From NCBI GenBank assembly GCA_937128055.1, contig CAKZMC010000124.1, forward strand, positions 1-32,575: a stretch of DNA of 32,575 nt. Reading direction: 5' to 3'. The notes beneath the pieces are model-generated. The model was not told the origin of the DNA. It ran no database searches and saw nothing but the letters and a program-made list of their open reading frames with translations. The stretch comes from an uncultured Actinomycetes bacterium. GTDB taxonomy: Bacteria > Actinomycetota > Geothermincolia > Geothermincolales > RBG-13-55-18. The translations under genes were made by a program, and so were the position numbers. Shown one piece after another: positions 1 through 32,575 of the stretch; position 1 is the stretch's first letter, and each line of letters opens with the position of its first letter.

Positions 1-94
1 GTGGGCTTAACCAATATCTCCCGCCGGCGGAATTAGAGGCTTCTTATTGGGGAAAGGAGGGTCAGGAAAAGACGAAAGGACTCAAGCAACCGAG

Positions 95-125
95 CCTCCG
101 GTAAACCCGGGGCGGTTCACTACCT
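95..125. other. Possible insertion-sequence terminus (weak)
   Basis: The stretch is a GC-rich segment that on the minus strand begins TGAACCGCCCCGGG. It resembles the terminal inverted repeat of some IS3-like elements as I remember them. No transposase reading frame is visible in the first 280 bases, so at most this is the edge or scar of an element lying outside the window. Positions 1 to 256 otherwise hold nothing I can assign. Confidence 0.2.
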
Positions 126-256
126 TGACATACGCTTGCAGCGTCTGTTGCGGAATCCCGGCCCCCCCTCAAGCGGATTGCCTCAGACGGCGCGCAATGA
201 ACGGGAAACGAGATCAATGTCCGCAGGCACCGGCCCAGGGGTCCTCCGCGATATCA

Positions 257-295
257 TGAAGGAGTCGCGACGCAAAATCGCTCATGACTCCTTCA
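257..295. terminator. Inverted repeat over the ybaN stop codon
   Basis: A perfect 10-base inverted repeat (TGAAGGAGTC at 257-266, GACTCCTTCA at 286-295) encloses the stop codon of the DUF454 gene. It lacks a following T-run on the minus strand, so it may be an mRNA-end stabilising hairpin and not a classic terminator. Confidence 0.35.
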
Positions 296-713
296 ATCCC
301 TCGTGCGAAGAAGTCTGGCACGCCGCGTTGCGAGAATGATCCTTGCGGAGCGTCTTCAGGCTCAAGACGTGGATGCTGACCCCTACACCGACAGCGGCAA
401 GGAATATCCTAAGGAAAACATTGGAGACCAGCACTATCGAGACGGTAAGGGTAAACCACAGGAGCATCAGGGTTACGACCTTCACGCTCCCCTTAATGGC
501 ACGGTAAGTAAGGTAGTTGTATACATGGGGGCCGAAAACCCTGTTCTTGAGCATCCAATCGTAGAGGCGTTTCGAACTACGAAGATAGCAGAAAGCAGCC
601 AGCAGAAGGAACGGCGTAGTCGGAAGCACGGGGATAACGATTCCGATGATACCCAAGCCGAGTGAGGTGGAGCCCGCTGAAATCAAGAGGTATTTCTTTA
701 CAGATCTTTCCAT
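282..713 (-). CDS. DUF454 (YbaN family) inner membrane protein
   Basis: A 143-residue membrane protein of the YbaN/DUF454 family, whose molecular function is unknown. The N-terminal third carries the family hallmark: a hydrophobic segment ending in VIPVLPTTPFLLLAAF (about residues 25-42) followed by an RSS motif, and a later RVFGP-HVYNY stretch. Three to four membrane segments are visible, at about residues 8-30, 32-44, 78-96 and 98-117. The last 20 residues are hydrophilic and carry one cysteine. Length is slightly above the usual 120-130. The ATG at 713 follows GGAGG at a long spacing of about 13 bases, so the start is likely but not certain. It stands alone, with no obvious operon partner. 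In other bacteria the family is found near heme or oxidoreductase genes, but nothing here links it to a pathway. Confidence 0.85.
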   Translation of the reverse strand: MERSVKKYLLISAGSTSLGLGIIGIVIPVLPTTPFLLLAAFCYLRSSKRLYDWMLKNRVFGPHVYNYLTYRAIKGSVKVVTLMLLWFTLTVSIVLVSNVFLRIFLAAVGVGVSIHVLSLKTLRKDHSRNAACQTSSHEGLKES

Positions 714-809
714 GAGTTTGAGAAGGCCTCCGTCTTTCTCGGAGCAAAGTTGTTTCTCTATGCAACAATACTAGCATATTCCAGCATGCGCGATTAAGAC
801 AATGACTCG

Positions 810-938
810 AGGATGACAAGTGGGGATAGGTCTTCCCAGGGCCTTAACGCATGCCAATGACCAGGGTCCCTGCGGCCTCCAACACAACGCCTCATCCAGG
901 ACGACAAGTGGTGATGGGCCTTCCCGGGGCCTTAACGC
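810..938. repeat. Imperfect 41-bp direct repeat, two copies
   Basis: Copies at 810-850 and 898-938 share most of their bases, including GACAAGTGG near the left end and GGCCTTAACGC at the right end, with an 88-base period. They fill the 323-base gap between the DUF454 gene and the DUF5714 gene. Neither copy lies in a credible reading frame. No other signal was seen in this gap. Confidence 0.7.
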
Positions 939-1036
939 CCGCCGGAGCAACAGAGGTCGGGCTCCGCAAACCGCCTCCATCGCCCCGGCTTATCTGCCTA
1001 TCCGGCGCTTTCTCGCACCCGCAGCTTTCCGACCGT

Positions 1037-1705
1037 TCAGCGCGGGTAATAAGGGCACCTCTCGAGATGGCACTGAGGATTCAACCCATGCTTGGAACAG
1101 ACCCCCGCCATCTTGCGCGAAGGGAGCGCGTAGCCCATCTCCCCCAGTTTCTTCACCGCCAGGCTCAGGGTGGCGTAGGCGCTCAGGGCGCAGCACCTGG
1201 GCCCTTCCATCCTGGCGATGCGGGCGATGGCCTCGCTTGAGGCTTTGAGGACACGCGACCGTTCATCTCCGTGAAAGGGCGTGGAACGGGTGACGGTGCT
1301 CAGGGCGATCCCCAGCCCCGTCGCCGCGCCACAGGAACCATGAAAACCGCAGGCGCCGGCCGGGATCATTAGGCCCCTCTTCAAGGCCTCGGACACATCC
1401 GCATCCGTGAAGTCGTATCCGTTGTTCCTGAGCGCGGCGATGATGATGCCGGCGATCATGCCGTGATGCCAGGGACCGTGGAAGGGCAGCTCTTCCGAGG
1501 CCGTCCAGCGATTCCTCAATTCCTCTATCACCGCCTGGTACATCTCCACCGGGTCCTTCTCCGGCCTGGCGGGGATGACCTCGAAGAGGACCGGCATGAA
1601 GGACTTGTAGTCCTCCATGGTAAGGCCGTCGTAATCCAGTGCCGCCGCCATGAAGTCATCGTATGCTGCTATCCTGCTGCACTCCACGAACTCCTCGTTG
1701 TTCAT
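1037..1705 (-). CDS. DUF5714 domain-containing cysteine-rich protein
   Basis: A 222-residue soluble protein matching the DUF5714 family as known from methanogens and anaerobic bacteria, where it occurs alone or fused to methyltransferases; its activity is unknown. Visible marks are the early FHGPWHH stretch (about residues 75-81), a GACGFHGSCGAATG motif (about 117-130), GPRCC (about 168-172), and a C-terminal cysteine cluster of the form C-x(8)-C-x(4)-CPYYP. The conserved Cys and His pattern suggests metal or Fe-S binding, which is inference. The ATG at 1705 follows a GAGGAAGAGAGG ribosome site. The gene lies just downstream of acr3 on the same strand (75 bases), so it may be read through from the ars promoter. 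Confidence 0.82.
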   Translation of the reverse strand: MNNEEFVECSRIAAYDDFMAAALDYDGLTMEDYKSFMPVLFEVIPARPEKDPVEMYQAVIEELRNRWTASEELPFHGPWHHGMIAGIIIAALRNNGYDFTDADVSEALKRGLMIPAGACGFHGSCGAATGLGIALSTVTRSTPFHGDERSRVLKASSEAIARIARMEGPRCCALSAYATLSLAVKKLGEMGYALPSRKMAGVCSKHGLNPQCHLERCPYYPR

Positions 1706-1780
1706 ATCCTCTCTTCCTCACCTGCCTAGCAAAACATCTCGGACCTCGCGATCCAACTCATCCCAGGCTTGAAAAACTCC

Positions 1781-2974
1781 TTACAGGTTTTCCGCCTCCG
1801 CCACTTCAAACGCCACCGGCATCTCCATTGACCTGAACCAATGCTGCGTCCTCAGGCATATCCTGACCAGGAGCAGCATGACCGGCACTTCTATGAGCAC
1901 GCCCACCACCGTGGCCAGGGCCGCCCCGGAGGCGATGCCGAAGAGCACGGTGGCAGTGGCTATGGCCACCTCGAAATGGTTGGAGGCCCCGATCATGGCC
2001 GCGGGGGCCGCATCGCGGTACCTGAGCCTGAGCCACCTGGCCAGCCCGTATCCGAGCCAGAAGATGAGCATGGTCTGGATAAAGAGGGGGATGGCGATGT
2101 AAACGATGGTCATGGGCTGGTCGATTATGAGCTGTCCCTTCAGGCTGAAGGGGATGACCAGGGTGACGAGGAGGGCGATGATGGTCACCGGGGTGAGGTA
2201 GTGGATGAACCTGTCCTGGAACCAGGCTATGCCCTTGCGTTTCAGTATCCACTTGCGCGAGAAATATCCCGCCACCAGGGGCAGTGCCACATAGAAAGTG
2301 ATGGAGAGGATGATGGTCAGCCAGGGCACGGGCATGCTGTTCACCCCCAGCAGCCATCCGCCCAGGGGCGCGTAGAGCACCAGCATGGTCAGGGAGTTGA
2401 TGGCCGCCATGACCAGCGTATGCCCGTCGTTTCCCCTGGAAAGGTAGGACCACACCAACACCATGGCCGTGCAGGGGGCGATGCCCAGGAGGATGCAGCC
2501 GGATATATAGGAGCGGTAGAGGGGCGACGCCATGCCGGTGGCCGGGTTGATGTAGGCGCTGGCCATGTCCAGCACGGCGTCGCCACCCAGGGCGCCCTTG
2601 AACACGAAGCCCAGGAAGAAGGTGGCGATGGCCACCATGGTGAAGGGCTTGACGCACCAGTTGACGAAGAGGGTAAGCAGAACGGGTTTGGGCGTCTTCC
2701 CCGCCTTGATCACCTCGGCGAAGTCTATCTTCACCATGATGGGATACATCATGAAGAAGAGGCAGATGGCGATGGGGATGGATACCTGGGCCACCGATAT
2801 CCTGTCCAGGGTCTCCCCCATGGAGGGGAGAGCTTTGCCGAGCAGGATGCCGATACCCATGCATAACAGAACCCAGATGGTCAGGTACTTCTCGAAGAAG
2901 CCCAGCTTTCGTACTACCGATGACCTGCCATCCCCAGGTTGAGCGGTGCCGTCTCTATCTCTTTCTCCTCTCAC
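1781..2974 (-). CDS. acr3: ACR3-type arsenite efflux permease
   Basis: A bile-acid:sodium-symporter-fold protein that exports arsenite across the membrane using the proton motive force. About ten membrane helices are visible. The diagnostic GIAPCTAMV segment carries the conserved thiolate cysteine (C168 in the 397-residue form), and SNHFE near the C-terminus supplies the conserved glutamate. The chosen start is a GTG at 2974 whose bases overlap the arsR stop (GTGA), with AAGGCGA upstream. A longer ATG at 3022 would overlap arsR by 52 bases and add only charged residues. It is translationally coupled to arsR and should be induced by arsenite through it. A second, ruined copy lies at 12275-12655. 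Family assignment is secure. Confidence 0.95.
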
Positions 2975-3363
2975 GTCTTCGCCTTCTCGATCCCGCGAGC
3001 GGACCCTGACGGGGTACAGCATGTGGTGTTCGACGGGTAGTCCTCAGGTATCCTCTCCGCTCCGAGGTACTCTTTGAAGGCCGCGTTCAGCCGCCGTATA
3101 GCGTCGAGGTCGAGGGCATAATATGACCAGGTGCCCTCCTTGCGCACCTTTATAAGCCCCGCTTCCCTCAGCACCCCCAGGTGGTGAGATGCCAGGGGCT
3201 GCGATATGGCCAGCCCCGCCTCGATCTCGCAGACGCATTTCTCGCCGCTGAAGAGGGTGCAGAGGATGCGCAAACGTTTGGAGTCCGAGATTACCTTGAG
3301 CGTCTCGGACAATTTGTCAGCCTCGGGATCCGCAGCGCACTTGAAGATGGGCTTCCTCGCCAT
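2971..3363 (-). CDS. arsR: ArsR/SmtB-family arsenite-responsive repressor
   Basis: A 130-residue winged-helix repressor. The metal-sensing segment EKCVCEIE holds C43 and C45 and aligns with the C-V-C pair of the E. coli-type ArsR sensor. The recognition helix [18 protein letters not shown] (about 54-71) is typical. An extra cysteine pair lies near the C-terminus (C115, C116), and C9 near the N-terminus is shared with the second ArsR at 15257, so the As(III) site may be wider than in the textbook protein. The ATG at 3363 is preceded by GGGGGAGAGAAGGA. The gene leads the arsR-acr3 operon and is divergent from arsC across an AT-rich promoter region, so it probably represses both directions. Confidence 0.94.
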
Positions 3364-3383
3364 GTCCTTCTCTCCCCCTTAAA

Positions 3384-3421
3384 TATAAATATTTACTTAT
3401 ATAAACCATTGTTAATATAAT
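3384..3421 (+). promoter_or_regulatory. Divergent ars promoter and candidate ArsR operator
   Basis: An AT-rich island lies between arsR (minus) and arsC (plus). On the plus strand TTTACT at 3392-3397 and TATAAT at 3416-3421 are separated by 18 bases, a good sigma-70-type promoter for arsC. An imperfect dyad TATAA-N8-TTATA (3384-3401) overlaps its -35 region and is a candidate operator. On the minus strand TTAACA around 3410-3415 could serve as the -35 for arsR. Binding by ArsR is inferred from position only. Confidence 0.6.
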
Positions 3422-3505
3422 ATATCCTTGGGAACGGTGCAATATTTACTGTAATGAGACAGGTTCGGGTAAAAAGAGTGAGGCGCATGGACGCGTGAGG
3501 CCAGC

Positions 3506-3904
3506 ATGACAAACGAAATGATCCTGTTCGTATGCGGCGAAAACGCCTGCCGCTCCCAGATGGCGGAGGCTTTCTATAACGCCCTGGCCAAGAGGAGCCA
3601 GGCGGAGAGCGCGGGGACTTTCCCGGCGGGATCCGTAAATCCCCTGGCCGTCGAGGTCATGCTCGAAACGGGTATCGACATCTCCGGTAACGAGACCAAG
3701 AGGCTGGACCTCTCCCGACTCGATGAGTACAGCCGCATCATATCCTTCGGCTGCATCGCCAAGGCCGCCTTTCCGGCAAGGGACAGGCTGGAGGAATGGC
3801 TTATCGATGATCCATCCGGAAAAAGCATCGCATTCTTCCGTACCGTCCGTGACGAGATCCGGCTCAGGGTTGAACGCCTTGTCATAGAAGTAGAGGGTGT
3901 TTGA
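3506..3904 (+). CDS. arsC: Arsenate reductase, low-molecular-weight phosphatase fold
   Basis: A 132-residue enzyme of the low-molecular-weight tyrosine phosphatase/thioredoxin-type ArsC family, predicted to reduce arsenate to arsenite for export. The CX5R phosphate loop is CGENACR (C10 to R16) followed by SQMAEA. A second cysteine lies at C83 in ISFGCI, and DDP (101-103) supplies the general acid. The classic third, shuttling cysteine about seven residues after C83 is absent (the position is proline), so the recycling disulfide must differ; C15 inside the loop is a possible stand-in. The ATG at 3506 is the first credible start, with a GTGAGG-type site upstream. It is divergent from arsR and roughly 60 percent similar by eye to the copy at 15881. 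Confidence 0.88.
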   Translation: MTNEMILFVCGENACRSQMAEAFYNALAKRSQAESAGTFPAGSVNPLAVEVMLETGIDISGNETKRLDLSRLDEYSRIISFGCIAKAAFPARDRLEEWLIDDPSGKSIAFFRTVRDEIRLRVERLVIEVEGV

Positions 3905-4028
3905 CACGCTTGGCGAGGAACGGATCAAGCAGGACAAACATGATGAAGAAACCACTATATACCTGGACTCTTAATAATGAGGGGTTTGACGTATAAGTGG
4001 CAATAGAACTCCAGAGGTCCCAAGTCTC

Positions 4029-4064
4029 TGTCACAGTATTTGTCACAGCATTTGTCACGGTCCG
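4029..4064. repeat. 12-bp iterons beside tRNA-Ser
   Basis: There are three head-to-tail units, TGTCACAGTATT, TGTCACAGCATT and TGTCACGGTCCG, the third diverged. They lie 70 to 105 bases past the 3' end of tRNA-Ser(CGA). Tandem direct repeats in this position are often arm-type integrase or excisionase sites of tRNA-targeting elements. No integrase gene is present here, so they may be a scar. A CCGTTAACGG palindrome lies at 4089-4098. Confidence 0.65.
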
Positions 4065-4129
4065 CTTTCGGCAGATTTCTGCGGGTTTCCGTTAACGGAG
4101 GCGAGTCTATAAAATACCTGTTCAAACAT

Positions 4130-4225
<96 letters not shown>

Positions 4226-4570
4226 GCGTAACCCTATTATATTGATGCGGGACAACGCCTTCCAACACCGCACTCCGTGCCGGACCCCGCCGTGCCCGCC
4301 GCTCGCGGGCCGAACGCCTTACCCGCAACGCGAGGCGCCACGCGGCCTGAGCGAGAGCGGCTCCCGCGCCTCCATGGCTTGCGGCGCCGAGGGGGCGGCG
4401 ACCGCGGGACTCCAGAGCCGAGAACGGCCGCCGCCGTGTACCCTCGGCTCCCGCCCGTCGCCTTTCTGGTTGCAGGCCGCCGTGCTCCGCGCCTAAGATT
4501 TAACCGGGGGAGCACCGTAACCGCGCGAGAGCTCTTCCCCGCGGGCGAATATCTCCGAGGGGGGATCTTC
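4226..4570. other. GC-rich gap, no gene recognised
   Basis: The 345 bases between tRNA-Ser(CGA) and the methyltransferase are very GC-rich. The methyltransferase frame stays open upstream to 4277, but that part is arginine/proline-rich and looks non-coding. No RNA gene or clear promoter was seen. Confidence 0.5.
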
Positions 4571-5410
4571 ATGGCCGCCGATTCCGCCGACCACTACGAC
4601 CGGGTGACCGACGCCTGGAGGGAATTCATGGGGGAGAACCTCCATTTCGGCTACTTCGAGAGACCGGACACGGGCCTCGCGGAGGCCACCGACCTCCTTA
4701 TAGAGAAGATGCTCGCACTGTGCGACATCTCCGCGGAGAGCAGGGTGCTGGACGTGGGCTGCGGCGTGGGCGGGCCGGCCCTTTACCTGCACGAGAGATG
4801 CGGGTGCAGCGTCGAGGGCATATCCACCAGCGAGCGGGGCGTCCGCATCGCCAGCGAGAAGGCGCGGGAGAGGGGTTACGAGAAGGTGCGCTTCTCGGTG
4901 GCCGACGGCGTGGACAACGGGTTCCCCGACAGGGCCTTCGACGTGGTGTGGATCATGGAGTCCTCCCATCCCATCCAGGATAAGGCCGCGCTTTTCAGGG
5001 AATGTCACCGCGTCCTCAAGGAGGGTGTCGTACTGGTGCTCTGCGACCTTGTGCAGGCGGGAACCCTGCCTCTCCTCAAGGGGCTATGGCGCTTTTTGGC
5101 CAACCTACGGGGCTTTTTCTCCGGCATGGACGTCTGGGGTCCCGCGCAGATCCTCACCCTTGGCGCCCTCTGCGACCGCCTGATCGAGGCGGGCTTCGAA
5201 AGGGTGCGGCTGCTGGACATCACCGAAAAGGTGATCCCCACCCTGAAGCACTGGAGCGAGAACGCCCTGCGTTTCCTCGATGCGCGAGAGGGTGAAGCGG
5301 AAAGGGAATACGCCGACCGTTTCATCGTTGCTTGCCATAACCTGGAAAACGCCTTCCGGGAGGGGCTCATGGGTTACGGGATGCTGCGCGCCGAGAAACG
5401 GCCCGGATAA
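4571..5410 (+). CDS. Class I SAM-dependent methyltransferase (copy 1)
   Basis: A 279-residue methyltransferase of the small-molecule type (related to ubiE/tocopherol- and sarcosine-methyltransferase-like enzymes). SAM motif I is VLDVGCGVGGPA (59-70). The acidic loop is at about residue 83, where GISTSERG replaces the usual GxxxS, and motif II/III is about FDVVWIMES (residues 119-128). An N-terminal HYDRVTDAWREFMGENLHFGYF block caps the substrate site, as in enzymes that act on lipids or polyketides. The substrate is unknown. The ATG at 4571 follows GAGGGGGGA, and an in-frame upstream extension is rejected. It is a clear paralogue of 24084-24914: motif positions coincide to the residue. Both copies lie next to a serine tRNA. 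Confidence 0.88.
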   Translation: MAADSADHYDRVTDAWREFMGENLHFGYFERPDTGLAEATDLLIEKMLALCDISAESRVLDVGCGVGGPALYLHERCGCSVEGISTSERGVRIASEKARERGYEKVRFSVADGVDNGFPDRAFDVVWIMESSHPIQDKAALFRECHRVLKEGVVLVLCDLVQAGTLPLLKGLWRFLANLRGFFSGMDVWGPAQILTLGALCDRLIEAGFERVRLLDITEKVIPTLKHWSENALRFLDAREGEAEREYADRFIVACHNLENAFREGLMGYGMLRAEKRPG

Positions 5411-5558
5411 ACGCCCCCTCGATCACGGGACATGCCGGCTTTACGCCCGTCCGGGATCCCCTGGCATGCAAGCGGCCGTGCGACCCGCCTCACCGCCAAT
5501 ACCCGCATGCGGCGCATTGACAATACGGCGAGGTTCTCACCGCTGCGCACGGCCACGC

Positions 5559-6011
5559 TTAGGAGTCGCGCCTTGCAGCGAAGAATTCCTTCAGCAGCGA
5601 AAGGCATTCCTCCTCGAGGATGCCGTCGGTGATCTCGATGCGGTGGTGGGTCGTCTCGTCGTGGACCAGATTGTACCTGCTGCCCGCCGCCCCCAGCTTG
5701 AGGTCGCGGGCTCCGAATACCAGCCGGGCCACCCGCGCCTGCACCATCGCACCCGCGCACATGGGGCAGGGCTCCAGGGTGACGTACATGGTAGTTCCTT
5801 CCAGGCGCCATCCCTCCAGGCGTGTCGCTGCTTCCGCCAGGGCCAGCATCTCCGCATGATCCAGTGGGTTGCCGGTGGCCTCGCGGCGGTTGCGGGTGCG
5901 GGCGATCACCTCTCCGTCCTTCACCAGCACCGCGCCCACCGGCACCTCGCCCTCCCCCGCAGCCAGGCGCGCCTCCTCCAGGGCCATGAGCATGAATTCC
6001 TTGTCGCTCAT
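5559..6011 (-). CDS. tadA: tRNA adenosine(34) deaminase TadA
   Basis: A 150-residue zinc-dependent deaminase that converts A34 to inosine in tRNA-Arg(ACG), the very tRNA encoded at 21430-21506. The catalytic motif DHAEM carries H52 and the proton-shuttling E54, and PCPMC supplies the zinc ligands C82 and C85. The VPVGAVLV and NRREATGNPLDHAE stretches are family-typical. The ATG at 6011 follows GGAGGG; the frame stays open upstream to 6092 but adds non-conserved residues. It lies 77 bases downstream of the AOR gene on the same strand. Length and motifs are normal. Confidence 0.96.
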   Translation of the reverse strand: MSDKEFMLMALEEARLAAGEGEVPVGAVLVKDGEVIARTRNRREATGNPLDHAEMLALAEAATRLEGWRLEGTTMYVTLEPCPMCAGAMVQARVARLVFGARDLKLGAAGSRYNLVHDETTHHRIEITDGILEEECLSLLKEFFAARRDS

Positions 6012-6088
6012 CGTTGGAGAACCCTCCCTCCGTACACCTGCCATCTCCCTCGGCGGCGCGGCGACACTGCCATTGCCGATGCCGTGTC

Positions 6089-7954
6089 TCACATACCCTT
6101 GGGGGTATCAAATTTCAAGACCTGACCCCTTTCATGGTAGTAGTCTTGGAGGAATCGGTGTACATCTTCGCGGTCGAGGGGGTTCCCGAAGTAGTCATGC
6201 AGGCGGCCGCCTCTCCCCCATAATAGCCCCTCGTCGAACCAGGCCTCGGGGGGGCGGTCCTCCTCCTGCCCCAAGCCCTCGCGGGCGTTGAGCTCGCGGT
6301 AAAGGTCCCAGGCGGCGGCGGCCTTACCCATCATCTCCTCCACGGCGAGCTCCACCCCCGTCACCGCGGCCAGCAGGTCCCGCACCAGCTCCGCGTGGTA
6401 AAAGCGGTTTACCTGGTAGCGGTTGCAGATCCCCAGGGAGCTGAAGAGGCTGAACCAGTCCTCGGCGTAGCGGGTGAGGCGCCCCACGTTCAGGCTTCCC
6501 GGAGGCGAGAAGATACGCTCGAGCGCCTCCTTCCCTACCCCCATGCGCTCCGTGAGGCGTCGCAGCCTCTCCTCCGGGAGCCCGGGCACGTAGGTCGCCG
6601 AGCCGGCGCTGGCCGAGGTCGGCCCCCGCGGGGACACCACCTGCTCGAACTCCATGGTCCCCAGGCCGCTCGCCCTCGGGTCGTAGAGGCAATCCTGGCC
6701 GCGCACCAGCATGGTGAAGCGGCAGGTGTCCTCCCCGAAGAAGGCCAGGGTGCCCTTCCAGCCCTCCGCCAGGGCTTCGCCTATCTCGCCCCGGCGCTCC
6801 GTGACGCGCACGGCCAGCTCGCGCAGGATGCCCGACCCCCGAACCAGGGGTATGCCCTCCGCGTCCTCCTCCCGCAGGATGCCGTGCTCGCGCAGCTCCA
6901 GCAGGTAAGCCACCTGCCATCCCAGGGTCATGAAGTCCAGGCCCAGGTCGTCCAGGAAGGCCAGCGTGGAGGCGGCCTCCTCCGCATCCTCCATCCCCAG
7001 GGCGCTGCCGATGATGGCGGCATTGAGGAAGGAAGTGGAATATACCGTCTTACCGGAGGAGGGCAGGAACAGCTCGTCCTTGTCGGCCAGGAAGCACGAG
7101 GGGCAGGAGATGCGGCGCTTTTTCAGCCTCAGGTAGGCCTGGGGGCCGAACCTCTCGATAAGGTCCTGGAGGTCTTCCTCGGAGGAGCCGTGCGGCAGGA
7201 GCTGCGCGGCGTAAAGGGGCCAGGCTCCGATCATCCCCAGCGCGGCGGCGGCCTCCCTCAAGTCATATTTTTCCAGGCGCTGGTAGAGGCCCGCGAGCAG
7301 CTTCTGCAACCTCCTGGGATCCGCGATTCTCACTCCCCCGCTCCCCTTGAGCAGCACCGCCTTCAGGTTCTTGGCTCCCAGCACCGCCCCCAGCCCGCCG
7401 CGCCCCAGGGTGGAACAGGCATCGATCATGGCCAGGGAGGAATGGACGCGGTTCTCCCCCGCGGGGCCGACGGCCAGCACGGAAAACCCCGGGTAGCCCT
7501 CCCATAGCTGTCGCGTGGTCTCCAGGATGCCCCTGCCCCAGAGGGCGGAGGCCGTGACCAGTTCCACCCGTTCGTCCTCCACGACCAGGATCACGGGCGA
7601 GGGCGCGCTCCCCTTTATCACCAGGTGGTCCCAGCCCGCCCATTTCAGGTTGGCTCCCAGCCCCATGCTGCCCGAGGCGGATGCCACGGCGCCCGTGAGG
7701 GGCAGCCGCGAGTTGGCCATCACCCGGGACGCTCCCGGCACCGCCGTGCCCACCAGCGGTCCCGCCCCCAGGATCACCGGGTTACCGGGCGACAGGGGGT
7801 CCGTGCCGGGCCGGCAGGCCTCCGCGCACAGCCGGTTGTTCACCCCGAAGCCTCCCAGGTAATCCTCGGCGAAGGAACGGGGGTATTCATCCGCGCCTAT
7901 CTCCCCGCTTTCCAGGTCCACGGCGAGCAGGCGCCCTGTGTATCCCCCTCTCAT
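6089..7954 (-). CDS. Aldehyde:ferredoxin oxidoreductase (AOR family, W/Mo pterin)
   Basis: A 621-residue member of the tungsten/molybdenum bis-pterin AOR family, which oxidises aldehydes or related substrates with ferredoxin as acceptor in the cytoplasm. The N-terminal AOR domain runs to about residue 205 (GYTGRLLAVDL near the start, then GPLVGTAVPGASR). The central and C-terminal domains follow, with the family motif RGGLGAVLGAKNLKA (about 185-199). The [4Fe-4S] motif is unusual: C284-x2-C287-x3-D291, where the third cysteine of the normal C-x2-C-x3-C is aspartate; C510 in GICNRY is the likely fourth ligand. The ATG at 7954 overlaps the ferredoxin stop (ATGA), which indicates translational coupling. 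The substrate cannot be read from the sequence; it could be a divergent AOR subfamily with a non-classical substrate. Confidence 0.93.
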   Translation of the reverse strand: MRGGYTGRLLAVDLESGEIGADEYPRSFAEDYLGGFGVNNRLCAEACRPGTDPLSPGNPVILGAGPLVGTAVPGASRVMANSRLPLTGAVASASGSMGLGANLKWAGWDHLVIKGSAPSPVILVVEDERVELVTASALWGRGILETTRQLWEGYPGFSVLAVGPAGENRVHSSLAMIDACSTLGRGGLGAVLGAKNLKAVLLKGSGGVRIADPRRLQKLLAGLYQRLEKYDLREAAAALGMIGAWPLYAAQLLPHGSSEEDLQDLIERFGPQAYLRLKKRRISCPSCFLADKDELFLPSSGKTVYSTSFLNAAIIGSALGMEDAEEAASTLAFLDDLGLDFMTLGWQVAYLLELREHGILREEDAEGIPLVRGSGILRELAVRVTERRGEIGEALAEGWKGTLAFFGEDTCRFTMLVRGQDCLYDPRASGLGTMEFEQVVSPRGPTSASAGSATYVPGLPEERLRRLTERMGVGKEALERIFSPPGSLNVGRLTRYAEDWFSLFSSLGICNRYQVNRFYHAELVRDLLAAVTGVELAVEEMMGKAAAAWDLYRELNAREGLGQEEDRPPEAWFDEGLLWGRGGRLHDYFGNPLDREDVHRFLQDYYHERGQVLKFDTPKGM

Positions 7955-8181
7955 CTCCTCATCTCCCCGCCACCCTTCGAGGCCTCCATGGCCCCGTAGG
8001 GGCAGTGAGCGGCGCAGCGCGCGCATTCGTCGCATTCCGGAAGGAAAGAAGCGGTCATTGCGACGCCCCTCATCTCGAGCACCACGCGGCTCAGGGAGGG
8101 GTTACACTCCCCCTCGTGGAAGAGGGAACAGGCTAACTGGCAGTTACGGCAACCCGCGCAAGACTCCGCGTGGTGGATCAT
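7951..8181 (-). CDS. Two-cluster 4Fe-4S ferredoxin-like electron carrier
   Basis: A 76-residue protein with two [4Fe-4S] motifs: C8-x2-C11-x2-C14-x3-C18 and C50-x2-C53-x2-C56-x3-C60 followed by proline. An additional C26 lies between them. Such small polyferredoxins often precede AOR-family genes and act as the electron acceptor subunit. The two genes overlap by four bases, so they are very probably made in fixed ratio. The ATG at 8181 is preceded by GGGGAGGAGGAAGAC. It is the first gene of a minus-strand operon (ferredoxin, AOR, perhaps tadA). Confidence 0.93.
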   Translation of the reverse strand: MIHHAESCAGCRNCQLACSLFHEGECNPSLSRVVLEMRGVAMTASFLPECDECARCAAHCPYGAMEASKGGGEMRR

Positions 8182-8481
8182 GTCTTCCTCCTCCCCGCTG
8201 GAGCTGTCTTTACTGCCGCTATTCTACTGCTTCTCCGCGGAACTTATAAAGGATGGCGCCCGCAAGGGACGCCCGCGATGAGCACGCCATGGCCACCAGC
8301 CGCCCCCGATGGCCCTCAGCGATGACCGTCCGCAAGGGGCGCAGCATATACTCAACCCCGTGCGGGTGCGGTAGCTCGCCGATGGCGGCAAGCGAGTTAC
8401 TCGCCGGTTAAAGGCATGGAAAGACCAGGACGATGATCTCCTTAAGTGTTTGCACTGGTTGCGCTGGTTAAGGAAGGGGAC
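8182..8481. other. Intergenic region between divergent genes
   Basis: The 300 bases between the ferredoxin gene (minus) and the HAMP protein gene (plus) should hold both promoters. I see related GC-rich words (GCAAGGGACGCCCG near 8261 and GCAAGGGGCGCAGC near 8331) but no convincing -10/-35 pair, riboswitch or small gene. Confidence 0.4.
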
Positions 8482-9351
8482 ATGAAGGCTGCGACGGGCC
8501 AAGAGATGCGCAGGTTGTTGTGGGCCATATCCCTGATGGTGCTGCTCCTGGTAGTGGCGGTCATCGCCTATTTCATGGTCGACATCACCATCACCTACAA
8601 CAGGAACATCGAGGACAACAAGGATAAGGTCATCCGGGAATCGGTACGCAGCCTGCAGGACATGAGCTCGTTGATGATTCTGGGGGGCCTCCCCGCCGAG
8701 CTCATGCAGGTCTTCAACCAGGAAGTGGTCATGCAGATAATCAGCGGGGACCTGAACACCCTTTCCCGGTACTTCATAACGGTGGGCCTAAACTTCTATC
8801 CGGTGGACTACCTGGGTTTCATCGTTGACGGCAAACTGATGGACTCCGGCGCCAAGGCAGGGATCCAGGTCGACCCGGACGAGTTGCCCACCACGCCGCC
8901 TGAAGGCGAATACCAGCCGCTGGAACGGCTGGGAAGCAGGGAAGGGTTCTTCGTCTCCGTCTTCGTGCCCGTGGACCTGGGAAAGGTCGTGCCGTCATTG
9001 AAAGACCGCCAGATATACGTGAACATGATCGTCGACCGCACCGAGGAGATGGAGGAGACCGAGGCTTACTTCCGCGACCAGCGCAACAGCCTCCTGGTGA
9101 GGCTCTTCATCGTCGGGGCGATAGCGGCGGCCCTCTCCCTTCTGATCACCACCCTGGGGCTTCGCAACCTCACTCGCAAGTACGTGGTGGAACCCATCGA
9201 GAAGATGAACCGGCAGGCCCAGGAGATCGTGGAGGGGACCTTCCAGGGCGAGGTGCAGGTGGACGAGAGGAGCGCCTACGCCCCCCTGCAGGGGCTGCTG
9301 CGCAGCGGGCAGAAGGTGCTGCAGCGCATGGACGAGGAGCTCCGCGACTGA
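8482..9351 (+). CDS. Membrane protein with extracytoplasmic sensor-like region and C-terminal HAMP, no output domain
   Basis: A 289-residue protein with the layout of the front half of a sensor kinase or chemoreceptor: a short basic N-terminus, helix 1 (about 10-33), a 175-residue extracytoplasmic region, helix 2 (about 210-233, rich in Ala/Leu), then a HAMP-like linker (about 234-285, containing VVEPIEKMNRQAQEIVEGTF). It stops just after the HAMP, where a kinase, cyclase or methyl-accepting domain would be expected. No frame continuing an output domain was found downstream. The ATG at 8482 follows AGGAAGGGG; an in-frame 12-residue extension is less likely. It may pass a signal to a separate partner through HAMP dimers, which is inference. 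Confidence 0.82.
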   Translation: MKAATGQEMRRLLWAISLMVLLLVVAVIAYFMVDITITYNRNIEDNKDKVIRESVRSLQDMSSLMILGGLPAELMQVFNQEVVMQIISGDLNTLSRYFITVGLNFYPVDYLGFIVDGKLMDSGAKAGIQVDPDELPTTPPEGEYQPLERLGSREGFFVSVFVPVDLGKVVPSLKDRQIYVNMIVDRTEEMEETEAYFRDQRNSLLVRLFIVGAIAAALSLLITTLGLRNLTRKYVVEPIEKMNRQAQEIVEGTFQGEVQVDERSAYAPLQGLLRSGQKVLQRMDEELRD

Positions 9352-9481
9352 TTGCCGATCTCTTGGCAAGACAGCCTGGGGGGAATAAAGTTTGCGCGGC
9401 CGTTAAACGATAATATGGTTGTGATTGCGGCTTCATGCGCGCGAGGAGGCTGGGACAAGGAGGGTCAGGAAGGAGGAACCG

Positions 9482-9715
9482 TTGGCGAACAAGCTGGCCC
9501 AGGAAATAGAGAAGATACTCTCCGAGGCGGTGGGGGACTTCATAGCCAAGGCGACGGTCAAGAAGAACTGCGAGCTCATCGGCTGCTCGCCGGATACGGT
9601 AACCGTTGATCAACTGCCCGAGCTGGCCGAAAAGATAAACAAGTCGGTGGCCTTCTTCTCCGGGAAGGACGTGGGAACCTCCCTGGCGGAAAAGATCAAG
9701 GCCCTCAAGGCCTGA
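9482..9715 (+). CDS. Small hypothetical protein (77 aa)
   Basis: A short acidic/lysine-rich soluble protein starting at a TTG (9482) behind a very strong AGGAAGGAGGAACC ribosome site. It has a predicted N-terminal helix (KLAQEIEKILSEAVGDFIA), two cysteines (in KKNCELIGCSPD) and a C-terminal helical part. I do not recognise the family. It sits 130 bases downstream of the HAMP-only protein on the same strand and could be its cytoplasmic partner, but nothing in the sequence proves that. The codon use and ribosome site argue that it is real. Confidence 0.65.
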   Translation: MANKLAQEIEKILSEAVGDFIAKATVKKNCELIGCSPDTVTVDQLPELAEKINKSVAFFSGKDVGTSLAEKIKALKA

Positions 9716-10068
9716 GGACGCGACCGCGATCCGCGATGACCTGACCCGATTCCGCCCTTTTCCCTTCCCGCACTTCGTTCAACGCATGGCAAGCCGGACG
9801 GATGCGAGGCGTTCCTGCGTGATGCCGTCGGCCCCTGCGGACAGTGAACGAGAACGCCACGCCCGGTTGCATATCGCCCGCAGGCGGAATAAGCTCGCGG
9901 AATGAGCGCTCGCCCGAGAGGACAAGCACATGCGAAAAGAGCTGCGAGTTCCCCGTCCCGAGCGGGAGAAAGGAGGTACGCAGCGCGTCGGCCGGTCCCC
10001 GCGGAAGGCAGGAGATCGCAACAGCAAGCAGCAACTTCGCCGATGGTATGCAGCGCGGAGGAGGCAAG
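9716..10068. other. Gap upstream of crcB; no riboswitch recognised
   Basis: The 353 bases before crcB were read for a fluoride (crcB-motif) riboswitch. The only resemblance is a CGCCGATGG word near 10039; the paired elements and pseudoknot partners are not evident. The crcB frame is open upstream to 9844, but the segment is not protein-like. No gene seen. Confidence 0.4.
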
Positions 10069-10443
10069 ATGAAGAACTATGTACTGGTGGGATTGGGAGG
10101 CGCCATAGGAGCGATGGGGCGGTACTGGATGAGCGGCTTGGTCTCAAGTCGATCCTCCGGCAGTTTCCCCTACGGCACCCTGTCGGTCAACCTGATCGGA
10201 TGCCTGTCCATAGGCTTCATCATGCCCCTGGCGCTGGAGAGGTTCACCTGGAGCAAGGAGCTCAGGACCTTTCTGACCGTGGGGATACTGGGAGGATTCA
10301 CCACGTTCTCCACCTTCGGTTACGAGACGATGACCCTGCTGCGAGAGGGGGCCTACGCATCGGGGATCGCCAACATCTTCGCCTCGGCTATCAGCTGCCT
10401 TGCGGCCGCTTTTATGGGCATGGCGCTGGCGAGGCTGCTCTAG
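10069..10443 (+). CDS. crcB: Fluoride channel CrcB/Fluc
   Basis: A 124-residue four-helix membrane protein that exports fluoride as a dual-topology dimer. Visible signatures are GGAIGAMGRYWMS near the N-terminus, PYGTLSVNLIGCLSIGF in helix 2, and GGFTTFSTFGYE in helix 3, whose Phe and Thr side chains line the fluoride pore. Length is usual. The ATG at 10069 follows GGAGGAGG. It is followed after 66 bases by a DUF190 gene, a frequent partner of crcB. A single copy is seen here; many bacteria carry two. Confidence 0.95.
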   Translation: MKNYVLVGLGGAIGAMGRYWMSGLVSSRSSGSFPYGTLSVNLIGCLSIGFIMPLALERFTWSKELRTFLTVGILGGFTTFSTFGYETMTLLREGAYASGIANIFASAISCLAAAFMGMALARLL

Positions 10444-10509
10444 GGGGCGCCGCCCCACGAGGCCTCCCGAAATCCCGAACAAGTTTTTCAGCGTCAAGGA
10501 GGTAGAGCG

Positions 10510-10857
10510 ATGAGAATCGAGGGAAAAGCGAAGATGCTCACCATCTATATGGGAGAGGGTGACCGCTATCACCACCGTCCCCTTTACCAGGTCCTGGTGG
10601 AGAGAATAAGAAAAGAGGGGCTTGCGGGAGCGACGGTGGTGCGCGGCATAGAGGGTTTCGGCAGGGCCAGCCGCATCCACACCGCCTCCGTCCTGAGGAT
10701 GTCCGAGGACCTGCCCATCGTGATTACCGTCGTGGACAAGGAAGAGCGCATCGACTCCATACTCCCCATCATCGACGAGGTGGTGGAGGAGGGCCTGGTG
10801 ATCCTGGAAAACGTGGACGTGATCACCTACAGGCCCGGGAACGGCGATTCCCCATGA
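10510..10857 (+). CDS. DUF190 family protein
   Basis: A 115-residue soluble protein of the DUF190 family (PII-like fold), commonly encoded next to crcB and presumed to tune fluoride export, although its ligand is unknown. The core includes LTIYMGEGDR, a HRPLYQVLVERIRKEGLAGA helix and VVRGIEGFG, all characteristic. The start ATG at 10510 has an excellent AAGGAGGTAGAG site. Its 3' end overlaps the convergent MFS gene by 35 bases, so transcripts of the two can pair at their tails. Confidence 0.92.
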   Translation: MRIEGKAKMLTIYMGEGDRYHHRPLYQVLVERIRKEGLAGATVVRGIEGFGRASRIHTASVLRMSEDLPIVITVVDKEERIDSILPIIDEVVEEGLVILENVDVITYRPGNGDSP

Positions 10858-12016
10858 CCAGGAAGAGCAGAGCCGAGACCAGGGCGGCGGCACTCCCGAA
10901 GAAGAAGGTGGCCCTGGGGCCGATATAGGTCCAGAGAAAACCGGCGATGAGAGAGGCGAAGAAGGTGCACAGGCCGATGGTGGTCTGATAGAGGCCGAAG
11001 ACCGTGCCCGCCTTGTCTGGCGAGCACAGGGTGGATATATACGCTTTGCCCACACCCTCAGTGAGGGCCATGTACACCCCATAGAAAGGGAAAAGGAACC
11101 AGAGGTAAAGGCTGGTGCCGGCCATCCCGTAAAGAAAATAGACGGCGGAGAAGAGCACGAAGCCGGTGAGCAACACCTTCCTCGGCCCGATCTTGTCGGA
11201 GACCACGCCAGCGGGCATGGAGAACACCGCGTAGGTGACGTTGAAGAGCACGTAGGCCAGGATGACCAGGACCGTCGAGAGACCCAGGTTCTGCGCCCTC
11301 AGGATGAGGAAGGCATCCGAGCTGTTCCCCAGCGCGAAGATGATGCTGATCAGGAGGAACACCTTGAAGTCGGGGTCAAGGCCCCGCCAGGTGAAGCGAA
11401 GGGCCGGTTCGGTGCTTTCCTCCGTGCCCCTTTCCCTGATCAGGAAGACTAGGAGGATGACGCCGACGCACGCGGGGATGCAGGAGAGGAAGAACACCAG
11501 GCGGAAACGCTCATTCAGAAAGTGGATGGCCATTATGGCTATGAGGGGACCCACCACCGCCCCCATGGTATCCAGGGCGCGGTGGAACCCGAAGGACCTC
11601 CCCCGTGAGAGGCTGTGAGAGCTCTCGGAGATAAGGGCGTCGCGGGGCGAGGTGCGCACCCCCTTGCCGAAACGGTCCACGAACCTGGCGACGAGGACCA
11701 CCGGCCAGGCGAAGGCAAGGCTCATGATGACCTTGGAGGCGGCGGAGAAGGAGTAACCGGCGACGGTGAAGGGCTTTCTCTTTCGCCAGCGGTCGGAAAG
11801 CCAGCCCGAGACGACCTTGAGACAGCTCGCTGTGGCCTCCGCGATGCCCTCGATCAGGCCCACTATGGTCGCCGGAGCACCCAGGACGCTTGTGAGGAAA
11901 ATGGGGACCAGGGGATAGATCATCTCCGAGGCCAAGTCGTTGAAGAAGCTCACTAGCCCCAATACCAGGACGTTCCGTGAGATCCCAAGCCTGTTCTCAT
12001 GTGACTCCCCGGGCAT
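10823..12016 (-). CDS. Major facilitator superfamily transporter
   Basis: A 397-residue 12-helix MFS transporter. The first helix region reads FFNDLASEMIYPLVPIFL, and the loop 2-3 signature appears as GWLSDRWRKRKPF (about residues 58-70). A second GVVSDKIGPRKV signature starts the C-terminal half, so the protein is complete. The substrate is not readable; this subgroup is often annotated simply as MFS transporter. The ATG at 12016 follows GAGGAGGCGGAGC; an 85-residue upstream extension is arginine-rich and rejected. It is separated by 258 bases from the acr3 pseudogene and shares the word ACCAATAATA in its upstream region with arsP, which hints at common control in the arsenic island. Confidence 0.92.
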   Translation of the reverse strand: MPGESHENRLGISRNVLVLGLVSFFNDLASEMIYPLVPIFLTSVLGAPATIVGLIEGIAEATASCLKVVSGWLSDRWRKRKPFTVAGYSFSAASKVIMSLAFAWPVVLVARFVDRFGKGVRTSPRDALISESSHSLSRGRSFGFHRALDTMGAVVGPLIAIMAIHFLNERFRLVFFLSCIPACVGVILLVFLIRERGTEESTEPALRFTWRGLDPDFKVFLLISIIFALGNSSDAFLILRAQNLGLSTVLVILAYVLFNVTYAVFSMPAGVVSDKIGPRKVLLTGFVLFSAVYFLYGMAGTSLYLWFLFPFYGVYMALTEGVGKAYISTLCSPDKAGTVFGLYQTTIGLCTFFASLIAGFLWTYIGPRATFFFGSAAALVSALLFLVMGNRRSRACR

Positions 12017-12161
12017 GCTCCGCCTCCTCACGCCTTTGCCCGCCATGCGGCGCCTTCCCGCGGCGACCGGGAAGTATGTCTCCCTGCCCTCTTCTGTCAG
12101 GCTACCGCGCGTAATATCCCGCGCGACCCGAACCGCCCCTGCGGGCATTCCCCGGCATGGC

Positions 12162-12200
12162 ACCAATAATAGATGAATTATTATTAATCGTAGGGGGGTC
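12162..12200 (-). promoter_or_regulatory. AT-rich dyad upstream of the MFS gene
   Basis: An inverted repeat AATAAT (12165-12170) / ATTATT (12180-12185) lies in otherwise GC-rich DNA about 150 bases before the MFS start. Minus-strand TAATAA-like -10 options lie within it. The left arm is part of ACCAATAATA (12162-12171), repeated exactly before arsP. It is a likely promoter or operator. Confidence 0.45.
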
Positions 12201-12274
12201 TTACCACAACTCCCATCCCGAGGGTACGGCCTCCTTCCCCGTCTTCGAGCTCTCTTCGCCCGGCGCCCCATACC

Positions 12275-12655
12275 TCATTTCTTACCGGCGTTGGCTGCTT
12301 CCACGGCCGCCGCTTCCGCCGCGGCCAGCGCCTCTCGCGGCGTAAACCAGTGTTGGGTCCGCAGGCAAAACTTCACCAGCAGCAGCATCACCGGCACCTC
12401 GATGAGCACGCCCACCACCGTGGCCAGGGCGGCCCCGTTGGCGATGCCGAAGAGCGCGGTGGCGGTGTCGGTGGTCACCTGCGCCACCGACACCTTGTCC
12501 AGCGCTTCCCCATCCCGGGCAACGCTTTGCCCAGCAGGATGCCGATTCCTATGCAGACCAGCACCCACACGGTGAGGTACTTTTCGAAGAACCCCGGTTT
12601 TCGTGCCACCTTCGGCTGCCCTTCCAATTCCCGACCTTCTTGCGTTTCCGCCAGA
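12275..12655 (-). pseudogene. Internally deleted and frameshifted ACR3 arsenite permease
   Basis: Remains of a second ACR3 gene. The first part reads [20 protein letters not shown] followed by [11 protein letters not shown] in one frame, nearly the same as the intact N-terminus at 2974. One G is then missing in GGGATGGGGAAGCG, and translation continues in another frame as [10 protein letters not shown]. The next residues, [19 protein letters not shown], belong near the C-terminus: about 270 residues (roughly residues 81 to 355 of the intact protein, counted from its longer ATG start) are gone. The tail ends normally after FCLRTQHWF plus an alanine-rich extension. It cannot form a working pump. 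It lies directly downstream of arsP, so it was probably the second gene of an arsP-acr3 operon. Confidence 0.9.
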
Positions 12656-12663
12656 TTCTTGGC

Positions 12664-13725
12664 TTACTTGGCGAATACCCCGAAGACGTAGCCGACGCCC
12701 ATGGCGAACAGGCATACCAGCAGTATGTAGGTACCCGCCTTTTTAAAGCCAATTACGCGGACGAGGACGATCATGCTGGGTAGGGAGAGGGCGGGTCCCG
12801 CCAGCATGAGGGAAAGGGACGGCCCCCTGCCCATGCCCAGGTCCAGCAGGCCACGCACGATGGGCACCTCGGTGAGTGTGGCGAAATACATGATGGCACC
12901 GGACACGGAGGCGATGGCGTTCCCGCCGATGGAGTTGCCGCCCACGTACCGCGCGATGATCTCGGAAGGGATGAGCTCCTTGACCACCCCGACCAGGAAG
13001 ACCCCGATGAGCAGCACGGGGAGGATGAGCTTCACCATGCGCCAGGTCTCGGAGAACCAGGTCCTTATCTCCTCGCGCGTGAACCAGCGCCTCACCAGGT
13101 AGATGAGCAGGGCCATCAGCAGGATCTCGCCCGCGTACTTGATGATGGTGGGCATCTTCGCCGTCCCGTAGACCAGGATGGCGATAAGCACGCTGAAATA
13201 GGCCAGGTTCTGGTGGCCGGGGCGAACGCGGCTCCCGTCGTCGTAGGCGAAGGCCTCGCCAGCCTCCGCATCCAGAATACGGCGCTTCTCCTCCTTGTGG
13301 AAGATGCCCGACATGATGAGGCCGATGACGTAGGCGAAGCCCACCGCACCTATTATGCGCGCCATCCCCAGGTCGTATCCCAGCAGGTGGATGGAATAGG
13401 TCATTGCCAGGATGTTGATGGCGGGCGAAGAGTAGAGGAAGGCGACGGCCGGCCCCAGTCCTGCCCCCTTCTCGCGGATGCCGGTGAAGAGGGGAAGCAC
13501 TGTGCAGGAGCACACGGCCAGGATGGCGCCAGAGACCGAGGCCACCGAGTAGGCCAGGAACTTGTCGGTCTTCGGCCCGAAGTAGCGCATGACCGATGCG
13601 GTATTGAGGAAGGCGGTGATGGCCCCGGCGATGAAAAAGGCCGGGATGAGGCAGAAGAGGGTATGTTCCGCCACGTACTCGTAAAGGGTCCTGAGCCCCT
13701 CCATCATCAAGCCGCCGAAAGTCAT
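12664..13725 (-). CDS. arsP: ArsP/DUF318-type permease (organoarsenical efflux candidate)
   Basis: A 353-residue membrane protein of the predicted permease family PF03773, which includes ArsP, the exporter of trivalent methyl and aromatic arsenicals. About eight to ten helices are visible in two halves joined by a charged cytoplasmic loop (about residues 145-175). The marker segments are [11 protein letters not shown] (about 69-79, with two cysteines) and the paired SGAIxAVCS / [14 protein letters not shown] in the second half. The gene starts at ATG 13725 after GAGAAGAAAGGGATC. Position next to an acr3 remnant and two arsR-arsC modules supports an arsenic role, but related permeases move other solutes, so the substrate is inference. 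Confidence 0.88.
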
Positions 13726-13765
13726 GATCCCTTTCTTCTCATTAGATAATTACCTGATATTTCTA

Positions 13766-13781
13766 TTATTACCAATAATAA
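13766..13781 (-). promoter_or_regulatory. Perfect dyad in the arsP promoter region
   Basis: TTATTA-CCAA-TAATAA forms a perfect 6-base-arm inverted repeat about 40 bases upstream of the arsP ATG. On the minus strand TTGAGG followed at 16 bases by TAGAAA overlaps it as a possible promoter. ACCAATAATA at 13771-13780 is shared with the MFS upstream region. Confidence 0.5.
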
Positions 13782-13913
13782 CCTCAACATCCCACGGAAA
13801 TCATTTGCTACGCTTACCTTCCCTCTACCGATTTTCGGCTGACGGGATGTGCGCCGCGCACGCGCGGTTGACGTGGGCGGCGTTCTCTTCCCCTTATCCG
13901 CCGCGTGCTCAGC

Positions 13914-14147
13914 TCAGGCCTTGAGCCAGCCCTCTATCTCCTTCTTGGAAGGGACCTTACCCTTGCTTACCACCTTCCCGTCGATCACCACCCCCGGGGT
14001 GGTGAGCACGTTGTACTTCATGATCTCCGACATGTCGGTGACCTCCTCCACCACGGCATCCACGCCGAGCTGGGAGACCACCTCCCTGATGGCCTCCTTG
14101 GTAGCCACGCATTTCTTGCACCCGGGCCCCAAAACCTTGATCTCCAT
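13914..14147 (-). CDS. Small thioredoxin-like protein (redox-active disulfide protein, TM0996/MTH895 type)
   Basis: A 77-residue minimal thioredoxin-fold protein with the active site GPGC10-KKC13 directly after the first strand, then the conserved LTTPGVVIDGKVVSKGKVPS segment with the cis-proline. Such proteins occur beside arsenic and permease genes and are thought to deliver electrons or metals to them. Here the neighbours are arsP and an Fe-S protein. The ATG at 14147 has the strong GGAGGTGA site. An ATG at 14168 overlaps the preceding stop (ATGA) and would add seven residues, so the start is open between the two. Confidence 0.93.
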   Translation of the reverse strand: MEIKVLGPGCKKCVATKEAIREVVSQLGVDAVVEEVTDMSEIMKYNVLTTPGVVIDGKVVSKGKVPSKKEIEGWLKA

Positions 14148-14164
14148 GCTCGTCACCTCCACGT

Positions 14165-14476
14165 TCATAATCCCAGCTCACGTAGCTCAACGAGCTTCTC
14201 CTCCATGCCCGCCTCAAGAAGCGGCGGGCAGTCCTCCACGCACCTCTCCCCCTCGATGAGCGACGCCGCGAAGGCCATGCAGGAGGAAACCCCGCACTCT
14301 CCGCAGTTGGTGCGGGGCAGGTGGCGGAGGACGTCCAGCAGCTTGGGGGGGACCCGCGTGGTGTGGTCGGGCGTTATCTCATCCCTGCACTCCCATATGT
14401 CGTTGAGGCGTTCCACCGCCATCCTGGCGACCCTCTCGGCGTGGGAGCGGTCCTTGAGGTTGTTGATACTTATCAC
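14165..14476 (-). CDS. 4Fe-4S domain protein, C-terminal part (split gene)
   Basis: The C-terminal 103 residues of an Fe-S protein with a PF04060-type cluster domain: TNCGECGVSSC, then a further cysteine pair in GERCVEDCPP. Reading backwards, the frame continues through a GTG at 14476 and two more codons straight into a TGA stop at 14483-14485 and then the upstream fragment 14483-14683. In relatives I know, both parts form one protein. This part could still be translated from the GTG at 14476, but no good ribosome site precedes it. The last bases overlap the ATG at 14168 of the thioredoxin-like gene. Confidence 0.75.
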   Translation of the reverse strand: MISINNLKDRSHAERVARMAVERLNDIWECRDEITPDHTTRVPPKLLDVLRHLPRTNCGECGVSSCMAFAASLIEGERCVEDCPPLLEAGMEEKLVELRELGL

Positions 14477-14482
14477 ATTCTC

Positions 14483-14683
14483 TCACAGGGCGTACTTGTG
14501 CTCACCCTCACGCCACACCATGGTGGGCACCCTGCTGTCGTAAAAGGCGTTTTTGGCCACGGCGTTCACGTAGGGCATAACAGGCCCCGGGTCGGCGTCC
14601 GCCATCACACGGGCCACCCAGATGGGAGAGCCCGGGACGCAGGGGGGCGAGAACATCACCAGCTCGCATTCGTTTATGAGCAT
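14483..14683 (-). CDS. 4Fe-4S domain protein, N-terminal part (ends at in-frame TGA)
   Basis: A 66-residue fragment reading MLINECELVMFSPPC, then PYVNAVAKNAFYDSR and a final WREGEHKYAL. In related Fe-S proteins this N-terminal domain is followed immediately by a helical linker and a 4Fe-4S motif, which here lie in the same frame after the TGA. ATG 14683 is preferred; another ATG at 14713 would add ten residues. On its own it has no recognisable function. The gene is best seen as a recently inactivated or partly functional copy in the decaying arsenic island. Confidence 0.65.
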   Translation of the reverse strand: MLINECELVMFSPPCVPGSPIWVARVMADADPGPVMPYVNAVAKNAFYDSRVPTMVWREGEHKYAL

Positions 14684-14752
14684 CTCCGTCACCCGCTTTC
14701 GTCCGTCTTGCATCCCGCCAAAGTCCGCGCGCGTTTTGTCTCCCGATGCGGC

Positions 14753-14769
14753 CGGACCGCAGCGGTCCG
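14753..14769. repeat. Perfect inverted repeat
   Basis: CGGACCGC and GCGGTCCG flank a single central base. It lies upstream of the split Fe-S gene and within 130 bases of the frameshifted small gene. There is no T-run, so it is probably not an intrinsic terminator in either direction. Confidence 0.5.
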
Positions 14770-14896
14770 TTCCACATCGGCGTCAAGGCTTCCGGTCCGC
14801 CCGTAGAGCGCTGTGCCGCCGGCGCTTTCTTTTCTCTTCTCCAAGGAGCGTCCTCGCGGCCAGAAAGGCGTGGTCCCGCATGCGCTCAACCCACGC

Positions 14897-15116
14897 TCAA
14901 CCGCCGGCGCTCCTTTTCCCCGTGACCGTCTCACCCTGGTTGGGATGGTAAGAGGCCTCGAATACCGGCACGCAGTGGGGAAGGTCCGCCTCCTTCACCT
15001 TCTTCTCCAGCACGTCGCGGATGAAGGCCAGGGCCTCCTCCCGGTCCTCGTCGGCCAGGATGCGCCTGATGCGGATGAGCTCCCCCCTCATTCAGTGAAA
15101 CGGCTATCTTTCTCAC
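14897..15116 (-). pseudogene. Frameshifted small conserved-looking gene
   Basis: A GTG at 15116 behind GGAGGAGGGG opens a frame reading VRKIAVSLNEGG and then nonsense. If one G of the six-G run (15082-15087) is removed, the protein continues as GELIRIRRILADEDREEALA and on to a stop at 14897, giving about 72 residues. Without correction only the second part (from ATG 15091, 64 residues) is open and lacks a good ribosome site. The helical, charged sequence looks like a real protein but I cannot name the family. A homopolymer length error or a true slippage mutation explains it equally well. Confidence 0.55.
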
Positions 15117-15256
15117 CTCTATCCCCTCCTCCGCGACCTCGCCCCGCCCGATTTTCCCTGAAGGGACGCGGCAGACCGCAGCGGCCTCGCGCATCTTTCG
15201 CCCCGTGGCTGCGGGAGCGTCCCGCAGCAGGCGGGTCCCTCGCCGTCGCGCCCTGT

Positions 15257-15568
15257 CTACCGGTGCCCCAGATAACGGTTCATCACCGCCAGCGCGCGCT
15301 CCAGTTTCTCCTCCACCACCGCGTAATAGGAAGAGGTGCCTTCCTTCCTCGCCACCAGGAACCCTGCATCCTTGAGGACGTTCAGGTGATGCGAGGCCAG
15401 CTGCTGGGAGATGCCCAGCTCCCTCTCCACCTCGCACACGCACCTCTCTCCCCGCAGGAGCAGGCACATGACGCGCAGTCGGTTCGCATCGGAGAGGACC
15501 CTCATGCTCTCCGCCAGCTCCACGATCCCGGGATCCGCGACGCACTTGATCTTCTCAGCTCCTGCCAT
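15257..15568 (-). CDS. arsR: ArsR/SmtB-family repressor (second copy)
   Basis: A 103-residue winged-helix repressor closely similar to the copy at 2971. The sensor segment ERCVCEVE holds C43 and C45 at the same positions, C9 is conserved, and the recognition helix ISQQLASHHLNVLKDAGF is nearly the same. It lacks the C-terminal tail with the cysteine pair seen in copy 1. The ATG at 15568 lies 46 bases from a consensus-like promoter. Its upstream region contains two tandem 16-base repeats directly after the -10 box, the expected place for auto-repression. It is divergent from arsC copy 2. Arsenite or antimonite is the probable inducer. Confidence 0.93.
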   Translation of the reverse strand: MAGAEKIKCVADPGIVELAESMRVLSDANRLRVMCLLLRGERCVCEVERELGISQQLASHHLNVLKDAGFLVARKEGTSSYYAVVEEKLERALAVMNRYLGHR

Positions 15569-15581
15569 CGCTCAGCCTTTC

Positions 15582-15613
15582 ACTAATATATATTTGTACT
15601 AATCTGTGTTTGT
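15582..15613 (-). promoter_or_regulatory. Tandem 16-bp operator candidate for ArsR
   Basis: Two adjoining 16-base units, ACTAATATATATTTGT (15582-15597) and ACTAATCTGTGTTTGT (15598-15613), share ACTAAT at one end and TTTGT at the other. They abut the -10 box at 15614. Direct repeats of this kind at a transcription start are probable repressor sites; binding is inferred. Confidence 0.65.
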
Positions 15614-15643
15614 ATTATATAGAGAGGCGCGCACGCCCGTCAA
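15614..15643 (-). promoter_or_regulatory. Promoter of arsR copy 2
   Basis: On the minus strand TTGACG (15643-15638), an 18-base spacer and TATAAT (15619-15614) form a near-consensus sigma-70-type promoter. Transcription would begin inside the tandem repeats and run into arsR about 40 bases on. Confidence 0.75.
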
Positions 15644-15880
15644 CGGGCGATCTCAACCCCCACGTCGGCTGAACCGCCCTGGACTCGAGGTCGGCGTCCG
15701 GGCCGGGGCAGAGCGAAGAACGCCCGTGCACGTACAGGTACAAATCATCGACTAAGAATGGAGCGAGGCCCCCGCCTTCGCAAAACACATCCTAAGACAT
15801 TGCGTGAAGGAGGCGGAACGGCCTATTATCCTTTATGGCACCTGCGATGCCGCAGGGCCGCCGTGGCAGAGGGGACCTCC

Positions 15881-16327
15881 ATGCTTTTATGTGGCAGGTT
15901 CCATCAAAAGAGGGAGGCCCGACTTCACATTAGTGAGAAAAAGGTTCTCTTTGTTTGCGGCGAGAATGCCGCCCGCAGCCAGATGGCCGAGGCGCTCTTC
16001 AACCATATGGCCAGGAGCTGGCGTGCGGAGAGCGCGGGGATCCTGCCGGCGGGAGAGGTCAACCACCTCGCCGTAGAGGCCATGGCCGAAGAGGGGCTGG
16101 ATATCTCTGGCAATGTCCCCAAGGCCCTGGACCTTGCGCGCCTGGACGAGTTTGACCGCATCATATCCTTCGGGTGCATCGTGAAGAGCGCCTTCCCGGC
16201 GCGCCGCCTTGAGGAATGGCCGCTGCCCGATCCCGGCCGGGGCGACATGGCGCTCATGCGGGAGGTCAGGGACGAGATCAAGCGCCTGGTCTCAGCCCTC
16301 ATCGAGGAGCTGGAAGGCGGAGGCTGA
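15881..16327 (+). CDS. arsC: Arsenate reductase, low-molecular-weight phosphatase fold (second copy)
   Basis: Same family as 3506-3904. The catalytic loop is CGENAARSQMAEA, with ISFGCI and PLPDP following at the same spacing. The only cysteines in the conserved region are the nucleophile and the one in ISFGCI; the alanine in the loop replaces C15 of copy 1, and the classic third cysteine is missing again. Conservation begins only at KKVLFVCG, so the true start is uncertain: ATG 15881 is taken here, an ATG at 15758 is possible, and a strong GAGGGAGG site precedes an ATT near 15931. It is divergent from arsR copy 2. It could reduce arsenate with a small thiol or act on another phosphate-like substrate. 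Confidence 0.87.
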   Translation: MLLCGRFHQKREARLHISEKKVLFVCGENAARSQMAEALFNHMARSWRAESAGILPAGEVNHLAVEAMAEEGLDISGNVPKALDLARLDEFDRIISFGCIVKSAFPARRLEEWPLPDPGRGDMALMREVRDEIKRLVSALIEELEGGG

Positions 16328-16356
16328 ACCGGGCCGAGGATAATACCTTTACCCCT

Positions 16357-16370
16357 TGCCGGTTCCGGCA
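16357..16370 (+). terminator. Possible terminator after arsC copy 2
   Basis: TGCCGG-TT-CCGGCA, followed within a few bases by CTTTTT. The stem is short with a tight loop, but position and T-run fit the end of the arsC transcript. Confidence 0.45.
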
Positions 16371-16521
16371 CGTACTTTTTATATTATTCCGCATGTTCCT
16401 CGAGGGGGACGTGGGAAGATGAGATCGCGGCTGGAGTGCCGGCACGCCCGGGAAGCGGCGCGTCTGGTCCGAAAGGCAGCGGAGAACACACCCGCCTGTC
16501 CACAAATGGAGGTGACGGGGA

Positions 16522-17490
16522 TTGGCGAGTGACGAGCCGCGCTACGCCATAGAGGTCGAGGAGCTCCGGAAGCACTACGGGGACCTGGTCGCCGTGGATG
16601 GCATTTCCTTCCAGGTGGAACGGGGTGAGCTCTTCGGTTTCCTGGGCCCCAACGGGGCGGGCAAGACCACCACCGTGAACATCCTCACCGGGGTTTCCCT
16701 GCCCACCGGGGGGAGAGCCGCCATCCTGGGCCACGACGTGGTGCGCGATTCTTTCCGGGCCAAGGAAGCCGTCAACGTGGTCCCCGAGGTCTCCAATGCC
16801 TACCCAGAATACACGGCCTGGAACAACCTCATGTTCACCGCCGCGCTCTACGGGGTCCCCCGCCGGGAGGCGGTGCGCCGCGCGGAGGGACTCCTGCGCG
16901 CCTTCGGCCTCTTCGACAAGCGCAAGGTCAAGGTAAAGGCCCTATCCCTGGGGATGAGGCGCAAGCTGGTCATCGCCATGGGGCTTATCAACGAGCCCCT
17001 CGTGCTCTTCCTGGACGAGCCCACCACAGGCCTGGACGTGCAGAGCGTGCTTTCCATCCGGGACATGGTACGCGACCTCAACCGCAAGGGTATCACCATC
17101 TTCCTCACCACCCACAACCTGGCCGAGGCCAACATCCTCTGCGACCGCGTGGCCATCATCAACCACGGACGCATCGTGGCCATAGACAACCCCGAGAACC
17201 TCAAGAGGGCGGCGCGCAGCGTGCAGGTGGTGGAGGTCAGCTTCAACCCGGTAAGGGAGGAAGCCCCGGCAGAGGTGGGCTCCTTCCCCGAGGTGAAGGA
17301 GGCGGCCAAGCTGGGAGACAGGCTGCGCATCGTAACCGAGGATCCCTCCCTCACCATATCCGCCCTCAACCGCTACGCGGATGAGAGGGGTCTGCGCATC
17401 AATTACATGAACACGCCCGGCCCCAGCCTGGAGGACGTCTTCGTGGAGCTCACCGGGATAAGGGGCGGCCGGCAGGCCGAGGCACCCTGA
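16522..17490 (+). CDS. ABC transporter ATP-binding protein (DrrA/CcmA type)
   Basis: A 322-residue ATPase of an ABC-2 exporter. Walker A is GPNGAGKTT (42-50), Walker B LVLFLDEP (160-167), the H-loop histidine is H198, and the C-terminal 80 residues form the extra domain seen in drug and polysaccharide exporters. Two features are atypical: the Q-loop reads VVPEVSNAYPEY, with glutamate where glutamine is usual, and the signature is LSLGM (141-145), not LSGGQ. It starts at TTG 16522 after GGAGGTGA. The permease gene follows after 109 bases, so the two make one exporter whose substrate is unknown. Confidence 0.93.
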   Translation: MASDEPRYAIEVEELRKHYGDLVAVDGISFQVERGELFGFLGPNGAGKTTTVNILTGVSLPTGGRAAILGHDVVRDSFRAKEAVNVVPEVSNAYPEYTAWNNLMFTAALYGVPRREAVRRAEGLLRAFGLFDKRKVKVKALSLGMRRKLVIAMGLINEPLVLFLDEPTTGLDVQSVLSIRDMVRDLNRKGITIFLTTHNLAEANILCDRVAIINHGRIVAIDNPENLKRAARSVQVVEVSFNPVREEAPAEVGSFPEVKEAAKLGDRLRIVTEDPSLTISALNRYADERGLRINYMNTPGPSLEDVFVELTGIRGGRQAEAP

Positions 17491-17599
17491 GCACGCGAGG
17501 CGGGCGAGGGTCAGGGCGGGAAAAGAACGGAAAGGGCGCTGTGGGACGGGACAGACATGGAAACGTCATCTGAAGGACCGGAAACGAAGGGATGGTGCC

Positions 17600-18364
17600 A
17601 TGCTTGAGGCTCTCGTGCCGGAGAGGCTGGGGAAGGAACTCCGGCGGGCGCTGGTCATCGCGGGGAAGGACGTCAGGATCTACTGCCTGAAACCGCCGGT
17701 CCTCCTTTTCGGCCTGGTCTTCCCCTTCTTCCTCTTCCTCTCCTTCTACGTGGGAAAGAAGGGGCCCGTGGCGGAGGGGATCCCCGGCCTGGTGAGCATC
17801 AGTCTCTTTTTCGCCTCCTCCAACATCGCCCCCGCCGGCATGCCCTATGAAAGGATGGTGAGGACCTTCCAGCGTTATCTCTCCGCGCCCATTTCCCTTA
17901 CCTGGATGCTCCTCGGAAAGAGCCTGGCAGGCTTCGCATTCGGGGTCTCCGTCTCCGTATTCCCGCTCCTGGTGGGAATAATCGCTTACGGAACCGCTAT
18001 CGCCTCCCCGCTTCGCTTGGTCTTCTCCCTCCTGGCGGGCGGGCTGTGCTTCTCCAGCCTGGGCACCCTGGTGGCCTCCATGCCCACCGACGCTCCCGGC
18101 AACGTGATGACGGTGCTCAACTTCGTGCGCCTGCCCCTGCTCTTCCTGAGCGGCATCTTCCTGCCGCTGGCGGAGATGCCCGCCTGGGCGAGGGGCCTGG
18201 CGGCCATCTCCCCCCTCGCCTACGCCAACGACCTCCTGAAACGGAGCGCGGGGTATTCCAACTATTACCAGGTATGGCTCTCGTTCCTGGTGCTCGCGCT
18301 CTTCAGCGTGGTTTTCTTCGCCGTCGCCGCCTGGATATTCCACACCTCCCGCCGCCGCGCGTGA
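17600..18364 (+). CDS. ABC-2 type transporter permease
   Basis: A 254-residue membrane protein with six predicted helices. It begins with a cytoplasmic helix, then LLFGLVFPFFLFLSF and a family-typical SGIFLPLAEMPAWARGLAAISPL segment before the last helices (in two stretches: SGIFLPL and the P-L-A-Y turn). It pairs with the upstream ATPase; two copies of each would form the exporter. The ATG at 17600 follows GGGATGGTGCC, a moderate ribosome site. A strong hairpin ends the transcript downstream. Confidence 0.9.
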   Translation: MLEALVPERLGKELRRALVIAGKDVRIYCLKPPVLLFGLVFPFFLFLSFYVGKKGPVAEGIPGLVSISLFFASSNIAPAGMPYERMVRTFQRYLSAPISLTWMLLGKSLAGFAFGVSVSVFPLLVGIIAYGTAIASPLRLVFSLLAGGLCFSSLGTLVASMPTDAPGNVMTVLNFVRLPLLFLSGIFLPLAEMPAWARGLAAISPLAYANDLLKRSAGYSNYYQVWLSFLVLALFSVVFFAVAAWIFHTSRRRA

Positions 18365-18452
18365 CCACCCTCCGCGCAAGCGCCGCAAACCGGCGACCCG
18401 CGCCGCTGCCGCCGCGCGTGGCCACCCCCCGAGACCACGTAGCGGCGCGAAA

Positions 18453-18486
18453 ACGCCCCCGGGGGCCACACCATCCCCGGGGGCGT
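18453..18486. terminator. Strong hairpin between convergent genes (probable bidirectional terminator)
   Basis: A perfect 12-base stem (18453-18464 with 18475-18486; ACGCCCCCGGGG on the left arm) has a 10-base loop. On the minus strand it is followed by TTTT, on the plus strand by no T-run. It sits between the ABC permease end and the hydrolase end and probably stops both. Confidence 0.7.
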
Positions 18487-18515
18487 CCGCGAACGCGATC
18501 AGGTCAGCCGCGTCC

Positions 18516-19904
18516 TCAACCACCGCCTCCCACATTCTCCAGCACGAAGTCGATGAGCGGCTCTATGACCTCGTTCTCGCGCCGCTCCGGTGCGTTGGCG
18601 CAGGCGGTGAGCACGTCCATATGGTTGTAGCCCTTGATGAGCCTCCGCTCACCCGGGGGCAGGGGGAAGAACATGAAATTGCCGCTTGAGAGCACCCCCT
18701 GCTCGGCGATGAACTCGATCTGCGGCAGCTCCGCCACCCGGTCCCCGTGCATGAAGTTGATGCCGTAGTCCCGGGAGAAGGGGAAGAGGGCAGCCACGAT
18801 GTCCGCCATCAGCCGGGTGGAGAAATACCACTCGGTGAGGTTCAGGGGCCCCTTGAAGGTGACCCGGGCCACGTCGTGCACGTCGCTCACCTCGTTCTCG
18901 AGATAGGTGTAGTCCACCTTCCCCTCCCTGTCCTGGAAGAGCGGGTCAGAGGCGTCTCCTATCTCGTCGAAGTTCACCCACCTATAGAGGGGCCCTTTGC
19001 CCAGCTTGAGGGCGTTGGGGCCCGCGTCGTTGGCGATGTAGTAAGGGCCTTTCCCCAGCATGGAGCCGACCAGTTCGCCCACAAGGGGGAGGCCGGTGAT
19101 CAGCTCCGACACGGGGAACTGCTTCCGCACCACCGTGCCGCCGCCCAGGAAACCCATGCTGTTCTGTATCATCCCCAGGGGGACGAAGGAGTCGTCGAAC
19201 ACCACCCCCAACATGGCCTCGTTGGTGTAGCGGAAATCCGTGATCTTGGGGATCCCGTCCAAGAAGGTCTGCAGGTCCCTGGAGTGCAGCGTGCGGAGGA
19301 GCATCTGCGCCGATCCCGAATAGGGGACTTCGCGCATCACCTTGCACTCTTCCTCCGGCGCGTAGTAGGCCATCATGCCCACCGCTTCCAGCAACGCCAT
19401 GGCCTCCGCATCGATCATGGGGAAGGGCAGGATGCGGTTGGAGTTGGGGTCGTTCCGCAGCGAGTCCACCAGGTTCGCGTAGGTTCCCTCCCCGATGTCC
19501 TTCACCAGATCGTATATGGGCTTGGGGAGCTGCTCCAGCAACGCTCCCACCATGGTGCTCACCGGGGTCACAGTGGTGTCGAAACCGAAGAGCCCGGCGC
19601 AGTTGTTGAAGCCCGCGTCCTCCAGGGTCCCGGGGTCGCCGTCCAGGTCCCAGCCGGCGAACATGGAGGTCATGACGCCGCCGAGGGAGTGGCCGCCCAC
19701 GAAGACCTTCTCCTTACGTACCGAGGGGTCGGGCACCATGGCCTGGATTACCTCGAAGACGTCCTCGGTGTCCAGCTTGAGGCCGAACTCCGAGAGGAAG
19801 GGGACGTCGGGGTCGCGCAGCCATCCCCGGAAGGTGCGCCCGTTTACTTCCTTGCCGAGGTAATAGTAGTCCATGGCCGCGCGGGCGGCCTCCTCCACGG
19901 CCAT
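18516..19904 (-). CDS. Alpha/beta hydrolase, main part (split lipoprotein esterase-like gene)
   Basis: A 462-residue frame holding most of an exported alpha/beta hydrolase. The nucleophile elbow is VGGHSLGG with S73; a preceding GRTFRGWLR region and a lid-like insert follow. The C-terminal GYNHMDVL has the histidine expected of the catalytic triad. The ATG at 19904 is internal: reading backwards, eight in-frame codons (three of them AAA, within an A9 run) separate it from a TAG stop (19926-19928) that ends the upstream fragment in the same frame. Without that stop the product would be one lipoprotein of about 620 residues. As it stands this part has no signal peptide and no clear ribosome site. 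Substrate unknown. Confidence 0.82.
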   Translation of the reverse strand: MAVEEAARAAMDYYYLGKEVNGRTFRGWLRDPDVPFLSEFGLKLDTEDVFEVIQAMVPDPSVRKEKVFVGGHSLGGVMTSMFAGWDLDGDPGTLEDAGFNNCAGLFGFDTTVTPVSTMVGALLEQLPKPIYDLVKDIGEGTYANLVDSLRNDPNSNRILPFPMIDAEAMALLEAVGMMAYYAPEEECKVMREVPYSGSAQMLLRTLHSRDLQTFLDGIPKITDFRYTNEAMLGVVFDDSFVPLGMIQNSMGFLGGGTVVRKQFPVSELITGLPLVGELVGSMLGKGPYYIANDAGPNALKLGKGPLYRWVNFDEIGDASDPLFQDREGKVDYTYLENEVSDVHDVARVTFKGPLNLTEWYFSTRLMADIVAALFPFSRDYGINFMHGDRVAELPQIEFIAEQGVLSSGNFMFFPLPPGERRLIKGYNHMDVLTACANAPERRENEVIEPLIDFVLENVGGGG

Positions 19905-19925
19905 CCTGCCCGCGTCTTTTTTTTT

Positions 19926-20402
19926 CTACGGGTAGGCGGCCACCGAGAGGTCCTCCAGGGTGTTGGGCCGCCTCTCCACCGCCCACACCTCCATGTTGGA
20001 GCCTTTGAACCTCTTGGCAATATATACCAGTTGCCGCCCCAGGTACTCGAAGCCGTTGGCGCCCTCCACCAGGCCGGGCAGCATCACCAGCATGGCGTCG
20101 GTCGTCTCCGTGTTCACGCGCTCCGGGTCTGCGGGGTCAAGGGTCGCGCCGTCCGCCGGGCGGAAACGCAGGAAATGGATGTAGTCGCATTCCGGCGGCG
20201 GCGTGCCGTTATCCCGCGGCGCGGGCGAATATACCGTCTGCTCCTCCACCACCACCGCGGCGTCGACATCCTCCTCCGTCCACGCCCGCGCGGCGGGAGC
20301 GTGAGGGCCCTCCGGCACCGGACCGCCGGGTTGGTAGCACCCCGCGCATACGAGCAGCGCGCCGAAAGACAGGGTGAATAGGATTTTGAGTGCCCGTTTC
20401 AT
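19926..20402 (-). CDS. Lipoprotein N-terminal part of the split hydrolase (ends at in-frame TAG)
   Basis: A 158-residue fragment beginning with a signal peptide and lipid-attachment cysteine (MKRALKILF, hydrophobic core, then VCAGC with C22). A linker follows and then the first strands of an alpha/beta hydrolase: DAMLVMLPGLVEGANGFEY, with the VWAVERRPNTLEDL segment typical of this enzyme group. The frame then meets TAG at 19926-19928 and continues open into the 462-residue part. The ATG at 20402 follows AAAGGGGGGAACC; a start at 20429 is also open but weaker. The product alone would be a membrane-anchored stub. Confidence 0.75.
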   Translation of the reverse strand: MKRALKILFTLSFGALLVCAGCYQPGGPVPEGPHAPAARAWTEEDVDAAVVVEEQTVYSPAPRDNGTPPPECDYIHFLRFRPADGATLDPADPERVNTETTDAMLVMLPGLVEGANGFEYLGRQLVYIAKRFKGSNMEVWAVERRPNTLEDLSVAAYP

Positions 20403-20524
20403 GGTTCCCCCCTTTGCATTTCCCCCCAACCGGCTTTTCGTAAGCGATGTTCCATCGTTAACATAGCAGGCATGCTGCCAGTACGCAACCGTTGTGGCGC
20501 GCCCGCCGTCACCTTAGTCCCGGT

Positions 20525-20553
20525 TTGGCATCACGGCGAAAAGGATATATTAT
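20525..20553 (+). promoter_or_regulatory. Promoter of the FKBP gene
   Basis: TTGGCA (20525-20530), a 17-base spacer and TATTAT (20548-20553) lie about 100 bases before the FKBP ATG in a local AT-rich patch. It is a good sigma-70-type match on the plus strand. Confidence 0.6.
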
Positions 20554-20582
20554 TTCATGTACAGGTCAATCAGGTTTGCAGA

Positions 20583-20632
20583 GAAGCATCTTCGGGGACC
20601 CGAGCCTCTTGGGCCTGGGTCCCCGTTGCTTC
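20583..20632 (+). promoter_or_regulatory. Leader hairpin in the FKBP 5' UTR
   Basis: CGGGGACCC (20593-20601) pairs with GGGTCCCCG (20617-20625) across a 15-base loop, and an outer GAAGC/GCTTC pair (20583-20587, 20628-20632) extends it past a bulge. It lies after the promoter and ends about ten bases before the GGAAAGGAGA ribosome site. It could act as an attenuator, thermosensor or stability element; no named class fits. Confidence 0.55.
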
Positions 20633-20656
20633 ATTATCGCGGAAAGGAGAGTACTC

Positions 20657-21085
20657 ATGAAGGTCGAGCCCTTCAAGACGGTGGTCCTCCATTACCAGCT
20701 CTTCGACGAGACCGGGGAACTCATCGATTCCTCGAGCGAGGGGCACCCCTTCAGCTTCGTCTTCGGGGAGGGAAGCATCATCCCGGGCCTGGAAAGGGAG
20801 CTGGAGGGCATGGAACCCGGCGAGGAGAAGGAGATCGTGGTGCAGCCGGAGGACGGCTACGGCCCGAGGAACCCCAACCTCATACAGCAGGTTCCCAAGG
20901 GGGTCTTCGCCGGTGGCGCCGAGCTCGAGGTCGGGATGTCCTACACGGGCAGGACGGAAGCCGGCAACGTGGTCAACTTCACGGTGACCGGCATGAACGA
21001 GCAGACGGTGGAGATAGACCTCAACCACCCCCTGGCGGGGAAGACCCTGCGCTTCAACGTCACCATCGAGGAAGTCCTGGAATGA
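20657..21085 (+). CDS. FKBP-type peptidyl-prolyl isomerase, SlyD-like
   Basis: A 142-residue cytoplasmic prolyl isomerase and chaperone of the SlyD/FKBP class. The FKBP strands (YQLFDETGELIDSS, FVFGEGSIIPGLERELEGM) flank a Glu-rich flap domain: EPGEEKEIVVQPEDGYG, then the insert-in-flap around residues 65-125. The C-terminal strand HPLAGKTLRFNVTIEEVLE closes the FKBP domain. The histidine-rich nickel tail of E. coli SlyD is absent. The ATG at 20657 follows GGAAAGGAGA. The stop overlaps the ATG of the next small ORF (ATGA). It is probably a housekeeping folding factor, expressed from its own promoter through a leader with a strong hairpin. Confidence 0.93.
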   Translation: MKVEPFKTVVLHYQLFDETGELIDSSSEGHPFSFVFGEGSIIPGLERELEGMEPGEEKEIVVQPEDGYGPRNPNLIQQVPKGVFAGGAELEVGMSYTGRTEAGNVVNFTVTGMNEQTVEIDLNHPLAGKTLRFNVTIEEVLE

Positions 21086-21294
21086 AGCAAGGCGCCATGA
21101 ACGAAGAGGCGGGACAGGACCGAGAAGAAGGAAAGCGGATGAGAAAACAGGACCCGCCCGGCGCGGATCCCAGGGGCGCGAGGGGAGGCCGCCAGAAAGA
21201 CCCCCGCCTGGAGAACCTCATATCGGATTGGAAGAAGGGCGAGAAGGACCGCTGGCGGGGGCACGGCAAGTCCGACGGCAAGAGGAGACGCTGA
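21082..21294 (+). CDS. Small basic hydrophilic protein, coupled to the FKBP gene
   Basis: A 70-residue charged protein with no hydrophobic core: acidic at the start, strongly basic at the end (final stretch GKSDGKRRR), with DPRLENLISDWKKGEKDRW as its most protein-like part. Its ATG overlaps the FKBP stop by four bases, which implies translational coupling. I do not recognise the family. Composition suggests a disordered or nucleic-acid-binding protein. It lies just before a strong terminator, so it belongs to the FKBP transcript. Confidence 0.55.
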   Translation: MKQGAMNEEAGQDREEGKRMRKQDPPGADPRGARGGRQKDPRLENLISDWKKGEKDRWRGHGKSDGKRRR

Positions 21295-21392
21295 CGAGCG
21301 GCGTCTCCGGGCGGACCCGCTACCACCCTTGTCGCGAACACCTGTGCCGTAGTGGGATTTGAAGTAACGCGTTATTATCGGCGTACATCAAT

Positions 21393-21427
21393 CCAGGGCC
21401 GAGATGTCATCCCGGCCCTGGTCTTTT
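21393..21427 (+). terminator. Rho-independent terminator after the FKBP operon
   Basis: CCAGGGCCG (21393-21401) pairs with CGGCCCTGG (21413-21421) across 11 bases and is followed by TCTTTT. It ends immediately before the 3' end of the convergent tRNA-Arg. Confidence 0.8.
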
Positions 21428-21429
21428 AC

Positions 21430-21506
21430 TGGCACGCCCGGAGGGAGTCGAACCCCCAACCTACGGATCCGTAGTCCGTCGCTCTATCCAGTTGAGCTAC
21501 GGGCGC
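21430..21506 (-). tRNA. tRNA-Arg (anticodon ACG)
   Basis: A 77-base cloverleaf on the minus strand: acceptor GCGCCCG/CGGGCGT with a G-U first pair, D-arm GCTCAACTGGATAGAGC, anticodon loop CTACGGA giving ACG, T-loop GTTCGACTC, and encoded CCA. A34 is the substrate of TadA (encoded at 5559-6011). Confidence 0.95.
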
Positions 21507-21660
21507 ACAACACATATTTTAGCATAACCCCATACGCGCATCCGCGGGCAACGGCAGAGGTGCGCGGCACCGTCCGCGAGCCATCTTCCGGCAGGCACAA
21601 TGCGAATTGCCCCGGCCTTTCACGCTCCCTTCGCGCTGGCCGGCCGGAAAGCGCCGTCGC

Positions 21661-21924
21661 TCATTCCAGGCCGAGCTCGCCGTCGCTCAACTTGTCGTCC
21701 GAGAAATCGTCTGCGTCCACGGAGTCCATGGCGGCGTCGAGATCCTCGAGCAGCGCGTCCACGTCCTCCCGGCTTTCGATCCTGACCTCGCTGCCGCCTC
21801 CGCCTTCCTCGCCGCCGCCCGGACCGCAGGAGGGGGCAAGAAAGGCGAGGGCGAGGAGAAGCACCGCCATTGCCGGGACGGCAAACGCCCTGCGCAGCGC
21901 ATACCTTCTATCCACCGGGCTCAC
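21661..21924 (-). CDS. Small lipoprotein with acidic tail
   Basis: An 87-residue protein with a basic start, a hydrophobic signal (AFAVPAMAVLLLALAFLA) and a probable lipid-attachment cysteine in APSC. A glycine-rich spacer (GPGGGEEGGGGSE) and a strongly acidic Asp-rich C-terminal half follow. It starts at a GTG (21924), 17 bases after the preceding gene, with GGATGGGG upstream. The partner gene encodes a secreted coiled-coil protein, so the pair may form an envelope complex. No family is recognised. Confidence 0.65.
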   Translation of the reverse strand: MSPVDRRYALRRAFAVPAMAVLLLALAFLAPSCGPGGGEEGGGGSEVRIESREDVDALLEDLDAAMDSVDADDFSDDKLSDGELGLE

Positions 21925-21941
21925 CCCCCATCCAGCCGCCG

Positions 21942-22475
21942 TCAGGCCGCCTCGGGGACCTGGTTCCTCAGCTCCTGGATGTCCGCCCTTATGGTCTGCT
22001 GGTAGAAGAGCCTGATGTCCAGCACGTCCTGGCGCACCGTCCTGAGCAGCCCCCGGGCTTCCTTGATCAGCGACATGAGCCGTCCCTTGGCCTGCTCTGG
22101 CGTGAGCCCCGCGATCTCCTCGAGCTTGTCGACGAAGGCCGCGTAATCCCGCGAGAACTCCTCGAACATCCCGTCCCAGGTGGCCAGGTCCTGCGAGAGC
22201 TTGGAGACGTCATAACCCTTGGCGCTCATCTCCTCGAGGAACGCCTCCACCTTTCCCTTGACCTTCTCGTACGCCCTGGCGTGCCTCTCCTCGTTGTTCT
22301 CGAAGCGGGTGATGACGAGCTCGATGCGCTGCCGGATCATCTCCCAGCGCTGCTCCAGCCTCTGCTGCAGCGGGCCCTCCTCCTGTCCCGGCTGTTCCTC
22401 CTGAGCCCACGCGGCGGTGGTCATGAGCGCCATGGCTATGACCAGTGCGCCCGCGATTATGCATGATCTACGCAT
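21942..22475 (-). CDS. Secreted helical (coiled-coil) protein
   Basis: A 177-residue exported protein. The signal peptide (MRRSCIIAGALVIAMALM, cut near AWA-Q at about residue 24) is followed by an almost wholly alpha-helical, charged region with heptad-like patterning (RLEQRWEMIRQRIELVITRF onward), suggestive of a periplasmic or extracellular coiled coil. No enzymatic motif is seen. The ATG at 22475 follows GAGGGGAGGTG. It forms a pair with the acidic lipoprotein gene 17 bases downstream. Family unknown; similar helical proteins occur widely in Actinobacteria. Confidence 0.8.
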   Translation of the reverse strand: MRRSCIIAGALVIAMALMTTAAWAQEEQPGQEEGPLQQRLEQRWEMIRQRIELVITRFENNEERHARAYEKVKGKVEAFLEEMSAKGYDVSKLSQDLATWDGMFEEFSRDYAAFVDKLEEIAGLTPEQAKGRLMSLIKEARGLLRTVRQDVLDIRLFYQQTIRADIQELRNQVPEAA

Positions 22476-22594
22476 GCGCCGACACCTCCCCTCGTTCCCG
22501 TTCGCCGCGTAACGGATGCCGCCGTGCTTGCCTTCAACCATAAGTCTAACGGCAGGATCTTAAGAAAGTGTTAATTTTCCTTTAGGCGATTTTA

Positions 22595-22618
22595 ACGGGC
22601 GGGGGGCTTTTCGCCCGT
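22595..22618 (-). terminator. Terminator after the NapH-like gene
   Basis: On the minus strand ACGGGCG-N10-CGCCCGT is followed by TTAAAAT, just past the stop of the gene ending at 22627. The stem is 7 base pairs with a weak T-tract. Confidence 0.55.
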
Positions 22619-22626
22619 CCCCTGCA

Positions 22627-23508
22627 TCACCCTCCCTGGCTTCCACCACAACCGCCGCTAACGCGCCTCTCTTCCCTCCCGCCCCGGAACCCGCCGGAGA
22701 TGGCGCCCTGCGGGCATGCCCGCTTGCACTCCAGGCAGCGGATACAGTCCGGGGAGCCAGGGTCCTCGAAGATGTCGATATCCACGGGGCAGACCTCGCG
22801 GCACCTGCCGCACGAGTTGCACAGCGCGCCGTCCACCGTCATGCGGTAAAGGCTGAAGCGGTTGCAGAGGCCCAGCACGGCGCCCAGCGGGCAGAAGGCG
22901 CGGCAGAAGGGGCGCTTGCTGAACATGAACCAGATGAGAAACCCGCCGAGGATCGCCATTTTCAACCAGAAGAACCAGGCGGCCGGGGGCAGGGGGTCCT
23001 GGGGAGGGGCCAGCTTGAGTAACACGCCTCCCTCCAGGGCGCCCACGGGGCAGAGGCGCGAGAACCAGTTCCTCGCGGTGAGGAAGGGCACCAGCATGGC
23101 GAGGAAAACGAGGGCGGCATACCTTCCCCACCTAACACCGCGGGGAAGGCGCAGTTTGGGAAGGGGTATCCGGTAGAGCAGGTCCTGGAGAAAACCGAAG
23201 GGGCATATCCAGCCGCAGGGCATCCTGCCCACCAGCGCGCCCACCAGGCCTACCGAGCCCAGCACGTAGAGCAACGCGCCCAGCCCCTCCGCGAGATAAC
23301 CCTTCACGCGGGGGGAGAGGAGCGTGAAGGAATGCTGCAGGCTGCCGATGGGGCAGGAGAAGACGGCTAAGGGGCAGGCATAGCAGTTCAATCCCGGGAT
23401 GCACACGCCCTTCAGGTCGCCGCCGTATGTCACGCGCGATGAGAAATAAGCGAAATAGGGGTTGAGGGCCAGGAGCGCGACAAGTTGTGAAATCGTCCGT
23501 TTGCGCAT
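22627..23508 (-). CDS. NapH/YccM-like polytopic membrane 4Fe-4S protein
   Basis: A 293-residue membrane electron-transfer protein. N-terminal membrane helices carry cysteine groups C42/C45/C52 and the hallmark CGWICPFGFLQDL (98-110), then RLCPVGALEG (151-160) and FCRAFCPLGA (201-210). The cytoplasmic C-terminus has two ferredoxin motifs, C230-x2-C233-x2-C236-x3-C240-P and C255-x2-C258-x2-C261-x3-C265-P. Proteins of this kind pass electrons between quinones or membrane donors and soluble Fe-S partners. It follows a CD1871A-type CXXC gene, a pairing seen in anaerobes. The partner reductase is not in this window. Confidence 0.93.
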   Translation of the reverse strand: MRKRTISQLVALLALNPYFAYFSSRVTYGGDLKGVCIPGLNCYACPLAVFSCPIGSLQHSFTLLSPRVKGYLAEGLGALLYVLGSVGLVGALVGRMPCGWICPFGFLQDLLYRIPLPKLRLPRGVRWGRYAALVFLAMLVPFLTARNWFSRLCPVGALEGGVLLKLAPPQDPLPPAAWFFWLKMAILGGFLIWFMFSKRPFCRAFCPLGAVLGLCNRFSLYRMTVDGALCNSCGRCREVCPVDIDIFEDPGSPDCIRCLECKRACPQGAISGGFRGGREERRVSGGCGGSQGG

Positions 23509-23511
23509 CGC

Positions 23512-23670
23512 TCAGACCAACCCGATGCAGTCCAGGCAGACGATCACGGCATGGGAATAAACGGCGCGCGGCCCTTCCCAGAGCAGGGAAAGCCCGATGG
23601 CCAGGACGAATATCCCCAGCATGAGCAGCGCCCACCGCGTCCTCCTCCGCAAGGCGCGCCGCTCCTTCAT
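23512..23670 (-). CDS. CD1871A-family CXXC membrane microprotein
   Basis: A 52-residue protein: a basic N-terminus, one membrane helix (WALLMLGIFVLAIGLSLL) and a C-terminal VCLDCIGL, where the C-x2-C motif marks the CD1871A family. Function is unknown; the CXXC next to the membrane suggests a redox or metal role with the NapH-like protein, three bases downstream. The ATG at 23670 follows GGAAGGGGGAGG. The frame is open further upstream, but that part is arginine-rich filler. It is too short for many gene finders, but the motif and spacing make it convincing. Confidence 0.82.
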   Translation of the reverse strand: MKERRALRRRTRWALLMLGIFVLAIGLSLLWEGPRAVYSHAVIVCLDCIGLV

Positions 23671-24083
23671 GCCTCCCCCTTCCTCGCAAGGCCGCCGCGC
23701 ACGGCCGGGCGGTTTTGCTCCCGGCCTGCATGCCCGCTCCCGGAAATTCTTCTTTCCGGATCGCGGCGACACCTTCCCGCGACGCTCACCGCAAGGAACG
23801 GGTAACTCCCTGCCTCCTGTCTCCATGTCCCCTTCCTCCCTGTCCCCTCCCTCCTGCCGCGTTCCTATCCCCTTACACCATCCTCTCACGCTTCATGGCC
23901 CTCCCGCATGACCTCCTCAAGACGAGAGCCGGATTCGCACTTGAGTTAATAACTGCGCTGTGTTAGATTATCCTCCAACCGGGGAAAGCGGCTGTCTCAG
24001 AGCGTGAGAAAGCAGCCGGATGAAACCATCGTCGAAGGGCAGGGCTTGCACCCTCACGGTTCGGGAAGGGGAGTGATCCGTTC
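23671..24083. other. Intergenic region with a pyrimidine-rich tract
   Basis: There are 413 bases between divergent genes. About 23815-23890 the plus strand is a run of C/T-rich words, and from 23940 the composition becomes AT-rich around the promoter listed at 23941. No small gene or RNA recognised. Confidence 0.5.
23941..23969 (+). promoter_or_regulatory. Candidate promoter of methyltransferase copy 2
   Basis: TTGAGT (23941-23946), a 17-base spacer and TAGATT (23964-23969) lie in a short AT-rich patch 115 bases before the ATG. Confidence 0.45.
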
Positions 24084-24914
24084 ATGCGCATCGATGCCAA
24101 GAGCCATTACGACCGCGTCACCGATGCCTGGAAGGAGTTCATGGGGGACAATTTCCACTTCGGCTACTTCCTCGCCGAGGACATGGAGCTTTCACGGGCA
24201 ACCGACGTGATGATAGAGAAGATGGCGGAGCTGTGCGAGATCGACGGGGACACCAGGGTGCTGGACGTGGGGTGCGGCATCGGCACGCCGGCCTTCTATC
24301 TCCACGAAAAATACGGCTGCCGCATAGACGGGATTTCCACCAGCGAACGGGGGATAACAATAGCCAGCGAAACCGCGGCAAAGAAAGGCTACGCGGAGGT
24401 GCGCTTCCGGGTGGCCGACGGGATGGACAACGGCTTCCCCGACCGGTCCTTCGACCTGGTCTGGATCATGGAGGCCGCGCACCTCATGCTGGATAAGAAG
24501 AAGCTCTTCCGGGAATGTTACCGGGTCTTGAAGGACGACGGGACCCTGGTCATGTGTGACCTGGTGCAGCGCATGCTGCTTTCGCTTCCCCGGGGCATCA
24601 TGTTCTTCTTCACCCACCTGAAGGAATATCTCCGGTTGCTGCGGGCATTCGGCCCGGGGCAGCTTCCCACCATGGGCAACTACGCTGACGCGATGATCCA
24701 CGCGGATTTCCGCGAGCTCACCATCGTGGATATAACGCCTAACGTCCTGCCTACCCTCACGTGGTGGCGCAAGAACGCCGTCCATGTCCGCGACGGCGGG
24801 GGCTGCGCCTTTCCCCGCGAAGACGTGGAGACCTTCATCGCGGCCTGCGAGATCCTGGATTCGTTCTTCCGCATGGGTCTCTTCGGCTACACCATCATCA
24901 GGGCGAAGAAATAG
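24084..24914 (+). CDS. Class I SAM-dependent methyltransferase (copy 2)
   Basis: A 276-residue paralogue of 4571-5410. The N-terminal HYDRVTDAWKEFMG block, motif I VLDVGCGIGTPA (59-70), the GISTSERG stretch (about 85-92) and FDLVWIMEAAH (about 129-139) sit at the same residue positions in both. The substrate-side C-terminal half differs more (a phenylalanine-rich MFFFTHLKEYLRLLRAF in place of the copy 1 segment), so the two may methylate different acceptors. The ATG at 24084 follows GGAAGGGGAGTG. It is followed by tRNA-Ser repeats. Small-molecule or lipid substrate likely; not assignable. Confidence 0.88.
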   Translation: MRIDAKSHYDRVTDAWKEFMGDNFHFGYFLAEDMELSRATDVMIEKMAELCEIDGDTRVLDVGCGIGTPAFYLHEKYGCRIDGISTSERGITIASETAAKKGYAEVRFRVADGMDNGFPDRSFDLVWIMEAAHLMLDKKKLFRECYRVLKDDGTLVMCDLVQRMLLSLPRGIMFFFTHLKEYLRLLRAFGPGQLPTMGNYADAMIHADFRELTIVDITPNVLPTLTWWRKNAVHVRDGGGCAFPREDVETFIAACEILDSFFRMGLFGYTIIRAKK

Positions 24915-24997
24915 CCGCGCGCCTTTCCTGCCGGGCCCGCGCCGTGCGGCGCCTTCAACACCCAAGAGGTATGAGGATTCTAAAACCTGTGATCTCC

Positions 24998-25079
24998 TGG
25001 CGGAAGGGGAGGGATGCTTGCCCTCGAGGCGGCTTTCGCCACCCTACCTCGATTGCCCAGTCGGGCGAGGGTCCTTCCC
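24998..25079 (-). pseudogene. tRNA-Ser-like pseudogene, copy 1
   Basis: On the minus strand this reads as a degenerate serine tRNA of about 82 bases. The acceptor 3' strand, CCA, T-stem GAGGG/CCCTC and variable arm are intact, but the T-loop TTCGAAT has become CAAGCAT, the D-arm is scrambled and the anticodon loop is enlarged (GACTGGGCAATC). It is unlikely to work as an elongator tRNA. Confidence 0.7.
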
Positions 25080-25107
25080 GGCCTACCGGTATCTGGATGT
25101 GGTTTCC

Positions 25108-25189
25108 TGGCGGAAGGGGAGGGATGCTTGCCCTCGAGGCGGCTTTCGCCACCCTACCTCGATTGCCCAGTCGGGCGAGGGTCCTTCCC
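25108..25189 (-). pseudogene. tRNA-Ser-like pseudogene, copy 2
   Basis: Identical to the copy at 24998-25079, including the altered T-loop, so the changes came before the duplication. It lies 28 bases from the CCA end of the intact tRNA-Ser(GGA) and would be co-transcribed with it. Confidence 0.7.
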
Positions 25190-25217
25190 GGCCTACCGGT
25201 ATCTGGATGTGGTTTCC

Positions 25218-25311
25218 TGGCGGAAGGGGAGGGATTCGAACCCTCGAGGCGGCTTTCGCCACCCACACGATTTCCAGTCGTGCTCCTTAGGCCAGACTCG
25301 GACACCCTTCC
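25218..25311 (-). tRNA. tRNA-Ser (anticodon GGA)
   Basis: A 94-base class II tRNA on the minus strand: acceptor GGAAGGG/CCCTTCC, anticodon loop CTGGAAA giving GGA, a long variable arm (GGTGGCGAAAGCCGCC), T-loop GTTCGAATC and encoded CCA. It reads UCC and UCU. Confidence 0.95.
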
Positions 25312-25562
25312 ACTGACCGATGCGCGCGCCCGCGCGCATCTCATATTATAGGTTGGGAGCATAACGAAGGCTACCGCCACCTGGATGCGCAGGAGCCTCG
25401 CCGAATTAACCGGGCTAGCCTGCCGGGGCCTTTTTGCCCACCAGGCCTCACCACGATGAGATCCGGCGCCTGGAGCGCGAGCTCCCGGGAACGGATCACA
25501 TGGCCATGTGCCGCGTTGCGAGCGCCTGCGGCAAGGGACGCGGGCCTTCACCCTGTCCCGGT

Positions 25563-26090
25563 CTAAGCGTTCTCCCCCTGGCCTTCCCTCGCGCGCTCCT
25601 TCGCGATTATCTCCGCTGCCCTCCGCGCCGCCTGGCCCACCACCTCCGAGCAGTGCTCCAGCATCCCCGACTTGAAGGCCTCCTGCAGTTCCTGGGGATC
25701 GTACATGTCATAGGTACGGCCCATGAGCTTCATCTGGATATCGTAACAACGGCTGCTGCCGTAGCGCTCCACGAAGTCCTCCAGCAGTTCCTTGCACATC
25801 AGGTAGGACCTCATGGGCTTCATCATGTCACGGTGATCCACGCGCTCCCGGCCGAAAAGCAGCCCCATCACCATGCAGCCCCCGGTCAAGGAACCGCAGG
25901 AGCCTTCCCTGGTGAGGCCGATGCCGTCCGCCAGTCCGCTGGCCGCCTTGAACACGCCCTCCTCGTCCACTCCCAGGGCATCGAGCAGCCCCGCAACCAC
26001 GGATTGCGCGCAACCGGTGCAGGTGCGCTCGTACTCCTTCGCCAGGCGGTAAGCCTTCTCCGCCAGGTCTTCCCTCTCCTCATCCGCCAT
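25563..26090 (-). CDS. C_GCAxxG_C_C family redox protein
   Basis: A 175-residue soluble protein with the family cysteine pattern: C24-x2-C27-A in TCTGCAQSVVAG, then C65 and C72 in REGSCGSLTGGCMVMGLLFG. Two more cysteines (in LMCKELL and SSRCYD) lie in the middle. Members of this family occur in strict anaerobes, often beside oxidoreductases, and are presumed to bind metal or undergo thiol redox. The ATG at 26090 follows GGGAGTCGGTGAA. The gene stands alone between tRNA-Ser and a divergent sugar kinase, which gives no hint of its partner. Confidence 0.9.
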   Translation of the reverse strand: MADEEREDLAEKAYRLAKEYERTCTGCAQSVVAGLLDALGVDEEGVFKAASGLADGIGLTREGSCGSLTGGCMVMGLLFGRERVDHRDMMKPMRSYLMCKELLEDFVERYGSSRCYDIQMKLMGRTYDMYDPQELQEAFKSGMLEHCSEVVGQAARRAAEIIAKERAREGQGENA

Positions 26091-26537
26091 TTCACCGACT
26101 CCCTTCTCCCGATCTCATCAGCCTGCCCATCCCGGGCTTCGCCGCGAAGGCCGCCCGTCCCGGCCGAGGTTGCGTCCTGCTCGACCGGAGCCCATGCCCG
26201 CCTTCCAGGAGAACAAGGCCATGCTCCCGGGCAGGTAATGTTACCGGCGCCATTCTATACCTCTCCCTGCTCGCGGTCACCCCCACCCATCGCGGCCTAC
26301 GGCTCCGAAGGACCGCCCGTTCCTTGATCCGCCGCGTCTCCCTGACCCGGCCGCCTGCACCGGTGCGGCGCGACCGTTCCGTCGGCCCGCGGGAACTCGG
26401 TCACGCGAGAGCGGCGGGATGTTGTTTCCCCGCCGCCGATGATGATATAAAGGGGTTGTTTCACGGGCGTGCATCTCGACAGTGTTTTCTTCCCCGCCGC
26501 CATACCGCGTAGCAGGCAGGGGAAAGGAGAGCAGGCG
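26091..26537. other. Divergent intergenic region
   Basis: There are 447 bases between the C_GCAxxG_C_C gene (minus) and the ROK kinase (plus). Apart from the promoter candidate at 26422-26451, no gene, RNA or repeat was recognised. Confidence 0.45.
26422..26451 (+). promoter_or_regulatory. Candidate promoter of the ROK kinase
   Basis: TTGTTT (26422-26427), 18 bases, then TATAAA (26446-26451), in GC-rich surroundings 87 bases before the TTG start. Confidence 0.4.
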
Positions 26538-27485
26538 TTGGCGGTACTGGGCATAGACCTGGGAGGAACCAAGACCGCCGGTATCGTCTTCCACGACGGG
26601 GAGATCGTGGAGAGGTACCGGGCGACGACGGACATCACCTCCTCCGAGACGGTGATGGCGGGCATAGTGGAGGCGTGTTCGCGCCTGCTGGAGGCGTCGG
26701 AGTCCCGCGGGCTGGAGGTGACGTCCATAGGCCTGGGCATCGCCGGCTTCATCGACTTCGAGCGCGGCGTGGTAACCGACGCGCCCAACCATCCCCTGCA
26801 CGAGGCGCCGGTGCGGGACGTGCTCCAGGACGCCTTCCACCTCCCGGCCATCGTGGACAACGACGCCAACGTGGCGGCGCTGGCGGAAGCCCGCCTGGGC
26901 GCGGGCAAGGGCTGCCGCTACCTCATCCATCTCACGCTGGGTACGGGCATCGGCGGAGGCATCATCGTCGACGGCGAGGTCTACCGGGGAGCGCAGGGCG
27001 CCGGCGCCGAGCTGGGGCATATGATCATCGACGAGAACGGCCCCATCTGCAACTGCGGCGCCCGCGGCTGCCTGGAGGCGCTGGTCTCCGGGGTGGCCAT
27101 CTACAAGCGCGTGGAGGAGCTCTCCTGGACCAAGAAGCATTCGCCCATGCTGGACGAATTCCGCGCCGACCCACTGGCCTTCCGGGCCGAGGCGGTGGAG
27201 AGGCACGCCACCGACGGCGACGAGTTCGCCCTCTCCATCCTGCGCACCGCCGGAAAGCACCTAGGGGTGGGCATAGCATCCCTCATCAATATCTTCAACC
27301 CCGACGCGGTGACCTTGAGCGGGGGACTGCTTGGTTGTTTCCAGTTCATGGAAGAAGAGATGCGCATGACCGTGGACGGCATGGCCATCCCCATAAGCAG
27401 GAGGCACGTGCGCATCCTCACCAGCACCCTGGGCGACGATGGGGGGACCCTGGGCGCCGCCATCCTGGCCTCCTCGCAGGGTTGA
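26538..27485 (+). CDS. ROK-family sugar kinase (glucokinase-like)
   Basis: A 315-residue ATP-dependent sugar kinase of the ROK family. The phosphate loop is GIDLGGTKTAG (5-15), the catalytic aspartate is D109 in DNDAN, and the zinc site is H161-x9-C171-x-C173-x4-C178, the mark of ROK kinases. GTGIGGGII (135-143) binds the sugar-side loop. It is glucokinase-like, but fructokinase or N-acetylmannosamine kinase activity cannot be excluded. It starts at TTG 26538 after GGAAAGGAGAGCAGG. There is no DNA-binding domain, so it is an enzyme and not a ROK repressor. It is convergent with the permease gene 27518. Confidence 0.93.
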   Translation: MAVLGIDLGGTKTAGIVFHDGEIVERYRATTDITSSETVMAGIVEACSRLLEASESRGLEVTSIGLGIAGFIDFERGVVTDAPNHPLHEAPVRDVLQDAFHLPAIVDNDANVAALAEARLGAGKGCRYLIHLTLGTGIGGGIIVDGEVYRGAQGAGAELGHMIIDENGPICNCGARGCLEALVSGVAIYKRVEELSWTKKHSPMLDEFRADPLAFRAEAVERHATDGDEFALSILRTAGKHLGVGIASLINIFNPDAVTLSGGLLGCFQFMEEEMRMTVDGMAIPISRRHVRILTSTLGDDGGTLGAAILASSQG

Positions 27486-27517
27486 TCCCGCCCGCCGCGC
27501 GCTTCCTTGCCCCCACC

Positions 27518-28102
27518 TCAAGGTCGCGGCGCAGCCTCGTTCTCTCCCTCGCGGCGGTGGAGCTTCTCTGCGAGCAGCGTCATGGGTATGATAATGGCTG
27601 CCGTCAGCCCCAGTCGCAGGAAGGTGAACTTCCACCCCAGAAACTGCAGCTCCATGACCTCCTGCGGCATCTTTATGCACGCCCATGCCGAGAGGAAGGC
27701 CATGACGTTGGCGACGCGGGCGCCCTTCGCCAGGAGCATGGCCGCCAGGGGGAAGGCGACGTAGAGAGGCCCGGTGGGAAGTGAGCCCAAGAGTATGGAG
27801 AGGGCCACTCCACGCAATCCCGCCTCACGTCCCAGGTACCTCACCACCATTTCCCTGCTGACCCACACCGCGAAGAGGCCCATGAGGATCATCACCGCCG
27901 GGAGGATAAATACCATTTCCTGGAAATATTCCCATGAGACGCGGAGCGCCCGCGACCCCTTATCCCGGCAGGCGAGGGACAGCGCGGCGAAGGCCGCGAC
28001 GGACAGCGCGAGGAAGAAGAGGTCCCACTTTATCCTCTTGCGCAGGGGTTGCTTCAGCCTTGTTTCTCCCGGCTGTTTCTCTTCCCCCGGCATCATCGCC
28101 AT
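27518..28102 (-). CDS. Half-size permease, DUF318-like (second of a pair)
   Basis: A membrane protein of about 194 residues with roughly five helices and a charged N-terminus. The core FILPAVMILMGLFAVWVS, then GSLPTGPLYVAFPLAAMLL and KGARVANVMAFLSAWACIKM resembles one half of PF03773 permeases such as the 353-residue protein at 12664. GGAGGTG precedes a cluster of possible starts (GTG 28111, ATG 28108 and 28102); 28102 gives the best spacing. It lies 15-25 bases after the first half-permease, so the two probably assemble as a heterodimer. The Cys-Ser-Cys of ArsP is absent. Confidence 0.78.
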   Translation of the reverse strand: MAMMPGEEKQPGETRLKQPLRKRIKWDLFFLALSVAAFAALSLACRDKGSRALRVSWEYFQEMVFILPAVMILMGLFAVWVSREMVVRYLGREAGLRGVALSILLGSLPTGPLYVAFPLAAMLLAKGARVANVMAFLSAWACIKMPQEVMELQFLGWKFTFLRLGLTAAIIIPMTLLAEKLHRREGENEAAPRP

Positions 28103-28126
28103 CTCCATCACCTCCAGTCCAGGGGC

Positions 28127-28612
28127 TCAGGCCAGTATCAAGCCCATGAGGACCGCGATCACCAGGGCCGCCAGGAAGCTCAAACCGTTGCGCAGCAGGG
28201 CGAAACGCCTGCCGAGCTCGTTTATCTCCAGCGGCAGGAAGACGAACCCGATCATGCTCAGGGTGGTGATGAAGGCGGCCATGGCCATCACCCCGGCACC
28301 CATCTCCAAGAGCGAACTGGCCAGGGGGAAGGCGATGATGGCCGGGATGAAGAGCACCGCGCCTAGGAGGACGGCGATCAACAAGCCCAGCAAGCCCCTG
28401 TCCCCCCCGATGCTGGAGGCGATCCAGCGGGGCGGTATGAAACCCACGATGATGCCGATCACCGCGATGATGGCTAGGACGCTGGGCCCCATGCGCCTCA
28501 AGGCGTTCCAGGCTATGCGCAGCGCGCTCTTCGTCTTCTCCCTGTCCTTCAGCAGGGAGGCCAGCAGGCACGCCGCCACGAGGGAGTCTATGACCACGGC
28601 CGTCAGGGACAT
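28127..28612 (-). CDS. Half-size permease, DUF318-like (first of a pair)
   Basis: A 161-residue membrane protein with about five helices: MSLTAVVIDSLVAACLLASL, then a cytoplasmic KDREKTKSALRIAWNAL, LAIIAVIGIIVGFIPP, and the GAVLFIPAIIAFPLASSLL core with proline breaks like those of PF03773 permeases. GGAGGGGTGACGGTC precedes the ATG at 28612; a GTG at 28621 overlaps the PadR stop. It is the second gene of the padR operon. The substrate is unknown; a relative of the arsenical permease is possible, as is another small solute. Confidence 0.8.
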   Translation of the reverse strand: MSLTAVVIDSLVAACLLASLLKDREKTKSALRIAWNALRRMGPSVLAIIAVIGIIVGFIPPRWIASSIGGDRGLLGLLIAVLLGAVLFIPAIIAFPLASSLLEMGAGVMAMAAFITTLSMIGFVFLPLEINELGRRFALLRNGLSFLAALVIAVLMGLILA

Positions 28613-28617
28613 GACCG

Positions 28618-29067
28618 TCACCCCTCCTTCTTTCCGCCCTTGTGCGCTTTCCCCTCGCCACCTCCCTCGGCATTCTCGCAGAGGGAGATGAACTCGCTGA
28701 GCATGCCCACCCTCTCCCTGAGCGCACCCAGCCACGCTTCCAGTCGCTTCTCACCCCGCGGCGTGATGGAATAGATGCGCTTGGTGGGGCCGGCTTTTCC
28801 CTCCTGCCAGCGCGAGCGCAGGAGCTGCGACCTCTCCATTTCCCTGAGCGCACGGTAAACGGCCGCCGCATCCGGTGGCGGGCCCGGAAAAGGTATGCGA
28901 CCTATCTCCTCGATCAGCTGGTACCCGTGGCTCTCCTGCCGTTTGATGAGGTATAGCAGGCGCGGCTCCACGAAACCCTTCTGGGGTCCCTCGATCACGA
29001 AACGCTCGTGGTTGCGCAGGTCGACCTCGCCTCGACTTTCCGCTCCCGGCACCGCCCTCTTCGCCAT
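28618..29067 (-). CDS. PadR-family transcriptional regulator
   Basis: A 149-residue regulator. The winged-helix part has PRLLYLIKRQESHGYQLIEE and DAAAVYRALREMERSQLLRS, then the wing KRIYSITPRGEKRL, the standard PadR layout; the C-terminal helix (about 110-135) dimerises. The N-terminal 30 residues are an extra hydrophilic tail. The ATG at 29067 follows GGAGGAAGAC; an ATG at 29091 is less well placed. The gene is first in an operon with two half-size permeases and has a strong promoter whose -10 box sits in a palindrome, so it most likely represses itself and the permeases until a ligand is sensed. Confidence 0.92.
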   Translation of the reverse strand: MAKRAVPGAESRGEVDLRNHERFVIEGPQKGFVEPRLLYLIKRQESHGYQLIEEIGRIPFPGPPPDAAAVYRALREMERSQLLRSRWQEGKAGPTKRIYSITPRGEKRLEAWLGALRERVGMLSEFISLCENAEGGGEGKAHKGGKKEG

Positions 29068-29100
29068 GTCTTCCTCCTGCCTCAACCGCATGCAATAACT

Positions 29101-29134
29101 ATATGTATTATAACATATATATGTAAAATGTAAA
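29101..29134 (-). promoter_or_regulatory. padR promoter with overlapping palindromic operator
   Basis: On the minus strand TTTACA (29134-29129), 16 bases, then a perfect TATAAT (29112-29107). The -10 box is the centre of an inverted repeat ATATGT-N6-ACATAT (29101-29118), matching the ATGT/ACAT half-sites known for PadR regulators. A bound repressor would block the polymerase directly. Confidence 0.75.
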
Positions 29135-29207
29135 TAGTAAAACGGCGGTGACGTTATCCTCCGAGGCGAGGCACTTTTCTCCGCGCGCACCGGCCGTCCG
29201 GCCGGCT

Positions 29208-29594
29208 TCAGTCGTTACCGGCGGAATGCAGGCGGTCGAGGCGTCGTGAGGCGACGATGTCCGCGCCCGTGTTCAGTATGTCCGCCACGATGACCTGGCC
29301 GTCCTCGACGGGCGCCTCCAGCACCACGCCCGCCAGGGACCTGACCGCCTCCTTCACAAGGGGCTTGGGTATGGGTTTCGTGGACACCACAGGTAAAAGG
29401 GGGAGTATGCCGTTGCGCACCTTGACCGTGGTGGTCACCATGCGGCGCGGGTCGCGGAACTCCTCCTCAGCGTAACGCCTTCCTATCTCGCAGTCGTTCC
29501 CCTTCACCTCGAGGATCTCCCCGTCCTCCTCGACCAGCTCCAGGGAGCAGCTAAGCGGGCAGTTGATGCAGGTGAAGGAATGTGTCTTTCTCAC
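29208..29594 (-). CDS. DUF1667 protein (GlpA-associated Fe-S protein)
   Basis: A 128-residue protein with an N-terminal C-x2-C-x3-C cluster motif (CINCPLSCSLE) and a further cysteine in KGNDCEIGRRYAEEE, the DUF1667 pattern. It almost always follows a GlpA-like dehydrogenase and an FAD oxidoreductase, as here, and is thought to be their Fe-S electron subunit. The GTG at 29594 overlaps the stop of the FAD oxidoreductase (GTGA), so it is translationally coupled. It is the last gene of the three-gene operon. Confidence 0.92.
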   Translation of the reverse strand: MRKTHSFTCINCPLSCSLELVEEDGEILEVKGNDCEIGRRYAEEEFRDPRRMVTTTVKVRNGILPLLPVVSTKPIPKPLVKEAVRSLAGVVLEAPVEDGQVIVADILNTGADIVASRRLDRLHSAGND

Positions 29595-30907
29595 TTCGCC
29601 CCGTCTCCCTCTTCCTCGCCGCCTTCGCCCCCACCCCCGGTGTCGGGCATGACCTCGATCCTCACCTCTCCCCTCTCCCGCAGGGACTTGAGCTCCTCCG
29701 GTCCCGCCTTCACCCTGACCATCTCCGGGGGGCGCACCATCTTCGCCCTGCGCCCCGCCAGCGCCTTCTCTCCCACGACCAGGTTGGGGCGCACCGCGCG
29801 CTCCGGGTGACGCACGCGGAAATAGAAGGAGACCTCGCGATCGAGGCCCCGCAGGATTTGCGGGACCACGAACTTCACGTTGCGCCCGGGCTCCACCCGC
29901 AGAGGCGCTTCCCTTTCCCTCTTCCTCCCCACCAGCACGTACTCCGCCGCCGCCCTCCCGGCCACTTCCGCGGTATGGGTCACGTAATCCACCAGGTCGA
30001 ACACGTTCATCACGTTCCCGCAGGCGAAGATACCGTCCACGGAGGTCTCCATGCGCTCGTCCACGACCGGCCCCGCGGTCGCGGGGTCGAGGGCCACCCC
30101 GGCCTTCTTGGAGAGCTCGTTCTCTGGAATGAGCCCCACCGAGAGCACCAGGGTATCGCAGGGCACCACGCGCTCCGTTCCCCGCACCGGCTTCAGGTCC
30201 TCGCCCACGCGCGACACGGTCACCGCCTCCACCCTCTTCCTGCCGTGGATGAAGGTCACCGTGTGGGAGAGGTGTAGCGGTATGTCGAAATCGTGCAGGC
30301 ATTGCACCACGTTGCGCGTGAGGCCCCCCGGGTGGTCCATGATCTCGTAGACCCCCTCCACTTCCGCCCCCTCCAGGGTGAAGCGGCGCGCCATGATGAG
30401 CCCGATGTCCCCCGACCCCAGGATGACCACCCGCCTGCCGGGAAGTAGCCCCTCGATGTTGATGTCCCGCTGCGCCGCTCCCGCGCATATGACCCCCGCC
30501 GGGCGGTAGCCGGGGATGAGGATCTGGTGGCGCGTCCTCTCCCGGCAGCCCATGGCCAGCACTAGCGATCTGGGCCTTATTTCCAGGATACCTTCCCTCG
30601 CGTTGACCGCCGTGATGCTGCGGTCAGGCTTCAGGTCCAGCACCATGGTGTTCAGCTTCACCTCGATGTCCGTCTTCTCCACCCGGTCTATGAAGCGCTG
30701 CGCGTACTGCGGCCCGGTGAGCGTTTCCTTGAAGACGATGGACCCGAAGCCGTCGTGGATGCACTGCGGGAGTATGCCGCCCAGCTCCACGTCGCGCTCG
30801 ATGATCATGACGTCCTTGAGCCCGGCCTCGTATGCGGCCAGGGCGGCTCCCAGCCCCGCGGGGCCCGCCCCTATGACCGCCAGATCCGGTTTCCTCACCT
30901 TGTGCAT
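29591..30907 (-). CDS. FAD-dependent NAD(P)H oxidoreductase (GlpA-associated)
   Basis: A 438-residue flavoprotein with the pyridine-nucleotide-disulfide-reductase fold. The FAD site is VIGAGPAGLGAAL (11-23), followed by ERDVELGGILPQCIHDGFG (37-55), a segment typical of enzymes beside glycerol-3-phosphate dehydrogenase. The NAD site is VVILGSGDIGL (160-170), and FACGNVMNVFDLVD closes the FAD domain. The C-terminus ends in a Gly/Glu-rich tail, longer than in most relatives. The ATG at 30907 follows TTGAGGG, a modest ribosome site, three bases after the preceding gene. It probably links the dehydrogenase to an NAD(P) or ferredoxin pool. Confidence 0.92.
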   Translation of the reverse strand: MHKVRKPDLAVIGAGPAGLGAALAAYEAGLKDVMIIERDVELGGILPQCIHDGFGSIVFKETLTGPQYAQRFIDRVEKTDIEVKLNTMVLDLKPDRSITAVNAREGILEIRPRSLVLAMGCRERTRHQILIPGYRPAGVICAGAAQRDINIEGLLPGRRVVILGSGDIGLIMARRFTLEGAEVEGVYEIMDHPGGLTRNVVQCLHDFDIPLHLSHTVTFIHGRKRVEAVTVSRVGEDLKPVRGTERVVPCDTLVLSVGLIPENELSKKAGVALDPATAGPVVDERMETSVDGIFACGNVMNVFDLVDYVTHTAEVAGRAAAEYVLVGRKREREAPLRVEPGRNVKFVVPQILRGLDREVSFYFRVRHPERAVRPNLVVGEKALAGRRAKMVRPPEMVRVKAGPEELKSLRERGEVRIEVMPDTGGGGEGGEEEGDGAK

Positions 30908-30910
30908 CCC

Positions 30911-32491
30911 TCAACCTCGCATGAGCATGTCCTTGCTCTCCCCCACGAAGACCGGAGATGCGCCGCCGCTCTTGGTGATGGAGGTGATGGGCACGCCGAG
31001 CTCGCGCGCCAGGATGGCGGCCACGCGGTGGGTGCAGAACCCACCCTGGCAACGCCCCATCCCCACGCGCGTGCGCCGCTTCACGGCGTCCAGGTCGCGG
31101 GCCGGGATGATGGAATGTATGGCCCTCACGACCTCCGCCTCGGTCACGTACTCGCAGCGGCACACGATGTGCCCCCACCGCGGGTCCTCACGGATAAGCA
31201 GGCCGCGTTCGCGGTCGCTCAACTCCGCGAAGCGCGGGGTCGCCGGCCTCAGGGGGTTAAAGTCGGCTCGGGGCTCGCGCGGCACTCCCAGCTCGTGGAG
31301 GAAGCCCATGACCATCTCCACGATGGCCGGCGCGGAGGCCAGGCCGGGAGATTGTATCCCCGCAACGTTGACGAAACCGCGCACCCTCTCCGAGGCCTCG
31401 ATGACGAAGTCCTCATCCAGGGTGGGGGCGCGCACGCCGCTAAAAGCGGAGATGATCGCCTCCCTGGGAAATTCCGGCAGCAGGTAGTGGAAACGCTCGA
31501 AGATCTCTTCGATCTCCTCGGCGGAGATGGAGGTGTCGTACTTGTCCTCCACCTCCACCGCCGTGGGACCCAGCTGCAGGTTGCCCTCCGCAGTGGGCAT
31601 GGCTCCCCCGCCCTTGGAGCGTTCTTTCTTCATGCCCGGCAGCTTGAAGAGCGCCACGCTGGAGTGCACGTACTCGCTGGTAACCTCGCGGTCGAAGAGG
31701 AGGGTGGCCCCCTTGCGCGGGTGGATCCTGAACCCGCCGGCCCCGGCCATGTCGGCCACTTCGTCGGCGAACACTCCCGCGGCGTTCACCACCAGCTTCG
31801 TGGATATCTCGCCCCGCCCGGTGATCACGCCGCGCACGTGGCCCTCCTCGACCCTGATCCCCGTGACCTCCGTGTCCAGGAGGACCCTGGCGCCGTTGAT
31901 AACCGCGCTCTCCGCCAGGGCTATGGTCAGCTTGTAGGGACACACCAGGCCGTAATTGGGATCGAAGACCCCGGCCACCGCTTCTGGGGTCACGTTGGGC
32001 TCCAGCTCGAGCACCTCCTCGCGGGCAAGGATGCGCAGCCCCTTTATCCCGGCCTTTTCACCGTAGGCCATGATGCCCTCGGGTATCTTTACGTTGAGCA
32101 TCTCCCGCAGCTCGTCCTCGCCCATCGATCGCAGTGCCTCCTCCGGAAGGGATCGCGGGGTGACCACGATGAGCAGGCCCTGCCGCTTGAAATCCACGTC
32201 CAGGCCCCGTACGAAATCGTCGTACATGTAGTTCCCGCGGACGTTGAGCTTCTGCTTGAGGGTTCCGGCGTCTTCGCCGATGCCGGAATGGATCTCGGCG
32301 TTGTTGGCCTTGCTCGCCCCGCAGGCCACGTCGGATTCCTTTTCCAGGACCACCACGTCGGGTGTGTAGCGGGTCACCTCCCTGGCGACGGCGCAACCGA
32401 TTATCCCGCCCCCCACTATCACCACTTGCGCGGACGCGGGAAGCTCCTCGCTCTTGCGTCCCGTCGCTGGCGACCGCGTCTCTCTCCTCAC
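30911..32491 (-). CDS. GlpA-like FAD oxidoreductase with [2Fe-2S] BFD domain
   Basis: A 526-residue flavoprotein of the D-amino-acid-oxidase/glycerol-3-phosphate-dehydrogenase fold. The FAD site is VVIVGGGIIGCAVA (23-36), and the DAO domain runs to about 360. A helical part and a C-terminal BFD-like cluster domain follow, with C444-x-C446 (IVCRCEYV) and C481-x4-C486 (MGRCQGGFC). This is the anaerobic GlpA layout, although the true substrate might be another hydroxy acid. The GTG at 32491 follows GAAGGAGTCGCA; the frame is open to 32542 without conserved residues. It is the first gene of the operon, with the FAD and DUF1667 partners downstream. Confidence 0.93.
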   Translation of the reverse strand: MRRETRSPATGRKSEELPASAQVVIVGGGIIGCAVAREVTRYTPDVVVLEKESDVACGASKANNAEIHSGIGEDAGTLKQKLNVRGNYMYDDFVRGLDVDFKRQGLLIVVTPRSLPEEALRSMGEDELREMLNVKIPEGIMAYGEKAGIKGLRILAREEVLELEPNVTPEAVAGVFDPNYGLVCPYKLTIALAESAVINGARVLLDTEVTGIRVEEGHVRGVITGRGEISTKLVVNAAGVFADEVADMAGAGGFRIHPRKGATLLFDREVTSEYVHSSVALFKLPGMKKERSKGGGAMPTAEGNLQLGPTAVEVEDKYDTSISAEEIEEIFERFHYLLPEFPREAIISAFSGVRAPTLDEDFVIEASERVRGFVNVAGIQSPGLASAPAIVEMVMGFLHELGVPREPRADFNPLRPATPRFAELSDRERGLLIREDPRWGHIVCRCEYVTEAEVVRAIHSIIPARDLDAVKRRTRVGMGRCQGGFCTHRVAAILARELGVPITSITKSGGASPVFVGESKDMLMRG

Positions 32492-32575
32492 TGCGACTCC
32501 TTCATCCTGCCGCCACCCGCACGGATCTCGGGCTTCGGGCACATGCGGGCAATGCCTTTCTAATTCTAACGGCAG

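Follow-up and report, generated by a model that had tools for sequence, protein, structure and literature searches.

A family-restricted tandem repeat derived from the 3' end of tRNA-Ser(GGA) in uncultured actinobacteria

The E. coli tyrT repeats (rtT RNA, RF00391) are tandem repeats lying directly behind a tRNA gene, with the tRNA 3' end copied in each, and the gene cassettes of integrons carry attC sites, so that small genes stand beside repeated, structured recombination sites. A further RNA model, sX4 (RF02223), apparently includes a 3' end resembling that of tRNA-Ser, with further sequence after it. At the DNA level, tRNA genes are commonly integration targets (PMC4383910; PMC8371274): in the tRNA-targeting islands collected in Islander, a displaced 3' tRNA fragment lies downstream of the intact gene and in the same orientation, with crossover sites in the anticodon loop, in the T-loop or at the T/acceptor junction, and with 2 kb as the minimum island length used (PMC4383910). 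Such 3' fragments are usually taken as one-off scars of mobile elements. The sequence described here resembles both the island tRNA fragments and the tyrT repeats and fits the full definition of neither. Here the tRNA 3' fragment is a tandem repeat with a conserved core of its own, which persists across genera and changes in concert with its parent tRNA.

The window, by which is meant the whole stretch of DNA analysed, is 32,575 nt long and comes from an uncultured Actinomycetes bacterium (assembly GCA_937128055.1, contig CAKZMC010000124.1). Read along the minus strand, an intact tRNA-Ser(GGA) gene is followed without interruption by two units, each composed of a spacer, a core and a tRNA copy that extends from the variable arm to CCA (Table 1). 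The genome is a draft assembly of 210 contigs in which identical tandem copies can collapse, so the copy number in the window is not certain and two units are a minimum count. Two similar SAM-dependent methyltransferase genes (window 24084-24914 and 4277-5410) lie beside two separate tRNA-Ser genes of the window, one at each.

Table 1. Features of the tRNA-Ser(GGA) locus and of the tRNA-Ser(CGA) hot-spot loci (window positions unless a locus is named)
Feature	Position	Strand	Remarks
tRNA-Ser(GGA), parent gene, intact	25218..25311	-	ARAGORN; Rfam tRNA 51.4 bits
Unit 1, 110 nt, directly 3' of tRNA	25108..25217	-	Identical to unit 2; matched in relatives
Unit 1 spacer, 40 nt	25178..25217	-	Poorly conserved in relatives
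Unit 1 core, 26 nt, CGCCCGACTGGGCAATCGAGGTAGGG	25152..25177	-	Kept between genera, family-restricted
Unit 1 tRNA-derived 3' half, 44 nt: variable arm, T-arm, acceptor 3' strand, CCA	25108..25151	-	
Unit 1 T-loop CAAGCAT replacing TTCGAAT	25124..25130	-	
Unit 2, 110 nt	24998..25107	-	Identical to unit 1
Unit 2 core	25042..25067	-	
Unit 2 tRNA-derived 3' half	24998..25041	-	T-loop CAAGCAT at 25014-25020
tRNA-Ser(CGA) hot-spot loci	4134-4225 + 3' flank; L220, L221, L222, L223, L224, L225, L047		

As a first-pass annotation of this DNA had reported, the two units are identical at 110 of 110 bases. The period-110 identity spans 131 positions before fading into the real tRNA. As it also stated, each unit keeps the variable arm, the T-stem, the 3' strand of the acceptor and the CCA, and these are exact copies of the parent's; over the 47-nt 3' part, tRNA and unit differ at four positions, all of them inside the 7-nt T-loop (P ~2e-4 for four of four under random placement), and the changes leave the stem intact. 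Both units share CAAGCAT in place of TTCGAAT, for which the simplest reading remains the one first offered, that the change is older than the duplication. Elsewhere that description needs revision. The D-arm, said to be scrambled, is absent altogether, and one CCA is separated from the next variable arm by the spacer and the core. The core resembles an anticodon arm only in part, through its segments CGACTGG, AATC, and GGG; its AAGGTA segment and the additional GG where the loop would be are unlike one, yet are also conserved.

What is new with respect to the original observation is the presence of the repeat beyond the window genome, within the same family. A search of 39 related genomes gave second matches beside tRNA-Ser(GGA) in several members of this family; in the family genomes the 450 nt downstream of the tRNA were then read, along with further contigs, and units and remnants were counted by eye on aligned sequences. 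A recognisable unit stands at tRNA-Ser(GGA) in nine of the 15 genomes of the same GTDB family, representing five of its six genera (G000, G002, G005, G006, G008, G009, G010, G012, and G014). The unit is lost or degenerate in the other six, among them the only other genome of the window's genus: three retain degenerate remnants (G001, G011, G013) and three have no unit at this gene (G003, G004, G007), where losses are as likely as empty sites. That assembly or binning produced the duplicate, as the draft state of the genome and the identity of the copies might suggest, is most improbable, since nine independent assemblies have the unit at the same place and contig breaks argue for more copies rather than fewer. 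The contigs of G010, G012, and G014 end within a unit and the G002 array holds a run of N; with four assemblies breaking inside the array, at least some genomes probably have longer arrays than their assemblies show. The locus is a warning that metagenome-derived assemblies break or collapse at arrays of this kind.

The core is restricted to the family. Among 381 genomes of the phylum outside it, the core pattern gave one match (G363), which has no tRNA near it and is a chance match. A scan with a 16-mer was too unspecific to be of use, returning at least 120 stretches across many phyla. Similar DNA was not found in phages or plasmids, and spread on viral contigs was considered and rejected, the viral pattern matches being at chance. 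In the literature searched, no description of the repeat was found.

Conservation is unevenly distributed along the unit. In comparisons between genera, mean identity is 90% for the core (48% when shuffled), as against 50% for the spacer (44% shuffled) and 47% for the tRNA leader (35% shuffled). The 3' half follows the tRNA of its host: for each of the seven units compared, no other tRNA matches better than the host's own, and for the four whose hosts have a distinctive variable arm (G002, G006, G008, and G012), none matches as well. Since the 3' half tracks the variable arm of its host, concerted evolution by recombination or gene conversion is indicated. In the relatives' units the T-loop is TTCGAAT or a single change from it (TTCGCAT, TTCGAGT), and CAAGCAT therefore arose in the window's lineage; a donor for it elsewhere in the family was sought and rejected, with matches at chance level only.

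These patterns bear first on a neutral origin. A tRNA 3' end duplicated in part by accident, then multiplied and made uniform by unequal crossing-over and serving no function, would account for the tandem order, the concerted evolution with the parent tRNA, the truncated last copies and the loss in several genomes, and the T-loop, which in such a copy would be free of selection, has indeed changed in the window genome. We nevertheless consider this origin unlikely: a purely neutral satellite does not account for a core so well kept between genera, and only in part like an anticodon arm, next to a spacer that is near random and a tRNA leader that diverges. A neutral scar private to the window genome is likewise disfavoured by the orthologous units, with their conserved core, in five genera. 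The other readings are the two between which the first-pass annotation had left the matter, a remnant of an attachment site or a maintained tRNA-like RNA. The occurrence in five genera suggests that the repeat is not a random scar but a recombination site particular to the lineage, or possibly an RNA, and the units are copies of a vertically inherited, lineage-specific tandem repeat anchored on tRNA-Ser(GGA).

At the RNA level, the units could encode a maintained small RNA with a core hairpin, variable arm, T-arm, and CCA, and no D-arm. It would be made by read-through from the tRNA-Ser promoter and would serve some purpose other than translation, perhaps as a sponge or by drawing off seryl-tRNA synthetase or processing enzymes as a decoy. 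Seryl-tRNA synthetase reads the long variable arm and the acceptor end, and the variable-arm stem, T-arm stem and CCA are all kept; such an RNA would also explain a conserved core beside a variable spacer as well as an attachment site does. In the window there is no terminator-like site between the tRNA and the units; terminator-like hairpins were seen by eye at this position in G009 and G011, and count against the idea. Folded as a single strand, the window unit gives a three-arm structure, as would be expected anyway from a tRNA copy with G+C-rich stems and no D-arm.

Comparison with RNA models gave little encouragement. Covariance-model scoring, which had been proposed as a check, detected no tRNA in either unit (Rfam, E up to 10), nor did ARAGORN, only 25218-25311 being called; with no D-arm and the T-loop CAAGCAT, the units depart from the RF00005 cloverleaf and from the D-arm and T-loop invariants (TTC.A). 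No Rfam family reached threshold on the units, and rtT RNA (RF00391) had no match in the window up to E 10. The window units are like the tyrT repeats in being tandem behind a tRNA gene with a tRNA 3' end in each, but differ in the tRNA concerned, in unit length and in sequence. The sX4 model, with its tRNA-Ser-like 3' end and further sequence, matches the relatives' units weakly, but all scores are far under its gathering score of 70 bits (13.3-14.8 bits in the window, 31.9 bits at best, in G009) and derive from the tRNA 3' part. The 31.9-bit match lies over the G009 unit (L006 1469-1557, minus strand); sX4 calls close to tRNA genes may need care. Both units also match the HDV-like ribozyme model (RF00094) weakly, at window 25010-25085 and 25120-25195 (minus strand), a match that is most likely due to chance (20.2 bits against a gathering score of 50, E 1.2; no match in relatives).

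Three pairings within the unit were considered and rejected. The spacer sequence GGAAGG (25183-25188) could pair with CCTTCC of the unit and so form the acceptor of a tRNA-like fold (GGAAGG/CCUUCC), but it is not conserved in the relatives. For the core sequence GGUAGGG as a substitute acceptor strand, complementarity to CCCUUCC is not significant (P 0.087), and a core hairpin CCC-GACY-GGG has one compensatory change and pairs no better than shuffled sequences (98 of 500). Processing of an RNA some 80 bases long out of the tRNA-Ser transcript is supported neither by a tRNA model match nor by a conserved 5' acceptor strand. Together with the loss or degeneration of the unit in six family members, this leaves a maintained tRNA-like RNA rather unlikely; if it does exist, it would be another tRNA-linked repeat RNA.

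We tentatively favor, at somewhat short of even chances, an attachment-site-derived repeat kept by recombination over such an RNA. This is supported by the displaced tRNA 3' fragment downstream of an intact tRNA in the same orientation, which is the signature of a tRNA-targeting island. The repeat would descend from, and may still behave like, the attachment site of integrative DNA, the site being a 26-nt core, which could serve as a short recombination or recognition arm, followed by the displaced 3' fragment from variable arm to CCA. Recombination through the repeated tRNA 3' ends would maintain the number of copies and their agreement with the parent tRNA, and genes and single units could be gained here. 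A recombinase may act, or have acted, on the core and T-arm, in which case the T-loop change in the window genome would have altered the crossover or overlap region. By analogy, the T-arm would fit the usual form of a tyrosine-recombinase site, an inverted stem around a 7-bp overlap, as described for the anticodon arm (PMC8371274).

The likeness to an Islander attR is incomplete. Fragment and orientation agree, but there is no integrase in the interval and no island between the fragments, which are some 110 bp apart, far under the 2 kb minimum; the units are tandem and identical, contain a conserved non-tRNA core, and begin their tRNA identity at the variable arm rather than in the anticodon loop or T-loop. 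No tyrosine integrase (PF00589) was found on the window's contig, and the window genome encodes no more than two PF00589 proteins, whose size and presence in nearly all members make them look like XerC and XerD.

Signs of recombination are nonetheless present in the relatives. G008 has one unit at tRNA-Ser(CGA), placed precisely after the CCA and before the flank GACCATATTTGAACA; this flank resembles the insert-free ones that follow the same CCA immediately in the window, G004, and G010 (GATTATGTTTGAACA, GATTATGTTTGAGCA, and ACTTATGTTTGATCA). This is the sole clean comparison of a filled and an empty site, and homologous recombination alone could explain it. The final units of the G012 and G010 arrays end inside the T-loop, the two ends reading GGGTTC and GGGTTCGAA. 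The G002 array has truncated units interspersed with genes for RibD_C and Imm5-like proteins, and a DUF3795 gene comes next. As in attC cassettes, small genes here adjoin repeated units, but the family repeat is tRNA-derived and mostly without genes. That the tRNA 3' half, held identical to the host's tRNA by recombination, and the 26-nt arm form a family-specific, trans-mobilised recombination site, comparable to a cassette attachment site, with arrays gaining and losing small genes, is a more specific proposal and quite unlikely; were the repeat an active recombination site, this uncultured family of actinobacteria would have a further kind of cassette system, one derived from a tRNA.

A second serine tRNA is an integration hot spot in the family. 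Behind tRNA-Ser(CGA), members of the family have many 3' fragments that reach from the anticodon loop to the CCA and are bordered by recurring arms, TACCAGG..ATACCTGTAATCGGGCGA before and GATTATGTTTGARCAGG..TTTTAT after, and serine tRNA genes are therefore integration targets in the family lineage. Nearby are MNT/HEPN toxin-antitoxin pairs and metal-resistance genes (ArsR/ACR3-like or metal-ATPase), several of these neighbour-gene names being read from translations without a profile search; PF00589 had no match on the hot-spot contigs checked. The core of the GGA units is not common to the arms at these fragments. An unrelated repeat, two identical 112-nt tandem copies, lies near a duplicated tRNA-Ser(CGA) 3' end in G008 (L047 11767-11990).
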